A stretch of 64,000 nt of DNA, taken from Dehalococcoidia bacterium. GTDB taxonomy: Bacteria; Chloroflexota; Dehalococcoidia; Lucifugimonadales; HRBIN23. The DNA lies in assembly GCA_025060295.1 (NCBI GenBank), contig JANXCH010000002.1, forward strand, positions 62,001 through 126,000, written 5' to 3'. The position numbers and the translations under genes were made by a program. The notes beneath the pieces are model-generated. The model saw only the letters and a program-made list of their open reading frames with translations. It searched no databases and was not told the DNA's origin. The stretch's first letter is position 1, and every line of letters starts with the position of its first letter. Shown here in pieces: positions 1 through 64,000 of this stretch.

Positions 1-375
1 CACCTTCACCTGGCCCCCATACATATAGCGCATCTTGGCGGCGTTGTTGATGATCTGGTCTAGACAGACGCCTGCAAAGTCCACGAACATCAACTCCACC
101 ACAGGGCGCATGCCCACGCTGGCGGCCCCAATCGCCGCCCCGATGAAGCCCGCTTCGCTGATGGGCGTGTCCCGCACCCGTTCGGGGCCGAAGCGGGTGA
201 TCAAGCCCTTGGTGACGCGGAAGGCCCCGCCCCAGGCGTCTATGATGCCCAGGTGGGCGCGCCCGGCTCCGCCGGCAATGTCCTCCCCCATAATGAACAC
301 GGTGGGGTCGCGCTCCATCTCCTGGCGTAGGGCCTCGTTGATGGCTTCGCGGAAGCGTAGTTCGCGGACGGCCAT
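1..375 (-). CDS. 2-oxoacid dehydrogenase E1 component, beta subunit (5' part; gene runs off the window)
   Basis: The first 125 residues of a transketolase-like pyrimidine-binding domain are visible: an N-terminal FREAINEAL segment, a GEDIAGGAG motif near residue 30, and a [16 protein letters not shown] segment near residue 70. These are typical of the beta subunit of pyruvate, branched-chain or acetoin dehydrogenase E1, which decarboxylates 2-oxo acids with thiamine diphosphate. The family is usually about 325 aa, so roughly 60 percent lies outside. The ATG follows a strong GGAGGGAGG ribosome site and sits about 18 nt from a good promoter -10. The substrate cannot be told from the N-terminus. 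Confidence 0.9.
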
Positions 376-392
376 CCCTCCCTCCTGGGGCA

Positions 393-421
393 AGGATAGC
401 CCGGCGAGGCGGGGTTGGCAA
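393..421 (-). promoter_or_regulatory. Sigma70-type promoter of the E1 beta gene
   Basis: Read on the minus strand there is TTGCCA (416-421), a 17-nt spacer and TATCCT (393-398), placing the transcription start around 386 and giving a very short leader that is mostly ribosome-binding site. The same pair of hexamers with the same spacing recurs before tRNA-Ser (27551-27579). Confidence 0.65.
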
Positions 422-527
422 GGCGGCAGGGAGGGCATTCTCCTGATATCTGTATACAGGGCCTGCCCCATAGTCGTTTCACCTGCTGTGTGGCATCATG
501 GGGGAAAAGGCCTGTGAGGATGCGCCG

Positions 528-2123
528 ATGGCTGTAGACGCCGTCTCCCTAGAGGTGTTCCGCAACCTGTTCGCCTCGGTGGCGGAGGAGATGGGGGTCT
601 CCCTGGGGCGCACCGCCTTTTCCCCCAACATCAAGGAGCGCAAGGACTACTCGTGCGCCGTGTTTGACCCCCAGGGAAATATGGTGGCCCAGGCGGCCCA
701 CATCCCCGTGCACCTGGGATCCATGCCCGCCTCGGTGCAGGCGGCCATCGCCAACTTCACCTTCTCCCCCGGGGACATCGTCATCCTCAACGACCCATAT
801 ATGGGAGGCACGCACCTCAACGATGTCACCCTGGTGGCCCCTGTGTTTGTGGGGGATACTCTGGTGGGGTTTGTGGGCAACCGGGGGCATCACGCCGACA
901 TTGGGGGGATGACGCCGGGCTCCCTGCCCCTGTCCACCGAACTGTATCAGGAGGGGTTTATCTTCCCACCTATCAAGCTGGCCAAGGCGGGGGTGCTCAA
1001 CGAAGAGGTGATTACCCTGTTCTGTCGGAACTCTCGCACCCCCGAGGAGCGGAAGGGGGATCTGGCGGCCCAGATCGCCGCCTGTAAGACGGGGGAGCGC
1101 CGCCTGCAGGACCTGGTGCACCGCTACGGGTGGGAGACGGTGCGGGAGCATATGGCGGCCCTGTTGGACTACGCCGAGCGCCTGACCCGTGCCGCCATTC
1201 GCCAGATGCCCAAGGGCACCTACACCTTCCGCGACTATATGGACGACGATGGACTCAGTGACGAGCCGGTGCCCATTCAGGTAACGGTGCGCATTCTGGA
1301 CGATACGATAGAGTTTGACTGGACGGGCACCAGCCCGCAGCGCCCCGGGTGCACCAATACGCCGTTGGCGGTGGCAGTGTCGGCGGTGCTGTATGTGGTG
1401 CGGTGCATTGTGGGGGAGCAGGTGCCCGCCAATCAGGGTATCCTGCGGGCCGTGCGCATCATCGCTCCCGAAGGGTCGCTGGTGAACCCCCGACCCCCTG
1501 CTGCCGTGGCAGGAGGGAATGTGGAGACCTCCCAGCGCCTGGTGGATGTGCTGATGGGGGCCTTGGCCCAGGCCCTGCCCCATCTTATCCCCGCCGCCAG
1601 CCAGGGGACCATGAACAATGTGCTGGTGGGAGGGCACGACCCCATTCGCAACAAGTCCTTCGCCTACTACGAGACCATCGCGGGGGGGATGGGAGCGCGC
1701 CCCACCAAAGACGGTATCTCGGCTGTGCACACCCATATGACCAACACCATGAACACCCCCATAGAGGCCTTGGAGATGGTGTATCCGATGCGGGTGCGCC
1801 GCTATACGGTGCGGCGGGGGTCGGGGGGGCGCGGCAAATACCAGGGCGGGGACGGCATCATCCGCGACCTGGAGTTTTTGGCTCCGGCGACGGTCACGGT
1901 GCTGACGGAACGCCGGCGGATGCGTCCGTGGGGCCTGCAGGGGGGCGAGCCGGGCCAGCCGGGGGAGAACATCCTGCTAAAGGGGGGCGAGGAGGAGGTG
2001 CGCTTGCCTCCCAAGGTTACCCTGCGGGTGGAGCCTGGGGATGTGTTGAGCATCCGCACGCCCGGAGGCGGCGGATGGGGCACACCTGACGAGCCCACAC
2101 CAGAGGCAAGGGGTGAAGGATGA
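528..2123 (+). CDS. hyuB: Hydantoinase B / 5-oxoprolinase family protein (HyuB)
   Basis: 531 aa, the usual length for the HyuB subunit, which with HyuA hydrolyses hydantoins, N-methylhydantoin or 5-oxoproline, or carboxylates ketones in an ATP-dependent way. The family signature LNDPYMGGTHLND lies at residues 87-99 and is followed by a GNRGHHADIGG segment. An upstream ATG at 498 is in frame but has no ribosome site, while 528 has GAGG at the right distance and begins with the typical VSLEVFRN. No hyuA lies next to it: the upstream neighbour is divergent. The stop codon overlaps the start of the OsmC gene (ATGA), so the two are translationally coupled. Confidence 0.92.
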   Translation: MAVDAVSLEVFRNLFASVAEEMGVSLGRTAFSPNIKERKDYSCAVFDPQGNMVAQAAHIPVHLGSMPASVQAAIANFTFSPGDIVILNDPYMGGTHLNDVTLVAPVFVGDTLVGFVGNRGHHADIGGMTPGSLPLSTELYQEGFIFPPIKLAKAGVLNEEVITLFCRNSRTPEERKGDLAAQIAACKTGERRLQDLVHRYGWETVREHMAALLDYAERLTRAAIRQMPKGTYTFRDYMDDDGLSDEPVPIQVTVRILDDTIEFDWTGTSPQRPGCTNTPLAVAVSAVLYVVRCIVGEQVPANQGILRAVRIIAPEGSLVNPRPPAAVAGGNVETSQRLVDVLMGALAQALPHLIPAASQGTMNNVLVGGHDPIRNKSFAYYETIAGGMGARPTKDGISAVHTHMTNTMNTPIEALEMVYPMRVRRYTVRRGSGGRGKYQGGDGIIRDLEFLAPATVTVLTERRRMRPWGLQGGEPGQPGENILLKGGEEEVRLPPKVTLRVEPGDVLSIRTPGGGGWGTPDEPTPEARGEG

Positions 2124-2560
2124 GCACCAGCCGTATACGGACTGTTACTGTCCGCTCCCTGTCCAACTATCGGGTGCAGGTAACGGCGCGGGGGCACACC
2201 TTTTTGGGGGATGAGCCGCCCCCCGAAGGAGAGGACGCTGGCCCCTCCCCCTACGAGTTTCTCTTGGCCGGCCTGGGCACCTGAACGGTCATCACGCTCC
2301 TCATGTACGTGAGGAGGAAAGGATGGGCAGTGGAGTCTATCACCGCCCAAGTGTCTCACCAGAGGGTGCCGGTGGAGCAGAAGGTTCCTTCTGAAGGCCC
2401 CCCTCCTCTGGAGGAACTCATTCGCGTGGAAGTAACCGTGCGGGGCAAACTGGACGAGGAGCAGAAGGCGCGCCTTCTGGACATTGTGAAACGGTGCCCT
2501 GTGCATCGCACCCTCTCCACTCCCCCACGCTTTGAGGAGACCCTCACAGTGGTCTCGTGA
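2120..2560 (+). CDS. OsmC/Ohr-family protein with in-frame UGA at the catalytic Cys (probable selenoprotein)
   Basis: Read through a single in-frame UGA at 2282-2284 (codon 55), this is a 146-aa OsmC-family protein, the normal length. The sequence up to the UGA is SPYEFLLAGLGT, and after it TVITLLMYVRRKGW. In OsmC/Ohr proteins this position is the peroxidatic Cys of the LLAALGxCxxMT motif. The second redox Cys is kept at residue 126 in CPVHRTL. OsmC proteins reduce organic hydroperoxides with thiol donors. The coding pattern is intact on both sides and a hairpin fits the bacterial SECIS geometry (see 2282-2317). The ATG overlaps the hyuB stop. The alternative is a recent nonsense mutation, which would hit exactly the catalytic codon by chance. 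Confidence 0.8.
2282..2317 (+). promoter_or_regulatory. Putative bacterial SECIS element for UGA recoding
   Basis: Twelve bases after the UGA a perfect stem forms: CTCCTCAT (2297-2304) with GTGAGGAG (2309-2316), closing a GTAC loop (2305-2308). The loop begins with G and its first base is 21 nt past the UGA. Bacterial SECIS elements bind SelB through a short hairpin whose apical loop has a G in the first two positions, 16-37 nt from the UGA, so the geometry matches. The pairing was worked out by eye. Confidence 0.7.
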
Positions 2561-2615
2561 GGCGACAGGTTGCACCCTGGACCGCAGGGCTCTACACTGC
2601 AACGGGGGTGCTGGC

Positions 2616-3584
2616 GTGGCCCGTAATGCACAGCGTTCCCTGGCTGCCCTCCAGGGTCTTTCAGAGGCGTTGGTGGCCCTGGCAGAGCGGGTGCGTCCCT
2701 CGGTGGTGAGTCTGCACCTGCTACGCCATCCCCGGCAGGGGGATGAGGAGGCCGTTGTGGGGGCTGGGTCTGGGGTGGTGCTCTCCTCCGACGGCTTTAT
2801 CCTGACCAACAGCCATGTGGCCCGCTCCGCCTCGGGCTTTCGCGCCCTTTTTACCGACGGGCGCACTCTCCACGCCGAGGTGGTCGGAGCGGATCCCCAT
2901 ACCGACATCGCCGTGTTGCGGGTGCCCGCCAGCGACCTCCAGCCCGCCCAGTTGGGGGACTCCGATGCTCTGCGGGTGGGGGAGATTGTGCTGGCCATCG
3001 GCAATCCCCTGGGCCTGGAGGCTACCGTAACCATGGGTGTGGTGAGTGCTCTGGGGCGCTCTTTACGGAGCCTTACGGGGCGCCTTATTGAGAACATTGT
3101 GCAAACCGATGCGGCCCTCAACCCGGGGAGCAGTGGGGGGGCTTTGGTGGACACCAAAGGGCAGGTGGTGGGTATTACCACGGCCATCGTGGCGGGTGCC
3201 CAGGGGATTTGCTTCGCCATTCCTATCAACACGGCCCAGTGGGTGGCTGGGGAACTGATGCGGGAGGGGCGGGTGCGCCGGGCGTGGCTGGGCATCGCGG
3301 TGCATCCCGTTGCCCTGGCCCCAGAGGTGGTGGTGCGTTGGGGCATTCCCGAGCGCACCGGCGTGCGCATCGTGCAGGTGGTGCCGGGTGGCCCCGCCGA
3401 TCGGGCCGGCCTGGCGCGGGGAGATGTTATCATCGGTTTGGGCGATACCCCCATCCCCAGCGTGGACGCGGTGCATCGCTTGCTCACCCGCAACGCCATT
3501 GGAAAGCGCATGCCGGTGGCCATCCTGCGGGAGGGGGAGTTGTTCCGCACCACGGTGGTGCCTATTGAAGAGCCCGTCGAGTAG
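2616..3584 (+). CDS. HtrA/DegP-like trypsin family serine protease with one PDZ domain
   Basis: 322 aa from the GTG at 2616, which has GGGGG upstream; an in-frame TTG at 2532 would overlap the OsmC gene. The chymotrypsin-fold triad is complete: His67 (TNSHVA), Asp97 (HTDIAVL) and Ser173 (NPGSSGG). A PDZ domain with VVPGGPADRAGL follows to the C-terminus. There is no signal peptide or membrane anchor at the N-terminus, unlike DegP/DegQ, so the protease is predicted to be cytoplasmic. Its position behind an OsmC-type peroxidase suggests a role in protein damage or stress, but that is inference. Confidence 0.88.
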   Translation: MARNAQRSLAALQGLSEALVALAERVRPSVVSLHLLRHPRQGDEEAVVGAGSGVVLSSDGFILTNSHVARSASGFRALFTDGRTLHAEVVGADPHTDIAVLRVPASDLQPAQLGDSDALRVGEIVLAIGNPLGLEATVTMGVVSALGRSLRSLTGRLIENIVQTDAALNPGSSGGALVDTKGQVVGITTAIVAGAQGICFAIPINTAQWVAGELMREGRVRRAWLGIAVHPVALAPEVVVRWGIPERTGVRIVQVVPGGPADRAGLARGDVIIGLGDTPIPSVDAVHRLLTRNAIGKRMPVAILREGELFRTTVVPIEEPVE

Positions 3585-3623
3585 ATGGACGGTGGAAGCC
3601 CCGTACCGGGGAGGGAGGTGCAT

Positions 3624-4118
3624 ATGGCTTTCGCTCACATCCTGGTTGGTCCACGCTCAGGTGTTGCCGGGGAGCGCCAGACGCCTGCTGCGGCGCGTTT
3701 CCTGACCCGGGCGCGCGCACTGGGGCTGGAGGTGCGCCCCCTGGCTCTTACCCTCCTACGCCAGGAGGAGGGCCAGCCCCCTCTGCTTCGCGTCTCCTGG
3801 CAGAAGGTTCTCAGTGTGCGCCTGCTGGGCTGGCAGGTGAGCCTGGCTCTGCCCCAGCGGGGGCGTTTCACCTTCCACCCTGTCGACCGCGTGATCGGCA
3901 CGGTGGAGGCGGAGCGCCTGGCCAGTATGCTGACCACCCTGCCCGAGGTGGACGAGGTGGCGGTGCTGGTGGAGGAGCGGGTGGACCCCATTCTGGCGGT
4001 GCGCATTGGGGAGCGGTGGTACGAGTGCTACCGCTGGCTCCGCCGCCCCTACATCGTTACCTCCGAGGAGACCCTCCCTCTGCCCACGCGCGTTTCCTTC
4101 TACCAGAGGGCGGCCTAG
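3624..4118 (+). CDS. Hypothetical protein, 164 aa
   Basis: The ATG at 3624 follows GGGAGGGAGGTG, a better site than the in-frame ATG at 3585. The protein is soluble with no signal peptide. It begins MAFAHILVGP, has a basic central part, and a segment DEVAVLVEERVDPILAVRIG near residue 115 that looks like beta strands. I recognise no family. It is probably the last gene of the hyuB-OsmC-HtrA operon, since the gap to the protease is only 39 nt. Confidence 0.7.
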   Translation: MAFAHILVGPRSGVAGERQTPAAARFLTRARALGLEVRPLALTLLRQEEGQPPLLRVSWQKVLSVRLLGWQVSLALPQRGRFTFHPVDRVIGTVEAERLASMLTTLPEVDEVAVLVEERVDPILAVRIGERWYECYRWLRRPYIVTSEETLPLPTRVSFYQRAA

Positions 4119-4280
4119 CCTCGGTCTCCTTTTTCCCCAAGGGGTAGGCAGGTTGCCCCCCGCGTGCCCTCGGGGGGTAGGTGGGGTCTGCCTGGGATGT
4201 GTCCCCTAGGGGGAGTGAGCCCTTTCTACGTGGGACGTGGTCAACCGGATGGCGGCGGGCTGTGGGCACCCGGAGGAGGT

Positions 4281-4442
4281 CTATGAGGGGGTGCACCGAT
4301 GAAGCCAAAGGCTCCTGGGAGCTGGCAGCTTGTTGGGGGTGCTGTCCAGGAGCACCTGGCGGGCCGTCTGAATCGCCTCTGGGGGTAGGCTCTCCAAAGC
4401 GGTCGGGGCCATATTGCGGGCGAGGGTTTTAGTAACGCCCAT
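4281..4442 (-). pseudogene. N-terminal fragment resembling MmgE/PrpD
   Basis: A minus-strand reading from the ATG at 4442 gives MGVTKTLARNMAP, then LESLPPEAIQTARQVLLDS, which matches the usual N-terminus of MmgE/PrpD-family proteins (2-methylcitrate dehydratase and relatives, about 450 aa). Similarity stops after about 38 codons and a stop follows at 4281, so only a remnant is left. The adjoining 4119-4280 holds no gene I can support, only a C6/G6 hairpin (4156-4177) after the upstream operon. Confidence 0.45.
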
Positions 4443-4520
4443 AGGCCATTCTGGGTAGGACTTGCTGACCTCCGTCAGCCCTTCTACCGTAGCATCCGTT
4501 GCTCCTTGTGGGTGTGTCGG

Positions 4521-4560
4521 GAAAAAGGGGTGCCCCTTCCCGAGGGGGGAAGGGGCACCT
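4521..4560 (-). terminator. Intrinsic terminator of the solute-binding protein gene
   Basis: On the minus strand a perfect 12-bp stem (GGTGCCCCTTCC / GGAAGGGGCACC, arms 4529-4540 and 4548-4559) with a 7-nt loop is followed, after CC, by a run of five T (4526-4522). It lies 26 nt beyond the stop of the minus-strand gene ending at 4586. Confidence 0.85.
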
Positions 4561-4585
4561 AGAAGGGGGTCAGCGGTGCGGGCCG

Positions 4586-6346
4586 TTAGCGGGCCAGCCA
4601 CACATCCTGCATGCGCCCGTGGTTATAGAGCACGTGCTGGGGCACGTAGCCCTTCACGTGGGGCCAGAACAGGAAGTAGTCCACAGTCCAGCCCGTCACG
4701 GGGCGGGCGCCATCTATCTGCAGTTTCTCGTCAATCTGCCACACCAGTTCGCGGCGCTTCTGGACATCCAAGGTGGCCGAGGCCTCGTCCATCATGCGGT
4801 CCACCTCGGGGTTGCAGTAGGCGCTGTAGTTGCGGGGGGAGCCGCAGCGGTAGTTCTCATAGAAGTTGGCGTCGGGGTCGTCAATGCCCACGCCGGTGAG
4901 GTTGGTGCCCAGGGTGTATTCCAGGCGGGTGACCTTGGGGTGCCAGACGCCCGTCTCCACCAATTCAATGGTGGTGCGGATGCCCACCTGGCGCAGTTGG
5001 TCGGCCACGAAGTTGGCGAAGTCAATGTAGAGGGCGATATTGCGGGTGGACATGACGACATCCAAGCCGGTGGGGAAGCCGGCCTCGGCCAGGAGGCGCC
5101 GGGCCTCCTCCTTGCCTGCGCGGGGATCGCCGTAGCCGGGGAGTTTGCGCAAGCGCTCCTCGGGCAGGCCCCAGTAGCCCCAGGGCTGGGGGAGCATGGC
5201 TGCACCGATGATGGCCCCTCCCTCCCGCACCGCCTGCACATAGGCTTCGCGGTCAATGGCCAGGGTTACGGCGCGGCGCACGCGGGCGTCGGTGAAGGGC
5301 GGGCGCGTGAAGTTGGTGAGGATGTTGTCATAGACATTGGTGGAGACCCGCACCTCTACCATCTGGGGCACCGCCGCCTTCACCGTGTCCCGCAGGGACT
5401 TGGTGGTCTCGCCGGGGAAGGCGATATCCAACTGGCCGGCCCGTAGGGCGGCGTAGCGGGTGGCCCGGTCGGTGATGATGATGTAGCGGATGCCGTCCAG
5501 GTAGGGTCGGCCGGGCACCCAGTAGTCCTTGTTCTTCTCCAGTTCCAGCAGCTCGCCCGGGCGGAAAGTCTTCAGCTTGAAGGGGCCAGTGCCGATGATG
5601 TTGGTGCGCAGGGCATCCAGGCTGCCGGGGTGAGCGGGCATGACGGGCGTGTAGCCCGAGGCCAGCATCTGCAGCAGGGCAGGCTGGGGACGGTTCAGAC
5701 GGAAGATGACAGTGTAGTCGTCGGGAGTATCTATGCTGGCCACATTGGCATACCAGTCGCGCCGGGGGTTGACGGCGATGCCCCGGTCCAGCCGGATGCT
5801 GTCAAAGGTGAACTTCACATCCTTGGCGGTGAAGGGGGTGCCGTCGTGCCACTTGACATTCCGGCGCAGTTTGAAGACCAGGGTTCTCCCCCCATCCTGC
5901 CACTCCCAGGACTCGGCCAGTTCGGGGACGATGTTCTCGGGGATGGAGCGGTCCTTGCTCTGGTCAAAGATGACCAGGTTGTTATAGGCGGGCATCACCG
6001 GCCAGGAGGTGGAGATGGTCGCCTCCCGGTGAATCAGAAGGGACGGGGGGTTATCCCGGTGCATGGCCCGCAGGATGCCCCCGTAGCGGGGCTGTTCCAC
6101 CACGGCGGGGGTGGGGGTGGGTGTGGGGAGGACGACGGGTGTGGGGGTGGGGGTAACACCTGGGGCAGGGGCGGGAGCGGGGGCCGGGGCTGGGGTGGGG
6201 GTGGCAACGGGGGCGGGGGCCGCCGGTGCCCGCGTCGGGGTCGGGGTGGCAGGAGCGGGCGCCGCCCGACATCCCACCAGCGCCAACAAAGCCAAAGCCA
6301 ACAGACCGCCCAAAATCACTATCGGGGATAGTCGCGCACGCACCAT
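4586..6346 (-). CDS. ABC transporter solute-binding lipoprotein, family 5 (peptide/nickel type)
   Basis: 586 aa from the ATG at 6346, preceded by GGAGAGGAGG. An N-terminal membrane segment ends in the lipobox LVGC (Cys near residue 26). A low-complexity linker of Pro, Ala and Thr follows to about residue 90, then a DppA/OppA-type SBP_bac_5 domain with YNNLVIFD, LAESWEW and KWHDGTPFTAKDVKF. It would capture oligopeptides or a similar ligand outside the membrane and deliver it to a permease. No permease or ATPase gene lies beside it, so partners must be elsewhere. A good promoter and a terminator bracket it as a single-gene unit. Confidence 0.92.
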   Translation of the reverse strand: MVRARLSPIVILGGLLALALLALVGCRAAPAPATPTPTRAPAAPAPVATPTPAPAPAPAPAPGVTPTPTPVVLPTPTPTPAVVEQPRYGGILRAMHRDNPPSLLIHREATISTSWPVMPAYNNLVIFDQSKDRSIPENIVPELAESWEWQDGGRTLVFKLRRNVKWHDGTPFTAKDVKFTFDSIRLDRGIAVNPRRDWYANVASIDTPDDYTVIFRLNRPQPALLQMLASGYTPVMPAHPGSLDALRTNIIGTGPFKLKTFRPGELLELEKNKDYWVPGRPYLDGIRYIIITDRATRYAALRAGQLDIAFPGETTKSLRDTVKAAVPQMVEVRVSTNVYDNILTNFTRPPFTDARVRRAVTLAIDREAYVQAVREGGAIIGAAMLPQPWGYWGLPEERLRKLPGYGDPRAGKEEARRLLAEAGFPTGLDVVMSTRNIALYIDFANFVADQLRQVGIRTTIELVETGVWHPKVTRLEYTLGTNLTGVGIDDPDANFYENYRCGSPRNYSAYCNPEVDRMMDEASATLDVQKRRELVWQIDEKLQIDGARPVTGWTVDYFLFWPHVKGYVPQHVLYNHGRMQDVWLAR

Positions 6347-6379
6347 AGCCTCCTCTCCTGTGGGCATGCAAGCCCTTTT

Positions 6380-6408
6380 AGTGTAACCCCCCTGGTGCAG
6401 GGCGTCAA
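6380..6408 (-). promoter_or_regulatory. Promoter of the solute-binding protein gene
   Basis: Minus strand: TTGACG (6403-6408), 17-nt spacer, TACACT (6380-6385), about 30 nt upstream of the ATG at 6346. Confidence 0.65.
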
Positions 6409-6514
6409 GCATCGCCTGCGTGCTGTGCCGAGGGCCCGGGGCAAAGCCCTATGGCCGCAGGGAACCTTCCTCTTGTATATACGCCTCAGCGGGCATGGGG
6501 GATTTGTGCCGGCC

Positions 6515-6895
6515 TCACCTCGGCATGCTCGCGTCCCCCTCTAGGATGGCGGGGAAGTGGGTCAGGATAGGCGGAGTGCCCTTCTCCCAGCTTACCGTTA
6601 CCAGGTCCACCCTCCAATCGCCCGAGAAGCCCAAATCGTGCACCACCTGTTGGGCCGAGCGCAACAGGTGCATCCGCTTGCGGTGGGTGAGGGACTCCTC
6701 GGGGGAACCGAAGGCGCGACTGCGCCGTGCCCGAACCTCCACCAGCACCAGCACCGCCCCATCCCACATGACCAGGTCTATCTCCCCCCAGGGGGTGCGA
6801 TAGTTGCGGGCGTAGGTGCTCCATCCTTGCGCCTCCAGAAAACGGCGGGCCAGGTGTTCACTGCGCTGCCCCAGGGCGAGGCGGGGGGGCTTCAT
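6515..6895 (-). CDS. yraN: YraN / UPF0102 family nuclease-fold protein
   Basis: 126 aa. The family core is clear: LGQRSEHLARRFLEAQGW, then GEIDLVMWDGAVLVLVEVRAR, carrying the Asp and Glu-x-Lys-like residues of the restriction-endonuclease fold. The ATG at 6895 overlaps the rnhB stop (ATGA), so the upstream in-frame start is rejected. yraN commonly follows rnhB. The exact role is unknown; a link to DNA maintenance is inferred in the family. Confidence 0.9.
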   Translation of the reverse strand: MKPPRLALGQRSEHLARRFLEAQGWSTYARNYRTPWGEIDLVMWDGAVLVLVEVRARRSRAFGSPEESLTHRKRMHLLRSAQQVVHDLGFSGDWRVDLVTVSWEKGTPPILTHFPAILEGDASMPR

Positions 6896-7545
6896 CCCTT
6901 GCCTCCAGACAGCTTGACGGCGCGGACGGGGGCGAAGGATGCGCGATGGGCGGGGCAAGGCCCCAAACGGCGTAAGGCGTAAAGGTGGGCGGGTGTGGGG
7001 TAGCCCTTGTGTTGCCGGAAGCCATAGCCGGGATACTGGGCATCCAGGGTCTCCATGAGGGCATCCCGTTCCACTTTGGCGATGATGGAGGCGGCGGCGA
7101 TGGAGAGAGAGAGGCGGTCGCCCCGCACAAGGGGCCAGCAGGGGATACCCTGAACGTCCAGGGCGACAGCGTCTACCAACAGGGCCTGGGGGCGCACGGG
7201 GAGTGCGCTGATGGCCCGCTGCATGGCTCTGCGGGTGGCCCCGAGAATGCCCAGGCTATCGATCTCCCCCACGCTGGCGACGCCCACGCCGACCCCGAAC
7301 GCTGCTTTCCGAATGAGCACGGCCAACGAGGCCCGTCGAGAGGGGGAAAGGCGCTTACTGTCGTCCACCTGGGCCAGCCACGGGGAGCTCCAGCCCGGAG
7401 GGAACACCACAGCCGCCGCCACCACTGGCCCCGCCAAAGGTCCCCTCCCTGCCTCGTCTATCCCCGCCACCCAGCGCAGACCATCCCGCCACAGACGCTC
7501 CTCCCACGCGAAGGTGGGGCGACTCTGATGCACAGACCTAGCCAT
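6892..7545 (-). CDS. rnhB: Ribonuclease HII
   Basis: 217 aa. The catalytic DEAGRGPLAGPVV motif begins at Asp30-Glu31. LLVDAVAL carries the third acid, and SIIAKVERDALM the fourth region. The enzyme cuts the RNA strand of RNA-DNA hybrids and initiates removal of misinserted ribonucleotides. The start overlaps the end of the dinB-like gene by 8 nt and the stop overlaps yraN, so the three genes form one minus-strand transcript. Confidence 0.96.
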   Translation of the reverse strand: MARSVHQSRPTFAWEERLWRDGLRWVAGIDEAGRGPLAGPVVAAAVVFPPGWSSPWLAQVDDSKRLSPSRRASLAVLIRKAAFGVGVGVASVGEIDSLGILGATRRAMQRAISALPVRPQALLVDAVALDVQGIPCWPLVRGDRLSLSIAAASIIAKVERDALMETLDAQYPGYGFRQHKGYPTPAHLYALRRLGPCPAHRASFAPVRAVKLSGGKG

Positions 7546-8080
7546 GTGAGATGCGCCTCTGCGGGAACAAGCCCTTCAGGTAGTCTATCTGTCCCTGGTG
7601 TTCGGCCTCGTGGTGGCTGGCCTGGTAAAGGTAGTAGGCGAGGGTGAACTGGGGGCGGTCGGCACGGGGGGCATAGTCCAGGCGGGAGAAATCCAGGCCC
7701 TTCAGCACCGTGATGGCGCTTTGGCGCACCCGCTCCCCATACCGCAGGAGGGTCTCCATCGGGGGAGGCACCCACGCTTCCACATCGGCAGCGGTCCAGG
7801 AGTTGCCCGTCGTCCAGACGGGGTCAACCCCAGGGGAATGGGGGGGCAAGAGGATGTGCCGTTCCCATCCCTCTTTTGTCCACACCTCCCCCTCCGCTGA
7901 GAGCCAGCGGTGAAAGTAACGGTCCTCCACACGGAAGATGTGGAACACCAGGAAGGCGATGGAGTTGGCCCCTGGGTAGGGACGCCAGTGCCACTGCTCG
8001 GGTGTGAGGCCTTGGAGGGCTTGAAGGGTGCGCTGGCGCGTGCGTTCCAGAGACGCCCGCACAAACTCCCGCAGGTCCAT
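7538..8080 (-). CDS. DinB-family (DUF664-like) four-helix protein
   Basis: 180 aa from the ATG at 8080 with GGGAGG upstream; the TTG at 8092 lies inside that ribosome site. The pattern matches DinB/YfiT-type metal-binding four-helix bundles: LQGLTPEQWHWRP, then NSIAFLVFHIFRVEDRYFHRW with the first His, and a C-terminal YQASHHEAEHQGQIDYLKGL with the His pair. Many such proteins are thiol-dependent transferases or DNA-damage-inducible, but the substrate here is unknown. Confidence 0.85.
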   Translation of the reverse strand: MDLREFVRASLERTRQRTLQALQGLTPEQWHWRPYPGANSIAFLVFHIFRVEDRYFHRWLSAEGEVWTKEGWERHILLPPHSPGVDPVWTTGNSWTAADVEAWVPPPMETLLRYGERVRQSAITVLKGLDFSRLDYAPRADRPQFTLAYYLYQASHHEAEHQGQIDYLKGLFPQRRISHG

Positions 8081-8151
8081 AGGGCCTCCCAAGGGGAGTT
8101 GCCTTTACTCTAGCATAGCTCCTTCGGAGGGTGAGGTGCCCATAGCAGGGG

Positions 8152-9282
8152 TTAGGAGGCCCCGACGGTGCAGACCCCTGCCGAAACTGACGGTGCAGGG
8201 GTATCCTGGGGGTAGGGGCTGGCGATGAACCCCCCTCCCAGGACACGCTCCCCCTCGTAGAACACTACCGCCTGCCCTGGGGTGATGGCCCTCTGAGGCT
8301 CGTGGAAGGCGACCATGGCGGTATCGGAGCCGATGGGGGTGATGGTGGCCGCTACGGCCGGGGCCTTGTAACGCACCTTGACCTGGGCCTCAACGGGGGC
8401 TCCAGGAGGCCCCTCCACCCAGTTCACGCCCTCAGCCCGCAGGCTCTGCTGGTAGAGGGCCTCCTCTGGCCCCACGATGACCCGGGCGCGTGGGGCGTCG
8501 ATGCCTACTACATAGAGGGGCGTGCCACGGGCCACGCCCAGCCCACGCCGCTGGCCGATGGTGAAGAACTCCACCCCCTCGTGGCGCCCTAGCACGCGTC
8601 CCTCGGTGTCCACGATGTCGCCTGGGCGTCCCACGCCGTGCTGACGCAGGAACTCCCGGTAGTCCCCGGAGAGGACAAAGCAGATTTCCTGGCTGTCGGG
8701 CTTGCGGGCCACGGGCAGGCCGGCCGTCTGGGCTATCTGGCGCACCTCCGCCTTGCTGTACCAGCCGATAGGGAACAGCAGGCGGGCCAACTGCTCCTGC
8801 CCGAGGCCGAACAGCACATAAGACTGGTCTTTGCTCTCGTCCACTGCCTTGAGGAGGGAATAGACGCCGTGGCGCTCTACCACACGGGCATAGTGGCCTG
8901 TGGCCACCAGGTCGGCCCCTAAAGCCATGGCCCGCTGAAGAAGGAAGGCGAACTTAATGCGGTCGTTGCAGGCGATACAGGGGTTGGGCGTGCGCCCCCG
9001 CTGATATTCACCAACGAAGTAGTCCACCACAAAGGTGCGGAACTCCCGCTCGGCGTTCAGCACATAATGGGGGATATCCAACACCTGGCACACCCGCCGG
9101 GCGTCGTGGATGTCCTCCAGGGAGCAGCAGGAGCGACTGAGGGGGGCGGCGGTGGGCCGATAGAGGGTGAACAGGCGCAAAGTCACCCCCACCACCTGGT
9201 AGCCCGCCTGCTTAAGGAGCAGGGCGGCCACCGAGGAGTCCACCCCACCGCTCATGGCGACAATCACGCGCTTCTGGGACAT
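8152..9282 (-). CDS. mnmA: tRNA-specific 2-thiouridylase MnmA
   Basis: 376 aa. The PP-loop SGGVDSS is at residues 11-17, the first catalytic Cys lies in NPCIACN and the second in QEICFVLSGDY. MnmA activates U34 of Lys, Glu and Gln tRNAs and installs sulfur, delivered through IscS and a TusA-type relay. A tusA gene lies 8 kb away. The ATG at 9282 precedes the conserved KRVIVAMSGG. A longer in-frame extension has no homology and is left out. It is divergent from the secreted-protein gene. Confidence 0.96.
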   Translation of the reverse strand: MSQKRVIVAMSGGVDSSVAALLLKQAGYQVVGVTLRLFTLYRPTAAPLSRSCCSLEDIHDARRVCQVLDIPHYVLNAEREFRTFVVDYFVGEYQRGRTPNPCIACNDRIKFAFLLQRAMALGADLVATGHYARVVERHGVYSLLKAVDESKDQSYVLFGLGQEQLARLLFPIGWYSKAEVRQIAQTAGLPVARKPDSQEICFVLSGDYREFLRQHGVGRPGDIVDTEGRVLGRHEGVEFFTIGQRRGLGVARGTPLYVVGIDAPRARVIVGPEEALYQQSLRAEGVNWVEGPPGAPVEAQVKVRYKAPAVAATITPIGSDTAMVAFHEPQRAITPGQAVVFYEGERVLGGGFIASPYPQDTPAPSVSAGVCTVGAS

Positions 9283-9391
9283 AGCCGTTGTTCCCCTTTT
9301 TAGGATAGCATGGATACTATCGGTAGCGCTGGGGGCGGACAGGGGGGAACCCCACCCATGCCCCAGGCGTTTTCTCAGGGGAAGGGGAGCG

Positions 9392-12115
9392 ATGCGTGCT
9401 CTAGTGCTTAGCGTGTTGCTGGGGTGCGTGGTCCTGGCTCTGGGCTGGACGCCCCACCCCCAGCAGCCCCCGAGCATCACTCTCACTGTGGACAGGGAGT
9501 GGGTGTCGGCCGTCGCCGGGGGCTCCAGCGCTCAGTTCACGGTTACGGTGCGGGCTCCGGGGGCCAACCAGCGCCCCGATGTGGTGGATGCCCTGGGTGT
9601 GGTTGTGCGCAACCTGGACTTGGGTCTGGCGTGGACGGTGGTAGCCCCGGAAACCGGCCCCAATACGGGCGTGTTCCAGGCCCAGGTAACAGTGCGCAAT
9701 CAGGTGGCGGGCCTGCAACCGACAGAGGTTGGGGGGTTCCATCTCAACACCTTGGAGGTCTTCTATCCCGGGGCTGCGGGGGCACGGGTGCGGGTGGACG
9801 ACCAGCCCCCTTTAGTGCGGGTGGTGTCCCCGCCCCCTGGGGCCATTCTGCGCCCTGGGGAGGTGCAGATGGTGGTGGAAGTGGCGGATGCTTTGTCTGG
9901 CTTCCCCACTACCGTGGAGGCCCTGCAGGCCAACGCCGTGCGGCGCGCGCCGGGCTTTATCACCCTGGAGGTGGGGGCCCAGCCCTTCCTGCCGTCTGCC
10001 TTGGCTCTGGAGCGTATCCCGCAGGGGTGGCGGGTGCGCCTCACCCTCTTTATTGGAGGGCCAGGCTCGGTGGTGAGCTTGCCCTGGAGTGTGGTGGCGT
10101 TGGACTTGGCGGGCAACCGGGGCGGGCCGACGGAGGCCCTGCGGAGCGTCAGCACTGTTGACGGCTCCCCCGACGGCACCTCTTTGGTAGATGCCAACTG
10201 GGTGGGCACCCGCACCGAGTTTTGGGTGGGACGCCAGGTGCAGGTGCTGACGGGTCCCGCGCGGGGCCAGGTGCGCACCGTCTCCGCCTTCACGCCGCAA
10301 GAGGGGCGTCTCACCTTCGCTCAGCCGTTCACCGACCCCTCGGGACGCCCCGTCCCTATCGCGGCGGGTGTGCTCTACGAGTTCACTCAGACCTTGCTCC
10401 TCTCGGTGGACGGGGTGCCCCCCATTCTGGTGTCGGCCGAGACAGGCTCCTGGTGGGATGCCACGGCTCCCCCGGGCGAGCGCCTGAAGCGCCAGGCCGA
10501 TGCCAGGCGCACCAGCATCCGCTTGACCTTCTCCGACGATAGTGGGCTGGACGAGGCCAGCATTCTGCCGCGCCTGTTCCGTGTGGGTGGGGAGACCCCC
10601 ATTGGGGTGCAAGTGGTGGACATCCGCAACGAGTCCCTGCCCAGCCCCCAACGCCTGCGCCCTCTGGATGTATTCCTCACCCTTCCCCGCCCCCTGCCCT
10701 CGGATGCTCTGCCTGTGGTGACCATCGCCGAAGGCATCAAGGACAAGGCGGGGAATGTGGCCTCTGTGGGGCAGGTGGTGGCCAATGATGGTATCGGCCC
10801 CAGCCTGACGGCCACGGTGGATAAGACCCTGACGCGGGACAGCGTGACCATCCGCGTGGTGGCCGATGAGGCTCTGCGGGGTGTGCCCCAGGTGGTGTTG
10901 GGTGCCCAGCAGGATGCGGCGGGTACGGTGGCCCCGGCGGCTCCCCTGGCGATGACGCCCGCAGGGGGTGGGGCCTACACCCTGCAAGTGGTGGGAAGTG
11001 CCCACCCCTTGGGCAACGCCGTGCCCCAGCGGGTGCATGTCCTGGTGCAGGCGGTGGACATCCCCGGCAACCCGGGCTGGGCAGGTTCCTCTAGGGTAGG
11101 CCCCTCGGCGCTAGTGTACGAGTTTGACCCTGTGCTCAATGGGGGGAGGGAGCCAGTGGTGAAGGTGGGCGACACAGTGGTAGAGGGGGGACGGTTCCCC
11201 ACAATCGCCCTCTCCGACCCCTTGTTTATCAGTGTGGACTGGTCAGCGGAGGGGGCGGAATACCTTGGGGACTCCCATGCCCGTGTGGAGATGGTCGGTG
11301 TGGATGTGCGGATAGGGGATACGCCCCTGTCGGCCGCTGTGAGCACTCAGGACGGGGTGCGCTACCTGATCGTGGTGGCTAATCCCCAACCTGGGGACTA
11401 TATCCTGGCATTTAGCGGGCGCGATGCGGCGGGGAATCAGTCCCTGTTGCCCGGAGGGCCAGAGACGACGGTCTTTCGGCGGACGTTTCGCCTGCAGGTG
11501 CCCACGCCGATGGTGATTCCACTGACACCGGGCTGGAACATCATTAGCCTGCCCTTTGCCCCCGCCTCCCGTGCTGTCAACTCGGTGCTGGCTGATACGG
11601 ATGTGGATATGGTGATGACCTGGGACGGGGTGGCGGGGACATTTCTGGTGGCCCGGCGCAACCCGACGACACGCCTCTTTGAGGGGGATATCTCCACTCT
11701 AGAGGTGGGGCGGGGTTACTATGTGCGCTCCACTTCCTTCCGTCCCTTACGCTTGACCCCCGCCCCGGCTGGGCCTGGCGGCCCTCCCCCCCAGCCCCCA
11801 GCGGCCATTAGCCTGCGCTCCGGCTGGAACCTTATCGGCATCGTGAGCGGGGCGCGCCCTCCTGTCGCATCGTTGCCCGCCGATGCCTACTTTGCCACCC
11901 TGCGGACAGCGGCGGGCACACCCGCCTGGAGCCGTGCCTACTGGTATGACAGTGTTACCCAGACCTGGCACTCCCTCACGCCGGGGCAGGTATGGCCAGC
12001 GGGGAGCATCCATCCCTGTACGGGGGTGGTGCTGACCGCTCCCCAGCCGGCGGAGGTGTGTGTGGGGAAAGGCTATTGGGTATTCGTGCCCCAGGACAGC
12101 ATCCTTGTGCCGTAG
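9392..12115 (+). CDS. Large secreted protein with tandem beta-rich modules and two C-terminal GWN modules
   Basis: 907 aa from the ATG at 9392 (GAAGGGGAG upstream). An N-terminal signal peptide (MRALVLSVLLGCVVLALG) is followed by many beta-strand-rich segments of bacterial Ig-like appearance, with repeated phrases such as DAAGN, DLAGNRG and DIPGNPG typical of cadherin/Ig-like extracellular repeats. The C-terminal third has two copies of a module starting LTPGWNIISLP and LRSGWNLIGIV, ending in RGYYVRS and KGYWVFV. Only two Cys are present near the end (PCTG, EVCVG). No catalytic motif is recognised. A cell-surface or matrix role is likely, with low certainty. Confidence 0.8.
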   Translation: MRALVLSVLLGCVVLALGWTPHPQQPPSITLTVDREWVSAVAGGSSAQFTVTVRAPGANQRPDVVDALGVVVRNLDLGLAWTVVAPETGPNTGVFQAQVTVRNQVAGLQPTEVGGFHLNTLEVFYPGAAGARVRVDDQPPLVRVVSPPPGAILRPGEVQMVVEVADALSGFPTTVEALQANAVRRAPGFITLEVGAQPFLPSALALERIPQGWRVRLTLFIGGPGSVVSLPWSVVALDLAGNRGGPTEALRSVSTVDGSPDGTSLVDANWVGTRTEFWVGRQVQVLTGPARGQVRTVSAFTPQEGRLTFAQPFTDPSGRPVPIAAGVLYEFTQTLLLSVDGVPPILVSAETGSWWDATAPPGERLKRQADARRTSIRLTFSDDSGLDEASILPRLFRVGGETPIGVQVVDIRNESLPSPQRLRPLDVFLTLPRPLPSDALPVVTIAEGIKDKAGNVASVGQVVANDGIGPSLTATVDKTLTRDSVTIRVVADEALRGVPQVVLGAQQDAAGTVAPAAPLAMTPAGGGAYTLQVVGSAHPLGNAVPQRVHVLVQAVDIPGNPGWAGSSRVGPSALVYEFDPVLNGGREPVVKVGDTVVEGGRFPTIALSDPLFISVDWSAEGAEYLGDSHARVEMVGVDVRIGDTPLSAAVSTQDGVRYLIVVANPQPGDYILAFSGRDAAGNQSLLPGGPETTVFRRTFRLQVPTPMVIPLTPGWNIISLPFAPASRAVNSVLADTDVDMVMTWDGVAGTFLVARRNPTTRLFEGDISTLEVGRGYYVRSTSFRPLRLTPAPAGPGGPPPQPPAAISLRSGWNLIGIVSGARPPVASLPADAYFATLRTAAGTPAWSRAYWYDSVTQTWHSLTPGQVWPAGSIHPCTGVVLTAPQPAEVCVGKGYWVFVPQDSILVP

Positions 12116-12133
12116 AGGGGGGTGGCGGGCGCG

Positions 12134-12781
12134 CTATGTGCCCGGCGCGCTGCGCGCTGTCAGGACCACCACTTGAGGCTCGGAGGGTAGGGAGGAACGG
12201 CTGACCGCCAGGCGCGGCTGGGGTGTCGGGGTGCCGACCCCCGCCTCTTTCAGGAAAGGCTCCAAGGGGTGCAGGGAGACCGCCACTCCCGGCAAGGCGT
12301 AATGCATGGGGATGATCGCCCGCGCCCCCAGTAGGCGGGCTGTCTCCACCGCCTCCCGGGGGGAAAGGGTGCACATGCCACCCACCGGCACCAGCAGGAT
12401 GTGGACACCTCCTATCTCCTCCACGAGATGGCTGGCCGGCACGGATGCCAGGTCGCCCAGGTGGGCGATAGCCAATCCTTCCATTTCGATGACGAACACG
12501 GTGTTGCGGCCGGAGGGGCCCGCCTTTTTGGACAGGGGTGTGCGGTAGCCACGGATATATACCCCCGCCACTTCGTATTCCCCCGGCCCCAGCAGGGCCT
12601 TATAGTTTCCTTGGCATGCCTCCAGCCAGCGATGATGGGGATGATCGTGGCTAGAGGTTACGATGCGCACCTCCAGGGGGGACAGGCTCCACCCCAAGGA
12701 GGGGGCAAAGGGATCGGTAACCAGGGTGACCTCGCCCGATCGGATCAGGAAGCAGGAATGGCCCATCCAGAGAATGTCCAC
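12134..12781 (-). CDS. MBL-fold metal-dependent hydrolase (UlaG-like)
   Basis: 215 aa with a GTG start after GGAG. It begins ILWMGHSCFLIRSG, as in UlaG-like metallo-beta-lactamase-fold proteins. TSSHDHPHH replaces the usual HxHxDH, and IIPMHYALPG near residue 160 is the late His motif. These proteins hydrolyse phosphodiesters or lactones; the substrate is not evident. The gene is convergent with the secreted-protein gene (18-nt gap) and divergent from glmS. Confidence 0.88.
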   Translation of the reverse strand: MDILWMGHSCFLIRSGEVTLVTDPFAPSLGWSLSPLEVRIVTSSHDHPHHRWLEACQGNYKALLGPGEYEVAGVYIRGYRTPLSKKAGPSGRNTVFVIEMEGLAIAHLGDLASVPASHLVEEIGGVHILLVPVGGMCTLSPREAVETARLLGARAIIPMHYALPGVAVSLHPLEPFLKEAGVGTPTPQPRLAVSRSSLPSEPQVVVLTARSAPGT

Positions 12782-12924
12782 GGCGCTTCTCTCCTATGGA
12801 GAGAGTCATTGGCTTCAGTATATACCGTGTGCTCAGTGGGGGGCGTGCGTGGGGTGCCCTGTGGGTTGGGGCGGAGAAGGGGGTAGAGCGCCCCGCGGGG
12901 GGTGCGCGCACGTGGGGGACATAC

Positions 12925-12953
12925 ACGCCAAGTCGGCCTCTGTATGGTATCCT
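12925..12953 (+). promoter_or_regulatory. Possible glmS promoter
   Basis: ACGCCA (12925-12930), 17-nt spacer, TATCCT (12948-12953), 35 nt upstream of the glmS GTG. The -10 is good, the -35 matches only in part. No glmS ribozyme-like sequence is evident. Confidence 0.4.
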
Positions 12954-12987
12954 AAAAGGTCTACTGCACCACACTAGGGGGTGGCGT

Positions 12988-14844
12988 GTGTGTGGCATCG
13001 TCGGCTACACGGGCGCGCGCGCGGCCGCACCCATTCTTCTGGAGGGTTTGGGCCGACTAGAATACCGGGGCTACGATAGCGCCGGCCTGGTGGTGGTGTC
13101 GCCCACGGGTGCCCTGACCGTGCGGAAGACACCGGGGAAACTGGTCAACCTCGTTGCGGCTTTGCACGAGGGAGGGATGCCCGTGGGCACCTGGGGTTTG
13201 GGCCACACCCGTTGGGCTACCCACGGTGCCCCTACCGAGGTGAACGCCCACCCCCATCTGGACTGCACGGGCACCATCAGTGTGGTGCACAACGGCATCG
13301 TGGAGAACGCGGGCGAACTGGCCCGCCAGTTGGAGGACGCGGGGCACCGCTTCGTCTCGGAGACGGATACCGAGGTGATCGCCCACCTGCTGGAGCAGGC
13401 CATTCGGGACGGGAAAACCTTGGAGGATGCCCTCCGCTGGACCGCCCAGCGCCTGCGGGGGGCCAATGCCATCGCCGTGCTCTGGGCACACCAAGCGGGG
13501 CATGTGGCAGCGGTGCGCCTGGGCTATGCGGGGGGCATCATAGTCGGCTATGGGCAAGGGGAGATGTTCCTGGCCAGCGATTTACAGGCCCTTCTCCCCT
13601 ATACGCGGCGCGTGGTGCACCTGGCGCATGGAGAGATGGCCATCGTCACGCCCAGCGGGGCTTCCTACTGTACCCTGGACGGGCGTCCCTTGCAGAAGGA
13701 GCCGGTGCTGGTCCCGTATACGGTCGCCACCTCGGGCAAAGGTTTCTACCGCCATTTCACTTTAAAGGAAATTTGCGAACAGTCGGAGGCCATGACCAGT
13801 GCCTTGCGGGGACGCCTGCACCTCCACGCCCGTGCGGATGTGGCGCTGGAAAGGGAGATGCATCCTTTGGAGGCCGTACTGCCCCATGTGTCGCGGGTGG
13901 TGTTGGTGGGGATGGGTACCAGTTTCCACGCCTGCCAGGTGGGGCGGGTCTTTGTGGAGAACCTGGCGGGTATCCCCGCCGAGGCCGACAACGCCTCGGA
14001 GTTCCGCTACCGTAACCCCGTTCTGGACCGCCGAACCCTGCTGGTGGCCGTGACCCAATCGGGGGAGACGGCCGATACCCTCAGTTGCATGGCCGAGGCC
14101 CGCCAAAGGGGGGCTTCGGTGCTGGCCCTGTGCAATGTGGAAGGCTCCGAGGCCACCCGCCAAGCTGATGGGGTGCTCTACCTCAAGGCGGGGCTGGAGG
14201 TGGGTGTGGCCTCCACTAAGACCTTTCTCAACTCGCTCCTGACCCTCTATTTGCTGGCGCTGCACCTGGGCAAGGTGCGGGGCACCCTCTCAGCTGCCTC
14301 CCGGAGCGAGGCCATTGGGCACCTCATACGCTTGCCGGCCCTTGTGGGGGAGTTGGTGGAGAACACCCAGGCCGTGTGCCAAGCCTTGGCCGAGCGTTAC
14401 TTTAAATACCACTCCTTCCTGTATCTGGGGCGGGGGGTGTTGTATCCCATTGCGTTGGAGGGGGCTCTCAAACTGAAGGAGTTGAGTTACATTCACGCCG
14501 AGGGCTACGCCGCCGGGGAGATGAAGCACGGCCCCATCGCCCTATTGGATCCCGAGGTGCCGGTGGTGGCCCTGGCCCCCCAGGGGCGCCTATACCCCAA
14601 GATGCTGTCCAACATTGCGGAGGTGCGGGCGCGGGGAAGCCCCGTCATCGCCATCGGCACCCAGGGCGATACGGCCCTGGCCCAGAAGGTGGAGCACTTC
14701 CTGCCCATTCCACCAGTGCCCGAACTGCTGACGCCCTTTGTGGCCGTGGTGCCCCTGCAACTGCTGGCTTATTACATCGCCGTGCGGCGGGGATGTGATG
14801 TGGACCAGCCCCGTAACCTGGCCAAGTCTGTTACGGTGGAGTAG
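12988..14844 (+). CDS. glmS: Glutamine-fructose-6-phosphate aminotransferase (isomerizing)
   Basis: 618 aa. The start is the GTG at 12988, because the next codon is the catalytic Cys2 (CGIVGYTG) that becomes the N-terminal nucleophile after Met removal; AGGGGG lies 5 nt upstream. The N-terminal glutaminase domain is followed by two SIS sugar-isomerase domains (GMGTSFHAC near residue 310; SQSGETADTL near 355) and ends in DQPRNLAKSVTVE, the usual GlmS C-terminus. The product, glucosamine-6-phosphate, feeds cell-envelope and glycan synthesis. Confidence 0.97.
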   Translation: MCGIVGYTGARAAAPILLEGLGRLEYRGYDSAGLVVVSPTGALTVRKTPGKLVNLVAALHEGGMPVGTWGLGHTRWATHGAPTEVNAHPHLDCTGTISVVHNGIVENAGELARQLEDAGHRFVSETDTEVIAHLLEQAIRDGKTLEDALRWTAQRLRGANAIAVLWAHQAGHVAAVRLGYAGGIIVGYGQGEMFLASDLQALLPYTRRVVHLAHGEMAIVTPSGASYCTLDGRPLQKEPVLVPYTVATSGKGFYRHFTLKEICEQSEAMTSALRGRLHLHARADVALEREMHPLEAVLPHVSRVVLVGMGTSFHACQVGRVFVENLAGIPAEADNASEFRYRNPVLDRRTLLVAVTQSGETADTLSCMAEARQRGASVLALCNVEGSEATRQADGVLYLKAGLEVGVASTKTFLNSLLTLYLLALHLGKVRGTLSAASRSEAIGHLIRLPALVGELVENTQAVCQALAERYFKYHSFLYLGRGVLYPIALEGALKLKELSYIHAEGYAAGEMKHGPIALLDPEVPVVALAPQGRLYPKMLSNIAEVRARGSPVIAIGTQGDTALAQKVEHFLPIPPVPELLTPFVAVVPLQLLAYYIAVRRGCDVDQPRNLAKSVTVE

Positions 14845-14850
14845 GGGCCA

Positions 14851-14876
14851 GCCTGAGGTGTCCCTCGGGCTTCCCC
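14851..14876 (+). terminator. Possible glmS terminator
   Basis: An 8-bp stem GCCTGAGG / CCTCGGGC (one G-T pair, loop TGTC) starts 7 nt after the glmS stop. Only TT follows, so termination strength is doubtful. Confidence 0.4.
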
Positions 14877-14897
14877 GGGATGGGGTGAGGGCCCCCC

Positions 14898-14926
14898 TTG
14901 ACAATGTTGATTTGTTGACGCATTAT
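14898..14926 (+). promoter_or_regulatory. Promoter of the Rrf2-type regulator gene
   Basis: Perfect TTGACA (14898-14903), 17-nt spacer, CATTAT (14921-14926). The core contains three TTGA repeats (14898, 14907, 14914), a possible binding site for the encoded Rrf2 protein; such regulators often repress their own promoter. The stretch is clearly more AT-rich than its surroundings. Confidence 0.7.
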
Positions 14927-14969
14927 TCCTTTGTAGGAGTGTGAATGCTTCTGGACGGGGGGAGGGCGT

Positions 14970-15407
14970 ATGCGGGTCTCTATGAAGGTGGACTACGGGG
15001 TGCGGGCGTTGGTGGAGTTGGCCCAGCGCTACGGCGAAGGGCCCGTGCCCACGGCCGATGTGGCCGCCCACCAGAATATCCCGGAGCCCTACCTGGACCA
15101 GCTGCTGAGCATCTTGAACAAGTCGGGGTTTGTGCGGAGCCGGCGCGGCCCCCAGGGGGGGCATATGCTGGCCCGCCCACCCCACGAAATCACATTGGAG
15201 ATGGTGATGCGCACTCTAGAAGGCACGGCGGCCCCGCTGGACTGTTTGGACGAGCCCTCGGAGTGTATCCTCTCCAGCGCCTGCGCCCAGCGGCAAATCT
15301 GGCGCTCGGTAGAGGAAGCGGTCCAGAGCGTGCTGAGTTCCACCTCTATCGCCGACCTGGCCAACCGCCAGAGGCAGCTGTCCACCCGGGGTCTGTATCA
15401 AATCTAA
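14970..15407 (+). CDS. Rrf2 family transcriptional regulator (IscR-like, three Cys)
   Basis: 145 aa. It begins with the winged-helix DNA-binding domain (KVDYGVRALVELA, then IPEPYLDQLLSIL and GFVRSRRGPQGG). Three Cys at 92, 99 and 105 are spaced almost as the IscR [2Fe-2S] ligands, so it probably senses Fe-S or sulfur status. The ATG has GGGGGAGG upstream; an in-frame ATG four codons later is possible. The sulfur operon follows directly after a terminator hairpin, and it is the obvious candidate target. Confidence 0.9.
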   Translation: MRVSMKVDYGVRALVELAQRYGEGPVPTADVAAHQNIPEPYLDQLLSILNKSGFVRSRRGPQGGHMLARPPHEITLEMVMRTLEGTAAPLDCLDEPSECILSSACAQRQIWRSVEEAVQSVLSSTSIADLANRQRQLSTRGLYQI

Positions 15408-15426
15408 CCTCTCGGCACAAGCCGGT

Positions 15427-15469
15427 GCCCCGCTTCCCGCGCCAGCCCGCGCTGGGGACGGGGCTTTTT
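15427..15469 (+). terminator. Intrinsic terminator or attenuator between the Rrf2 gene and moeB
   Basis: GCCCCG (15427-15432) pairs with CGGGGC (15459-15464), with further pairing inside (GCGC/GCGC), followed by TTTTT (15465-15469). It ends 23 nt before the moeB ATG, so transcription of moeB must read through it or begin after it. No separate promoter is visible between the two. Confidence 0.75.
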
Positions 15470-15492
15470 CCTTGTCAACGAGGTGAGGGGAG

Positions 15493-16341
15493 ATGACAAC
15501 GCAGACCACCCAGCCTATGATCCTGACCCCCGAGCAGGTGAAGCGCTATAGCCGGCATATCATCATGCCCCAGGTGGGGAGCGCCGGCCAGCGCAAAATC
15601 CGCCAGGCCCGGGTCCTCATCGTGGGGGCAGGCGGACTCGGCTCCCCCGCTGCCGTCTACCTCGCCCTGGCGGGTGTGGGCACCCTGGGCATCGTGGACT
15701 TCGATGTGGTGGATCTGTCCAATCTCCAGCGCCAAATCCTCCACCATACCGATGATGTGGGGCGCCCCAAAGTCCTCTCGGCAGCCGAGAGCATCCGCGC
15801 CTACAACCCCGATGTGCAGGTGGAACTTCATGAGACCCGCCTCACGTCGGAGAACGCTTTGGACATCATCGGGCGCTATGACATCGTGGTCAACGGGGCC
15901 GACAACTTCCCCACCCGTTACCTGCTCAACGACGCCTGCTACTTTCTGAGGAAGCCCTTGGTGGACGGGAGCATCCTGCTCTTTGATGGCACCGCCACGG
16001 TGTTCGTGCCGGGGAAGGGGTGCTACCGCTGCCTGTTCCGCAATCCGCCCCCGCCGGGGGCTGTGCCCAACTGCGCCGAGGCGGGGGTGTTGGGAGCCAT
16101 GACGGGCATCGTGGGGAGCATCCAGGCCGCCGAAACCCTCAAACTGATTCTGGGCATTGGCCAGCCCCTGGTCTCCCGCCTGCTCCTGATTGACGCCTTG
16201 GCTATGGAGTTCCGCATCATCCGCCTACGGCGGGACCCCACCTGCCCCTTGTGCGGGGACAACCCCACCGTTACCCAGTTGATTGACTACGAGGAGTTTT
16301 GCGGACTGCGCCCGCCCACCAGAGAAGGGACGACGGGATAG
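15493..16341 (+). CDS. moeB: MoeB/ThiF-type E1-like adenylyltransferase
   Basis: 282 aa. RYSRHIIMPQVG opens the protein; GAGGLGSP near residue 38 is the ATP site and DFDVVDLSNLQRQ follows. PNCAEAGVLG holds the conserved Cys, and CYRC with CPLC are the structural zinc ligands. Such enzymes adenylate the C-terminal Gly-Gly of small sulfur carriers (MoaD, ThiS, CysO). No carrier gene or rhodanese domain is attached; TusA and rhodanese genes follow in the same operon. Next to a cysteine synthase, activation of a CysO-like carrier is a plausible role. Confidence 0.92.
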   Translation: MTTQTTQPMILTPEQVKRYSRHIIMPQVGSAGQRKIRQARVLIVGAGGLGSPAAVYLALAGVGTLGIVDFDVVDLSNLQRQILHHTDDVGRPKVLSAAESIRAYNPDVQVELHETRLTSENALDIIGRYDIVVNGADNFPTRYLLNDACYFLRKPLVDGSILLFDGTATVFVPGKGCYRCLFRNPPPPGAVPNCAEAGVLGAMTGIVGSIQAAETLKLILGIGQPLVSRLLLIDALAMEFRIIRLRRDPTCPLCGDNPTVTQLIDYEEFCGLRPPTREGTTG

Positions 16342-16345
16342 AACG

Positions 16346-17335
16346 ATGACTGCAGCGGCACGCTTCACTCCCGACCTGGCCGGCTTCCGCAGTGGTCTGC
16401 TGAAGCGGGACATCTTGGACGCTATCGGCAATACGCCGATGGTGCTCCTGCGGCGCATCAGCCCCAACCCCCGGGTGCGCATCTTCGCCAAACTGGAGGG
16501 GCAGAACCCTTCGGGAAGCGTCAAGGACCGCATCGCCAAGTATATGATTGAGCAGGCCGAGGCCCAGGGCCTCTTGACGCCTGACAAAATCGTTTTGGAG
16601 CCCACCAGCGGCAACACGGGCATTGCCCTGGCCATGGTGTGCAAAGTGAAGGGCTATCGTATGGTGGCGGTGATGCCCGAGTCCGTCAGCCCGGAGCGGG
16701 TGCAACTCCTCCGGGCCTATGGGGCCGACATCGTGTTTACCCACGGGAGCCGGGGCACCAACTACTCCATCTTGGTGGCGCGGGAGATGGTGGAGCGGGA
16801 GCCGGAGAAGTACTTTATGCCCTACCAGTATGGCAACGAGGCTAATCCCCGCGCCCACTATGAGACCACCGGCGCTGAGATCCTGTCCGCCTTGCCGGAG
16901 GTGGATGTGTTCGTGGCGGGGCTGGGCACAGGGGGCACCCTCATGGGCGTGGGACGACGCCTGAAGGAGCATAACCCGTCGGTGAAGGTGGTGGCCGCTG
17001 CCCCCGACCCGGAGGAGACCATTGAGGGCCTGCGCCGCCTGGAGGACGGCTTCGTGCCGCCCATTTTGGACCTCTCCCTGCTGGACGGGCGCATTATGGT
17101 GAAGAGCCAGGAGGCCTTCGCCACCACCAAGGAACTGATGGACAAGGAAGGCATCTTCGCCGGCGTCTCCTCGGGTGCGGTGGTGGCGGTGGCCAAACGC
17201 CTGGCGACCCGTATGCAGGGGGGAAACATCGTCTGCTTGTGCGCCGACGGGGGCTGGAAGTATCTGAGCACCAGCCTGTGGACGCGGGAGTATTCCGCCC
17301 TGGAACCCGAGGTGCGGGGGAAGGTATGGTGGTAA
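16346..17335 (+). CDS. cysK: PLP-dependent cysteine synthase (CysK/CysM family)
   Basis: 329 aa. The PLP lysine is K60 in NPSGSVKDR, the substrate loop TSGNTG is at residues 87-92, and GTGGTLMGVGR binds the phosphate. The family makes cysteine from O-acetylserine (or O-phosphoserine) and sulfide or a protein thiocarboxylate. The ATG lies 4 nt after the moeB stop, so the two are coupled. The MoeB neighbour raises the possibility of a CysM-like thiocarboxylate-using enzyme, but the sequence alone does not decide that. Confidence 0.93.
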   Translation: MTAAARFTPDLAGFRSGLLKRDILDAIGNTPMVLLRRISPNPRVRIFAKLEGQNPSGSVKDRIAKYMIEQAEAQGLLTPDKIVLEPTSGNTGIALAMVCKVKGYRMVAVMPESVSPERVQLLRAYGADIVFTHGSRGTNYSILVAREMVEREPEKYFMPYQYGNEANPRAHYETTGAEILSALPEVDVFVAGLGTGGTLMGVGRRLKEHNPSVKVVAAAPDPEETIEGLRRLEDGFVPPILDLSLLDGRIMVKSQEAFATTKELMDKEGIFAGVSSGAVVAVAKRLATRMQGGNIVCLCADGGWKYLSTSLWTREYSALEPEVRGKVWW

Positions 17336-17475
17336 CCCCTCCGATGGGCACTCCTGGTAGGAGCGTGCGCCCCTTGAGGGGGCCCGCAGACACCCCTCCT
17401 CCACCCGTGTGGGGGATACAGGTGAGGGGAATGCTTTCCTCCCCGTGCACAGAACACATCAGGAAAGGAGGGAAC

Positions 17476-17520
17476 ATGGGCCTCTGTTGTAGGTGTTGTG
17501 GCGTTGCCAGGGGGCCATAA
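17476..17520 (+). CDS. 14-aa cysteine-rich leader peptide
   Basis: MGLCCRCCGVARGP, with four Cys codons (two TGT-TGT pairs at 17485-17490 and 17494-17499) in 14 codons. It has a strong ribosome site (GGAGGG, 4 nt from ATG) and lies directly before a terminator hairpin. The peptide itself is unlikely to have a function. Its translation is read as a sensor of charged Cys-tRNA for the downstream sulfur genes, as with classical amino-acid attenuators and the Cys-rich leaders known before sulfur genes in actinobacteria. Confidence 0.8.
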   Translation: MGLCCRCCGVARGP

Positions 17521-17584
17521 GGCGGGCGCTTGGGCGTAGCGCCTTTGGGCCCCCGAAGCACCCTTCGGGGGCTTGCTGTTTCTT
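17510..17584 (+). promoter_or_regulatory. Cysteine attenuator: antiterminator, nested hairpin and terminator before tusA
   Basis: Three elements can be paired by eye. Terminator: GCCCCCGAAG (17549-17558) with CTTCGGGGGC (17563-17572), loop CACC, followed by a T-rich tract to 17584. Antiterminator: GGGGGCC (17510-17516, the last leader codons) with GGCCCCC (17548-17554), which uses up the left arm of the terminator. A hairpin GGCGC/GCGCC (17525-17543) is nested between the two antiterminator arms. A ribosome stalled on the Cys codons would leave 17510-17516 free; one that reaches the stop at 17518 would cover it, so the terminator forms. Confidence 0.8.
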
Positions 17585-17616
17585 AATGCAACTCACATCA
17601 CGCAAAGGAGGCGTGG

Positions 17617-17856
17617 ATGACAACGCAGGTCAACGAGCATCAGACCGTGGACACCTCCGGCACCTTGTGTCCTCTGCCGGTGATCGCCGCCAAACAGGCC
17701 ATGGATAAACTCGGCAAGGGCCAGGTGCTGAAAATCATCGCCACCGACCCCGGCGCCAAAGCCGACATTCCCAGTTGGGCACGGGCGTCGGGGCATACCC
17801 TCCTCAAGCAGGAGGTGCAAGGCAAGCGGTTCGTCTTCTGGGTGCAGAAGGGATAG
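17617..17856 (+). CDS. tusA: TusA-family sulfur carrier protein
   Basis: 79 aa. The TusA signature CPLPV has its persulfide-carrying Cys at 18, in VDTSGTLCPLPVIAAKQAM. AAAGGAGG precedes the ATG. TusA proteins accept persulfide sulfur from desulfurases or rhodaneses and pass it to DsrE-type partners or to tRNA thiolation. The dsrE2 and rhodanese genes directly downstream are the expected partners, and the whole set stands behind the attenuator. Confidence 0.94.
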   Translation: MTTQVNEHQTVDTSGTLCPLPVIAAKQAMDKLGKGQVLKIIATDPGAKADIPSWARASGHTLLKQEVQGKRFVFWVQKG

Positions 17857-17865
17857 GAGGTGCCT

Positions 17866-18411
17866 ATGGCCACAGCCGTGCAGACAAGACCCCTACAGGA
17901 ACTCCTGGAGCAGTTCGCTGCGCTCCACCGCCAGGCCCACGAGCAGGAGACCAAGCGGGTGGCCATCGTGGCCTCAAAGGGCACTCTGGATATGGCCTAT
18001 CCTGCCCTCATCCTGGCCACCACGGCCGCCTCTATGGGGATGGAGAGTGCGGTCTTTTTTACCTTTTATGGATTGAACATCCTGCACAAGCGCAAATCCC
18101 GCTCCCTGCGGGTGGCCCCTCTGGGTAATCCTGCTGCCCCCATCCCTGTGCCCAACATCGTCGGGGCCATTCCCGGCATGACCCAAGTGGCCACCTGGGT
18201 GATGCAGTGGATGATGCGTCGGCAGAACATGCCCTCGGTGCAGACCTTGCTGCAGACGGCCAAGGGCATGGGCGTCAAGCTCATCGCCTGCTCTACCACT
18301 ATGGGCGTGATGGGGGTAAAGGAGAGCGACCTGATAGACGGGGTGGACATCCAGGGGGCGGCATCCTTCCTGGAGTTCGCCTCCAAGGCGCACATTACAC
18401 TGTTCATCTAG
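17866..18411 (+). CDS. DsrE2-like (DsrE/DsrF superfamily) sulfurtransferase
   Basis: 181 aa from the ATG at 17866, after [28 protein letters not shown] opens the DsrE fold, with a hydrophobic stretch [10 protein letters not shown] typical of the membrane-associated DsrE2 subgroup. [13 protein letters not shown] carries the conserved Cys near residue 145. DsrE2 proteins bind persulfide and work with TusA and rhodanese in cytosolic sulfur transfer, best known in sulfur oxidizers. The TusA-DsrE2-rhodanese order is the conserved arrangement. Confidence 0.9.
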
Positions 18412-18433
18412 GCTACACACAAGGGAGGGAAAC

Positions 18434-19303
18434 ATGAGTACCACTGCCGGCTATGCCCATCCTGTCTTGGTGGAGACCTCGTGGGTCGCCGAGCATCTCA
18501 ACGACCCGAAGGTGCGCATCGTGGAGGTGGATGTGGACACCTCCGCCTACGAGCAGGGGCACATTCCCGGGGCGGTGGGCTGGAACTGGAAGACCCAATT
18601 GCAAGCCTCGCCCCAGCGGGATGTGGTCTCCAAGGAGGGGTTTGAGGCCCTCTGCCGCGCCTCCGGCATCGCCAACGACACCCTGGTGGTCTTCTACGGG
18701 GATAACAACAACTGGTTTGCTGCCTACGCCTACTGGCTGGCCCGTTATTACGGGCATCCCCGGGAACTGCTGCGCCTGCTGAACGGCGGACGGGCCAAGT
18801 GGGTGGCCGAGAAGCGCCCCCTGACGCGGGAGGTCCCCTCGTATCCGCCCACCACCTATACCGCCCAGGCCCCCGACTTCACCGTGCGGGCCTTCCGGGA
18901 CTATGTGTACCTGTCGGTGGTCAATAAAGCGCAGGTGGCGCTGGTGGATGTGCGCTCGCCACGGGAGTACTCGGGGGAGTTGCTGGCGCCCGAGAACCTG
19001 CCCCAAGAGGGCTCCCAGCGGGGAGGCCACATCCCTGGGGCGATCAACATCCCCTGGAGTCTGGCGGTGCGGGAGGACGGGACCTTCAAATCGGCCGAGG
19101 AGCTGCGGGCGCTGTATGCGGGGCGGGGCATCCTCCCCGACAAAGAGGTGGTAACCTATTGCCGCATCGGCGAGCGGAGCGCCCACACCTGGTTCGTGCT
19201 CCAGGAGTTGCTGGGCTACCCCAAAGTGCGCAACTACGACGGCTCGTGGACGGAGTGGGGGAGCGTGGTGGGGGCCCCCATCCGCACCGGCCCCCAGCCC
19301 TAA
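18434..19303 (+). CDS. Two-domain rhodanese (thiosulfate/3-mercaptopyruvate sulfurtransferase)
   Basis: 289 aa with two rhodanese domains. The N-terminal one ([19 protein letters not shown]) has Asp-Asn-Asn in place of the catalytic Cys loop and is inactive. The C-terminal one ([24 protein letters not shown]) has the catalytic Cys243 in TYCRIGERS. The CRIGER loop is closer to thiosulfate sulfurtransferases than to the CG(S/T)G loop of mercaptopyruvate enzymes. It would load sulfane sulfur onto TusA or DsrE2. GGGAGGG precedes the ATG. Confidence 0.93.
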
Positions 19304-19313
19304 GGGGCAGAGA

Positions 19314-19349
19314 GGGGTGCGCTTCTCCGCACGGGGAGGAGCGCACCCC
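19314..19349. terminator. Strong hairpin between convergent genes
   Basis: GGGGTGCGC plus TTCTCC (19314-19328) pairs with GGAGGA plus GCGCACCCC (19335-19349), a 15-bp stem with one G-T pair. It sits between the rhodanese stop and the end of the minus-strand ATPase gene and could stop both transcripts, but neither side has a good T-run. Confidence 0.6.
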
Positions 19350-19357
19350 CCTTCGTC

Positions 19358-20191
19358 CTACGGATGCGGGGTGGTGGCGTAGGACAGAGTGCGCTGGCGC
19401 ACGGCGTCCATGTCCACGATACGGGCTTGCACCAAACTCTCCAGAAAGGCGGCGCGTTGGGTAACCTCGGCGCACAAGGCGGGATGGGTGAGCCCTAGCC
19501 GCTGGGCCCAGACTCGCCCCGGGGGGCCGTCCACAGCGTGGCGGAAGGTGGATGCCCGTCCATCCCACCAGGCTAGTCGCGCCGTGGGGGGGTACCGACT
19601 GGATGGGGTCGGGGGGAGCACAGCATACACTTGGGACAACCGACGGACGATGCCTCTCGGCTCGTAGACCACATCCACAAAGCCCAACAGGTGCAAGGAA
19701 GAGGCCAACTCGCAACTGACGCTGTTGGGCAAACCCATCAGTTGTTCAAAGACCTCCTGGGGGGTGGTGGCGTGCATGGTGGCACCCAGGGAGTAGCCCT
19801 TGCTCAGGGCCTCAAAGACGCGCCGCACCGCCGGCCCCCACAGGTAGGAGGGAAGATGGTCGCTAATCTCATTCACCATAATGTAGGTGCGGGCGGGGTC
19901 GGTCTCCTGAAGCCAGGCGAAGTCCTCCCGCCAGCCCCAGGTGTAGACCACTTCGTAGTGAGGGGGGAGGAGGGCAATCAGGGCGGTGAGGAGGGTGGTC
20001 TTGCCGGCCATTGGGGGCTCGGAGGCGAAGATGAGGGAGGCCTTGCGCTCCACCGCCAGCCACAGGAGGGCGGCCAAAGGGGTATCTAAGGTGCCAGCCT
20101 GCACCAGTTCCACGATGGAGAGGGGTTGGGCCAGCCAGGCGTGGCCCCCCCACCAGCCATACGGCCGATGCCACCGCTTTCCGGCGTGCAC
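19358..20191 (-). CDS. VirB11/GspE-like secretion-type P-loop ATPase
   Basis: 277 aa from the GTG at 20191, preceded by AGGGGG and 11 nt beyond the stop of the VWA gene. The core resembles the CpaF/VirB11/PilT ATPase domain: FASEPPMAGKTTLL (P-loop with Glu in place of the first Gly), YIMVNEISDHLP (Walker B-like) and GATMHATTPQEVFEQLMG, the His-box of secretion ATPases. It lacks the usual N-terminal domain and no pilus or secretion genes are near. Pairing with a VWA protein suggests a dedicated two-gene system of unknown role. Confidence 0.75.
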   Translation of the reverse strand: MHAGKRWHRPYGWWGGHAWLAQPLSIVELVQAGTLDTPLAALLWLAVERKASLIFASEPPMAGKTTLLTALIALLPPHYEVVYTWGWREDFAWLQETDPARTYIMVNEISDHLPSYLWGPAVRRVFEALSKGYSLGATMHATTPQEVFEQLMGLPNSVSCELASSLHLLGFVDVVYEPRGIVRRLSQVYAVLPPTPSSRYPPTARLAWWDGRASTFRHAVDGPPGRVWAQRLGLTHPALCAEVTQRAAFLESLVQARIVDMDAVRQRTLSYATTPHP

Positions 20192-20202
20192 CCTGCCCCC
20201 TT

Positions 20203-22227
20203 TTAGCGCACCACCCGTTTGCGCCGATTGACCACATAGTCCACAAGCACATACTGGCCCAAGCGATCCGGCGTGGTGTAAAAGGCCCGCCCCCGGTTGA
20301 TGCGGGTCATCCGCTCCACGAAGTGCACCAGGTGGTAGTTGCTCTCCAGCATGAAGGTGTTGATGATGATGCCCTCCTGGGTGCAGCGGCGCACCTCCTT
20401 GAGGGTCTCCTGAATGGTGCGCCACGAGGGGGGATAACTGAACCAGGCCTGCCCCTCTTCTATGTGGGCTGTGGGTTCCCCGTCGGTGATGACCACAATT
20501 TGACGGGTGGCGCTCTTGTGGCGGGTGAACAGCTTGCGGGAGAGCATGAGCGCATGGTGCAAGTTGGTGCCCGACACCCAGGCGTTCCAGGTTATCTGGG
20601 GTAGGTCTTCGGGTTTGATCTGCATGGCATAGTCGGAGAAGCCGATGATGTACAGGACGTCTCGGGGGTACTGGGTGCGAATGAGGGTGGAGAGGGCTAG
20701 GGCGACCTTTTTGGCAGCCTGGAAGGAGCCGAACAGGCCCATGCTCCGGCTCTGGTCGAGGAGGAGGCAGGTGGCGGCCTGGGTGAGGTGCTCCCGTTCG
20801 TTGACCTCGAAGTCCTCCACGCGGAAGCGGACGGGAAGGGTGGGGCCAGTGCGCCGCAGGGCATTGAGGATGGACTTGCCCAGGTCAATATCCAGGCCGT
20901 CGCCGAACTGGTAGGGGCGGGTGCTCCCGCTCAGGTCGGGGCCGGTGCCTTTGCACACCACGTGATGCCCGCCGGGGCGGTCCTTCTTCAGGTGCAGGAA
21001 CACCTCTTTCAGGGCCTTCTGCCCGATGCGGCGCATGCCCTTGGGGGTCAGTTCCAGCCGCTTGCCCCTGTGCTGCAGGTAGCCTTCCTCCGCCAGTTGC
21101 CGGAGGATGCGGTGCATCTCCTCCACGATGCGGCGGGCATGGGGGCCCAGCACCTCCTCCACCTGGTCCAGGTCTATCCTGTCCAGGTCGCCCGTGCGCA
21201 TGGCCTGCTGGATGTGCTCCTCCAGTTCGTCCATTGCGTGGAGGGTGCGCATCATCTCCATGGCCTGGTCCAAATCCAGGCTCTCGTCGCCTGAGAAGGA
21301 GAAACGGTGCCCCCATTCGTCCACGGGGAACAGGGCGTTCAGGTAAGCCGCCAACTCGGCCAGGTCGCGCATGGTGGCCTCGTCCAGGACGGAGCGCAAA
21401 AGGTCGTCCAGTTCCTGGCGCTGGGCAGGGGAAAGGCTCTCCAAAAGGGATCGGGCCATAGCCATCTGGCGAGCCAGGCGCTCCAGCAGTTCGTCCAGGG
21501 AGCGGGGGGGATTGGGGCCGAAGAAGTGGCCGAAGCGGCGCATAAACCCCTGAAAGTCGGGCTCCTGGCCCTGTGCCCGCTGGCGGAGCATCTGGTTGAG
21601 GGCCTGGAGCATCTCGCGGATTTGTCGCCACTGCTCGGGGGTCATGCCCTGCAGGGCTTGACGCAGGCCCTGGACGAAGTTGTCCAGAACCCGCCCGCGC
21701 AGCATCTCCAGCAGCTCCTGGAACTCCCGCTGGGCTTCGGGGGAGAAGAACTCGTAGGAGGAGAGTTGCTGGATGGCCCCCGCCAGGCTCTTAGGGAGAT
21801 TGTCCAGGAATTCCCTGCTCTTTTGGGCGCGGGCCAGCACCATATCCCGCATGCGTTGGGCCAGGGGGTCGTCCTTCTGCTGGTCGGCCTTGCGGGTAAC
21901 CTCGTCCACCCTCTGGTCAATGGCGTGGCGCTCGGTCTGCAGGATGTGGTCCAGACGCGTGCGCAGATCCTCCAGGATGCTGTCCAGGTTGTAACGCTGG
22001 AGGCGCTCCTGGCGCAGACGGCGGAGGCGCTCCAACAGGTCGCGTAGCCCCTCAAGACGCTGTCCTTGAGGGTCGCCGATGCCGAGCCGAAGCAGGTCGG
22101 TTAGGGCGCGGGACAGGTCGCCGTGATCCAGGTAATCCTTAGCCAACTTGTCCAGAACCTGCTCCAAATCCGGGGCGAACACCTGCTGGGTGCCATCCCA
22201 TCGTGCATAGCGATAAAAAGTCGGCAT
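20203..22227 (-). CDS. VWA-domain protein with long helical N-terminal region
   Basis: 674 aa. Residues 1-420 are almost entirely charged helices, probably coiled coils (RQERLQRYNLDSILEDLRTRL and similar). The C-terminal 220 residues form a von Willebrand A domain with a complete metal-dependent adhesion site: DQSRSMG, the Thr of SGTNLHHAL and the Asp of VITDGEP. There is no signal peptide, so it is cytoplasmic. VWA proteins of this kind usually pair with a P-loop ATPase; the one here is encoded directly downstream in the same transcript. Confidence 0.88.
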   Translation of the reverse strand: MPTFYRYARWDGTQQVFAPDLEQVLDKLAKDYLDHGDLSRALTDLLRLGIGDPQGQRLEGLRDLLERLRRLRQERLQRYNLDSILEDLRTRLDHILQTERHAIDQRVDEVTRKADQQKDDPLAQRMRDMVLARAQKSREFLDNLPKSLAGAIQQLSSYEFFSPEAQREFQELLEMLRGRVLDNFVQGLRQALQGMTPEQWRQIREMLQALNQMLRQRAQGQEPDFQGFMRRFGHFFGPNPPRSLDELLERLARQMAMARSLLESLSPAQRQELDDLLRSVLDEATMRDLAELAAYLNALFPVDEWGHRFSFSGDESLDLDQAMEMMRTLHAMDELEEHIQQAMRTGDLDRIDLDQVEEVLGPHARRIVEEMHRILRQLAEEGYLQHRGKRLELTPKGMRRIGQKALKEVFLHLKKDRPGGHHVVCKGTGPDLSGSTRPYQFGDGLDIDLGKSILNALRRTGPTLPVRFRVEDFEVNEREHLTQAATCLLLDQSRSMGLFGSFQAAKKVALALSTLIRTQYPRDVLYIIGFSDYAMQIKPEDLPQITWNAWVSGTNLHHALMLSRKLFTRHKSATRQIVVITDGEPTAHIEEGQAWFSYPPSWRTIQETLKEVRRCTQEGIIINTFMLESNYHLVHFVERMTRINRGRAFYTTPDRLGQYVLVDYVVNRRKRVVR

Positions 22228-22276
22228 ACCCCACCCCGCCTTTGGGAGATGTGTTGGCAGGCCTAGGCCTGAGGCT

Positions 22277-22304
22277 ATGATACTCCGTATGCTCGCCCTG
22301 TCAA
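22277..22304 (-). promoter_or_regulatory. Promoter of the VWA-ATPase pair
   Basis: Minus strand: perfect TTGACA (22299-22304), 16-nt spacer, TATCAT (22277-22282), about 50 nt before the VWA ATG. Confidence 0.7.
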
Positions 22305-22322
22305 TGGGCGTGAGACGTCGCC

Positions 22323-22358
22323 GTGCGCTGTTGCGGATGCTCCGTATCCGTAGCGCAC
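22323..22358 (-). terminator. Hairpin after nadC
   Basis: GTGCGCT (22323-22329) pairs with AGCGCAC (22352-22358) and CGGAT (22334-22338) with ATCCG (22346-22350), directly behind the nadC stop. No T-run follows on the minus strand, so it may be a weak terminator or an RNA 3'-end stabiliser. Confidence 0.4.
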
Positions 22359-22359
22359 T

Positions 22360-23229
22360 TTACCCACGCCCACCCGTGACCTGTATATCCATGCTGATAT
22401 CTAGGGCTTTGGCCGAGTGGGTCAAGGAGCCGGAGGAGATGAGGTCTACCCCCGTCTCGGCCACGGCCCGCACCGTTTCCAGGGTAATGCCCCCCGAGGC
22501 CTCCAGGACGGCCCGCCCCTTGGCCAGGGCTACTGCCTTGCGCATATCCTCCAACGTCATGTTGTCCAACAGAATGAGGTCGGCTCCCGCTTCCAGAGCC
22601 TCGTGCACCTCTGCAAGGGAGGTAACCTCCACCTCCACGCGGAGGGTGTGGGGGGCATAGCGGCGTGCGCGCTGGACGGCGTCCCGCAGGGACAAGCCCT
22701 GGGTGCGCAGGACGGCCAGATGGTTGTCCTTGATGAGTATCCCATCCCCCAGGTTCATGCGGTGGTTGCGCCCGCCGCCGATGCGCACGGCGTATTTCTC
22801 CAGCAGGCGCAGGCCGGGGACGGTTTTGCGGGTATCCACAATACAGGCCTTGGTGCCGCGGAGGGCCTCGGCGAACTGGGCGGTGGTGGTGGCGATGCCG
22901 CTGAGGTGCTGGAGGAAGTTCAGGGCTGTGCGTTCCCCTTTCAGGAGGGAGGCCACCCGCCCCCGCACTTCCAGAATGCGCTGGCCCGGCCGCAGGCGCT
23001 CTCCATCCCAGGCGAGGATGGTGCCCTCCACCTCGGGGTCAATCTGGCGGAACACGGCTAACGCGATGTCTACACCGCACAGGACGCCCTCTTTTTTGGC
23101 GAAGACGATCCCTGTGCCCCGCAAGTCGGGGGGGATGAGGCAGTCGGTGGTGGGGTCGCCCAGGCAGAGGTCCTCCTGGACGGCGCGCCGCACCAGGTCT
23201 TGGACTTCGGGAAGGCCCAGGAGCCACAC
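22360..23229 (-). CDS. nadC: Nicotinate-nucleotide pyrophosphorylase (carboxylating)
   Basis: 289 aa. The start is the GTG at 23229, with GAGGAGG 7 nt upstream and 11 nt after the nadB stop. The QPRTase features are present: EDLCLGDPTTDCL near the N-terminus, LNFLQHLSGIAT, DTRKTVPGLRLLEKYAVRIGGG and LLDNMTLEDM. It converts quinolinate and PRPP to nicotinate mononucleotide, the third step after NadB and NadA, whose genes lie immediately upstream in the same operon. Confidence 0.96.
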   Translation of the reverse strand: MWLLGLPEVQDLVRRAVQEDLCLGDPTTDCLIPPDLRGTGIVFAKKEGVLCGVDIALAVFRQIDPEVEGTILAWDGERLRPGQRILEVRGRVASLLKGERTALNFLQHLSGIATTTAQFAEALRGTKACIVDTRKTVPGLRLLEKYAVRIGGGRNHRMNLGDGILIKDNHLAVLRTQGLSLRDAVQRARRYAPHTLRVEVEVTSLAEVHEALEAGADLILLDNMTLEDMRKAVALAKGRAVLEASGGITLETVRAVAETGVDLISSGSLTHSAKALDISMDIQVTGGRG

Positions 23230-23240
23230 GGTCCACCTCC

Positions 23241-24788
23241 TCACTGCACCAGAACGATGTGCTTCTGCCAGGCGGGGTCGGTGTGGGGGTAATCGGTGCG
23301 GAAGTGGGCGCCACGGGACTCGGTGCGGCGCACAGCCGCCTCGGCCATCAGCCGTCCCACGACCACCATGTGAGCCAGTTCCTGGCTGTGGCGTTCGGTG
23401 GGTGGGGGAAGGGTGCGCTCCCAGGCGGCCAGGACACGGCACGCCCGCAGGAGGCCTTCGCCGTTGCGCACCAGGCCCACCATCTCCCACATCAGATCCT
23501 GCAGGTGGCGCAGGGTCAAGGGGGGGATGTCGGCACAGGGGACATCCCGGCGCTCCAGGCGGTAGACCACCTCGGGGCGGTGGTGCGGAGGGGCGTCGGC
23601 CCCCTCGCCCAGGGTGCGGCGGACTACGCGGTGGGAGAACACCACTGTCTCCAGCAAGGAGTTGCTGGCCAGGCGGTTGGCCCCGTGCACGCCCACACAG
23701 GCGCACTCCCCACAGGCATACAGGTTGGGGATGGTGGTCTGGCCCCACAGGTCGGTCTTCACCCCGCCCATCATGTAGTGGGCGGCGGGGGCCACGGGGA
23801 TGGGCTGACGGGTGATGTCCAGGCCGTACTGCAGGCATGTGCGGTAGATGGTGGGGAAGCGGGAGGTGATGCGTTGGGGGGGCAGGTGGGTGATGTCCAG
23901 GAGCACGTAGGAGGTGCCGGCCTTCTGCATCTCGGTGAGGATGGCACGGGCGACCACATCGCGGGGGGCCAGATCGCCCTGGGGGTGGTAGGCGTGCATG
24001 AAGGGGGTGCCGTCGGGGGTGCAGAGGCGTCCCCCCTCGCCCCGCACCGCCTCGGAGATGAGGAAGGGGGGTGCCCCGGGCAGACGCAGGGCGGTGGGAT
24101 GGAATTGAAAGAACTCCATATCCATCACCTGGGCACCGGCGCGGAAGGCCAGGGCCACGCCATCCCCGGTGGCCACATCGGGGTTGGTGGTGTAGCGGAA
24201 GAGGCGCCCCGCTCCCCCAGTGGCCAGGACGATGTGTCGGCCCCGATACTCCTGGCGCACACCCGTGCGGGAGTCCATCGCCTCTACCCCGATGGCTACC
24301 CCGCTGGCCTCGTCCACCAGGATGCGGGTTACCATGCTCTGCTCCACGATATGGACGGTGTGTCCCCGGATGGCCCCCACCAGGGTCATCTCTATGTAGG
24401 CTCCTGTGGCGTCGCCCCCGGCGTGGAGAACGCGGGGTCTGCTGTGGGCACCCTCGCGGGCGAGGGCAATTTCCCCGTGCAAAGTGTCAAAGGGCACGCC
24501 CAGGCGAATCAGGTCGGCGATGCGCTGGGGGCCTTCTGTGACCAGCACCCGCACCGCTTCGGGGTCGCACAGGCCCGCCCCGGCCTGAAGGGTGTCCTGC
24601 ATATGCATGTCTGGCGAATCGTCGGGACCCAGGGCAGCGGCGATACCCCCTTGCGCCCAGCGGCTGTTGTTGTCCTCCAGGTTGCCCTTGGTGATGACGA
24701 GAACTCTCCCGTGCTCCCGGGCGTGGAGGGCGGTAAAGAGACCAGCAATCCCGCTCCCGATGATGATGTAGTCGTAGGACGGGGGCAT
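23241..24788 (-). CDS. nadB: L-aspartate oxidase
   Basis: 515 aa. An FAD-binding GSGIAGLFTAL motif lies at residues 11-21, followed by DNNSRWAQGGIAAAL, HPTALRLPG, the substrate-site GEGGRL and PAAHYMMGGVKTDLWG. It oxidises L-aspartate to iminoaspartate, the substrate of NadA. The C-terminal helical domain is complete. Gene order nadA-nadB-nadC on the minus strand. Confidence 0.96.
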   Translation of the reverse strand: MPPSYDYIIIGSGIAGLFTALHAREHGRVLVITKGNLEDNNSRWAQGGIAAALGPDDSPDMHMQDTLQAGAGLCDPEAVRVLVTEGPQRIADLIRLGVPFDTLHGEIALAREGAHSRPRVLHAGGDATGAYIEMTLVGAIRGHTVHIVEQSMVTRILVDEASGVAIGVEAMDSRTGVRQEYRGRHIVLATGGAGRLFRYTTNPDVATGDGVALAFRAGAQVMDMEFFQFHPTALRLPGAPPFLISEAVRGEGGRLCTPDGTPFMHAYHPQGDLAPRDVVARAILTEMQKAGTSYVLLDITHLPPQRITSRFPTIYRTCLQYGLDITRQPIPVAPAAHYMMGGVKTDLWGQTTIPNLYACGECACVGVHGANRLASNSLLETVVFSHRVVRRTLGEGADAPPHHRPEVVYRLERRDVPCADIPPLTLRHLQDLMWEMVGLVRNGEGLLRACRVLAAWERTLPPPTERHSQELAHMVVVGRLMAEAAVRRTESRGAHFRTDYPHTDPAWQKHIVLVQ

Positions 24789-24839
24789 GGGGCCTCCTGG
24801 GTACGAGTACGCCTCGGCGGACAGCCCTGCCGATATCTT

Positions 24840-26048
24840 CTAGACCACCTGGAGCATCTTGTCCAGGGCCACCTTGGCCCAGTAGGCGATGTGGGGGGGA
24901 ACCAGGATTTCGTTGACCACCTCGCCCCGCAGGAGGGCATCCGTTACCCACAGGAGGTAGGCGGGGTGGATGCGGTACATGGTGGAGCAGGGGCAGATGA
25001 TGGGGTCCAGGCAGAAGACGATCTTATCGGGGTTCTCCTGGGCGATGCGGGTTACCAAGTTGATCTCGGTGCCCACGCCCCACACGGTCCCCGGCGGGGC
25101 GGAGGAGATGGTCTTGACAATATACTCGGTGGAGCCCACATAGTCGGCGCTTTGCACCACTTCCATGACGCACTCGGGGTGAACGATGATCTTGATATTG
25201 GGATACTTGGCTCGCGCTTGGCGGATCTGCTCCACCGTGAAGCGGGTGTGGACGGAGCAGTGGCCCTTCCAGAGAATGAGTTTGGCGCGCCGAAGGGCAT
25301 CGGGTGTGAGGCCTCCCAAGGGCTTGAAGGGGTTCCACACGACCATATCGTCCAGGGAGAGGCCGAACTTGAGGCCGATGTTGCGTCCCAGGTGCTGGTC
25401 GGGGACGAACAGCATGCGGGGGGCCTGGGCGTAAGACCACGTGAACACCGCCAGGGCGTTGGAGGAGGTGCACACGATGCCCCCGTTCTCCCCGCAGAGG
25501 GCTTTGATGGCAGCGGTGGAGTTCATGTAGGTAACAGGGAGCACCTGGCCGGGGCCCAGCACCTCCTGGAGGCTCTGCCAGCAGTCGTAGACATCCTCGG
25601 TGGGGGCCATGTCGGCCATACTGCACCCCGCCATGAGGTTGGGGAGGATGACCCGCTGGTGGGGACGGCACAAAATACGTGCCGTTTCGGCCATGAAGTG
25701 CACGCCGCAAAAGATGATAAACTCGGCCTCCTCCTGCTGGGCGGCCAGTTGGGAGAGTTTGAAGGAGTCGCCGCGGAAATCGGCGAACTGGATAATGTCG
25801 GGGCGCTGATAGTGGTGGCCGAGGATGACCACCCGTTTGCCCAGTTTGCGGCGGTTGTCCCGAATGCGGGCGACCAGTTCCTCGGCAGTAAGGTTCATAT
25901 ACTCGGGGGGGAGGCGTTGCCAGCGGACACCCGCCTTCCACTCCTCCTTGAGGGGGAGGGTTTTCAGGTCGTCGGTGCGGCAGAAGGCCGATTGTTCCAG
26001 TTCCGTCAGGGGCACCCGGGGCGTCTTGACCCGCACTTCTACAGCCAT
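24840..26048 (-). CDS. nadA: Quinolinate synthase
   Basis: 402 aa, about 60-100 longer than short NadA forms because of an N-terminal extension before LGKRVVILGHHYQRPDI. The three [4Fe-4S] ligands are in FIIFCGVHFMAE, MVVWNP-side GHCSVHTRF and the CLDPIICPCSTMYR region, the last with several closely spaced Cys. It condenses iminoaspartate with dihydroxyacetone phosphate to quinolinate. The gene follows miaB by 14 nt. Confidence 0.95.
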   Translation of the reverse strand: MAVEVRVKTPRVPLTELEQSAFCRTDDLKTLPLKEEWKAGVRWQRLPPEYMNLTAEELVARIRDNRRKLGKRVVILGHHYQRPDIIQFADFRGDSFKLSQLAAQQEEAEFIIFCGVHFMAETARILCRPHQRVILPNLMAGCSMADMAPTEDVYDCWQSLQEVLGPGQVLPVTYMNSTAAIKALCGENGGIVCTSSNALAVFTWSYAQAPRMLFVPDQHLGRNIGLKFGLSLDDMVVWNPFKPLGGLTPDALRRAKLILWKGHCSVHTRFTVEQIRQARAKYPNIKIIVHPECVMEVVQSADYVGSTEYIVKTISSAPPGTVWGVGTEINLVTRIAQENPDKIVFCLDPIICPCSTMYRIHPAYLLWVTDALLRGEVVNEILVPPHIAYWAKVALDKMLQVV

Positions 26049-26062
26049 GCCGACCCCCCTTT

Positions 26063-27424
26063 TTACCGTCCAGCGCCCACAGGCTCTCCCTGCAAGGCCC
26101 AGGGGCTGGTCTTGGTAATGCGCACATCCACCAGTTTGCCCAGGTAATCCCGTTGCCCGTCGGCGAAGAACACCAGTTTATCGGTATCGGTGCGCCCGCG
26201 CCACTTGCCCCGCTCCTGGCCGTCCACCAGCACCTCTACCGTCTTGCCCAAGTAGCGGGCGTTGAGGGAGGCGGCGATGCGCTCCTGCAGGCGCTCCACC
26301 TCTTGGACGCGGCGGCGCTTCTCCTCGGGGGGCACATCGTCGGCCATCTTGCGGCTGGCGATGGTGCCCGGGCGCTCCGAATAGGGGGCAATGTGCACCT
26401 TATCAAACTGCACCTGGGCCAGCAGGTCCAAAGTCCGCTGGAACTGGGCCTCCGTCTCCCCGCAGAAGCCCACGATCACATCCGTAGAGAGGGCCACAGC
26501 GGGAACGGCGGAGCGGATGCGCTCAATGAGGCGCAGGTAGTCGTCTCGGGTGTAGCCCCGATGCATGCGGGCGAGAACCTCATCGTCGCCCGCCTGGACG
26601 GGGATGTTGATGTGCTTGCACACCTTCTCCAAGCGGGCAACGGCCTGAATGATGCGGTCGGTCATGTCGGCGGGGTGGGAGGTGAGGAAGCGGATGCGCG
26701 CGATCCCAGGGACGGCGTGCACCGCTTCCAGAAGGTCGGCCAGGTCGGGCTTGCCGGGGAGGTCGTGGCCGTAGCGGTCCACGATTTGCCCCAGGAGCAC
26801 CACCTCCCGCACGCCCCGCTGGGCCAGCAGGTGCACCTCCCGCACCACCTCCTCCAGGGGACGGCTCACCTCCCGCCCCCGCCGATAGGGGATGATGCAA
26901 AAGGTGCACATGCGGTCGCACCCGTGGATCACCGGGATGTAGGCGCTGACAGTCGGGCGCGGGGGAACGAAGGAGGTGAGGCATCCCTCCCAGGCGATTC
27001 CCAGGCGTTGGCTCACCAGATCTAGGATGGGCTTATACTCTTGGGGGCGTGCAAACACATCCACGTAGGGGAACCTTTGGCGGAGGGCGTCGGTTTTCGG
27101 GCCGACCATACACCCCATGAGGGCGATGATACGGTGGGGGAAGCGCTCCTTGAGGGGCTTGACCAGGCCCAGGGTGCCCACCACCTTGTCCTCGGCGCTC
27201 TGCCGCACCACACAGGAGTTGAGGACGATGACATCGGCCTGGCGCAGGTCGGGGGCCTCCTCCAAGCCCAGTTGGAGCAGGGCGCTGGCCAGGCGCTCCG
27301 AATCCGCCTTGTTCATCTGGCATCCGATGGTCCAGATGGCGAAGGTGCGCAGATGCCCCAGGCCAGGGGAGGCCGGGGCCTCTGCGCCAGAGGCAGGGGT
27401 GCGCCACTGTAGGGGGGTACTCAT
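26063..27424 (-). CDS. miaB: tRNA-2-methylthio-N6-dimethylallyladenosine synthase (MiaB)
   Basis: 453 aa. The N-terminal UPF0004 domain has TIGCQMNKADSE, LNSCVVRQSAEDK and ALMGCMVGP, giving the three Cys of the auxiliary cluster. The radical-SAM motif is CDRMCTFC, and a C-terminal TRAM domain ends the protein (VEVLVDGQERGKWRGRTDT). NSCVVRQSAE fits MiaB better than MtaB or RimO. The ATG at 27424 has GAGG 6 nt upstream; 27430 would have no spacing. It lies 25 nt behind tRNA-Ser, probably on the same transcript. Confidence 0.92.
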   Translation of the reverse strand: MSTPLQWRTPASGAEAPASPGLGHLRTFAIWTIGCQMNKADSERLASALLQLGLEEAPDLRQADVIVLNSCVVRQSAEDKVVGTLGLVKPLKERFPHRIIALMGCMVGPKTDALRQRFPYVDVFARPQEYKPILDLVSQRLGIAWEGCLTSFVPPRPTVSAYIPVIHGCDRMCTFCIIPYRRGREVSRPLEEVVREVHLLAQRGVREVVLLGQIVDRYGHDLPGKPDLADLLEAVHAVPGIARIRFLTSHPADMTDRIIQAVARLEKVCKHINIPVQAGDDEVLARMHRGYTRDDYLRLIERIRSAVPAVALSTDVIVGFCGETEAQFQRTLDLLAQVQFDKVHIAPYSERPGTIASRKMADDVPPEEKRRRVQEVERLQERIAASLNARYLGKTVEVLVDGQERGKWRGRTDTDKLVFFADGQRDYLGKLVDVRITKTSPWALQGEPVGAGR

Positions 27425-27448
27425 CCCCATCCTCGTCCACAGCGGAGG

Positions 27449-27541
27449 TGGCGGAGGGAACGGGATTCGAACCCGTGAGGGGCCTTTTGGGCCCCCAAGC
27501 GCTTAGCAGGCGCCCGCACTAGACCACTATGCGATCCCTCC
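27449..27541 (-). tRNA. tRNA-Ser (GCT)
   Basis: 93 nt on the minus strand with an encoded CCA. The 7-bp acceptor is GGAGGGA/TCCCTCC, the anticodon loop CTGCTAA gives anticodon GCT, a long variable arm (GGGGGCCCAAAAGGCCCC) marks a class II tRNA, and GTTCGAATC is the T-loop. It reads AGC and AGU. Confidence 0.95.
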
Positions 27542-27550
27542 GCTACAGCC

Positions 27551-27579
27551 AGGATAGCAAGGGCCAGGCCCCCTGGCAA
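27551..27579 (-). promoter_or_regulatory. Promoter of tRNA-Ser (and probably miaB-nadABC)
   Basis: Minus strand: TTGCCA (27574-27579), 17-nt spacer, TATCCT (27551-27556), 10 nt before the tRNA 5' end. It uses the same hexamers and spacing as the E1 beta promoter. Confidence 0.75.
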
Positions 27580-27836
27580 TACCGATTTCGTAGGCAATTT
27601 CGTATCTGGGATGGTGCGTTCTTTCACAATCCAGGGGCGTAGGGGTGTCCGTCTGGGGAGGGGGTGCTTCCCCGTCGGCTTCCAGGGCTGCGGAGGCCCC
27701 CTGTGGGCGGCCAGATGCCCTTGGGGCTGGCTTGTCCGTTCCCCGTGTTCGTCGGTGCGTGACGACGGTTTTCGGACTTCTATGACGCTTGGAGGTGCGC
27801 AGTCTGTGGGAAGGGGTGCTCCCGGCGTCGGAAGCC

Positions 27837-27865
27837 TTGACAAGGGGGCGGGAGGGTGTTATTCT
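27837..27865 (+). promoter_or_regulatory. Promoter of the free-standing ncRNA candidate
   Basis: Perfect TTGACA (27837-27842), exactly 17 nt, TATTCT (27860-27865). There is no ribosome site or plausible coding frame behind it. The start of transcription would be near 27872. The stretch 27580-27836 between this and the tRNA-Ser promoter holds nothing I can identify. Confidence 0.75.
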
Positions 27866-27871
27866 ACACTC

Positions 27872-28123
27872 GGCGTCACGGGATGGCTGGGGGTGGAGCG
27901 CGCCGCGGCGGGCCATCTGCCGAGGGGGCTTCCCCAGGAGGGCATCCCGTGAGGCCACCGGGGGATACGGCCCTCAGGTCTCGCACAGGAGGCCCGGGCC
28001 CGTCGGCCTGGGGTGCGGGGGAAGCGCCGAGACGCCGACAGGGGCGGAGCGCGGGGACACGCACGGCGGACCTTGGGGCACGGTCTCCCTCCCTGCGGGG
28101 TGGGATGCCCCGCAGGTCTTTTT
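27872..28123 (+). ncRNA. Structured non-coding RNA candidate, about 250 nt, family unknown
   Basis: The stretch between a consensus promoter and a perfect intrinsic terminator folds by eye into a chain of domains. A: ACGGGATG (27878-27885) with CATCCCGT (27943-27950), inside it CTGGGG/CCCCAG. B: GAGG/CCTC (27951-27954, 27972-27975) plus CC/GG. C: GTCTC/GAGAC (27978-27982, 28029-28033) enclosing GCAC/GTGC and AGGCC/GGCCT. D: CGCCG/CGGCG (28033-28037, 28064-28068). E: GACC/GGTC (28069-28072, 28082-28085). Then the terminator. No conserved core of RNase P RNA, tmRNA or SRP RNA is visible; 6S RNA would form one long rod, which this does not. Confidence 0.65.
28092..28123 (+). terminator. Intrinsic terminator of the ncRNA candidate
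   Basis: Perfect 9-bp stem CCTGCGGGG (28092-28100) / CCCCGCAGG (28108-28116), 7-nt loop, then TCTTTTT. It ends 22 nt before the convergent NUDIX gene stop. Confidence 0.85.
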
Positions 28124-28144
28124 CGCCCCTGCGTCCCGTATCTG

Positions 28145-28654
28145 CTACCCTTGCCAACCCCTACCTGTGTGCCGCGCCCAGTCCTGCACCACCCGCTCGT
28201 CCCGGGGGAAGGCCAGCATCGGCAAAGCGTAGGGCGGGAAGAATCCCAGCGCTTCCACCTCGGGGCCGGGGGACAGGCTCCCCCGCACCACGCGGGCCAA
28301 GTACACGGCCAGCACGACGGGGTTGCCCTCCTCCGAGTAGAGCCCCAACAGAGGGCCCACCTCAATCTCCAGGCCGGTCTCCTCCCGCACCTCGCGGCGG
28401 GCCGCCTCCTCCACCCGCTCCCCTCGGTCTACATACCCGCCGGGCAAAGCCCACAGCCCCGCCCCTGGCTCCGTCTTCCTGCGGACGAACAGCAACGCCC
28501 CGTCGCACTCGACCAGGGCCACCGCCACCAGTTTGGGGTCTTGCCAGCAGACGACCCCACAGGCGGAGCAAACCATGCGCTCCCGCCCATCCACGACCTT
28601 TCCCCGCAGGGGGGCTCCACACTGCTGGCAGTAGACAGGCGGTGGGGGTGTCAT
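28145..28654 (-). CDS. NUDIX hydrolase with N-terminal zinc ribbon
   Basis: 169 aa. A zinc ribbon (CQQCG at residue 9 and CSACG near 29) precedes a NUDIX domain with a canonical box [12 protein letters not shown], then [16 protein letters not shown] enzymes hydrolyse nucleoside diphosphates linked to another group; the zinc ribbon is as in NudC-like NADH/NAD-cap hydrolases, but the NudC SQPWPFPxS motif is missing, so the substrate is open. Confidence 0.9.
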
Positions 28655-28661
28655 ATCGCCC

Positions 28662-29417
28662 CTACTCCTCGTCTTCCTCCTCTTCTTCCTCGGAGCGGGC
28701 GGCGGTGGGCACAGTTACCTGGGGGAGGAGCGGATGGGGGCGGTCCTTGGACGGACGGCGATGGGCAAGGCTCTGCAGGCGCTGGCGCAAATCCTGGAGG
28801 GCCGCCGGCTTCATCTGAGCGCACGAGACCACCACCCCGCTGATGCCTATATCCCGCAACGTCTCCAGTTCCCATGCCGAAGGGGGATGCTCTACCGGCA
28901 CTAGCACCGGGCGCGGGATTTTCCCCCGCCACACGGCCAACTCCACCGCTGTTGCCAGGGAAAGGGGGGGCTTCACCGGCTCCGCCAGGATCACCCCATC
29001 CACAGGGAGGGGTTCCAAAGCGTTGGCCACCTCCTCGGGCACATCCTTTGGAAGGTGCACCACCCGTCCCAGGTCCTCGTGGTTCAAGGCCTCCAGGGGG
29101 GCACCCATGTCCACCACCAGGAAATCGGCGCCGTGCTGCAGGGCCTTCTCGGCCAGGGAGGCAGACCACGGCACAACCTCTACCCCCCAAGGGATACCCT
29201 GCGTCGCCTCCGCAAGGGCCTCTAACCCTTGCGGTGTCGGGGAGGGGAACAGGAAGGCATCGGGGTGTACGGCTCGAGCAGCGGACATGTCTTCGGGGTG
29301 GGACGCCGCAAGGATCAACAGGATGGGGGGAATCCGCTCCTCACGGCGAGTGGCAAACCCCAGCGGAGCGGGGGTGCCCTTGCTTGCCTGCTCTATCTTC
29401 TGAAACAGTTTGCTCAT
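28662..29417 (-). CDS. Hypothetical protein, 251 aa, with acidic C-terminal tail
   Basis: It starts [14 protein letters not shown] and contains alternating beta and alpha segments ([52 protein letters not shown]), like a TIM-barrel or flavodoxin-type fold. The last 14 residues are nearly all Glu and Asp. There is no signal peptide. I cannot name a family. It is 7 nt upstream of the NUDIX gene on the same strand, so the two are co-transcribed. Confidence 0.75.
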
Positions 29418-29443
29418 CCCTGGGCTCCGTTGGTGGACAACAA

Positions 29444-29515
29444 AGCCACCGGTCGGATTCGAACCGACGACCCGCGGTTTACGAAACCGCTGCTCTGCCG
29501 CTGAGCTACGGTGGC
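29444..29515 (-). tRNA. tRNA-Thr (CGT)
   Basis: 72 nt without encoded CCA. Acceptor GCCACCG/CGGTGGC, anticodon arm GCGGT-TTCGTAA-ACCGC with anticodon CGT, T-loop GTTCGAATC. It reads ACG. Its 5' ten bases overlap the end of the upstream NUDIX reading frame. Confidence 0.95.
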
Positions 29516-30024
29516 GTGTGGGAGAGGTTTTCCCCCTTGCTCATCATATCACCCCTGTGATGCGTTCGGAAAGCGTGTTCCCCTCCACGGTTTGAGGGGT
29601 CCTGAAGGCATCCTTGCACCCGTTCCCACGCCTCCCACAGGCCGGGCACCGTGGGCAGGGTGCGTATCGCCTCGGGGTCCACCCAGCGCATCTCCGTATG
29701 CTCCCAGTTCAGGCGGATGGGTGTGGGGTCGGCGATGCGGAAGGCGAAGGGGTGCACCCGCCACGCCCCTCCCTGTTCATGCTGCACTGTGAGGGGTGTG
29801 CCCTGGGCGCATAGGGTCAACCCCTCTGGGAGGAGGCCGGTCTCCTCCTGCACCTCCTGGTAGGCCTGGGCGAGGGGGTCAACCCCTGGCGGGATGGAAC
29901 CACTCACCCCCGCCCACCTGCTGGGGCAGGTGCGCACCAGGGCGCTGCGGCGGAGCAGGAGCACTTTTCCCCCGTGAACCAGGAAGGCGGTAACCACGGG
30001 GCGTGGGCTGGTCTGGGAGCACAT
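29506..30024 (-). CDS. NUDIX hydrolase whose 3' end overlaps tRNA-Thr
   Basis: 172 aa. PVVTAFLVHGGKVLLLRRS opens a NUDIX domain, and the box reads GSIPPGVDPLAQAYQEV then QEETGL, with Asp for the first Glu and Gln for the Arg of the consensus. A later segment NWEHTEMRWVDPEAI is as in MutT/dATP-hydrolase-like members. Its TAG stop falls at 29506-29508, inside the D-arm side of tRNA-Thr, so ten bases serve both. The ATG at 30024 lies 8 nt beyond the hydrolase stop; its ribosome site is weak. Confidence 0.85.
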   Translation of the reverse strand: MCSQTSPRPVVTAFLVHGGKVLLLRRSALVRTCPSRWAGVSGSIPPGVDPLAQAYQEVQEETGLLPEGLTLCAQGTPLTVQHEQGGAWRVHPFAFRIADPTPIRLNWEHTEMRWVDPEAIRTLPTVPGLWEAWERVQGCLQDPSNRGGEHAFRTHHRGDMMSKGENLSHTPP

Positions 30025-30032
30025 GCCTTTCT

Positions 30033-30878
30033 CTACTCCTTGCCCAGGAAGTCCAGAAGGAGGCGCGCGAAGGTGTGGGGTTCCTCGTAGTGGGGCCAGT
30101 GCCCGCTTTGGGGGAAAATGACTACCTGAGCATGGGGGGCTATCTCCCGCACGCGGAGGGCCTGGCGTACGGGGAAGATAACATCCCTCCCGCCCCAGAC
30201 CACCAGAAGGGGGCAGGCCACCTCCCGCAGGCGATGGGCGAGGAGCACGTGCCGTTTCACACCCCAAAGATTGATACCATAGCGGAGGGCTTCCAGCACC
30301 GTCTCCCGGGCCCCGGGGCGGGCGCGGACGCGAGTGAGTTCGTCCACCAGGGCGGGGGTGATGTGGCGTGGGTCGGCGAAGATGAGGCGACGCAGAAGGC
30401 GCACCGTTCCCTGACGGGAGGGCTTTTCCAGAAATGCGCCCATGCCGGGCAGAGTTGCGAGGCGTAACGCCCAGGCCACCTCCCGACCCAATCCGGCGGG
30501 GTCCACCAAGATCAGATGGGAGACCTGCTGGGGGTGGTCGAGGGCGAAGCGCAGGGCGATGAGGCCACCCAAGGAGTTGCCCATCAGGGCGATACGGGGG
30601 ATATCCAGAGCGTTCAAAAGGTCTTCCACCCAGGGGGTGGCGTAATCCAGGCGATAGGGATGGAAGGTCTCCGAGTCGCCGTGGCCAGGCAGGTCGGGGG
30701 CGATGAGGCGGCAGCGAGGGGTGAGCAAAGGGAAAAGGGGTTGCCACGTGATCCAGGATGCCCCGAGCCCGTGCAGGGCGAGGAGGGGACGCCCCGCCCC
30801 CTGGGCGACCAGGTGCACCTTGCGTCCCAGGAGGGTAACCTGGTGGTGGGCCTCAGCCGGGAGAGATATCGCAGCCAT
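30033..30878 (-). CDS. Alpha/beta hydrolase
   Basis: 281 aa from the ATG at 30878. The oxyanion segment LLALHGLGAS, DLPGHGDSE, the nucleophile elbow GNSLGG (Ser near residue 115), Asp in VVWGGRDVIFP and a final His in QSGHWPHYEEP make a full catalytic triad. It belongs to the broad esterase/C-C hydrolase group (MhpC-like); the substrate is unknown. The in-frame upstream extension runs into the tRNA-Gly region and is not coding. Confidence 0.92.
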   Translation of the reverse strand: MAAISLPAEAHHQVTLLGRKVHLVAQGAGRPLLALHGLGASWITWQPLFPLLTPRCRLIAPDLPGHGDSETFHPYRLDYATPWVEDLLNALDIPRIALMGNSLGGLIALRFALDHPQQVSHLILVDPAGLGREVAWALRLATLPGMGAFLEKPSRQGTVRLLRRLIFADPRHITPALVDELTRVRARPGARETVLEALRYGINLWGVKRHVLLAHRLREVACPLLVVWGGRDVIFPVRQALRVREIAPHAQVVIFPQSGHWPHYEEPHTFARLLLDFLGKE

Positions 30879-30909
30879 AGGGGTGGGGTGCCTCTGGGGG
30901 CAGGCCCCC

Positions 30910-30938
30910 TTGACAGGCGTCCCTCGCCCTCCTAGTGT
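30910..30938 (+). promoter_or_regulatory. Promoter of tRNA-Gly
   Basis: TTGACA (30910-30915), 17-nt spacer, TAGTGT (30933-30938), 14 nt before the tRNA. Confidence 0.6.
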
Positions 30939-30952
30939 ACTAGATGGAGCGG

Positions 30953-31027
30953 GCGGGCGTAACTCAGCGGCAGAGTGTCTGCTTCCCAGGCAGAAAGTCG
31001 GGGGTTCAAATCCCCTCGCCCGCTCCA
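30953..31027 (+). tRNA. tRNA-Gly (CCC)
   Basis: 75 nt with encoded CCA. Acceptor GCGGGCG/CGCCCGC, anticodon arm TCTGC-TTCCCAG-GCAGA with anticodon CCC, T-arm GGGGG-TTCAAAT-CCCCT. It reads GGG. The debris region behind its 3' end makes it a candidate former integration site. Confidence 0.96.
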
Positions 31028-31097
31028 CTGTCTTTTCCCCTTGTCTCTTGCCCCCGTCGCCTGACAGGAGGGCAATCCATCGTTCTATAGTGTTCGG

Positions 31098-31126
31098 CTT
31101 TTCAATCCCAGCATGGTTGGATGGGC
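31098..31126. repeat. CRISPR-like orphan repeat
   Basis: On the minus strand it reads GCCCATCCAACC, then ATGCTGGGATTGAAAAG, ending like many CRISPR repeats (ATTGAAA). It is nearly the same as two degenerate copies at 41382-41476. No second copy and no spacer pattern is visible here. Confidence 0.4.
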
Positions 31127-31249
31127 GCGGGATTCACACCCCGGCGCGCTGCACGAGGCGGTCAGAAGAGACTGGGGGAGCCAGCGCTGACAGGAGGCGC
31201 AGGTGCTTTTACCCATGAGGCCAGGGGTGGGGAGGGGGTGCTCCGCCGC

Positions 31250-31420
31250 GCCTCTGGTCATCCCTTTGCTGGCTAGGAAGGTGAGAGAGTTCTCCGTGGG
31301 ATGCGCACCGTGCCCCCCACCCGGAAAGTGGGGGAATGCCCTGGGCAAGGTAGCGGTAGACCGTCTCGGGGGCTATCTGGAGAAGGTCGCTACCTTTTCA
31401 GGGGTCAGGAGCACAGTGTC
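31250..31420 (-). pseudogene. Frameshifted excisionase-family helix-turn-helix gene
   Basis: Three minus-strand frames in sequence give LLTPEKVATF, then LQIAPETVYRYLAQG, then FPHFPGGGHGAHPTENSL and FLASKG. Joined, this is the layout of the small MerR/Xis-like binding domain (LTPEEVAEFLQIAPETVYRYLAQGxIPxFxVG...). Two frame changes, near 31383 and 31340, break it. Such domains occur in excisionases and in stand-alone phage or plasmid regulators. Confidence 0.5.
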
Positions 31421-31781
31421 CAGGAGCACAAGGTCTTTGACCATAATTGTTTTTGTTTGCCCCCTCCGAAAGCAGACATACTTCGTTGGGTCGTGGGGAT
31501 CTTTCAGTTTTTTCAAGCATTTGTCTCCACGATCGGAACGAAGAACAAGGAAGATGAGCCAGGAAGATGGGATTTAGGATGGCCCCGTCCAAACCACATA
31601 GCCGGCGCAGATGGTCAACCACAACCCTGGGGATCGGGAGCAGCGCACCAGTAGGGACGCCTCCATGGGCTAAACCCGTAACGCTTCACCATCCTCAGGC
31701 GAGGCCTCTCGCTTGTGCGCCTGTCTGAAACCCCACAGAGGGGCACTCAGCCGCCAGTGTCCCCTACTAAGCGCTCCCCCC

Positions 31782-31790
31782 TGTTACAAT
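31782..31790 (+). promoter_or_regulatory. Extended -10 promoter of the CitE-like/CoA-transferase operon
   Basis: TG-T-TACAAT (31782-31790) gives an extended -10 with one mismatch to TATAAT, 22 nt before the ATG. No -35 is recognisable. Confidence 0.45.
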
Positions 31791-31812
31791 ACCCCAGCAG
31801 GAAGGTTCGTTT

Positions 31813-32721
31813 ATGCTCTCCTCCAAGCGCCTGGACATCGTCCGCCGGTCCAAACTCCTCCTCCCTGCCTCTGCCCTGGTGCGCACCCCTCTCCACCACC
31901 TGCGGGGCAACGCCGACGCCCTTATCGTCGACCTTCGCGACGCCCTGGACACCCGCCCCCTTATGGAAGAAGTCGCCTCCCGCCTGCGCGCTGTTGCTGG
32001 CCTGGGAGTAGACCTGTTCGTGTGCATTCCCTACGATGGCTTGTCTCGTGCCCTGGACCGTTTGGGCGGTGTGCGCCTGGACGGAATAGCCCTCTCCGCT
32101 CGTTCGCCCTCTGCCGTCCAGGAGGCCGACCGTGTCCTGTCTGCCTATGATGTCCCCGGCACTCCGCCCTTGCAGATAGACCTTTTCCTGGATACCCCCG
32201 GTGCCCTCCTCAACCTTTACGAGACGGCTACCGCCAGCGCGCGGGTGGTCTCCTTGACCGTGGACGAAACCGCTTTGGCACACGCCCTGGGTATCACCCC
32301 CTCGGCGGACATAGACCAGTTCTTTTACCCCCGAGGGCTGGCCCTGCTGGTGGCCCGCCTGGCCGATGTGCAGGCGCACGGTTTAGCCTTCGTCCCTCCT
32401 CATGCCGACGGCTCCCCTCCCTCCCTGGAGGAGCGGGCGGTGGTCGCCCGCAAGATGGGGCTGACCGGTGCCCTGTGCTCGACTCCCGAGGAAGCGGTCA
32501 TCCTAAACCGTGCCTTTACTCCACCTGTGGAGGAGGTGCAGTGGTGCAGGAAGGCCCTGTGGGTGCTGGAGGACGCCCTGCGCCACGGCCTCGGCTCGGC
32601 CACCCTGGACGGCAAGGAGATGGTGGACATCGCCATGCTGAAGCACATCCGCACCCTCTTGGCACGAGAGTCGGCCATCTGTCGCAAGGACGCCCAGAAG
32701 GCCTGGGCTTTGGGGGAATAG
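31813..32721 (+). CDS. CitE-like (HpcH/HpaI aldolase family) protein, divergent copy 1
   Basis: 302 aa. The fold is recognisable from IVRRSKLLLPASAL at the start and NADALIVDLRDALDTRPL, where active CitE proteins have LDLEDAVAPxxK. The later metal-binding Glu (IETAQG in copy 3) is Asp here (LDTPGALLNL), and the GDL motif is changed to LTVDETALAHALG. It may be an inactive or re-purposed partner of the neighbouring lyases. AGGAAGG precedes the ATG. First gene of the operon. Confidence 0.75.
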   Translation: MLSSKRLDIVRRSKLLLPASALVRTPLHHLRGNADALIVDLRDALDTRPLMEEVASRLRAVAGLGVDLFVCIPYDGLSRALDRLGGVRLDGIALSARSPSAVQEADRVLSAYDVPGTPPLQIDLFLDTPGALLNLYETATASARVVSLTVDETALAHALGITPSADIDQFFYPRGLALLVARLADVQAHGLAFVPPHADGSPPSLEERAVVARKMGLTGALCSTPEEAVILNRAFTPPVEEVQWCRKALWVLEDALRHGLGSATLDGKEMVDIAMLKHIRTLLARESAICRKDAQKAWALGE

Positions 32722-32723
32722 GC

Positions 32724-33464
32724 GTGTCTCCCCTGCGCTCTTTGGTCCTGGTACCCGCCCACCAGACGGCACAGGTGGACTCCGTCCTCACCTGGGGAGC
32801 CGATGGTGTCGTGTTGGACTTGGATACCCTCGTCCATCCTCAACGCCGAGAAGAGGCGCGACGCCAGGTGGCCCGGCGTCTCCACAACCCCCCCGCAGCA
32901 ACCGCTCTGTGGGTGCGCCTGCCCGCCGAGGCGTCGGCCGAGGATTGGCAGGCGCTACAGGGCAAGGGATTGGAAGGGGTCATCCTTGGGTGTGTAGAGG
33001 AGGTCTCCCAGGTAGCCACTGGTGCTGACCGCCTGCAGGTGCTGGAGAGGGAACATGGCCTGCCCCCGCACGCCGTCAGCCTTTTCCTTTCTCTGGACAC
33101 GGGCAAGGGCTTGTGGCATCTGCCTGACCTGGTGCGCGCCAGTGCACGGGTGCGGGGGGTGGTGCTGGGCCTGGGCGACTGCGCTTATGACCTGACCGAT
33201 GCGGAGGAGCCTGTGCCCTTCTACCGATTGCCTTTCCCCCGCTACGCTGCGCCCCTGTTCGTCTACAGCCGAACGGTTTACCTGGCCTGCGCTTTGGGCA
33301 TACAAGGCTTTGTCTGTCTGGGCACTAGCATGGCCCCCACTGCCCCCGACAAGGGGCTTCTCGAGGCAGGGGCGCGGCGCGCAGCTGCCCTGGGCTTTAC
33401 GGGGGCCCTGACCCTCCACCCCGAAGGGGTTATGGCATGCCACACCGCCTTTCCACCCCGCTAA
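32724..33464 (+). CDS. CitE-like protein, divergent copy 2
   Basis: 246 aa from the GTG at 32724, 2 nt after the stop of copy 1. PLRSLVLVPAHQTAQ and GADGVVLDLDTLVHPQRREEARR align with the CitE start and Mg site. FLSLDTGKGLWHL replaces the IETAQGV segment (Glu to Asp), while LGLGDCAYDL keeps a GD motif. It is shorter than usual (about 290-320 aa). Spacing implies translational coupling with copy 1, and perhaps a mixed complex. Confidence 0.75.
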   Translation: MSPLRSLVLVPAHQTAQVDSVLTWGADGVVLDLDTLVHPQRREEARRQVARRLHNPPAATALWVRLPAEASAEDWQALQGKGLEGVILGCVEEVSQVATGADRLQVLEREHGLPPHAVSLFLSLDTGKGLWHLPDLVRASARVRGVVLGLGDCAYDLTDAEEPVPFYRLPFPRYAAPLFVYSRTVYLACALGIQGFVCLGTSMAPTAPDKGLLEAGARRAAALGFTGALTLHPEGVMACHTAFPPR

Positions 33465-33486
33465 ACTGGGAACCAGGAGGCCAGCG

Positions 33487-34434
33487 ATGGCCCAGAACCT
33501 CCCCCGCGTTCGACGCTCAGTCCTCATCATGCCGGTGAATGTGCCCCGCTTCATAGAGCGCGCCTGGACACGCAACGCCGACGCTATCACTTTAGACCTG
33601 GAGGACGCCGTCGCCCCCACGCAAAAGGCCCATGCGCGCACCTTAGTGAAGGATGCCATCCCCACCGTGGCCGCCGGCGGGGCCGAGGTGGGGGTGCGCA
33701 TCAACCACGGCACGCCCCGCGAGGATTGCCAGGCCTCGGTGTGGCCCGGCCTCGCCTATATCGCCTTCCCCAAAGCCGAGTCCGCCCAGGAGGTGCACAG
33801 CCTGGACGCCATCCTCACCGCCCTGGAGCAGGAGCGGGGCCTCCCCCCTGGCTTTATAGAAATCCAGGCCATGATTGAAACGGCGCAAGGGGTCTGGAAC
33901 GCTTACGCCATCGCCAGCGCCAGCCCCCGCATCCGCCAGTTTGGGGGCGTCTCCCCCGGGGATCTCACCGCCGACCTAGGCATTCACTTGGAGGCAGAGG
34001 TGGATGTGCTGGCCTTCGCCCGGGGGTGGACCGACCTGGTGGCCCGTGCGGTGGGGAAGGAGGTTACTAGCGGGGTGTGGTCGCCCGGCCCCCCTTTCGG
34101 CTACGCCGACCGGGAGGCCCTCCGGAAACGGGAGGAGGTTAAGCGCCGCGCCGGCTTCCGCACCGGTGGGGGCATTCACCCTGCCCAGGTAGAGGCGGCC
34201 AACGCCGGCCTCACCCCCACACCCCAGGAGGTCGCCCAGGCCCAGCGCATCCTGCACGCCTTTGCGACGGCCTGGGCACAGGGCGAGGCCTATGCTGTCG
34301 TGGATGGACGTCTGGTGGACAGGCGCGTCGCCGAGGCGCTACGCGAGTATCTCGCCTTCGCCCAGGCCTGTGCCCGCAAAGATGCGCACAAACGCCAGAT
34401 GCAAGAGGCCATGCGCCAGAAGGAGAAGGCATGA
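33487..34434 (+). CDS. CitE-like HpcH/HpaI aldolase/citrate lyase family protein, canonical copy 3
   Basis: 315 aa with all family motifs: RRSVLIMPVNVPRF, the metal-site LDLEDAVAPTQKAHAR, MIETAQGVWNAY with the catalytic Glu, and GVSPGDLTADLG. Members cleave or make C-C bonds of acyl-CoA esters such as malyl-, citramalyl- or beta-methylmalyl-CoA. CoA-transferase genes directly downstream support a CoA-ester substrate. The stop overlaps the next start (ATGA). Confidence 0.9.
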   Translation: MAQNLPRVRRSVLIMPVNVPRFIERAWTRNADAITLDLEDAVAPTQKAHARTLVKDAIPTVAAGGAEVGVRINHGTPREDCQASVWPGLAYIAFPKAESAQEVHSLDAILTALEQERGLPPGFIEIQAMIETAQGVWNAYAIASASPRIRQFGGVSPGDLTADLGIHLEAEVDVLAFARGWTDLVARAVGKEVTSGVWSPGPPFGYADREALRKREEVKRRAGFRTGGGIHPAQVEAANAGLTPTPQEVAQAQRILHAFATAWAQGEAYAVVDGRLVDRRVAEALREYLAFAQACARKDAHKRQMQEAMRQKEKA

Positions 34435-35627
34435 CCGACGGTCTTGTCAGCGATCTGCGGGTATTAGACATGTCCCAGGGCATTGCTGGCCCTCTGGCGG
34501 GCAAACTCTTGGCTGACCAGGGAGCGGAGGTGGTCAAGATAGAGCCCCCCGAAGGCGACTACGCCCGCCGGCGAGGCCCCTTCCCGCATGATATCCCCCA
34601 CCCCGAAAAGAGCCTCACCTTCGCCTACTACAACACCGGCAAGAAGGGCATTACTCTGAACATCCGCACTCCCACAGGGGCCACCCTGCTGAAGGAGTTG
34701 GTGCGTCAAGCCGACATCCTCATAGAAGACCTGCGCCCGGGGGAGTTGGCGTCTTTAGGTCTTGGCTATGAGGCGTTGGCCCAGGTGAACCCCCGTCTGA
34801 TTCTGGTGTCGGTTACCCCCTTTGGACAGTATGGCCCCTATAAGGACTTCGCTGCTGAGGACATCACCCTTCAGGCCATCAGCGGGTTCCTCTACCTCAG
34901 CGGGGATGCCGACAAGCCCCCTGTGCAGGTGGCCCTGGAGCAGGCCCAGATTATGGGCGGGCGGTGCGCCGCCATCGCCACCATGCTGGCGGTGATGGAG
35001 CGCTGGGCCTCGGGGCGAGGCCAGCATGTGGATGTCTCCATCGCTGAAGCGGTGGCTAGCCAGCCCCCCATGCACATCGTCCAGTACGCCTACGTGGGGG
35101 TGGTAACCACCCGCGGTCCCCGCACCCCTAATCCCACCGACGGCGACTACCTGCCCTGCAAGGATGGCTACATCTGTCTGACTACGGGCGGGGGCAACCC
35201 CTGGGAGAAATTCGCCCAGTTGTTCCAGGCTCCGGAGCTTTTGGACCCCCGCTTCGCCACGCGGGAGGGGCGCGCCCGCCACGGGGCCGAAATCCAGCGT
35301 CTTCTGGTGGAGCGCCTGCGGGAGCGGGGCAAGTATGAGGTGTTCCACACGGCGATGCAAGACCGTTTCGTCTTGGGGGTGGTGCAGACGCCTGAGGAGG
35401 TGCTGGCCTGCCCCCATCTCAAGGAGCGGGAGGCGTGGCAGGAGGTGAGCCACCCCTTTTGGGGCACCCTGCGCTACCCCCGTAACGGCTTTCGCCTCAA
35501 TGGACGGCCCGCGGGGGATATCCGCCCCGCCCCCCTGCTGGGCCAACACAACGCCGAGGTGTTCTGCGAGTGGGTGGGACTGCCTCGAGACATCCTCCCC
35601 CGCCTGCGGGCGGAGGGCATCATCTAA
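34431..35627 (+). CDS. CaiB/BaiF (family III) CoA-transferase, copy 1
   Basis: 398 aa. LRVLDMSQGIAGPLAGKLLADQGAEVVKIEPPEGDYAR is the typical opening, then NTGKKGITLNI, LRPGELASLGLGYE, and SVTPFGQYGPY. Family III enzymes move CoA between carboxylates through an aspartyl-CoA anhydride. By manual alignment with copy 2 the position of that Asp (PPVRANPSYMD) is Gln here (PPVQVALEQAQ), so this copy may be non-catalytic or use another residue. ATGA overlap with the CitE-like gene. Confidence 0.9.
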   Translation: MTDGLVSDLRVLDMSQGIAGPLAGKLLADQGAEVVKIEPPEGDYARRRGPFPHDIPHPEKSLTFAYYNTGKKGITLNIRTPTGATLLKELVRQADILIEDLRPGELASLGLGYEALAQVNPRLILVSVTPFGQYGPYKDFAAEDITLQAISGFLYLSGDADKPPVQVALEQAQIMGGRCAAIATMLAVMERWASGRGQHVDVSIAEAVASQPPMHIVQYAYVGVVTTRGPRTPNPTDGDYLPCKDGYICLTTGGGNPWEKFAQLFQAPELLDPRFATREGRARHGAEIQRLLVERLRERGKYEVFHTAMQDRFVLGVVQTPEEVLACPHLKEREAWQEVSHPFWGTLRYPRNGFRLNGRPAGDIRPAPLLGQHNAEVFCEWVGLPRDILPRLRAEGII

Positions 35628-35677
35628 CAGACTTTCAAGGGCGCAATGAGACCAATCCTAGCGTGAGGGAGCACAGC

Positions 35678-37045
35678 ATGATCGGTCAGGGCCAGACCAC
35701 TGCCCCGTTGCAAGGGGTTCGCATCGTAAGCGTGGAGGACTACCTGCAACTCCCCTGGTGCACCGTCCTTCTGGCCGATATGGGGGCGGAGGTGATACGG
35801 GTGGAGTCCCTGGCGCGGGGCGAGACGCGCACGATGGGGCCCTATCCCGATAACCGCATCGGCCAGCGCTTTTGGGACCAGGGGGGCATCCATCATCTGT
35901 GGAACCGTAACAAGATGAGCCTCACCCTAGACCTCACCACACCCCAGGGGGTAGAGGCCTTCAAGGCTCTGGTGGCCATCAGCGATGTGGTGGCCGAGAA
36001 CAACCGCGCTGGCGTGATAGAGCGCTTTGGTTTGGACTACGAGGCCCTGCGCCGCGTGCGCCCCGACCTGATTATGCTCCGCACCACCGGCTACGGGCAG
36101 ACGGGGGCCTGGCGGCGGTATGGGGCCTTCGCCCGCACAGTGGACGCTGTTACGGGTCTTTCCCACCTGACGGGATATGCCGGAGGCCCCCCAGTGCGGG
36201 CCAATCCCTCCTATATGGACATCACCGCCGCCTGGAACAACGCCCTGGTCATCCTTATGGCTCTGCACTACCGCCGCCGCACTGGGCGAGGGGTGTTTAT
36301 AGACATGTCTATGTATGAGACCGGGATTACCTGCATCGGGGTGGCCTTGCTGGAATGCCAAGCCTCTGGCACCTACCCGCCCCGCATAGGCAACGGGCAC
36401 CGCTGGATGGTGCCCCACGGCTGTTACCCCTGCGCCGGGGAGGACGAGTGGGTTACCCTGGCCGTCCGCACCGAGGAGGAATGGCGCCGCCTCTGCCAGG
36501 TGATGGGTCGCCCCGACCTGCTCACCGACCCCCGTTTCGCCACATACCCTGCCCGCTGGCAGAACCGGGAGGCGTTGGATGCCCTCATCGCCGCGTGGAC
36601 GCGCACCTTGGATAAGCGCACGGTGATGCATCGCTTGCAGGAGCAAGGCATCCCCGCCGCCGCCGTGTTCCACGCCAAAGACCTGCTGACTGACCCCCAC
36701 TTCCGTCAGCGGGGCTTTTTCGAGCGCTACACCCACCCTCCCGAGGTGGAGGGGGTAGGCACCCGTGTCTACACGGGGCGTCCCTATCAGTTCTCCCGCT
36801 CTAAGGGCTCCATCCGTTTCATCGCCCGTCTGGGGGAGCACAATCACCCCATTTTGGGCGACCTGCTGGGTCTGGATGCCGCGCGCATTACGCAGATGGA
36901 GCGGGAGGGGATTATCGGCACCGTGCCGGTGGATGCAGAGCGCCTGCGCCCCAAGCCCGCGCCCCCCGAAGAGCAGGTGCGCATTGGAGGAGTTGCCTTC
37001 CGCGACCCCCAGTACCGCACCGTTTTGGGATTAGACCAGGGATAA
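35678..37045 (+). CDS. CaiB/BaiF (family III) CoA-transferase, copy 2
   Basis: 455 aa from the ATG at 35678; the in-frame start further up would overlap copy 1. LQGVRIVSVEDYLQLPWCTVLLADMGAEVIRVES, then NRNKMSLTLDL, TTGYGQTGAWRRYGAF and SYMDITAAWNN, the last with an Asp at the expected catalytic position. A C-terminal tail of about 40 residues beyond the family end is rich in Pro and Arg. Two copies in tandem may act as a heterodimer. Confidence 0.9.
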   Translation: MIGQGQTTAPLQGVRIVSVEDYLQLPWCTVLLADMGAEVIRVESLARGETRTMGPYPDNRIGQRFWDQGGIHHLWNRNKMSLTLDLTTPQGVEAFKALVAISDVVAENNRAGVIERFGLDYEALRRVRPDLIMLRTTGYGQTGAWRRYGAFARTVDAVTGLSHLTGYAGGPPVRANPSYMDITAAWNNALVILMALHYRRRTGRGVFIDMSMYETGITCIGVALLECQASGTYPPRIGNGHRWMVPHGCYPCAGEDEWVTLAVRTEEEWRRLCQVMGRPDLLTDPRFATYPARWQNREALDALIAAWTRTLDKRTVMHRLQEQGIPAAAVFHAKDLLTDPHFRQRGFFERYTHPPEVEGVGTRVYTGRPYQFSRSKGSIRFIARLGEHNHPILGDLLGLDAARITQMEREGIIGTVPVDAERLRPKPAPPEEQVRIGGVAFRDPQYRTVLGLDQG

Positions 37046-37055
37046 GGAGGTGTCT

Positions 37056-37469
37056 ATGATGGCCAAACCCAAGGTCGTGGTGCGTCCCGAGGAGTTCCGT
37101 GGGGGAGCCCCCATGGAGGCCCGCCCTGGGGTGCGGGATCTCAAACTCATCTACCCCGAACTGGGGGTGCCCACCAAGACCCTCATTATGGGCATTGTGG
37201 AGATTGCCCCCGGTGCCCACTCCCCTCTGCACAAGCATAACTGCGAAGAGGTCTACTATGTGCTCCAGGGACGGGGGGTGCTGGAGAGCGGGGGGGAGCG
37301 CTATGACATCGCCCAGGGGTATGCTGTCTACAACCCGCCCGATGTGCCCCATCGGGTGTTCAATACCGGCGATATCCCCATACGGCTGGTGGTGGTGGCG
37401 GGCATCATGTTTGTGGGGCTTCTCCCCGAGTGGCCCACTCCAAGTCCCTATGTCATCCTAGAGAAGTGA
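37056..37469 (+). CDS. Single-domain cupin protein
   Basis: 137 aa. The cupin motif 1 GAHSPLHKHNCEEVYYVLQGRG has all metal ligands (His-x-His, Glu), and motif 2 is YNPPDVPHRVFNTG with the third His. The ATG at 37056 follows AAGGAGGTG. Small cupins act as dioxygenases, isomerases or decarboxylases; the role here is unknown but it closes the CitE/CoA-transferase operon (10 nt after copy 2). Confidence 0.9.
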   Translation: MMAKPKVVVRPEEFRGGAPMEARPGVRDLKLIYPELGVPTKTLIMGIVEIAPGAHSPLHKHNCEEVYYVLQGRGVLESGGERYDIAQGYAVYNPPDVPHRVFNTGDIPIRLVVVAGIMFVGLLPEWPTPSPYVILEK

Positions 37470-37488
37470 TGCACCTGGCGGCCTGTGC

Positions 37489-38394
37489 TCACATGCGCCC
37501 CCGCAGTTTGGGGTCCAGCAGGTCGCGCAGAGCATCGCCGAACAGGTTAGCTCCGAACACGGCGGCGCTGATGGCGATGCCGGGGAAGATGGCCAGCCAG
37601 GGCATCAGTTCAAAGTAGCGCAGGGCCTCCAGGGAGAGCATGCGTCCCCACGAGGGGGCTGGCGGAGGCACCCCCATCCCCAGGAAACTCAAAGACGCTT
37701 CAGTGAGGATGGCTGTGCCCAGCCCTGCGGTGGCGTAGACAATGAGCGGGGCCAGACAGTTGGGCGCCATATGCCGAAACATCTGGCGGAGGGGGCTGGC
37801 TCCCACTGCCCGCGCCGCCTCCATATAGTGGGCCTGGTTGACCGCCAGGGCTACAGACCGCACCAGGCGCACCGTCCCCGGGATGCGGGGGATGGTGATG
37901 GCGACCAGCACATTGTTCAGAGAGGGCCCCAGCATGGCCACGATGGCCAGGGCCAGCACCAACGGCGGCAAAGTGAATACAATGTCCATCAAACGTTGGA
38001 TGATGTTGTCCACCCACCCCCCATAGTACGCGCTCACGAGCCCCAGCACCAGGCCCAGCATCGTTACCAGCACTGTGGATACTATCCCTACATACATGGA
38101 GATGCGTGCCCCATACACCACCCGGCTATACAGATCCCGCCCGAAGGTGTCTGTGCCGAACCAGTGGGTTGCCGAGGGGGGCTGGAGAATGCGGGTGGCA
38201 TCCTGGCGGTTGGGGTTGCCCGCCCCGAAGAGGCCGGGAGCCAGGGCCATCAGGGTGAACAGGAGTAACACGCACGCCCCCGCAGCGCCCAATGGCTTGC
38301 GCCGGGCGAAGCGCACCAGCGCCCCTGCCCACTTCCACCGCCGTTGCAATGCCAGGACGCTCTCCCCCTGTGCCTGAACCGGCGCTCCCGCCAT
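37489..38394 (-). CDS. ABC transporter permease, DppC type
   Basis: 301 aa with about six membrane segments. The N-terminal cytoplasmic part, then GACVLLLFTLMALAPGLFG, HWFGTDTFGRDLYSRVVYGARIS (signature of DppC/OppC), and the ATPase-contact EAA loop YMEAARAVGASPLRQMF. It pairs with the DppB-type permease just upstream and the lipoprotein behind it. No ATPase gene is in the cluster. The gene ends 20 nt from the convergent cupin gene. Confidence 0.93.
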   Translation of the reverse strand: MAGAPVQAQGESVLALQRRWKWAGALVRFARRKPLGAAGACVLLLFTLMALAPGLFGAGNPNRQDATRILQPPSATHWFGTDTFGRDLYSRVVYGARISMYVGIVSTVLVTMLGLVLGLVSAYYGGWVDNIIQRLMDIVFTLPPLVLALAIVAMLGPSLNNVLVAITIPRIPGTVRLVRSVALAVNQAHYMEAARAVGASPLRQMFRHMAPNCLAPLIVYATAGLGTAILTEASLSFLGMGVPPPAPSWGRMLSLEALRYFELMPWLAIFPGIAISAAVFGANLFGDALRDLLDPKLRGRM

Positions 38395-38403
38395 CCCCGC
38401 CTC

Positions 38404-39357
38404 CTAGCGATAGCGGATGCGCGGGTCCAGCCACGCATACACCAGGTCCACCACAAGGTTCACCACCAGCACAAACAGGGCAAACACGAACACCAGCGCC
38501 TGCACCGAGGGGTAATCCCGATGGAAGATGGCGTCCACCAGAAAACGCCCCATCCCCGGGATGGTGAACACCGTCTCCACGATGACAATGCCCCCGAACA
38601 GGGTGATGACCTCTAAACCGATGAGGGTAACCACGGGGATAAGGGCGTTTTTGAGGGCGTGGCGGGAGACCACCACCCGCTCCCGCAGGCCCTTGGCGCG
38701 CGCCGTGCGAATGTAGTCCTCCCGCAGGACCTCCAGCATACTGGAGCGGGTCAAGCGCGCCCCCACTGCCGACAGCCGATATCCCGTGATCAGGGCGGGA
38801 AGCATCAGACGCTGGAAGTTCAGCCACGGGTCTTCCCAGAGGGGGCGATACTCTAACGGGGGTGTCCAGTGGAACAGGAGCACCAGCCCCACAATCGCCA
38901 AAATGGCCAGGAAAAAGTTGGGGATTGACAGCCCCGCAATGGTGAAGATCCGCAAAAGGTAATCCACCCAGGTGTCCTGCTTGAGGGCCATCAGGATGCC
39001 TGCGGGCAATGCAATGGCGACGGACACCGCCAGGCTCACTACCAGCAGGCTAATAGTAACCGGGTAGCGCAAAGCGAACTCCGTCCTGATGGGTTGGCCC
39101 GTCCAGAGGGAGTGGCCGAAGTCAAAGCGTAGCGCCCGGCTGAACCAGTCCCAAAACTGCACGGGAAGGGGACGGGTCAAGCCCAGCTGCTCCCGCAGGC
39201 GGGCGATGTGTTCTTGGGAGGCGGCGCTTTCGCCCCCGGGCACCAACACGGCCACCACATCCCCGGGCAACAGGCGCATCAGCACAAACACCAGCACCAC
39301 CGCCCCGAGGAAGGTGGGAACGGCGAGCAGAAGGCGCTGGAGGATGTAGATGTGCAC
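38404..39357 (-). CDS. ABC transporter permease, DppB type
   Basis: 317 aa. YILQRLLLAVPTFLGAVVLVFVLMRLLPGD opens the protein as in DppB/OppB, followed by REQLGLTRPLPVQFWDW and the EAA loop DYIRTARAKGLRERVVVSRHALKN. About six membrane helices. It forms the pore with the DppC-type subunit encoded 9 nt downstream. Confidence 0.94.
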   Translation of the reverse strand: MHIYILQRLLLAVPTFLGAVVLVFVLMRLLPGDVVAVLVPGGESAASQEHIARLREQLGLTRPLPVQFWDWFSRALRFDFGHSLWTGQPIRTEFALRYPVTISLLVVSLAVSVAIALPAGILMALKQDTWVDYLLRIFTIAGLSIPNFFLAILAIVGLVLLFHWTPPLEYRPLWEDPWLNFQRLMLPALITGYRLSAVGARLTRSSMLEVLREDYIRTARAKGLRERVVVSRHALKNALIPVVTLIGLEVITLFGGIVIVETVFTIPGMGRFLVDAIFHRDYPSVQALVFVFALFVLVVNLVVDLVYAWLDPRIRYR

Positions 39358-39383
39358 CGCACCTCCCGCCCACGGCGGTTAGG

Positions 39384-41213
39384 CTACTGGCAGCGGCCCC
39401 CCAGACACCAGACGGTCTCCAGACGCCGGAAGTTGAACACCTGGTCGCCTGTGGTCAGGCGCCACCCCTGCACCCGGTTCCAGTAGGCCATCGCCGCCAC
39501 CCAGTAATAGGTCCGCACATCAGGCACATCCTCCAGGAGGATGCGCTCCAGTTGGCGGGTGAGCAAGGCGCGCTTGGCGGGGTCCAGTTCCTTATTCTGC
39601 TCTGCCCAGATGCTGTCGAACTCGGGGTTGCAGTAGCGGGTGATGTTCACCGAGGGAGGCTGGGTGCACAGGTAGGAGAAGGTGTAGGCGCTGGGGTCAT
39701 CCACCACCGTTACGGCCGCTGCGTGAGCGGAGATAACGAAATCCCCGCGCATATTCAAGTCGCTGAAGGCGGCCGTGTCCAGCATGCGGATGTTCAGGCG
39801 CACCCCCACCTCCTCCATATCCGCCTGGTAGACGGGGTAGGCGCGGTGATACAAGGCTCCGGCGCGGGCGTTCATCTCAAAAGTGGAGTTGTCGGGCAGG
39901 CCCGCCTCCCGCAGGAGTTGACGGGCTTTGGTGCGGCGGGCGGCCATATCGGTGCTGAAGAGGGGGTGCTGGAGGAGTTCCGCCTCGGGCAGAGCGTAGG
40001 GGGTCAAATGGGGAGGGATATACCCGCCCAAAACGCCCCATCCGTCGGAGACCTTTTGGATGGCTGCCCGCTGGTCAATGGCATAGGCGAAGGCCTGGCG
40101 CACCCGCTTATCGTTGACGGGGGGCTTCTGCGTGTGGAAGAGGATGACATGCCAGGCCCCGCGGGGGGCTGTTTCATACATCGCCTCGGGGTAACGACGC
40201 TTCAGGATCTCCGCTTCGCTGGGCTCCAAGTTGCGGGCTATGCCTGTTACCGTCAACTTCCGTGTGCGGAAGGCGGCGAAGATGGCCGAGAGATCCGGCA
40301 TAATCACCACATGCACCTGGTCCAGGTAGGGCATGCGGTTGCCCAGGGTGTCGGTTTTCCAATAGTTCGGGTTGCGCTTGAACCAGTAGTCCACTCCCGC
40401 TGTCCAGCGCTCGAATACAAAGGGGCCGGCCCCCACCAGCACCTTTTCGGGGGTTTTGGCCAGGGTTGAACGGGGGCGCCCTTCGGCGCGCAGGGCGTCG
40501 GCGATGGCCTTGCGGTAGATGGCTGTTCGGCTTCCCCCCAGGGCGGGGAGGAACATGGCATTGGGCTCCTTCAGAGTAACCACCAGGGTCGTGGCGTCGG
40601 AGCACTCCACCGACCCTATCCCCAGATAGGGATGCAATGTGGAGATGGCCGTATCGGACATGGCCTCTAAGGAGGCTTTGGCATCGGCGCAGGTTACGGG
40701 CGTGGCGTCGTGGAAAAGGACGCCTTGTCGCAGGGAGAAGGTATAGGTCTTGCCGTCGGGGGAGACCTCCCAGCGGGACGCCAGTTCGGGCTGGAGGGTG
40801 CCGGGGCCGATGAAGTTGTCAATCACCAGGAGGCTGTTGTGGGCCAAGGAGGCGGCCTGCACGACAATGTTGCTCCCCTCCCAATACATGTCAAAGGAGG
40901 GTGCCTGCTCCTGTAAGGGGAAGGTGAACACCCCGCCGTAGTCTATCTTGGCGGTGGGGGGCAGGGGGGTCGGCGTGGGATAGGGTGTGGGGGTGGCCAG
41001 CAGGAGGGGGGCAGGGGTAGGCGTAAGCTGAGCGGGGGCGGGTGTAGGGGTAGTGAGGGGTGCAGGGGCAGGTGGGGGTGTGGGTGTGGGCACCCGCGGG
41101 GTGGGGGTAGGAGCCGCCGCCGGCCGACACGCCACGCTGAGAAGGAGCACTATGAGGGTCGCCGGGATGCTCACCCAAGCTCCTATGCTCTGCCGGGGGT
41201 GCGCTCTGCGCAT
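39384..41213 (-). CDS. ABC transporter solute-binding lipoprotein, family 5
   Basis: 609 aa. A signal peptide ends in the lipobox LSVAC (Cys near 29), then a Pro/Thr linker to about residue 90, then the SBP_bac_5 domain (LASRWEVSPDGKTYTFSLRQGVLFHDATPVT). It is organised like the protein at 4586-6346 but differs strongly in sequence. Together with the two permeases it makes an importer lacking only the ATPases; the convergent CitE/CoA-transferase operon suggests an acid or its conjugate as ligand. Confidence 0.93.
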   Translation of the reverse strand: MRRAHPRQSIGAWVSIPATLIVLLLSVACRPAAAPTPTPRVPTPTPPPAPAPLTTPTPAPAQLTPTPAPLLLATPTPYPTPTPLPPTAKIDYGGVFTFPLQEQAPSFDMYWEGSNIVVQAASLAHNSLLVIDNFIGPGTLQPELASRWEVSPDGKTYTFSLRQGVLFHDATPVTCADAKASLEAMSDTAISTLHPYLGIGSVECSDATTLVVTLKEPNAMFLPALGGSRTAIYRKAIADALRAEGRPRSTLAKTPEKVLVGAGPFVFERWTAGVDYWFKRNPNYWKTDTLGNRMPYLDQVHVVIMPDLSAIFAAFRTRKLTVTGIARNLEPSEAEILKRRYPEAMYETAPRGAWHVILFHTQKPPVNDKRVRQAFAYAIDQRAAIQKVSDGWGVLGGYIPPHLTPYALPEAELLQHPLFSTDMAARRTKARQLLREAGLPDNSTFEMNARAGALYHRAYPVYQADMEEVGVRLNIRMLDTAAFSDLNMRGDFVISAHAAAVTVVDDPSAYTFSYLCTQPPSVNITRYCNPEFDSIWAEQNKELDPAKRALLTRQLERILLEDVPDVRTYYWVAAMAYWNRVQGWRLTTGDQVFNFRRLETVWCLGGRCQ

Positions 41214-41248
41214 ACCTGGCCTCCTCGGGAACGGGGAGAGCGCCCCTC

Positions 41249-41257
41249 AGTATACCA
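41249..41257 (-). promoter_or_regulatory. Extended -10 promoter of the ABC importer operon
   Basis: Minus strand TG-G-TATACT, 35 nt before the ATG at 41213. No good -35. Confidence 0.5.
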
Positions 41258-41381
41258 TGCTTTGGGGGGCCACAGGGTATCCCCAAAGGGGTGCTGGGGC
41301 CCCCTTCAAGTTCTGGGGGGTTGCGCCGGATGCTCGGCAGAGGCGCACCGCGGGTCTACCCTCAGGGGAGAGCGCAGGGGG

Positions 41382-41476
41382 CTTTCCCTCCCAGCGTGGT
41401 GCGATTGACACGTGTAACTCACGGGATTGCGACGTGTCTCTAAGCCTCTTTCCATCCCAGCATGGTTGGATTGGCA
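41382..41476. repeat. Two degenerate CRISPR-like repeats, 66-bp period
   Basis: Copy 1 starts at 41382 (CTTTCCCTCCCAGCG, TGGTGCGATTGACA) and copy 2 at 41448 (CTTTCCATCCCAGCA, TGGTTGGATTGGCA). They match at about 24 of 29 positions and are separated by about 37 nt of unrelated sequence. Copy 2 also matches the orphan repeat at 31098. The size of repeat plus spacer fits a CRISPR unit, but there are only two copies and no cas genes in the window. Confidence 0.45.
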
Positions 41477-41799
41477 TTCTTTCCCATACCTGTGCACATC
41501 CGCGTTGGGGGAAAGTATACAGATAAGTACCGCTTGGAGGAGCCACTGGTGTGTGGCGAGGCCAAAATCTTGTGCCGGGTGGTGATGTGGGCCAGCAAGA
41601 AGGAACCTATAAAGTGGGGGCTGTTCCTCTTGGGGGTGCCGTACAGGTAGGGGAAACCTCGTTATCCTTGTTGCCACACTGCATCCGCTATGCAGTGAAC
41701 TGTAGGAAAGCCTTCGAGGCTCCCTTTGCGCTGTAATCCACTCCTTGTGCTACCATGCTTGTGGCGTAGCCTGTCACCCTTTTTGGAGGTGCGCCCCGT

Positions 41800-43368
41800 A
41801 TGCATGTCGCCGAGTTTCTGACCCTCACGGCCGCCATCGTCCCTGACCGGGAGGCCATCGTCTTTGAGGGCAAGCGTTTCACCTTCGCCAACCTGCAGGA
41901 GCGCGCTAACCGTCTGGCCAGTGCTCTGGCCAGCCTGGGCGTTGGCCGGGGCGACCGCATCGCCACCCTGCAGGTCAACTGCAACGCTCTGGTAGAGACC
42001 GTGTTCGCCGCCGCCAAGTTGGACGCCGTGTTCGTCCCTTTGAACTTCCGCGCCAAGGCCGACGAGATTACCTACATGGTCAATCAGAGCGAACCCAAAG
42101 TGCTCCTGGTGGGGCGTCGGTATTATGACCTGGTCAACGGCATACGCTCCCACCTGCCTTCTGTGAAGCACTACATCGCCCTAGAAGGCCCCTATCAGGA
42201 TTGGCCCCTCTACGACGCTTTGGTGGAGAGCGCTGATCCCCAGGAGTTCTTCCCAAACGGGGGAGATGACGACCTGGTGGTGCTGATGTTTACGGCGGGC
42301 ACTACAGGCACCCCCAAGGGCGTCATGCTGACCCATAACAGTTTCTCCTCCTACATCCTGAACAATGTGGACCCCGCCGACCCGGAGACAACAGAGAAGA
42401 ACATCCTCACGGTGCCGTTGTATCACATCGCGGGCCTGCAGGCGGTGATGGCGGCGGTATATGGGGGGCGTACCCTGGTCATCCAGCGCCAGTTTGAGCC
42501 GGTGGAGTGGATGCAACTGGTGCAACGGGAGCGGGCCGACCGCGCTATGATGGTGCCCACGATGCTCAAGCAGTTGATGGACCACCCCGAATTCCGCAAG
42601 TATGACCTGTCCAGTCTGAAGGTCATCACCTATGGGGCGGCCCCCATGCCCCTGGAGGTCATTAAGCGTGCCCTGCGGGTGTTTCCCCACACCCGCTTCA
42701 TCAACGCCTTCGGCCAGACGGAGACGGCCGCCACCATCACCATGCTTGCCCCTGAAGACCACATCATCCCGCCGGGTCTGCCCCCCGCCGAGGAGGAGAA
42801 GCGCCTGAAGCGCCTGGCGTCCATCGGCAAGCCTTTGCCCGATGTGGAGGTGCGCATTGTGGACGAGAACGGGGAGGAGGTGCCGCCGGGGGTGGTGGGG
42901 GAAATCGTGGCGCGCGGCCCCCGCCTGATGAAGGGCTACTGGAAGCAGGAGGAGGCCACCAAGCAGACCATCCGCGGGGGGTGGCTCTACACCGGCGACC
43001 TGGGCTATCGCGACGAGGAGGGGTATATCTACCTGGCAGGGCGGGCAAAGGACTTCATCAAGCGGGGTGGGGAGATGATCTCCCCCGAGGAAGTGGAGCA
43101 GTGTCTGATGTCCCACCCGGCAGTGGACGATGCGGCGGTGATCGGCGTGCCCGACGTGGACTGGGGGGAGCGGGTGCGGGCCATCGTGGTGCTCAAGCCC
43201 GGGGCGCAGGCAACGGAAGCAGAACTCATCGAGTTCTGCCGCCAGCGCCTTGCCAGTTTCAAGAAGCCCGAATCGGTGGTATTTGTGGACGAGCTGCCCC
43301 GCAACCCGATGGGGAAGGTGCTCAAGCGCGTCCTGCGGGAGCAGTATGGCCAGCCGATTAAAGGGTAG
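41800..43368 (+). CDS. Acyl-CoA synthetase (AMP-forming, FadD-like)
   Basis: 522 aa. P-loop FTAGTTGTPKGVML near residue 165, acyl-site YGAAPMP, FINAFGQTETAA, the adenylate-binding YTGDLGYRDEEGYIYLAGRAKDFIKRGGE, and the catalytic Lys in NPMGKVLKRVL. It activates a carboxylic acid to its CoA thioester through an acyl adenylate. TTTGGAGGTG precedes the ATG. Chain length specificity is not readable. Confidence 0.94.
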   Translation: MHVAEFLTLTAAIVPDREAIVFEGKRFTFANLQERANRLASALASLGVGRGDRIATLQVNCNALVETVFAAAKLDAVFVPLNFRAKADEITYMVNQSEPKVLLVGRRYYDLVNGIRSHLPSVKHYIALEGPYQDWPLYDALVESADPQEFFPNGGDDDLVVLMFTAGTTGTPKGVMLTHNSFSSYILNNVDPADPETTEKNILTVPLYHIAGLQAVMAAVYGGRTLVIQRQFEPVEWMQLVQRERADRAMMVPTMLKQLMDHPEFRKYDLSSLKVITYGAAPMPLEVIKRALRVFPHTRFINAFGQTETAATITMLAPEDHIIPPGLPPAEEEKRLKRLASIGKPLPDVEVRIVDENGEEVPPGVVGEIVARGPRLMKGYWKQEEATKQTIRGGWLYTGDLGYRDEEGYIYLAGRAKDFIKRGGEMISPEEVEQCLMSHPAVDDAAVIGVPDVDWGERVRAIVVLKPGAQATEAELIEFCRQRLASFKKPESVVFVDELPRNPMGKVLKRVLREQYGQPIKG

Positions 43369-43397
43369 GAGGCGCCATTGCTGGGGGTGGGGGGCCT

Positions 43398-43757
43398 ATG
43401 GGCCTTGCGGAGGTTGATGTAACGCTGACCAATCGCTTGGACGGGCAAGGAGTTACCGTGCGTATGTAGGTGAACACGGGCGCAACCTTCCTGGGAGTAC
43501 CCGAGGGCTTGGCCTGCCACTTACGGCTCCCCCGCCGGGGAACCCCAACCACCACTATCGCTCACGGGAAGGTAACTTTTGACCGCTCCCTCGCAACGCT
43601 ACAAGTTCAGGAGAGAACTCCGGACAGCCCTGTTCTCATCAGCCCACTTATTGACAGAGTCTTGCTGGGGGTGCTTACACTAGAGGCGCTGGGCCTCAAG
43701 GTAAATCCCGTGACGGGCACCCGGGAAGATGCAGAGGTGGTGCTGTTGAAGGTTTAG
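43398..43757 (+). pseudogene. Broken retropepsin-like (clan AA) aspartic protease gene
   Basis: From the ATG at 43398: AEVDVTLTNRLDGQGVTVRM, a TAG stop at 43467-43469, then VNTGATFLGVPEGLACHLRLP and, near the end, RVLLGVLTLEALGL. Clan AA proteases have hydrophobic-hydrophobic-DTGA here and a later LLG segment. The codon before the motif is stop and the catalytic Asp is Asn (NTGA), so two independent defects are present. It starts 29 nt after the acyl-CoA synthetase. Confidence 0.7.
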
Positions 43758-43829
43758 CATTTGGGCAGGTAGTATCCCTGCCCAACACAGTGGGTATCGG
43801 TATTATCAGATTGGTAGCGGCGGAAGAAA

Positions 43830-44117
43830 ATGGCGGATTGGCTTATATTTGCAGGCACTTTACTTCTGGCAGTCCAAGTTTGGGTCTGGTTCGGTGGTTT
43901 CGCATTCTTGATGTTTTATCCATTGCACCAGTTAATTGATAGTGTGAATTCGCGTCTGCAAGCACGAAAAGAAGCGTTGAAAACACGCGGCAATAAGTTA
44001 ACTGGGGGAATGTTACAAATTGCCAAAATGTGCTTTATTCTTGCAATAGTGATTGTTCTTCCGGTCGTAATCTTGATGCTTATATTCGCATTGATCGATT
44101 TTCGATCACAGCGTTAG
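43830..44117 (+). CDS. Small membrane protein, 95 aa, AT-rich gene
   Basis: Two strong membrane segments (residues about 6-30 and 66-90) enclose a basic central part, QARKEALKTRGNKL. GGCGGAAG precedes the ATG. Base composition is clearly lower in GC than all neighbouring genes and codons such as TTA and ATA, rare elsewhere in the window, are common. No family recognised. Probably horizontally acquired. Confidence 0.55.
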   Translation: MADWLIFAGTLLLAVQVWVWFGGFAFLMFYPLHQLIDSVNSRLQARKEALKTRGNKLTGGMLQIAKMCFILAIVIVLPVVILMLIFALIDFRSQR

Positions 44118-44152
44118 ACAAGAGACTAACTGAATATACCAATAAACGCTTA

Positions 44153-44359
44153 ATGAAATACCGCAAAAGCCTCACAATAGGCTTTCGTATAGGAGCCAAG
44201 ATGTATCCGACTCCTCGTCGGGCGAAAAGGATCATCGAACGGGGGCTTCCAGAACCATTCTTACAAAGAATACTTGATCAACAGAATATACCTTATAGTG
44301 GCATTATTGGTGTGCTATGCATACTTGTTGGATTTGCCCTTAATCAATTCTCACGCTGA
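44153..44359 (+). CDS. Possible small protein with C-terminal membrane segment, 68 aa
   Basis: MKYRKSLTIGFRIGAKMYP, a basic segment RRAKRIIERGLPEPFLQRIL, and a hydrophobic stretch SGIIGVLCILVGFAL at the end. It shares the AT-rich composition of the gene before it. No good ribosome site is visible, so it may be a fragment. Function unknown. Confidence 0.35.
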   Translation: MKYRKSLTIGFRIGAKMYPTPRRAKRIIERGLPEPFLQRILDQQNIPYSGIIGVLCILVGFALNQFSR

Positions 44360-44383
44360 TATGGCCTGTGGGGAGGTCTCCCC

Positions 44384-45352
44384 CTACACCACCACCCGCA
44401 GGCGCCGCCCCTCTAGCCACGCCCGGATGTTCTCCACCACCATCGCCATCCCTGCCGCCGTCGCCTCGGGCGTCATTCCCCCCGTGTGGGGCGATAGCAC
44501 CACATTGTCCAAGCGGCAGAAGGGATGCTCCGGGGGCAACGGCTCCCGCCCAAACACATCCAGTCCCGCCCCTGCGATGCGCTTCTGCGCTAGCAGGTCG
44601 GCTAGGGCCTCCTCGTCCACCACAGGCCCCCGTGCCGTGTTCACCAGAATGGCCGTGGGCTTCATCATCTCCAGTAGGCGGCGGCTCACCAGCCCCCGGC
44701 TCTCGGGCGACAGGCGCAGGTGCAGGCTCACCGCATCGCTCTGACGGAAGAGGTCCTCCAGCGAGACGAACTCCACACCCAGGCGTTGGGCGCGCTCGGG
44801 TGAGGGGTGGAAGGTCCACGCCACCACCCGCATCCCCAGGGCCTTCCCCAGGGCCGCCACCCGCTCCCCAATAGGCCCCAGCCCCACCACCCCCAGCGTC
44901 TTCCCCGCTAGGAGGGTGCGATAGCCCCGTTCAGCCCACCGCCCCTGGCGAATCAAGCGGTCGTGCACCACTAGCCTATTGGCCACCGCCAAGAGCAAGG
45001 CGATGGCCAGTTCCGCAACGCTATCGGCCGAATAGCCCGGCGTGTTGCTGACCACAATGCCCCGCCGCCGGCACGCCTCCAGGTCAATGTTGTCCACGCC
45101 AATGCCGTACACGGCGATGTGGCGCAGGTGGGGGCACTGGGCCAACACCGCCTCGCTGAACCTGCTGGACGAGCGGATGTTCACGGCCACATGGGCGTCC
45201 CGCAAGCGCTGGGCCAAATCCGCCTCCGAAGGGGGCAGGGTATCGTAGATGATCAGGTGGCCCAGGCGACGCAACTCCGCCTCGGCGGGCGTGCCCCGTA
45301 GGGCGGGCGGGGCATCGTCGGGAACTACTATGCGCACCTTTACCGTTTCCAT
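44384..45352 (-). CDS. D-2-hydroxyacid dehydrogenase (phosphoglycerate dehydrogenase-like)
   Basis: 322 aa from the ATG at 45352, which overlaps the methyltransferase gene by 13 nt. NAD-binding GLGPIGERVAALGKALGM, catalytic Arg in LVNTARGPVVDE, Glu in GAGLDVFGREPLP and His in LSPHTGGMTPEA. It lacks the ACT regulatory domain of full SerA (about 520 aa). It could serve serine synthesis, hydroxypyruvate or glyoxylate reduction. Confidence 0.9.
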   Translation of the reverse strand: METVKVRIVVPDDAPPALRGTPAEAELRRLGHLIIYDTLPPSEADLAQRLRDAHVAVNIRSSSRFSEAVLAQCPHLRHIAVYGIGVDNIDLEACRRRGIVVSNTPGYSADSVAELAIALLLAVANRLVVHDRLIRQGRWAERGYRTLLAGKTLGVVGLGPIGERVAALGKALGMRVVAWTFHPSPERAQRLGVEFVSLEDLFRQSDAVSLHLRLSPESRGLVSRRLLEMMKPTAILVNTARGPVVDEEALADLLAQKRIAGAGLDVFGREPLPPEHPFCRLDNVVLSPHTGGMTPEATAAGMAMVVENIRAWLEGRRLRVVV

Positions 45353-46365
45353 CCCACAATCAGATCTCGCGGGCCGTGCAGAATGCGCACCGTGCAATCG
45401 GTAAAGCCCGCCTCCTCCAGCCACTGCTGGTATTCGCTGGCTGTGTGCTCCTCACCCCCTGTGGACACCAGGTCATGCAGGTTGAGCAACGCCGTCAGCA
45501 GGGGCCCGGTGCGCCCCTCGTCTAGCACCTTCTCGCATACCAGGATGGCACCCCCCGGGGCTAGCACATCATAGCAGTTGCGCAACACCTGGCGGGCCTG
45601 GGACGGGGTCAAATCGTGCAACACCCATCCCAAAGCGACCACATCCGCACCGGATGGCATCGTCTCCTTGCGGAAGAAGTCTCCCTCCACCACGGTTACT
45701 CGCCCCGCCACACCGTGCGCCTCCAGGTTCTCCCGCGCCACGGCCGCCACCAAAGGCTGTTCCAAGACGATAGCCCGCAGATGCGGATAGCGTTGCACAG
45801 CTGCAATGCACAGCGCCCCCGACCCGCCACCCACATCGAGTAACAGGTGGTGGGGAGTGAAGTCGTAGGCTTGCACTATCTCCTGGGCCGTGGGCAAGGT
45901 CAGGGTAATGCCCTGCACGAAGGCTCGCAACCGCTGGGGGTCGGCCGCCAGGGCTTGGAACAGGTCAAAACTGGGGCCGAACACCTGCTTCACGCGCGGG
46001 GTATTCTCTCGGATGGCGTCGGGCAGGTATTCCCATAGGCGCCAGTGCAAGCGGGCCATATGCTCCACCGGCCCTCCCAGGTAGGTGGGACGCCCCTTCA
46101 CAAGGTAGGTGTCAGCCTCCAGGGTGTTGGCATAGCGTCCATTGTCGCGGCGCAGTAACCCCAGGGCCACCAGCGCGTTCAGAAGCCGTTCCAACGCGCG
46201 GGGGTGCAAACGCATCCGATAGGCCAACACCTCGGCGCTGGCCGGCCCTTTGGACAGTTCGTCAAAAATGCCTAACTCCACCCCCGTGAACAGGGTGCGG
46301 GACACCCAGAAGCCGATAAGCATCTGCTGGATGCGGTCGGGCGACGGCAGAGCCTGCTCGGGCAT
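45340..46365 (-). CDS. SAM-dependent O-methyltransferase (hydroxyneurosporene/acetylserotonin type)
   Basis: 341 aa. An N-terminal dimerisation winged helix (IQQMLIGFWVSRTLFTGVELGIFDEL, RALERLLNALVALGLL) precedes a Rossmann domain with LLDVGGGSGALCIAA, GDFFRKETMPSGADV and LGWVLHDL. This is the methyltransferase_2 layout. The natural substrate is unknown. The gene overlaps the dehydrogenase downstream, indicating one transcript, which pheT follows in the same direction. Confidence 0.9.
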   Translation of the reverse strand: MPEQALPSPDRIQQMLIGFWVSRTLFTGVELGIFDELSKGPASAEVLAYRMRLHPRALERLLNALVALGLLRRDNGRYANTLEADTYLVKGRPTYLGGPVEHMARLHWRLWEYLPDAIRENTPRVKQVFGPSFDLFQALAADPQRLRAFVQGITLTLPTAQEIVQAYDFTPHHLLLDVGGGSGALCIAAVQRYPHLRAIVLEQPLVAAVARENLEAHGVAGRVTVVEGDFFRKETMPSGADVVALGWVLHDLTPSQARQVLRNCYDVLAPGGAILVCEKVLDEGRTGPLLTALLNLHDLVSTGGEEHTASEYQQWLEEAGFTDCTVRILHGPRDLIVGWKR

Positions 46366-46376
46366 CCTGATGCTCC

Positions 46377-48776
46377 TTACCCCTCGCGGCGCACCGCCCC
46401 TACCGCTTGGTGGAGGGCCGCCAGCACCTGCTGCAGGGCCTCCTCCACCTCCTCGGCGGTGAGGGTGCGCTGGGGCGACTGGAAGGTGATACGATACGCC
46501 AACGAGCGCTTGCCCGCGGGCACGGGGGGCCCTTCGTACACATCAAACAGCACGCACCCCGCCACTAAGGGGTGGCGCTGGATCACCTCGGCCACCGTGT
46601 GGGCGGGTATGGTGCGATCCACCACCACCGCCAGGTCGCGCCGGGCGCCAGGGTAACGGGGCAGGGGACGATAGCGTCGGGTGGCCGCGGGGAGCACATC
46701 AACCAGGTGATGCAAGGTGATCTCGAACAGGGAGACGGTCTGGCCCCCCAGGTCAAACCGCTCCGCAACCTGGGGATGCACCTCCCCCAGGATGCCCACT
46801 ACCCGCCCTCCTGCGTGTATGTGGGCGCACCGTCCGGGCAGGAAGAAGGCGTCGGATGTCGGGGTGAAGGTGGCGTCGAGGCCCATGGAGGTCAACACCT
46901 CCTCCACAACTCCCTTGGCGTCGTAAAAGCCCAGGCCTCCTTCATCCCTCAGCCAGGCCACGGGGCTACGGGGGCCGGCCATCACCCCGATAATCACCTC
47001 CTGCTCCTGGGGAAGGTCTGCGGGACGGGGAAGGTACACGCGGCCTATCTCGAACAGGCGTAACGGCCCCTCGGCGTGGGGGATATTGTGGGCAAGGGTT
47101 TGCAGGATACTGGGCCGCAGGGTGGTCCGTAGGTATTCCCACTGGGGATTGAGGGGATTGAAGACCCGCAAGGCTTCCGTGGGCGACGCACCCCCCCTCT
47201 CCAGCGCCTCCTTGCTCACCAAGGAGTAGGTGATCACCTCCTGCATCCCGCAGGAGACCAACAGGGCGCGCACCTGCTCCTTGCAAGCCAGCACAGGGTC
47301 CGGGCGATAGGGGGGGATGGGCGTAGACAGGGTCTTGGTGGGGAGGGTATCGTAGCCCAGGATACGGATCACCTCCTCCACCAGGTCGTCCTCTATAGTG
47401 ATGTCGCTCCGCCAGAAGGGGGGATGCACCGCCAACGCCTCCCCATTGGCCGAAACAACCTGAAAGCCCAACGACTCCAGAACGGCGCGTGCCTGTGGCA
47501 GGGGCACCTCCATGCCCAATACCTGGCGCAAGCGGCGGGCCGTCAGGAGCAGGGGTGTCTCCTCCCTACGCCCCGGCCAGGCATCGGCGATGCCGGGGGC
47601 CGCTGTGCCTCCCGCCACCTGGAGTAGTAACTGCACTGCCCTGCGGAGGGCGACAGGAGGCAGGTGGGGGCGTAGGCCTTTTTCGAAGCGTGTGGAGGCT
47701 TCGGTGCGCACCTTCAGGGCCTGGGCAGTGCGACGGGTGTTGAAGGGTTCAAAAGCGGCGGATTCCAACAGGACAGTAGTGGTGCGCTCGGTTACCTCAC
47801 TGTTGGCCCCCCCCATGATCCCCGCCAGGGCAATAGCCCGCTGGGCATCGGCGATGACCAGCATGGGGGGGGCAAGGCGTCGCTCCTGCCCGTCCAGGGT
47901 TACCAGCGTCTCCCCCGGGCGGGCCTGACGCACGATGATGGTGCTCTGGGCCAAAGTGTCATAGTCAAAGGCGTGGAGGGGTTGGCCGTATTCCAGCATC
48001 ACATAGTTGGTGATGTCCACCACATTGTTGATGGGGCGCATGCCGGCGCGGTGGAGGCGTTCCTGGAGCCAGCGGGGGGACGGCCCCACACGTACCCCCC
48101 GCACCAGGGCCGCCGTGTAGCGGGGGCACAGGGTGGAGTCCCAGACCTCGACGCGCACCAGGCGTTGGAGAGGTTCTCCACTCGTGGGAAAGGCCAGGTC
48201 AGGCATGCGCACCCGTTGGCCTGTAAGGGCCCCCACTTCCCATGCCACCCCTAAGATGGACATGGCGTCGGGGCGATTGGTGGTAACCTCAATCTCCAAG
48301 ACGGTGTCGCCCAAGGCCTCGGCCAGGGGGGTGCCTACGGGGAGGTCCTCGGGGAGCACCAGGATGCCCGTGTGGTCGTCTCCCAATCCCAGTTCCCGTT
48401 CGGAGCAGATCATCCCCTCAGAAAGGACGCCCCGAATGCGGGCGGGGCGAAGGGTCTCCACCTTACCCGTGCGGGGGTCCAACAGGCGTGCCCCCACCTT
48501 GGCGAAGGCGATCTTCTGCCCTTCGGCCACGTTGGGGGCTCCGCACACCACTGTCCAGCGCTCGCTGCCCAGGTCCACCTCACAGAGGCGCAGGCGGTCG
48601 GCGTTGGGATGGGGCAGCACCCGCCGCACCAGACCGACGAACACCTGCTCCCATTCCCTGCCCAGGTGCTCGATCTCCCCTACCTCCAATCCCGCCATAG
48701 TGAGACGATGGGCCAACTCCTTTGGGGCAAGGGTCAGGGGCACGAACTCCTTCAGCCAGGAGAGGGGAATGCGCAT
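46377..48776 (-). CDS. pheT: Phenylalanine-tRNA ligase beta subunit
   Basis: 799 aa, full length. It starts MRIPLSWLKEFVPL, followed by the tRNA-binding OB domain (VGLVRRVLPHPNADRLRLCEVD), the B3/4 editing domain, B5 (LGMEVPLPQARAVLESLGF), the catalytic-like core and a C-terminal anticodon-binding FDX-ACB domain (YRPLPRYPGARRDLAVVVD). It forms a heterotetramer with PheS. Unusually, pheS is not upstream; pncA is. Confidence 0.96.
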   Translation of the reverse strand: MRIPLSWLKEFVPLTLAPKELAHRLTMAGLEVGEIEHLGREWEQVFVGLVRRVLPHPNADRLRLCEVDLGSERWTVVCGAPNVAEGQKIAFAKVGARLLDPRTGKVETLRPARIRGVLSEGMICSERELGLGDDHTGILVLPEDLPVGTPLAEALGDTVLEIEVTTNRPDAMSILGVAWEVGALTGQRVRMPDLAFPTSGEPLQRLVRVEVWDSTLCPRYTAALVRGVRVGPSPRWLQERLHRAGMRPINNVVDITNYVMLEYGQPLHAFDYDTLAQSTIIVRQARPGETLVTLDGQERRLAPPMLVIADAQRAIALAGIMGGANSEVTERTTTVLLESAAFEPFNTRRTAQALKVRTEASTRFEKGLRPHLPPVALRRAVQLLLQVAGGTAAPGIADAWPGRREETPLLLTARRLRQVLGMEVPLPQARAVLESLGFQVVSANGEALAVHPPFWRSDITIEDDLVEEVIRILGYDTLPTKTLSTPIPPYRPDPVLACKEQVRALLVSCGMQEVITYSLVSKEALERGGASPTEALRVFNPLNPQWEYLRTTLRPSILQTLAHNIPHAEGPLRLFEIGRVYLPRPADLPQEQEVIIGVMAGPRSPVAWLRDEGGLGFYDAKGVVEEVLTSMGLDATFTPTSDAFFLPGRCAHIHAGGRVVGILGEVHPQVAERFDLGGQTVSLFEITLHHLVDVLPAATRRYRPLPRYPGARRDLAVVVDRTIPAHTVAEVIQRHPLVAGCVLFDVYEGPPVPAGKRSLAYRITFQSPQRTLTAEEVEEALQQVLAALHQAVGAVRREG

Positions 48777-48840
48777 CTAGTGCTGTCTGCTCCTTGGGTG
48801 TGGTGTGCTGGGCAATGCTAGTGAGCGGTGCACAGATTTT

Positions 48841-48846
48841 ATTATA
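48841..48846 (-). promoter_or_regulatory. TATAAT -10 element before pheT
   Basis: Minus-strand TATAAT, a perfect -10, 64 nt before the pheT ATG and partly inside the end of pncA. The -35 region is poor. It suggests that pheT has its own promoter, in keeping with its separation from pheS. Confidence 0.45.
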
Positions 48847-49462
48847 CGCCTGAGGGCACCTGGGCACGCTGGCCCAGAGTCGCCAGCACCTCTGCGAAAG
48901 TCGCCACCTTCCCGCCTTGCCGCCGTATCTCGGCGATGGCCCTCTCCGAGTCCCCCGGCTGGAGGTCTACGCCCCGGCTGGCGTCGGCCAGAAGCCACAC
49001 GGCGAAGCCGTGGCGCAGGGCGTCCAGGGCGCTGTGGCGTACGCAGTAGTCCGTAGCCAGGCCCCCGATGAACAGACGCTCCACCCCCAACTCCCGTAGC
49101 ACCTGGATGAAGGGCCTCCCTTGGGGATCAGTGCCCTCAAAAACGCTGTACCCGTGCTGATCGGGTTCCACACCTTTGGAGATGATAATGGCCTCTTTGG
49201 GCAGACGCAACTGGGGATGAAACTCGGCCCCCGGGGTTGCTTGGATACAGTGAATGGGCCAGGGACCTCCAAAGGGCTGAAAATGGCGGCTCACTGCAGG
49301 ATGCCAATCCCGTGAGGCGAAGATGGGCAAGCCCAGGCGTTGGAAGAAGTTTATGTAGGCGTTCAGGACGGGCACAATGACATCGCCAGAGGGCACGGGC
49401 AGTGCTCCCCCCGGGCAGAAGTCGTTCTGCACATCCACCACCAGAAGGGCATCGTGAGGCAT
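48842..49462 (-). CDS. pncA: Nicotinamidase (isochorismatase family)
   Basis: 206 aa from the ATG at 49462 (GGGAGG upstream). LLVVDVQNDFCPGG carries the catalytic Asp, ASRDWHP and SRHF the metal ligands typical of nicotinamidases, ISKGVEPDQHGYSVF the catalytic Lys, and GLATDYCVRHSALDAL the Cys nucleophile. It deamidates nicotinamide to nicotinate for NAD salvage, complementing the de novo nadABC genes at 22-26 kb. Confidence 0.93.
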   Translation of the reverse strand: MPHDALLVVDVQNDFCPGGALPVPSGDVIVPVLNAYINFFQRLGLPIFASRDWHPAVSRHFQPFGGPWPIHCIQATPGAEFHPQLRLPKEAIIISKGVEPDQHGYSVFEGTDPQGRPFIQVLRELGVERLFIGGLATDYCVRHSALDALRHGFAVWLLADASRGVDLQPGDSERAIAEIRRQGGKVATFAEVLATLGQRAQVPSGV

Positions 49463-49483
49463 ACCCACCACCTCCCGTACGGC

Positions 49484-50686
49484 TTATGGCGCCTGCTCGG
49501 GGAGCCAGCCCCAGGGGCGGGGGCCCCAGTCCAGGGGGATAATTTCTCCCGCCCGCACACACAGCACCGGCACCAGGGCCTTCTCCCCCTGCAGCGTTTC
49601 TCCCTTCGTATCGCGGAACAGGAAGCGTCCCGACACGAGGCGCAGCACGGTGATATCGGCCTCCCGCCCTACGGCCAGGCTCCCCACTGGGTCAGCCATG
49701 CCTATAGCCTTGGCGGCGTTGACGGTTACCATCCGCACCACATCCTCCAGGGTGAAGCCCAAGGCCAGGAACTTGGACATCAGTTCCGTCAGGGAACCGA
49801 CAGTGGTGTGCCGGCCGGGCAGGGTCATATCGGTGGAGATGGTATGGGGGATAACCCCCTGGTCCAGCAGGCGGCGGGCGCTGGCGAAAGAGAAGTTCAT
49901 CCGCCCGTGGGCAGTGTCCAGCCAGACGCCGCGGGCGACAGCCTCCGCCACCTCGGGCCAGGCTCTTCCCGTTTCGTCCAGTAAACCCCCGGGGTTGCCT
50001 GTAAAGGCGTGGGTAACGATATCGCCGGGGCGCAAAAGGGTGAGCAGTTGGCGGGTCACCTCGGGGCTCACCTCGCCCCCGGGGTCGCCGATGTGCACCA
50101 TCAGGCGCGTGCCCGTCTCCTGGGCGGCGCGCAAGGCGCGGCGGATGGCCTCGGCTCCCATAGCCGCCACCCCTGGACCCACCAGGCGTAGTTTCACCCC
50201 TTGCACCACCGGCCGCCCGTCCTGAATGGCACGGATGGCCGCATCGGCATCCGCGTCGTCGGGCGAGCGGATTTCGGGCATCTGGGCCAGGCCGGTGCGG
50301 GCGATGTGGGTCAAGGCGAGCACGCGGGTTTTGGCGCGGGGGGCCACCAGGCGCACCAGCCCCGCCACCGTGTGGGAGCCGCCGGAGCCGGCGTCCACCA
50401 CCGTGCACACCCCGCTATGCACCCCCGCAATGTCGGGATCAATCCCGTTGGGTGTCGCCCCGGGGTAGACATGGGTGTGGATGTCGATTAGCCCAGGCAC
50501 CACCAGGCATCCGGTGACCCGAACCACCCGCCGGGCCACCCCCTCGGCGATGTCGGGGGCCAAAGAGGCGATGCGTCCTCCACTGACGGCCAGGTCCAGG
50601 CGCTGGTGGAGGTTCTGGCTGGGGTCCACAACGGTTCCCCCCTTCACCAGTAGGTCATAAAGGGGGACGGCGGGGGCTGTAGTCAT
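49484..50686 (-). CDS. Amidohydrolase / deacetylase-family metallohydrolase
   Basis: 400 aa from the ATG at 50686 (GGGGAGG). LVKGGTVVDPSQNLHQRLDLAV, then the metal site VVPGLIDIHTHVYPG, a likely carboxylated Lys in QGVKLRLVG, His in LMVHIGDPGG and VTHAFTGNPGG, and Asp in TISTDMTLPGR. It matches the dihydroorotase-like EF_0837/adenine-deaminase-type group, which includes D-ornithine/lysine and N-acetyl-amino acid hydrolases. Substrate not readable. Confidence 0.9.
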   Translation of the reverse strand: MTTAPAVPLYDLLVKGGTVVDPSQNLHQRLDLAVSGGRIASLAPDIAEGVARRVVRVTGCLVVPGLIDIHTHVYPGATPNGIDPDIAGVHSGVCTVVDAGSGGSHTVAGLVRLVAPRAKTRVLALTHIARTGLAQMPEIRSPDDADADAAIRAIQDGRPVVQGVKLRLVGPGVAAMGAEAIRRALRAAQETGTRLMVHIGDPGGEVSPEVTRQLLTLLRPGDIVTHAFTGNPGGLLDETGRAWPEVAEAVARGVWLDTAHGRMNFSFASARRLLDQGVIPHTISTDMTLPGRHTTVGSLTELMSKFLALGFTLEDVVRMVTVNAAKAIGMADPVGSLAVGREADITVLRLVSGRFLFRDTKGETLQGEKALVPVLCVRAGEIIPLDWGPRPWGWLPEQAP

Positions 50687-50712
50687 GCACACCTCCCCAG
50701 GGTACTGGGCTT

Positions 50713-50741
50713 ATTGTACTACGACGGTGCCGTGCTGCCCA
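50713..50741 (-). promoter_or_regulatory. Promoter of the amidohydrolase gene
   Basis: Minus strand: TGGGCA (50736-50741), 17-nt spacer, TACAAT (50713-50718), 27 nt before the ATG. Confidence 0.55.
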
Positions 50742-50749
50742 CTGGGCTA

Positions 50750-51622
50750 TTAGGGCGGCAAGGAGATGCAATAGAGGCCCTTCTCCTCCCGCACTTGCAC
50801 CAGGCCCTCGCGGTGCAGGGCGTGGGCCAGCTGATACCCCAGGGCGGTGTCCAAGCCTATGTGCACACAGAGGTCCTCCAGAGGAACACTCTGCCCCGTT
50901 GGCACCCGGCGTAGGAAGGCCAGCATCCGTCCCCGGAAGTAGCGGGGGGAACCTGGGAAAGGGGCTGGTCGCCGTTGCGGGGAGCCGGGGGGCATCCCCC
51001 GTGCCCGCCATGCGCACAGGTCACGCCACGGACATATCCCACACCGGGGCAGTCGGGCCACACACACCGTCGCCCCCAGGTCCATGAGGGCCAGGTTCCA
51101 GGTCCGTCCCATCCCCTGCGGCACCAAGCCCTCCGCCACCTCCCGCAGAGCGGACGGCCAGGCGTCTTTTTCCCCCAAGATTGCGCGCGCCAACACTCGG
51201 CGCACATTGGTGTCCAGCACGGCCACATCGTGGCCAAAGGCGAAACACAGAATGGCGTTGCGGGTGTAGGGGCCGACCCCCGGCAAGGTGGCGAGGGCTC
51301 GGGCATCCTGGGGGAGGCGTCCGCCCCAGTGCTGCACCACCCGCTGGGCGATGCGATGAAGCCATACGGCCCGCCGATTATAGCCCAAGGGCTCCCACGC
51401 CCGCACCACCTCACCGAGAGGGGCTTGCGCCAGGGCTTCCCAGGTGGGCCAGCGGGCCAACCAGTCCTTGTATTTGGGGAGCACCCGTTCCACCCCTGTC
51501 TGTTGAAGCATGATTTCGGAGACCACGATGGCGTACGGATCCCGGGTCTCCCGCCAGGGTAGAGAGCGGGTGTGGGTTGTGTGCCACTGCAGGAGGCGTT
51601 CCTGCAAAGGGGTGAGGGTCAT
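50750..51622 (-). CDS. mutY: A/G-specific adenine glycosylase, short form (MutY/MIG-like)
   Basis: 290 aa. EIMLQQTGVERV, the helix-hairpin-helix LPGVGPYTRNAI with Tyr where MutY has Ser or Tyr and Nth has Lys, the catalytic Asp in VAVLDTNVRRV, and the [4Fe-4S] ligands Cys-x6-Cys-x2-Cys-x5-Cys in CVARLPRCGICPWRDLC. It removes adenine opposite 8-oxoguanine. The C-terminal NUDIX-like domain that senses 8-oxoG in classical MutY (about 350 aa) is missing, replaced by a short winged-helix-like tail. ATGA overlap with the oxidase gene. Confidence 0.88.
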   Translation of the reverse strand: MTLTPLQERLLQWHTTHTRSLPWRETRDPYAIVVSEIMLQQTGVERVLPKYKDWLARWPTWEALAQAPLGEVVRAWEPLGYNRRAVWLHRIAQRVVQHWGGRLPQDARALATLPGVGPYTRNAILCFAFGHDVAVLDTNVRRVLARAILGEKDAWPSALREVAEGLVPQGMGRTWNLALMDLGATVCVARLPRCGICPWRDLCAWRARGMPPGSPQRRPAPFPGSPRYFRGRMLAFLRRVPTGQSVPLEDLCVHIGLDTALGYQLAHALHREGLVQVREEKGLYCISLPP

Positions 51623-52737
51623 CGGGCGAAGCGCTCCAACCCGAACGGCCCGATGGGGATGTCGGTGTAGCCCTGGGTGATGAGGTCGGCGATGGCCTTG
51701 CCCATAGCCGTGCACAGCAGGATCCCCTTGCGCCCGGCTCCCCCCGCTACATAGGCCCCTCGCAACCCTGGTACGGGGCCGATAATGGGCAGGTTGTCCG
51801 CCGAAAGGGGGCGCAGGCACGCTGTCTGCAGCACCACCTGGGCCTCCCCCAGGTCGGGCAGGACGCGCCATGCCTCTTCCAATAGATAATGGCGCACCTC
51901 GGGCGTAGGAGCCTCGTGGAAGCCGATGTCCTCCTCGGTGGTGCCGACCCAGATGAGGCCGTCGGGCTTGCTGGCAGCATAGCCGATGCCCCACCACAAG
52001 TCAGCCCCCAGGGGTGGGCCAGGATGGCGCAGGCGCAGGATTTGCCCCTTCAAGGGGCGCACGGGCACGGGTATGCCCAACCAGGGCACTAAGCCCATCC
52101 AAGGGCCTAACGCCACCACCACCCTATCGCAGGGGATAACCTCCCCACTGCGCAGGCGCACCCCCCGCACCTGGCCCTTGTCCACCACCAGGCCCACCGC
52201 CTCTCCGTGGCGCACCATTCCCCCCCGTTGCTCCACTGCTTGCACCAGGGCTAGCACCAACTTATAGGGGTCTAACATTGCCGTGTCCTGATTATGCACC
52301 GCTCCCCTGAGGGCCGGGGTCAGACGCGGCTCAATAGAACGAGCCTCCTGGGCGTCTATCCAGCGGACGCGAAAGCCGTGGCGGCTCTGCCAAGCCAGGG
52401 TCTCCCGCAGCTCGGCCTCCTGCTCCTCGGTGAGGGCCAGGTGGAGGCTCTGGGTCATGCGGAACTCTGTGCTAATGCCCGTCTCTTCTTGTAGGAGGGG
52501 GTGGAGGGTGTAGTGGAGGGTGAAGGCGGCGCGGGTGATGGGGTGGTAGGCATCGCCGTAGGGGAAGACGCCTTCCGAGGGAGCCAGGCCCCCTAGGGCA
52601 AAGCCCGAGGCGTGGCTGGCCAGGGCATCTCGCTCCACCAGCAAGGGGCGCACACCCTGACGGGTCAGGTAGTAGGCAACGGCACATCCCGCTGCCCCCG
52701 CCCCCAGAACCACCACATCGTAGCCAGCGGGGGGCAT
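51619..52737 (-). CDS. FAD-dependent oxidoreductase of the DAO (glycine/D-amino acid oxidase) family
   Basis: 372 aa from the ATG at 52737, with GAGGAGG 5 nt upstream. YDVVVLGAGAAGCAVAYYLTRQG is the FAD Rossmann motif; RPLKGQILRLRHPG and LRPLSADNLPIIGPVPGLRGAYVAGG at the C-terminus are typical of glycine oxidase and ThiO-like proteins. Thiamine genes are not close, so the substrate (glycine, sarcosine, other amine) is open. Confidence 0.9.
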   Translation of the reverse strand: MPPAGYDVVVLGAGAAGCAVAYYLTRQGVRPLLVERDALASHASGFALGGLAPSEGVFPYGDAYHPITRAAFTLHYTLHPLLQEETGISTEFRMTQSLHLALTEEQEAELRETLAWQSRHGFRVRWIDAQEARSIEPRLTPALRGAVHNQDTAMLDPYKLVLALVQAVEQRGGMVRHGEAVGLVVDKGQVRGVRLRSGEVIPCDRVVVALGPWMGLVPWLGIPVPVRPLKGQILRLRHPGPPLGADLWWGIGYAASKPDGLIWVGTTEEDIGFHEAPTPEVRHYLLEEAWRVLPDLGEAQVVLQTACLRPLSADNLPIIGPVPGLRGAYVAGGAGRKGILLCTAMGKAIADLITQGYTDIPIGPFGLERFAR

Positions 52738-52755
52738 AGGCACCTCCTCGGGCTT

Positions 52756-52764
52756 ATTGTAGCA
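52756..52764 (-). promoter_or_regulatory. Extended -10 promoter of the DAO-type oxidase/mutY pair
   Basis: Minus strand TG-C-TACAAT, 18 nt before the ATG at 52737. The rest of the gap up to the ribH stop at 52984 shows a small hairpin (GCCTCTATGATAGGC, 52847-52861) and nothing else. Confidence 0.5.
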
Positions 52765-52983
52765 AGAGTGACGGGCTTCGTTGGAAGAATGAACACCTCC
52801 TCAAGGGAGAGGCGTTGCGGGGGCCGTCTGTGCCCTTGAAGGTTCCGCCTCTATGATAGGCGTGCTTGGTGGGACCTGGGGTTTACTGCATACGGCCCAT
52901 AGAGGGGCGGGCGTAAGGCAAGGGGTGAGGGTGAAGGCGGTGCAACGGGGGCGCCCGGGCGACGGGGTGAACAAAGTGGAGGC

Positions 52984-53463
52984 CTAATGGGGGTCGTTTC
53001 GCCCCAAGCCCTGTAAAAGGGTAGCCATCTGGATGGCAGCCAAGGCGGCGTCGTAGCCCCGGTTGCCCATTTTGCCCCCGGCCCGCTCTAGGGCTTGGGC
53101 CGTGTCCTCGGTAGTCAACACACCAAAGATGCAGGGAACGCCCGTTTCGCGTGCCACTTGGGCGATGCCCGCAGCCGCCTGACTAGCCACATATTCAAAG
53201 TGAGGCGTCTCCCCGCGGATGACAGCTCCCAAGCAGATGACGGCGTGGAAACGCCCGCTGGACGCCAGGTGTTTGGCCACGACCGGGATTTCAAAGGAGC
53301 CGGGCACCCAGGCCAGCAGGATGTCCTCCTCCCGAACCCCCGCCTCCCGCAGGGCGGCCTGCGCCCCCTCCACCAGGCGCTCGGTAACCAGGGAGTTGAA
53401 GCGGGAGGCGACGATGGCGATGCGCAACCCCTCCCCGCGTAGGGAGCCCTGCACCTCCCTCAT
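52984..53463 (-). CDS. ribH: 6,7-dimethyl-8-ribityllumazine synthase
   Basis: 159 aa. [52 protein letters not shown], then [17 protein letters not shown] are the family motifs, including the catalytic His in TPHFEYV. It condenses the RibBA product with the RibD product. The ATG overlaps the ribBA stop. Last gene of the rib operon. Confidence 0.96.
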
Positions 53464-54683
53464 ACCGTCGGCTCCCGCGGGGTCAGGGGTTCCAGCAGGT
53501 GGCCCAGTTTCACCCGTTTCGTCTCCAAGTAGTGGCTGTTCTCGGCCGTCGCAGGGGCGATGATGGGCACCCGCTCCACAATCTCCAGACCATAGCCGTG
53601 CAGGCCCACCACTTTACGGGGGTTATTGGTGAGCAGGCGGAGTTTGCGTACTCCCAAGTCTACCAGAATCTGCGCTCCCACCCCATAGTGGCGCAGGTCC
53701 GGGGGGAAGCCGAGCCGTTGATTAGCCTCTACCGTGTCCCAGCCCTGGTCCTGCAGGGCGTAGGCCCGTATCTTGTTGTGCAAGCCGATGCCGCGTCCCT
53801 CTTGACGCAGGTACACGAACACGCCCCGTCCCTCTTGGGCGATCATTTGGAGGGCGCGGTGCATCTGCCAACCGCAATCGCACCGCTTACTGCCAAACAC
53901 GTCCCCCGTAAGGCACTGGCTGTGCATGCGCACCAACACGGGCTCGCTAGCGGGGATATCGCCCATGACGAGCGCCACATGCTCGTTGGGGTCCACCACT
54001 GAGCGGTAGGCGTAGATGGTGAACTCACCCCACTGGGTCGGGAGGCGGGCGGTGGCTACCCTCTGCACTAGGCGCTCGTGCTGGTGGCGGTAGGCGATTA
54101 GTTGGGCGATGGTGATGATTTTGATATTATGCTTGCGGCCGAAGGCCTCCAGTTGGGGGAGGCGGGCCATCGTCCCGTCCTCGTTCATCACCTCACACAC
54201 CACCCCCGCAGGGTACAGCCCCGCCAAGCGGGCCAGGTCCACCGCCGCCTCGGTGTGTCCTGCCCGCACCAGCACACCCCCCTCCTGGTAGCGCAAGGGG
54301 AAGATATGGCCGGGGCGTGCGAAGTCCTCGGGACGGGCTTTGGGGTCGATAAGGGCGCGAATGGTCGCCGCCCGGTCGTAGGCCGAAATGCCTGTGGTGG
54401 TGCCCACCTTGTAGTCCACCGAAACGGTGAAGGCGGTGCCGTGGGAGGAGGTGTTGTCCTGCACCATCAAAGGGATTTTGAGTTCGTCCAAACGCTGCCC
54501 GATGATGGGCACACAGATGAGCCCCCGCGCCTCCTTGGCCATGAAGTTGATGTGCTCCGGGGTAACCTTCTCCGCCGCCACCACCAGATCGCCCTCGTTC
54601 TCCCGATCCTCGTCGTCCACGATGAGGACGAAACGGCCGGCGCGGATGTCGGCGATGGCCTCCTCTATTGTGGCGAAGGGCAT
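53460..54683 (-). CDS. ribBA: Bifunctional DHBP synthase / GTP cyclohydrolase II
   Basis: 407 aa. The N-terminal RibB domain has [16 protein letters not shown] and [10 protein letters not shown], with [13 protein letters not shown]. The C-terminal RibA domain has [17 protein letters not shown] (zinc Cys), [11 protein letters not shown] and [10 protein letters not shown]. Both active sites look intact. It provides the two first committed precursors of riboflavin. The gene starts 3 nt after ribE. Confidence 0.96.
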
Positions 54684-54686
54684 ACT

Positions 54687-55280
54687 CTACCTCCGTCTCT
54701 GGAGGGAACCCTCCAGCAGACGCTCCACATACTTGGCCAGGATGTCGACTTCCAGGTTGACCACATCCCCCACCTGGCGCTGGCCCAGCACCGTGTGGTG
54801 GAAAGTGTAGGGGATGATGGCGACGCGGAAGGCTTCCTCCAGCACCTCCACCACCGTCAGGCTAATGCCATCCACGGCGATGAAGCCCTTTTCTACAATA
54901 TAGCGCATCAGGGGCTTGGGTGCCGAGAAGGTAAAAAGGTGGCTATTGCCCTCGGGGGTGATGGCCAGCACTTGCCCTGTGGCGTCCACATGCCCCTGGA
55001 CGAGGTGGCCCCCCACACGCCCCCCATAGGGCAGGGGGCGTTCCAGGTTTACAGGGTCGCCCGGCTGCAGCAGGCCCAGGTTGGTCCTGCGGAGGGTCTC
55101 GGGGGAAAGGTCTACGGCAAAACCTCGGGCAAGCAGACGGGTTATAGTCAGACAGGCCCCGTTGACGGCGATGCTGTCCCCCACTCGCAGGCCCTCCAGA
55201 ACCAGGGAGGCGTCCACCTCTAGGAGGGGGCCATCCCGCCGAATCACTCGGCCCACCTCTTCCACAATGCCGGTGAACAC
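54687..55280 (-). CDS. ribE: Riboflavin synthase alpha chain
   Basis: 197 aa. The start is set at the GTG of [10 protein letters not shown], the universal N-terminus; a GTG at 55289 overlapping the ribD stop (GTGA) is the alternative. Two tandem lumazine-binding halves are visible: [12 protein letters not shown] with [12 protein letters not shown], and GISLTVVEV with FHHTVLG, plus [12 protein letters not shown]. It dismutates two dimethyl-ribityllumazines to riboflavin. Confidence 0.93.
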
Positions 55281-55285
55281 GCCCC

Positions 55286-56437
55286 TCACCTCTTGGGGAG
55301 ATAGCCTACCACGAGCAGGTCAGGGCCAACGCGCTCCACCCGCACCCGTTCCAGGGTAAGGGCATCAGCGATCCGCGGGATACCCGCCCCTTCCACTGGG
55401 GTCGGGGCTGACTGCCCCCCGATCAGGCGGGGTGCGATACAGGCGACCACCTTATCCACTAAGCCATAGGCAAGCAGGGCTGCATTGAGGTTGCCCCCTC
55501 CCTCCACCAGGAGGCTGGTTACCGCCCGCTGGCCCAACAGGCGACATAATGCAGGCAAGTCAACGCGCCCGTCAGGGGCGGGTACACGTACCACCTCGAC
55601 CCCTGCCGCCTCCAAAGCGCGGAGACGCTCCTGCGGGGCGCGCCCGACGGCGATGAGGGTTTTTCCCCCCGGGGCCGTCAGGCACCGCGCCGAGGGTGGG
55701 GTGCGGGCGGAACTGTCCACGATGACCCGCAGGGGTTGGCGGGGGAAAAGGGTGCCATCGGGCCGACGGGCGGAGAGGGCAGGGTCATCGGCCAGGACGG
55801 TGCCAATGCCCACCATGACGGCGTCGCTGACGAAGCGCAAACGGTGGGCCACCTCTAAAGCGGGGGGACTGCTGATCCAGCGGGCATCCCCGGTGGTGGT
55901 GGCGATTTTCCCGTCCAGGCTCATCGCCCATTTGAGGGTCAAGAAGGGGAGGCCCGTGCGGTGCCACTTGGCGTGGGCCTCTACCAGTTCTTGGGCTTCC
56001 TCCTGGTGCTCCCCTACCACCACCTCCACCCCTGCCGCCTGCAGGGAGCGCACGGCGTGCCCATTGACCTGGGGGTGGGGGTCCAAGGTGGCGATGTGCA
56101 CGGAGCGGATGCCGGCGCGCAAAATGACCTGCACGCACGGTGGGTGGCGTTTCCCCTCCCAGGGGTAGGGGCCGCAAGGCTCCAAAGTGGTATACAGGAC
56201 GCCTCCCCTGGCCTGTTCCCCCGCCTGCTCCAGGGCCACCACCTCGGCGTGGCGTCCGCCTGCGGGTTCGGTTACCCCTTGGGCGATGACCTTGCCCCCT
56301 TTGACTACCAAAGCGGCGACTGTGGGATTAGGGCTGGCCTGTCCCTGGTGGGCACGGGCCAGGGCGATGGCCTGGGCCATGAAGTCCGTTGGGGAGGGGG
56401 ATTCGGGAGACTGCACCAGGGGCTCCGCAGAAACCAT
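55286..56437 (-). CDS. ribD: Bifunctional diaminohydroxyphosphoribosylaminopyrimidine deaminase / reductase
   Basis: 383 aa. The deaminase half has the zinc site GGRHAEVVALEQAG with TLEPCGPYPWEG and a second Cys in RHPPCVQ. The reductase half has LKWAMSLDGKIATTTGDARWIS, GIGTVLADDPALSAR and LLVEGGGNLNAALL. First gene of ribD-ribE-ribBA-ribH. No FMN riboswitch is visible upstream: the dcd stop lies 4 nt before the ATG, so dcd and rib genes probably share a transcript. Confidence 0.96.
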   Translation of the reverse strand: MVSAEPLVQSPESPSPTDFMAQAIALARAHQGQASPNPTVAALVVKGGKVIAQGVTEPAGGRHAEVVALEQAGEQARGGVLYTTLEPCGPYPWEGKRHPPCVQVILRAGIRSVHIATLDPHPQVNGHAVRSLQAAGVEVVVGEHQEEAQELVEAHAKWHRTGLPFLTLKWAMSLDGKIATTTGDARWISSPPALEVAHRLRFVSDAVMVGIGTVLADDPALSARRPDGTLFPRQPLRVIVDSSARTPPSARCLTAPGGKTLIAVGRAPQERLRALEAAGVEVVRVPAPDGRVDLPALCRLLGQRAVTSLLVEGGGNLNAALLAYGLVDKVVACIAPRLIGGQSAPTPVEGAGIPRIADALTLERVRVERVGPDLLVVGYLPKR

Positions 56438-56440
56438 ATA

Positions 56441-57022
56441 TCAGGTATTGTCCCTGGAGTGTTGGTAGTCCTGATAGGCGCGACTGGGGGTGGGCACCTG
56501 TTGCCCTTGGTATTTGCTCCCTAGGCCGGGAGAGCCATATAGGCGTTCGGCAGGGGAGGTGAGGCGCAGGAACGAGATCTGGCCAATACGCATACCGTAA
56601 TACAAGGTGATGGGCAAACGGGAGACATTGCTCAGTTCCAAGGTCAGATGCCCCTTCCACCCCGGGTCGACATACCCTGCCGTGGAGTGGATCAGAAGGC
56701 CCAGGCGTCCCAGGGAACTCCTTCCCTCTAGGCGGGCGACAAGGTCGGCGGGCACCTCCAGGTATTCCAGGGTGCTCCCCAACACAAACTCTCCTGGATG
56801 CAGGATGAAGGGGGTGTCGTCGCTGATCTCCTCCATCTCCATCAGGTCGTCCGTGGGCTTGCGCACATCAATGTAGGGGCGGCGATTGTTCCGGAAGACG
56901 AGGATGCGCCGGTCCAGGTGCACATCCACACTGGAGGGCTGGATGCACGACTCATCCAGGGGGCGAATGACCAACCGCCCCTCCCGTAACGCTGCACGGA
57001 TATCCCTGTCGCTCAGTACCAC
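56441..57022 (-). CDS. dcd: dCTP deaminase
   Basis: 193 aa from the GTG at 57022, preceded by GGGGAGG 6 nt upstream. This gives the usual MVLSDRDIRAAL start, so the ATG at 57046 without ribosome site is less likely. CIQPSSVDVHLDR, GRSSLGRLGLLIHSTAGYVDPGWKG and the trimer C-terminus are conserved. It deaminates dCTP to dUTP for dTTP synthesis. The C-terminal ERLYGSPGLGSKYQGQ motif agrees. Confidence 0.95.
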   Translation of the reverse strand: MVLSDRDIRAALREGRLVIRPLDESCIQPSSVDVHLDRRILVFRNNRRPYIDVRKPTDDLMEMEEISDDTPFILHPGEFVLGSTLEYLEVPADLVARLEGRSSLGRLGLLIHSTAGYVDPGWKGHLTLELSNVSRLPITLYYGMRIGQISFLRLTSPAERLYGSPGLGSKYQGQQVPTPSRAYQDYQHSRDNT

Positions 57023-57345
57023 GGTGGGCCTCCCCTGCACGGCCATTGTAGCCCAGCCGCAGGGGCGGGGCAATGCGCCACAAGCCTTTGTGCACCGTCC
57101 CCCTGGGAGGACAGTTCCGTGGTACTCCCCAAGGCTGTAGGCAAGAAGCCTGCTACGGGGGTGTGGCCTCCTGTCCTCGCACTTGGGGGGCGAACACCCT
57201 CGGCCTTTGGGTTTTTGTCTCTCCCACTGCCGGTGGTCGCCCCTAAAGGGGTTGGCGCAGGTGAGCACAGCAGGCTCAGCAGTCCCACGGGGGCGGATGC
57301 CCAACCCACCCCTGGTGGGTGTTTGGGCGGTAAGGTTGCGCCCTG
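57023..57345. other. 323-nt intergenic region before dcd
   Basis: I see no gene here. The only structure is a small perfect hairpin ACCCACC (57304-57310) / GGTGGGT (57314-57320), lying just downstream of the pepP stop on the minus strand and possibly ending that transcript, although no T-run follows. A dcd promoter is not obvious. Confidence 0.5.
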
Positions 57346-58434
57346 TTAGACCAGAAGGCGGGGGTCTTCGTGTTTAGGGAGGCTGGTGAGAGGACGCACC
57401 TTCCCGTTCTCCAGCACCACCGTGTCCTCTATGCGCACGCCCCCCCAGCCGGACAGGTAAATGCCTGGTTCAACGGTAAAAACCATCCCCTCCTCGAGGG
57501 GGGTTGCGCTTTCCGGCCCCAGGCGGGGAGCCTCGTGCACCGCCAGGCCGATACCGTGCCCCAGGCTATGGCCGAAGTTCTCCTTATAGCCCGCGTCCTC
57601 TATAATCTTGCGAGCGATGCTGTCAGCGTCCCCGGCCTTCATGCCTGCCTGGATGGTGGCCATGGCCGTCAGTTGAGCGGTGAGGACGATGTCATACACC
57701 TTGCGGAAGGTGTCGGAGGGCCTCCCGAGGCAAAAGGTGCGGGTGAGGTCGGAGCAATAGCCCTGATAGCGCGCCCCGAAGTCGATCACGATGGGTTCTC
57801 CGGCCTGAATGGGGCGGTCGGCGGCGCGGTGGTGGGGCAAAGCGGCGTTGGGGCCGCTGGCCACGATGGTCTCAAAGGCCACCCCCTCGGCCCCCAGGTC
57901 CCGCATGGCCCGCTCCAGACGCCACGCCACAGCCCGCTCCGTCTCCCCCTCCCGGATGGTGGGAGCCACCTGGCGCAAGGCCTGGTCGGCGATGGCCACT
58001 GCCCGGGCAATGAGGGCCAGTTCCTCTGGATCTTTGCGCATCCGCAAGGCCTCCACTACTCCTTGCGTGGCCTGCAAGGACACCCCCTCGGCTTTGGCCT
58101 CCTTCAAAGCGGAGACCAGGGCGTGATAGGTGGCCACAGTCAGGTGCCCGGCCTCAAACCCCACTTTACGGGCACCAACCTCTTGGACCAAGGAGGGGAA
58201 CCAATCGTAGCCGCTTTTTATGCGCACCACACGGAAGGCGGGGGCCTGCTGGCCGGCCTGCTCCACATAGCGGAAGTCGGTGGCCAGCACCGCCTCGTGG
58301 GGGGTAATGAGGAGCCACCCCGCCGAGCCGGTGAAGCCCGACAGCCACCGGCGGTTTTCCGGGGTAGAGACCAGCAGGGCATCCAGCCCCATGTCTTGCA
58401 AATGGGCACGCAAGCGGGCAAGGCGCGTCTGCAT
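57346..58434 (-). CDS. pepP: Xaa-Pro aminopeptidase (M24B family)
   Basis: 362 aa from the ATG at 58434, which overlaps the aroQ stop (TAATG). A creatinase-like N-terminal domain (LDALLVSTPENRRWLSGFTGSAGW) precedes the metallopeptidase fold with metal ligands in VIDFGARYQGYCSDLTRTF (two Asp), GHGIGLAVHEAP (His), VEPGIYLSGWGGVRIED (two Glu). It removes N-terminal residues before Pro. aroQ-pepP is a common gene pair. Confidence 0.94.
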   Translation of the reverse strand: MQTRLARLRAHLQDMGLDALLVSTPENRRWLSGFTGSAGWLLITPHEAVLATDFRYVEQAGQQAPAFRVVRIKSGYDWFPSLVQEVGARKVGFEAGHLTVATYHALVSALKEAKAEGVSLQATQGVVEALRMRKDPEELALIARAVAIADQALRQVAPTIREGETERAVAWRLERAMRDLGAEGVAFETIVASGPNAALPHHRAADRPIQAGEPIVIDFGARYQGYCSDLTRTFCLGRPSDTFRKVYDIVLTAQLTAMATIQAGMKAGDADSIARKIIEDAGYKENFGHSLGHGIGLAVHEAPRLGPESATPLEEGMVFTVEPGIYLSGWGGVRIEDTVVLENGKVRPLTSLPKHEDPRLLV

Positions 58435-58880
58435 TACTCCTCTTCCTCCTTGATATGAGCCGATAAGAAATCCAGGGCATACAGGTAGCCGCGCCATCCC
58501 AAGCCCGATACCTGTCCCACGGCGATAGGGGCAATGACCGATTTGCTTCGCCATTCCTCCCGTGCGTGGATGTGGGACAGGTGGACTTCGACAATGGGGA
58601 GGCGGGCATCGGCCAAGGCGTCCCGCAGGGAGTAGCCGTAGTGGGTCAGGGCGCCAGGGTTGATAATGATGCCCTGGGCGCGGGAAGCGTGCTCCTGGAC
58701 GAAGTCCACCAGAGCGCCCTCGGCATTGGACTGGAAGAAGAGCAGTTCCACACCCAGTTCTTGAGCGCGCTCCTGTAAGCGCTCCTGGATGTCCTGGAGG
58801 GTGAGGGTGCCGTAGAGGGCGGGGTCGCGCGCCCCCAAGCGGTTCAGGTTGGGCCCGTTGATGACCAAGATACGCCGCAT
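58434..58880 (-). CDS. aroQ: 3-dehydroquinate dehydratase, type II
   Basis: 148 aa from the ATG at 58880 (GGGAGG 6 nt upstream). INGPNLNRLGARDPALYG with the catalytic Arg and Tyr, QSNAEGALVDFV, INPGALTHYGYSLRDAL and EVHLSHIHAREEWRSKSVI with the His. It dehydrates 3-dehydroquinate in the shikimate pathway. No other shikimate genes are in the window. The start follows the end of the broken relE gene by 1 nt. Confidence 0.96.
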   Translation of the reverse strand: MRRILVINGPNLNRLGARDPALYGTLTLQDIQERLQERAQELGVELLFFQSNAEGALVDFVQEHASRAQGIIINPGALTHYGYSLRDALADARLPIVEVHLSHIHAREEWRSKSVIAPIAVGQVSGLGWRGYLYALDFLSAHIKEEEE

Positions 58881-58881
58881 A

Positions 58882-59161
58882 CTAGGCCTCCCGCCACACC
58901 TGGTAGGCATCCTTCCGATGCACAATGCGTTGGATGATGATGACCTCGCCCGTTATCGTAAAAAGCACCCGACTAGTCGCCGACGCGCAAACGATAGGTG
59001 TCTGCGGTTTTCAACCGTTTCACCCCAGGCATACGCCTCCTGGGGTTCTTTTCTAGCATATCCAGTTTGTGTAGGATGCGGGTTGCCGTTTTTGGGGCAC
59101 CGCGTCTGATGCCTTCCAGATCCTCTTGTGCCTTTTTACTCAAAAGCACCTGTCTGGGCAA
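58882..59161 (-). pseudogene. RelE/ParE-type toxin gene with a one-base insertion
   Basis: The first part, VLLSKKAQEDLEGIRRG to DTYRLRVGD, ends at a TAG (58973-58975). In the next frame the family C-terminus continues: RVLFTITGEVIIIQRI, then VHRKDAYQVW, and a natural stop at 58882. RelE proteins read GDYRVLF at this point; the sequence GACTAGTCGG has one G more than GACTATCGG would need. So a +1 insertion at about 58973 breaks an otherwise complete 92-aa toxin. The TTG start overlaps the end of the next gene. Confidence 0.75.
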
Positions 59162-59810
59162 AGCGCTCCTTTACCATCGCCAGGGGCACCAGCGCCCCCT
59201 CACTACGCGCCCGCTCTGCAGGGTCAGCGGTAGGGGTGGCGGCGAGGAAGCGATCCTCGATCTCCCCCATATACTTGTCCAAAGCTTTGGCTAGAAGGCG
59301 CAAAGGCATATGCAGAGCAGGCGCAATCTCTTTGTGATGTGCTACAAAAGCTAGCACGGATATAATAATACCAGCTTTCTGCACTGATCTCCAAGACTCC
59401 AGGAGAATGTTTACGAGAGTCCAGTCCACCCTATCAAAGTATTCCACGATGATCTGCAGAAATGTGCGATAACTCTCCAGTGCCTGCTCAAGGCGACGGC
59501 GAGTGGGTGGGGGCAAGTGGGGCTGAACCTTCTGGCGGATGGCAGAGAGGCCCTCATCCACGGCCGCCAGAATTTCCGCCTGCATTTCAGAGGGGTGTTT
59601 ACCTTTAAAGTGGGCCTCAAGAGCTGCGGCTACGCGCGCCGCGAAGTCCGGATAACTGGCAAGGACTTTCTCCACACTGCGCTCCATGTCCCGGGGTGTC
59701 CGCGCCTCTAACATTGGGCCTACAAGGGCGTTCAGGTCGTGCCAAAGTTCCTCGTCACTGGGGCGGGCTCTCAACAGCAAGGACAGGGTCAAAGGGGCAG
59801 GAATAACCAT
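59136..59810 (-). CDS. Hypothetical protein, 224 aa, coupled to the broken relE gene
   Basis: ATG at 59810 with GAGGAG upstream. The protein is mostly helical (WHDLNALVGPMLEARTPRDMERSVEKVL; LEQALESYRTFLQIIVEYFDRV), with a hydrophobic stretch SVQKAGIIISVLAFVAHH near residue 155. Its 3' end overlaps the toxin start by 26 nt, the arrangement of an antitoxin-toxin pair, but it is far longer than known RelB-type antitoxins and has no visible DNA-binding motif. No family recognised. Confidence 0.7.
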   Translation of the reverse strand: MVIPAPLTLSLLLRARPSDEELWHDLNALVGPMLEARTPRDMERSVEKVLASYPDFAARVAAALEAHFKGKHPSEMQAEILAAVDEGLSAIRQKVQPHLPPPTRRRLEQALESYRTFLQIIVEYFDRVDWTLVNILLESWRSVQKAGIIISVLAFVAHHKEIAPALHMPLRLLAKALDKYMGEIEDRFLAATPTADPAERARSEGALVPLAMVKERFAQTGAFE

Positions 59811-59969
59811 AGCCCACTCCTCACTACGGTGCAGGGGCTGTCCCCCTTGCATCATACACCGCATCCTCTACCGGGTATAGACTGCACGCCTTTGGGCCAA
59901 GCCTACCGCACAGGGGAGCATTTTAGCCCACCGCACCTACGAGCACCGGGGAGGCGGTGCACTCGGGGG

Positions 59970-61010
59970 TCAGGAGGTGGGCGGGCCATCGTGTCCACCC
60001 CTTGCTTCCTCGTTCCCCCTACGGGCGCGGGGATGGCTGGCCAAGTACACCCGCCGCGTCTCGGGCTGGCTGATGTGGGTATAAATCTGGGTCGTTGTGG
60101 GGGAGGCGTGCCCCAGTAGTTCCTGTACCGCCCGCAGGTCTGCCCCTCCCTCCAGCAGATGGGTGGCGAAAGAGTGGCGGAGGGTGTGGGGGTGCACCCA
60201 GCCGTCCACCCCTGCCCGCACTGCCCATCGCTTCACCACCACCTCCATCCACCGCACCGACAGGGGCTGTCCCCAGCGGTTGAGGAACAGGGCGTCGCAG
60301 GTCTGGTCTCCTTTAAGGGCAGGGCGTCCCTCTTGCAGGTAACGGGCCAGGGCCTGCTGGGCCGGCACACCGAAAAAGGCGATGCGCTGCTTGGAGCCTT
60401 TGCCCCACACCCGCACCTGGCGCCGAGCCAGGTCGACATCCTGCAGGCGCAACCCCGCTGCCTCACTCACTCGCAGGCCAGCCCCGTAGAGTAGTTCCAG
60501 AAGCGCCCGATCGCGCAAAGCCAAAGGGGTAGTGCCCTTCGCCTCCTCCACGATGTGATGGGCCTGGACGCTGTCCAATACTTGCGGGAGGGTGCGCCCC
60601 AGTTTCAAGCGGGCGAGGTAAGCCGTCGGATTCTGGGGGATATGCCCTCTGCGGTGCAGGAAGCGGAAGAAGGAGCGGAGGGCGCTGACCTGCCGGGCGA
60701 TGCTGCGGGGGGCATAGCCGAAGCGTCGGATGCGCCCCCCTACTTGGACCGGCTTCGCCTCGCTCATGAGCCAGTGCAGATAGCGGCGAAGCAGGGGAAG
60801 GTTCACCTGCTCCCATTCCTTCACGTCCTCCCTCTCCAAAAGGGTCCAGAAGGGGGCCAAATCGTTTAGGTAGTTGCGCCGGGTGCGGGGTGCCAACCCC
60901 CGTTGGGCCACTAAGTATTCCGCATAGGCGGTATAGAAGGGGTGAAGCCAGGATGCCCCCCCAGGGCACCCCGGCCCACACGGCTTGGGGGGATGGGGGA
61001 GATGGGGCAT
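59970..61010 (-). CDS. xerC: Tyrosine recombinase XerC/XerD
   Basis: 346 aa. An N-terminal SAM-like core-binding domain (YAEYLVAQRGLAPRTRRNYLNDL) precedes the catalytic domain with all residues: Arg in GAGLRVSEA, Lys in GKGSKQR, HxxR in HTLRHSFATHLLEGGADL, His in LLGHAS and the Tyr nucleophile in TTQIYTHIS. Length is slightly above the usual 300 aa owing to an N-terminal extension and a C-terminal tail. The gene follows topA directly, as often for the chromosomal dimer-resolution recombinase. Confidence 0.93.
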   Translation of the reverse strand: MPHLPHPPKPCGPGCPGGASWLHPFYTAYAEYLVAQRGLAPRTRRNYLNDLAPFWTLLEREDVKEWEQVNLPLLRRYLHWLMSEAKPVQVGGRIRRFGYAPRSIARQVSALRSFFRFLHRRGHIPQNPTAYLARLKLGRTLPQVLDSVQAHHIVEEAKGTTPLALRDRALLELLYGAGLRVSEAAGLRLQDVDLARRQVRVWGKGSKQRIAFFGVPAQQALARYLQEGRPALKGDQTCDALFLNRWGQPLSVRWMEVVVKRWAVRAGVDGWVHPHTLRHSFATHLLEGGADLRAVQELLGHASPTTTQIYTHISQPETRRVYLASHPRARRGNEEARGGHDGPPTS

Positions 61011-63134
61011 CTAGCCCTCCAGGGCGGGCACCGGTTCCCCTTCGGGCACCGGCCCCTTCCATGCACACTGCAGGCATTCGGCCCGTTTGCCCCGCGCCGC
61101 CACCACCAGCCCTCCACACTCGGGGCAGGGTTGGGGCAGGGGGCGACGGTGAGTAGCGAAGGCGCAGGTGGGGTAGTTGGAGCATCCATAGAAAAGACCC
61201 TTGCCCTTGCCGCGGCGCGCCTTACGCTCCACCAGGTCGCCCCCACACTGGGGGCACACTGCCCCCGTGCGCACCTGGTAGGGCTTAGCGTTGCGACAAT
61301 GGGGGTAGCCGCTACAGGAGAGGAAGAGCCCATACCGTCCCCGCCGTAAAAGCATGGGGCGCCCACACTGCGCACAGATCTCCCCCGTGCTGATGTCTAC
61401 CCGTTGGGCGCGGGCTTTGGCCTGCTCCAGGTCGCGGGCGAAGGGCTGGTAGAAGGCTTTCAGCACCTCCACCCGTTGGCGCTTCCCCTCGGCGATGGCG
61501 TCCAAGTCCTCCTCCATCTGGGCGGTGAAGTTATAGTCCACAATATCGGGGAAATAGTGCACCAAGAGGTCGTTCACGGCGAAGCCCAAGGGGGTAGGCA
61601 CCAGTCGCCCATTCTCTCGCCGCACATAGCCCCGCTCCTGTATGGTGGAGACCGTGGGAGCGTAAGTGCTGGGGCGCCCAATGCCCCGCTCCTCTAGCGC
61701 CTTAATGAGGGACGCCTCGGTGTAGCGGGGCGGGGGCTGCGTGAAGTGCTGCACCGGCTCCAGGCGGGTGCAGTCCAACAACTCGCCTTTCTGCAGGGAG
61801 GGAAGGTTCCCCTCGGCCTCCTCCTCGGGCTCGTCTTTCCCCTCCTCATACACAGTGCGGAAGCCCAGGAACTTCACGGTGGAGCCACTGGCCCGAAACA
61901 GATACGAGGTGCCCGATAGGGTGCGGGCGTGAATGTCCACACTGACTGTGTCCAGAACGGCGTCGGCCATCTGGGACGCCACGAAGCGCTTCCAAATGAG
62001 GTCATACAGGCGGAACTGGTCGGGGGTGAGGTAGTCCTTGACCTGGGAGGGGTCCCGATGCACCGAGGTGGGGCGGATGGCCTCGTGGGCCTCCTGTGCC
62101 CCCTTGACCTTGCTGGTATAGGCGCGTGGCGAGGGCGGGAGATAGTTAGCCCCCCACCGCTGGCGGATATAGCCCCGCGCCTCTTGCTGGGCGGTCTCGG
62201 CGACGTGGGGCGAGTCGGTGCGCATATAGGTGATGAGGCCCACAGCCCCCTGGTCGCCCAGGGGAACCCCCTCGTACAGTTGCTGGGCGATAAGCATCGT
62301 CTGACGGGCGGACATGCGCAGTTTGCGCCAGGCCTCTTGCTGGAGGGTGCTGGTGATGAAGGGGGGCGGGGGCTTCTGGTGCACCTCCTTGGAGCGCACC
62401 TCGGCCACCTGCCAGTGTGCCCCCTGCAGGTCGTGCACGATGCGTTGAGTGGTCTCCTCATTGGGGAGGGGCAGGCGCTCCTTCTCCCCGAGGCGGCTGA
62501 ACAGGCGGGCGGTGAAGACGGCCCCCTGGGGGCGCTTGCGCAGGTGGGCTGTGAGCGTCCAATACTCCTGGGGGACAAAGGCCAGAATTTCCCTTTCCCG
62601 CTCCACCACCAGGCGCAAAGCCGCCGATTGCACCCGCCCCGCCGACAGGGGCCCCCGCCAAATCTTCTGCCACAAAAAGGGGCTCAGGGTGTAGCCCACC
62701 AGACGGTCCAGGATACGGCGGGCCTGCTGGGCTTCCACCAAGTGCATATCAATGGGACGGGGATGGCGGAAGGCCTCCCGCACAGCCTGTTCGGTGATTT
62801 CGTGAAACGCCACCCGCCGCACCTTGCGGGGGTCCAGCCGCGCCGCCTGCACCAAGTGCCAGGCGATGGCTTCCCCCTCCCGGTCGGGGTCTGTGGCCAG
62901 GTAGACCGCCTCCGCGTCCCGAGCAAGCCTCTGCACCTCTTGGATGACAGGGCGCTTGTCGGGCAGGGTAACATAGGTTGGCTCAAAGCCGTTGGCGATC
63001 TCCACGCCCAGGCGGTCTTTGGGCAGGTCGCGCACATGGCCTTTAGAGGCCTTCACCACATACCCCGTGCCCAAAATGTGGGCCAGGGTGCGCGCCTTGG
63101 CGGGGGATTCCACAATCACCAGGCGATCTGGCAT
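61011..63134 (-). CDS. topA: DNA topoisomerase I
   Basis: 707 aa from the ATG at 63134. TOPRIM domain RLVIVESPAKARTLAHIL with DPDREGEAIAWHL, the active-site Tyr in ITYMRTDSPHVAE, RPTSVHRDPSQVKDYLTPDQF, and three C-terminal C4 zinc fingers (CAQCGRPM, CPQCGGDL, CPECGGLV). It relaxes negative supercoils. dprA-topA-xer is the classical neighbourhood. Confidence 0.97.
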   Translation of the reverse strand: MPDRLVIVESPAKARTLAHILGTGYVVKASKGHVRDLPKDRLGVEIANGFEPTYVTLPDKRPVIQEVQRLARDAEAVYLATDPDREGEAIAWHLVQAARLDPRKVRRVAFHEITEQAVREAFRHPRPIDMHLVEAQQARRILDRLVGYTLSPFLWQKIWRGPLSAGRVQSAALRLVVEREREILAFVPQEYWTLTAHLRKRPQGAVFTARLFSRLGEKERLPLPNEETTQRIVHDLQGAHWQVAEVRSKEVHQKPPPPFITSTLQQEAWRKLRMSARQTMLIAQQLYEGVPLGDQGAVGLITYMRTDSPHVAETAQQEARGYIRQRWGANYLPPSPRAYTSKVKGAQEAHEAIRPTSVHRDPSQVKDYLTPDQFRLYDLIWKRFVASQMADAVLDTVSVDIHARTLSGTSYLFRASGSTVKFLGFRTVYEEGKDEPEEEAEGNLPSLQKGELLDCTRLEPVQHFTQPPPRYTEASLIKALEERGIGRPSTYAPTVSTIQERGYVRRENGRLVPTPLGFAVNDLLVHYFPDIVDYNFTAQMEEDLDAIAEGKRQRVEVLKAFYQPFARDLEQAKARAQRVDISTGEICAQCGRPMLLRRGRYGLFLSCSGYPHCRNAKPYQVRTGAVCPQCGGDLVERKARRGKGKGLFYGCSNYPTCAFATHRRPLPQPCPECGGLVVAARGKRAECLQCAWKGPVPEGEPVPALEG

Positions 63135-63141
63135 ACCACCC

Positions 63142-64000
63142 TCATCTTGCGCTGTCGGTGCGCACGAAGTGCATCCCCCCCACCTGGCGCACCCGCCCAC
63201 TAACCTCCAGCATGGTTAAGGTAGCGCTCACCACAGGCATGGGCAGGCCGGTGCGCCGGCGCAGGTCGTCAATGTGCATCGCCTCCGTCCCGAGCGCCTC
63301 AAGCACCAACGACGCCTCATCGCGCACGGCCGATGAGGGCGGTGAGGCGGGGGGGCTAGGCTCAAGAAGGAAGGGTTGCACGGCCGGGGTCTCCAGGCGC
63401 AGTTCCTCCAGGATGTCCTGCACCTGCGTAACCAGTTTGGCGCCCTCTTGGATGAGGCGATGGGTGCCCGCCGAGGCAGGGGAGGTGATGGGGCCGGGGA
63501 CGGCAAACACCTCCCGCCCCTGGGACAGGGCCCATTGCACTGTGGACATGGCCCCACTTTCCAAAGGGGCCTCCACCACCAGGACACCCCAGGCTAGCCC
63601 GCTGAGGATACGGTTGCGGCGGTGGAACTGGAACGGTTCGGGGCGCGTGCCCAGGGGGTATTCGGTGAGCACCGCCCCCTGGGTGGCGATGCGCCGGGCG
63701 AGGAAGCGATGCTGTTGGGGATACAGGCGGTCCAGCCCCCCCGCCACCACGGCGATGGTGCGCCCCCCGGCCTCAAGGGCGGTCTGGTGGGCGCAGGCGT
63801 CTATGCCCTGGGCCAACCCGCTCACGATAGTGAACCCCTCCTCCACCAGGGCGCGGGTCAAGAGCCGACATGCCTCTAGGCCGTAGGGGGTGGCCTGGCG
63901 GGTGCCCACTACGGCCAGGGCGCGGTCATCCTGCGGTTGCAGGTTGCCCTGCACAAAGAGCACAGGGGGCACGTCGGTGGTCTCCCGAATTTCCTTCAGG
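63142..64000 (-). CDS. dprA: DNA processing protein DprA (C-terminal part; gene runs off the window)
   Basis: At least 286 residues are present. The Rossmann-fold DNA-binding core has ALAVVGTRQATPYG, IVSGLAQGIDACAHQTAL, GTRPEPFQFHRRNRILSGLAWG and VPGPITSPASAGTHRLI; the C-terminal winged-helix domain (LVLEALGTEAMHIDDLRRRTGL) is complete. DprA loads RecA on incoming single-stranded DNA in transformation. The N-terminal SAM-like domain is beyond the window end. The stop lies 7 nt before topA. Confidence 0.94.
   Translation of the reverse strand, partial: LKEIRETTDVPPVLFVQGNLQPQDDRALAVVGTRQATPYGLEACRLLTRALVEEGFTIVSGLAQGIDACAHQTALEAGGRTIAVVAGGLDRLYPQQHRFLARRIATQGAVLTEYPLGTRPEPFQFHRRNRILSGLAWGVLVVEAPLESGAMSTVQWALSQGREVFAVPGPITSPASAGTHRLIQEGAKLVTQVQDILEELRLETPAVQPFLLEPSPPASPPSSAVRDEASLVLEALGTEAMHIDDLRRRTGLPMPVVSATLTMLEVSGRVRQVGGMHFVRTDSAR

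Follow-up and report, generated by a model that had tools for sequence, protein, structure and literature searches.

The window analysed here, the whole 64,000-nucleotide stretch, carries a sulfur-gene cluster in which an Rrf2-family regulator, a ThiF/MoeB-type adenylyltransferase and a cysteine synthase are followed by tusA, dsrE2 and a two-domain rhodanese (Table 1). Between cysM and tusA lies a compact element made of a leader ORF and alternative RNA stems. A consensus scan detected one plus-strand promoter-like site in all the intergenic gaps of the cluster, that ahead of rrf2, and none between cysM and the leader. In its own genome the leader looks intra-operonic rather than operon-starting, and we infer a single rrf2-thiF-cysM-tusA-dsrE2-rhd operon with an internal attenuator that sets the output of the distal half alone. 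The Rrf2 regulator heads this same gene cluster; CymR belongs to cysteine metabolism, and a second layer of cysteine control is possible.

Table 1. Features of the sulfur-gene cluster and of the element between cysM and tusA (window coordinates)
Feature	Position	Strand	Basis or remark
Promoter-like site TTGACA-17-CATTAT, 5' of rrf2	14898..14926	+	Consensus match only
Rrf2-family regulator	14970..15407	+	CymR score above IscR score, both below cut-off
ThiF/MoeB-type adenylyltransferase, adjoins cysM	15493..16341	+	Pfam ThiF, E 1e-84
cysK/cysM-type cysteine synthase, just 5' of the attenuator	16343..17335	+	NCBIfam cysKM above cut-off
Shine-Dalgarno sequence of leader ORF (AAAGGAGGG)	17464..17472	+	Also AAAGGAGGG in HRbin23
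Leader peptide ORF MGLCCRCCGVARGP, then stop	17476..17520	+	Sequence read directly; ortholog MGICCRCCAVPRGP in L002/L012
Regulatory codons TGT TGT AGG TGT TGT (Cys-Cys-Arg-Cys-Cys)	17485..17499	+	15/15 nt identical in HRbin23
Antiterminator 5' arm GGGGGCC, within last leader codons	17510..17516	+	Sequence, fold model
Hairpin enclosed by antiterminator (AAGGCG ... CGCCTT)	17519..17545	+	HRbin23: different possible hairpin instead (GGGGC ... GCCCC)
Antiterminator 3' arm GGCCCCC, overlaps terminator left arm	17548..17554	+	Sequence, fold model
Intrinsic terminator, perfect 10-bp stem, loop CACC	17549..17572	+	Consensus scan; innermost pair C-G for G-C in HRbin23
Interrupted U-tract TTGCTGTTTCTT	17573..17584	+	Sequence read
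tusA, CPxP motif present	17617..17856	+	Pfam TusA, E 2.7e-23
dsrE2	17866..18411	+	Pfam DrsE_2, E 1.5e-47
Two-domain rhodanese / sulfurtransferase	18434..19303	+	Pfam Rhodanese

The leader ORF reads ATG GGC CTC TGT TGT AGG TGT TGT GGC GTT GCC AGG GGG CCA TAA, with 4 Cys among its 14 codons, at 17485-17490 and 17494-17499. It is thus a short translatable frame with its own ribosome site and a run of candidate regulatory Cys codons, and it is conserved. Pairing of such a leader with a terminator is unlikely by chance: in 500 dinucleotide-shuffled versions of the region, a leader holding three or more Cys within 7 codons never arose together with a terminator, and the window contains a single match to the CCxCC codon pattern TGYTGYNNNTGYTGY where 0.15 would be expected. 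Across the 1.61-Mb host genome TGYTGYNNNTGYTGY has 7 matches, and the window site is the sole one that passes the leader-plus-terminator scan. Conservation in relatives, discussed below, is a stronger argument against chance than these shuffle and pattern counts, as judged from sequence comparison.

Downstream of the leader, the terminator arms GCCCCCGAAG (17549-17558) and CTTCGGGGGC (17563-17572) enclose the loop CACC and are followed by TTGCTGTTTCTT. This hairpin is the strongest of three terminator matches in 4.7 kb by consensus scan. An intrinsic terminator with a U-rich tail therefore stands between the leader and the first structural gene; the weak point of the element is that the U-tract is interrupted. 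The 5' arm of the antiterminator would be covered by a ribosome at the stop codon and exposed when a ribosome stalls at the Cys codons. The original prediction had described a 14-codon leader with two Cys-Cys pairs and its own ribosome site, a perfect 10-bp terminator and a perfect 7-bp antiterminator; on direct reading of the sequence, all of these are present and every coordinate is right.

The arrangement is very probably a transcription attenuator in which the translating ribosome reports the supply of charged tRNA-Cys. A ribosome entering at 17464-17472 would read the 14-codon leader behind the polymerase. With ample Cys-tRNA, it would reach the stop codon at 17518 and cover 17510-17516, blocking the antiterminator, so that the hairpin at 17549-17572 would form and transcription would end before tusA. 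With scarce Cys-tRNA, it would instead stall within 17485-17499, leaving 17510-17516 free to pair with 17548-17554; this antiterminator would block the terminator, and tusA-dsrE2-rhodanese would be transcribed. The sequence itself shows the ORF, the stems and their geometry, the conservation of a Cys leader with a terminator, and another such element ahead of siroheme/sulfite-reductase genes in the host genome; stalling, termination, read-through and the cysteine response at the window leader are what we infer.

A fold model of the window leader switches as had been proposed. The terminator probability is 0.07 with the ribosome at the first Cys codon and 0.00 at the last, against 1.00 at the stop codon, so in silico the antiterminator and terminator are mutually exclusive and gated by ribosome position. 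Without a ribosome the probability is 0.00 and the untranslated RNA folds into the antiterminator, because nothing sequesters the antiterminator arm. Taken alone, the competing helix of the window shows a modest gain over shuffles (p = 0.03).

The nearest relative, the sister genome HRbin23, carries the leader MGICCRCCAVPRGP at the same place before tusA. Its Cys block is retained while the flanking codons, the enclosed hairpin and the spacer have diverged, and the innermost terminator pair is altered on both sides. Among 11 close dsrE2 orthologs (10 within the host's order and 1 elsewhere in the class), a Cys-containing leader and a terminator precede tusA in 9, and 7 satisfy a strict definition that demands 3 Cys within 7 codons and a stop. 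The tusA leaders of other families are MIQCKALCCVCRCAGESPG, MVGSATLCCCACTCPREGFP, MTYQIVIECICTCTREGPG, MACLCTCTWEGPSG, MCTRCRLGDG and the GTG-started ...GLCCCLCSTL, each followed by a terminator. These peptides are highly divergent, and their sole recurring trait is Cys richness. Recurrence of a Cys leader with an alternative terminator before tusA, in HRbin23 and in several families of the order, supports the attenuator reading of the original prediction. That prediction had also named tusA-dsrE2 pairs lacking the element as a counter-case; such pairs are not the rule among close relatives, yet two of the 11 (L003 and L005) keep tusA-dsrE2 with no convincing leader-terminator element.

One further ortholog is irregular. 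In L006 the leader is conserved, but the position aligned with the TAG stop reads TCG and the ORF runs through the terminator, which may reflect decay, a sequencing error or a different mode. A scan of the other tusA/dsrE2 upstream regions, 281 stretches counting duplicates, found no Cys leader with terminator. On a DsrE2 tree the leader-bearing genes fall into three groups and three state changes are needed, so gain, loss and transfer are not separable. Named Chloroflexota loci in the same tree assign the host to that phylum. An Anaerolineae locus, L021, has a CTCTC ORF and a strong terminator 306 to 75 nt 5' of tusA, with a promoter-like TTGACA between; it is possibly a more distant case of a Cys leader. 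The seven genomes of the order of G355 contained no further case.

The host genome holds a second predicted Cys attenuator outside the window, on the minus strand of contig C2 (about 29416 down to 25858). Its leader, MLTRFSGIAGCCCPP (start C2:29416), comes with a TTGACA box, a terminator of 11 bp and a competing helix, likewise of 11 bp, that contains one bulge, and is followed by genes for a siroheme synthase, a tetrapyrrole methylase and a NirA/SiR-type reductase; the HRbin23 counterpart is MVIWYSGICECCCPS. A strict leader-plus-terminator scan of the whole host genome returned nine places, of which the tusA site and MLTRFSGIAGCCCPP are the convincing ones. The remaining weak matches were judged, from their mostly long GTG- or TTG-started peptides, to be probable chance occurrences.

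The original prediction had proposed a covariance search in relatives, and this recovered the same architecture at tusA and at other sulfur genes. A covariance model, R1, built from five tusA leaders and run on 250 genomes of the order, returned tusA sites and, in five genomes, Cys leaders ahead of a NirA/SiR-type reductase gene. Of 237 genomes of the order, 177 carry a gene of this reductase type, nitrite and sulfite reductases being not separable by profile searches. When 60 sulfite-reductase upstream regions were sampled (L265-L324; picked to spread over families, biased to high-scoring matches and non-random), a strict Cys leader with a terminator was found in 32, compared with 0/60 on the opposite strand. 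Another 11 regions have a two-Cys leader with a terminator, for example MRFPDDLFHLCTCPP. The reductase operon thus seems to be the main carrier of the Cys attenuator in the order.

The enrichment in the sulfite-reductase leaders is specific: of the two-codon residues, Cys alone stands out, at 30/60 (last 350 nt) against at most 1/60. Enrichments of Leu and Thr in the residue control were set aside, as they fall mostly in the same regions as the Cys matches (16/18 and 7/9), an overlap that is expected because of other-frame readings and CTCTC-type peptides. Weak R1 matches lacking a Cys leader (for example L160, L161, L163, L164, L172 and L174) look like ordinary terminators, and a DNA pattern, TGYNNNTGYACCYRGGAGGG, proved too narrow, with two sites only in 393 genomes.

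Other R1 matches include a Cys leader, MDICKTYTYKATCCCLCTPL, between thiF and cysM (L170, genome G215) and another, MAREACFCCCTTSCLPERCTR, before a sulfate ABC transporter binding protein (L173, genome G043). Some 2.9 kb ahead of the reductase gene, L291 and L305 carry six-codon reverse-strand leaders, MCCCPD and MCCCPG, with a terminator. In these two genomes they precede a Sulf_transp (YeeE/TsuA-type) sulfur transporter gene. The leaders at cysM, the sulfate-binding protein and the sulfur transporter are few cases.

Since the same architecture precedes sulfite reductase, cysM, the sulfate-binding protein and the sulfur transporter, the sensed amino acid matches the pathway; at the window, likewise, the candidate regulated genes fall in the cysteine pathway, given the adjacent cysM and the sulfur-gene targets in relatives. 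It is probable that in this Chloroflexota order siroheme/sulfite reductase, sulfate and thiosulfate-type import, cysM and a TusA-DsrE2-rhodanese relay form one cysteine-attenuation regulon, with intrinsic terminators and often leaderless ORFs. The window site is, on this comparative evidence, a predicted member of that Chloroflexota regulon.

Folding of the other leaders bears on how such a switch might operate. The HRbin23 tusA leader switches partially in the fold model. In most other relatives equilibrium folding favours the terminator at every ribosome position, and the own sulfite-reductase leader likewise gives the terminator at every position; with no ribosome, too, the model predicts termination for that leader. 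In most of these other relatives the antiterminator is favoured before the right arm of the terminator has been made. Because the terminator wins at equilibrium, switching in these relatives and in the own sulfite-reductase leader would have to be kinetic. For 42 leaders we also took the duplex that the sequence beyond the Cys codons forms with the left terminator arm and compared it with shuffles. The competing helices are stronger than the shuffles, 14/42 individually at p < 0.05, with a Fisher p of about 3e-12 that overstates the significance because related leaders are not independent.

Could the leader sense Cys-tRNA while the output is translational, through tusA ribosome-site access or coupling, or Rho-dependent, with the hairpin incidental? 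The polycysteine ORFs of mycobacteria function although they have no intrinsic terminator (PMC1262725), PMC13236596 describes them as translation attenuation, citing Canestrari 2020 for M. smegmatis, and the window U-tract is imperfect. However, nearly every homolog has an intrinsic terminator at this position, mostly with a clean U-tract, and the tusA ribosome site takes no part in the competing stems. We consider such an output improbable.

Still less probable is that the hairpin merely terminates an upstream rrf2-thiF-cysM unit and that the Cys ORF is coincidental. The hairpin does follow cysM in the host genome, where a promoter before the leader was not found by the consensus scan. In contrast, L006, L007, L009 and L102 have no cysM upstream and carry a promoter-like TTGAC(A/G) directly 5' of the leader, and therefore the terminator there lies inside the tusA transcript; moreover, Cys leaders recur at other sulfur genes. 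Equally slight is the chance that the peptide itself acts, as a metal- or redox-binding microprotein or as a thiol- or metal-sensing arrest peptide. Metal binding by CCRCC is conceivable, and redox effects of the mycobacterial Cys ORFs were a speculation of Shell et al. (PMC4633059). Leader lengths, however, run from 6 to over 20 residues with varied spacings (CCC, CxC, CCxCC), and the only shared features are Cys content and a position close to the stop and terminator, so codon sensing fits better than a protein fold.

Transcription attenuation by Cys codons, the preferred reading, can be set against known systems. Cys-specific T-boxes or SAM riboswitches control sulfur genes in Firmicutes. 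The window element resembles them as RNA control of Cys and sulfur genes through termination, but it would sense through translated codons, and 16000-19500 gave no Rfam covariance-model match, T-box or riboswitch, up to E = 5. With the trp/his-type attenuators of Proteobacteria and Actinobacteria it shares a leader rich in the amino acid predicted to be sensed, mutually exclusive antiterminator and terminator, and an antiterminator arm near the leader stop codon. In contrast to them, the window leader would sense Cys, lies inside an operon and lacks a clear stem 1:2 that would shield the antiterminator arm. As no such stem guards that arm, untranslated window RNA is predicted to read through; classical trp attenuators terminate when the leader is untranslated, whereas the window leader folds the antiterminator in the model.

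Seliverstov and colleagues described terminator-free Cys leaders in Mycobacterium, Propionibacterium and Bifidobacterium (PMC1262725), and Shell and colleagues a Cys ORF before mycobacterial cysA2, a sulfurtransferase gene, noting such ORFs as possibly the first bacterial cysteine-directed attenuation (PMC4633059). The window leader is likewise a Cys-run ORF 5' of sulfur genes that include a sulfurtransferase gene, but it has a ribosome site, no nearby promoter and a terminator, in contrast to the leaderless mycobacterial ORFs, which lack an intrinsic terminator (PMC1262725). Closer in mechanism is the uORFC-8-2 motif before cysS in Rhodobacterales, a predicted ribosome-mediated attenuator that also combines a Cys-codon uORF with an intrinsic terminator (PMC8632094); it differs in phylum, in its cysteinyl-tRNA synthetase target and in its leader, where tandem Cys codons stand at 14 and 15.

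The kind of control is thus already known, from trp-type attenuation, mycobacterial polycysteine ORFs and the predicted Rhodobacterales cysS attenuator. The novelty originally suggested for the window element divides accordingly: its TusA-DsrE2-rhodanese target appears new, while a Cys leader before a sulfurtransferase gene has a precedent at mycobacterial cysA2 (PMC4633059), and for cysS an attenuator combining Cys codons with an intrinsic terminator had been predicted (PMC8632094). A search of the open-licence literature found no report of a leader-peptide attenuator, for cysteine or otherwise, in Chloroflexi/Chloroflexota. Judged by that literature, three things appear to be novel for cysteine attenuation: its phylum, its regulon and its tusA-dsrE2 target.

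Few descriptions of cysteine leader-peptide attenuation exist so far. The regulon points the TusA-DsrE2-rhodanese cassette, whose role is uncertain, and the NirA/SiR-type reductase towards cysteine synthesis; if true, it would put the cassette in cysteine assimilation and not in energy-yielding sulfur oxidation. It also offers dozens of natural switch variants, leaderless or led by a ribosome site, operon-starting or internal, usable for studying switch evolution. In 19 leaders, selected for a visible TTGAC box, 6-12 nt separate the best -10 box from the start codon downstream of it. This spacing suggests transcripts that would start at or next to the start codon, like those of the mycobacterial Cys ORFs, and leaderless ORFs look common among the Chloroflexota relatives too.

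Follow-up and report, generated by a model that had tools for sequence, protein, structure and literature searches.

Positions 27837-28123 on the plus strand of the window (the whole 64-kb stretch of DNA analysed here) almost certainly hold a real, conserved gene for a structured RNA, as judged by sequence comparison. The gene would stand alone and specify an RNA of ~250 nt, with a strong extended -10 promoter and an intrinsic terminator of its own. The two structural domains of this RNA (a rod at the 5' end, then a three-way junction) appear to have been retained in three genomes, all of one Chloroflexota family, despite drift in most of the sequence. The locus combines the features of a free-standing structured small RNA, namely a promoter and a terminator that belong to it, absence of coding signal and a structure conserved in relatives. 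The initial annotation had placed a free-standing structured non-coding RNA outside the known families here, and this claim holds, given the null result with Rfam and the conservation in two relatives.

A predicted stand-alone transcription unit

The initial annotation had read a TTGACA-17-TATTCT promoter and a terminator at the two ends of the locus, and promoter and terminator scans recovered both (Table 1). When up to two mismatches were allowed, the pattern TTGACA-N14-TGN-TAnnnT occurred at 8 sites in the window, and the promoter described here is the only one with zero mismatches. Two promoter-like sites with this extended -10 layout, each with one mismatch, lie just 5' of tRNA-Ser (27551-27579, minus strand) and tRNA-Gly (30910-30938, plus strand); on account of these, the promoter of the present RNA resembles those of stable RNA genes. 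Homologs of the RNA were found in bacterium HR23 and in Chloroflexi NC_groundwater_1435, where the corresponding promoters read TTGACA-17-TACGGT and TTGACA-18-TATATT, respectively, both with the TG. A perfect TTGACA, an extended -10 element and a terminator are present in all three genomes, and the terminator hairpin of HR23 is nearly identical in sequence to the window copy.

Table 1. Features of the RNA locus and its immediate neighbours (window positions)
Feature	Positions	Strand	Description and basis
tRNA-Ser(GCT)	27449-27541	-	upstream gene
Promoter, sigma-70-type, predicted	27837-27865	+	TTGACA-17-TATTCT with extended -10 (TG, one base, TATTCT); promoter scan, kept in both homologs
-35 element	27837-27842	+	TTGACA, followed by 17-nt spacer
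-10 element	27860-27865	+	TATTCT, with TG one base 5' of it
5' rod, long imperfect hairpin	27872-27956	+	folding, mean pair probability 0.96-1.00; equivalent rod in HR23 and NC_groundwater_1435
Rod basal stem	27872-27888 with 27940-27956	+	
Rod upper stem	27891-27911 with 27917-27935	+	
Rod apical loop	27912-27916	+	GCCAU; GCCAG in HR23, GCCA in NC_groundwater_1435; folding
P1, 5' strand	27960-27984	+	long-range stem closing the three-way-junction domain; folding, alignment
P2 hairpin	27993-28012	+	CCCGGGCC-CGUC-GGCCUGGG; loop CGAC in both homologs; folding, alignment
P3 stem-loop	28013-28064	+	base GUGC/GCAC invariant in 3 genomes; arm length variable
P1, 3' strand	28066-28089	+	includes conserved GCGGAC; pairs with 27960-27984
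Intrinsic terminator	28092-28123	+	GC hairpin then TCTTTTT; terminator scan, fold
Terminator hairpin	28092-28116	+	CCTGCGGGG-TGGGATG-CCCCGCAGG; TCTTTTT runs on to 28123
NUDIX1	28145-28654	-	PF00293, Zn-ribbon type; convergent with the RNA

Several long open frames traverse the region because its DNA is 76% GC. When it was compared with HR23 in six frames, the longer matches, of ~35-53% identity, were scattered over all frames and favoured none; the adjoining NUDIX gene, used as a control, reached 82.5% in its true frame. Insertions and deletions between the window species and HR23 repeatedly disrupt every frame, and a Pfam search of the long frames gave no match. These results bear out the earlier statement that ~250 nt here lack coding potential.

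The position assigned to the RNA, between tRNA-Ser and a convergent NUDIX gene, was likewise correct. The window and HR23 have a downstream set in common that consists of NUDIX1, a protein of 247-251 aa, tRNA-Thr, NUDIX2 and an alpha/beta hydrolase. The window copy of the second of these (28662-29417, minus strand) is 251 aa long, carries an acidic tail (EEEEEEDEE) at its C-terminus and is conserved in HR23; it gave no match in a Pfam search. In NC_groundwater_1435, the RNA lies between a RidA-like gene and a gene resembling NUDIX2, the latter directly downstream and co-oriented with the RNA. Since no neighbour gene is common to the three loci in the same orientation, the genomic context yields no function.

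Two domains conserved in three genomes

The initial annotation had divided the RNA into five stem-loop domains. Folding instead gives a rod at the 5' end, then a three-way-junction domain in which a long-range stem (P1) encloses the P2 and P3 hairpins, and last the terminator; this plan is shared by all three RNAs when each is folded separately. The rod begins at the predicted transcription start and is placed in the same way in HR23 and NC_groundwater_1435; it was compared among the three RNAs by shape and loop only. In NC_groundwater_1435 the rod (GUCCCGAGU...ACUCGGGAC, L033 1376-1492) is followed by UUUUUU and, on this sequence, may double as a premature terminator within the RNA, a feature that neither the window nor HR23 has.

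The window RNA folds more stably than its shuffles (z of -3.3 in a first comparison); in a second, against 150 dinucleotide shuffles, the scores were -4.2 for the window, -3.6 for HR23 and -4.3 for NC_groundwater_1435. For comparison, 26 other stretches of the window averaged a z of -0.06, and none fell below -2.25. The minus strand of the locus folds less strongly against its shuffles (z -2.5) and lacks the T-run of a terminator.

The initial annotation had also proposed an alignment of relatives and a covariation test of the stems as a check, and had named lack of conservation as grounds for rejection. Instead, two further genomes keep the promoter, the fold and the terminator, with compensatory changes. 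In the three-sequence alignment (A5), 98% of the cells pair, falling to 33-52% once the partners are slid. Five pairs are changed on both sides and the covariation score was reached by 4 of 500 shuffles, a test of little power with three sequences and an alignment that was fitted to the structure. The three independent minimum-energy folds have only 15 pairs of the 3' domain in common, column by column, and in two of these both partners have changed.

Distribution and relation to known RNA families

Homologs were found in exactly two other genomes, that of bacterium HR23 (same genus) and that of Chloroflexi NC_groundwater_1435 (same family, another genus). The HR23 copy was the single clear match of a DNA search of 59 relatives (E 1.1e-14); it is syntenic, with the same convergent NUDIX gene, and its 3' domain is 72% identical to that of the window. 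The NC_groundwater_1435 copy is divergent and was recovered at 36 bits with a two-sequence covariance model (R1) that represents the 3' domain of the window and HR23 RNAs. A three-sequence model that includes it (R2) returned only the three known members across the whole order (250 genomes). A laxer covariance search of the 39 nearest genomes added only weak matches, of which those inspected look like chance, and covariance searches of a class sample (393 genomes) and a phylum sample (400 genomes) produced no further member beyond weak matches that were chance-like where inspected. A pattern scan of 84,980 species gave 54 matches, with the RNA itself only on the HR23 and NC_groundwater_1435 contigs; three viral pattern matches had no support from the covariance model, and a search of phages and plasmids gave no match. 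The RNA appears to be restricted to one family, or else to have diverged past detection outside it.

The weak covariance matches outside the family (L036-L045, L100-L104 and L110, all ≤28 bits) were judged to be chance after inspection of a part of them. Most of those inspected fall within long open frames; in the alignment of L036 many pairs are broken, L100 is repeat-rich sequence beside a tRNA, and L104 (G016 C1, around 107090) is a CRISPR array. The repeats of this array are near GGTTTATCCCCGCGCGTGCGGGGGAACC, and one spacer, ACGGAACCTTGGGGCACGACCCCCAGGACCACC, which occurs twice consecutively, has 13 bases in common with a P1 strand of the RNA (ACCTTGGGGCACG), probably by chance. Two matches of the DNA search, L005 and L006, proved to be protein-coding.

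At gathering thresholds, Rfam detected only tRNAs in the window, and a scan of the locus and both homologs down to E=10 gave nothing credible. The claim that the RNA belongs to no known family therefore survived the proposed Rfam check, in which the 6S model (RF00013) was included. The RNA had also been distinguished from RNase P RNA, tmRNA and SRP RNA, and indeed the source genome carries its copies of these elsewhere (C1:164138, C2:152770 and C23:112246, respectively). Among described RNAs, Chloroflexi-1 (RF01698), a structured candidate for which Weinberg et al. (2010, PMC2864571) list Chloroflexus aggregans only, is similar in its narrow range inside Chloroflexota, but it gave no match in the whole-library Rfam scan and comes from another organism group within the phylum. 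In its sigma-70 promoter, intrinsic terminator, intergenic position and lack of an open reading frame, the present RNA is like the orphan trans-encoded small RNAs of bacteria; compared with typical Hfq-type small RNAs, it is larger and more highly structured.

Possible modes of action

It is extremely improbable that the locus holds no gene and that a promoter, a GC-rich fold and a terminator merely coincide. Strong folding is expected of any GC-rich sequence, but all three elements have been kept, with compensatory changes, across the three genomes, one of which has them at a different chromosomal position. An orphaned or cis-acting riboswitch-like leader linked to the NUDIX gene would explain why the RNA of NC_groundwater_1435 lies directly 5' of a same-strand NUDIX gene, and why the window and HR23 each have a NUDIX gene of that type ~1.4 kb from the RNA. 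However, a constant position 5' of a same-strand gene, as expected of a riboswitch or leader, is seen only in NC_groundwater_1435; the window and HR23 have NUDIX genes that point towards the RNA, the terminator ends the RNA in all three genomes, and no Rfam riboswitch matched the locus or either homolog. Because the orientation towards NUDIX differs and every one of the three RNAs has its terminator, a leader role is not conserved, and we consider this reading quite improbable. The absence of a same-strand downstream gene in two of the three genomes suggests that the RNA would act in trans, not as a leader.

One conceivable trans-acting role is that of a 6S RNA substitute with a different structure, which would bind RNA polymerase. 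The present RNA is free-standing, of comparable size and provided with an extended rod-like helix, its strong promoter is compatible with such a role, and no recognisable 6S RNA is present in its class: the Rfam 6S model gave no match in the source genome and 12 relatives (0 of 13), and detected 6S RNA in 34 of the 151 Chloroflexota genomes sampled, outside the source class among the matches listed. The literature was also searched for 6S RNA in Dehalococcoides and for HRbin23, with no result. On the other hand, the ends of 6S RNA pair in a closing stem around a large central bubble, with one terminal hairpin, whereas here the 5' and 3' ends are unpaired, there is no such bubble, the rod is self-closed with a separate three-way junction added in a two-domain plan, and RF00013 does not match. 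A replacement for 6S RNA would also be expected class-wide, yet among the 250 genomes of the order this RNA occurs in only 3. Lacking the 6S shape and being far rarer than a replacement should be, it is very improbable in this role, and it is about as improbable, if not slightly more so, that its rod and three-way junction represent an independently evolved RNA polymerase regulator that replaced 6S RNA in a Chloroflexota lineage devoid of a recognisable one. A possible, if doubtful, alternative is a regulatory small RNA that pairs with target mRNAs without Hfq through its loops and junction segments, the structured parts serving for stability. A free-standing gene with its own promoter and intrinsic terminator is the usual layout of trans-encoded small RNAs, the constant loop sequences are short, and pairing that needs no chaperone is compatible with missing Hfq; but with its long GC-rich stems the RNA has little single-stranded sequence to offer, and Hfq, which an Hfq-dependent small RNA would need, was found in none of 13 genomes, the source genome included, while control genomes were positive.

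The RNA would rather be a protein-binding scaffold or decoy, a step that is less certain than its action in trans. Its recognition points would be the apical loops GCCA (rod) and CGAC/CGUC (P2), together with the P2/P3 junction. Binding of a protein is favoured over Hfq-type base pairing since structure is kept over sequence, the loops are constant and all 13 genomes lack a detectable Hfq. Taken as a whole, the sequence-based proposal of a conserved, structured, trans-acting small RNA that works by protein binding seems to us evenly poised between right and wrong.

The RNA probably represents an undescribed, lineage-restricted structured family, and the three-sequence alignment can serve as its seed. 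Judged from sequence, it adds genuinely, though modestly, to the known orphan structured RNAs of bacteria. Its host, a hot-spring-type bacterium, belongs to a Chloroflexota lineage that yielded neither Hfq nor 6S RNA and for which our literature searches gave no work on RNA. If its protein partner were RNA polymerase, the ribosome or a dedicated chaperone, the RNA would become important.
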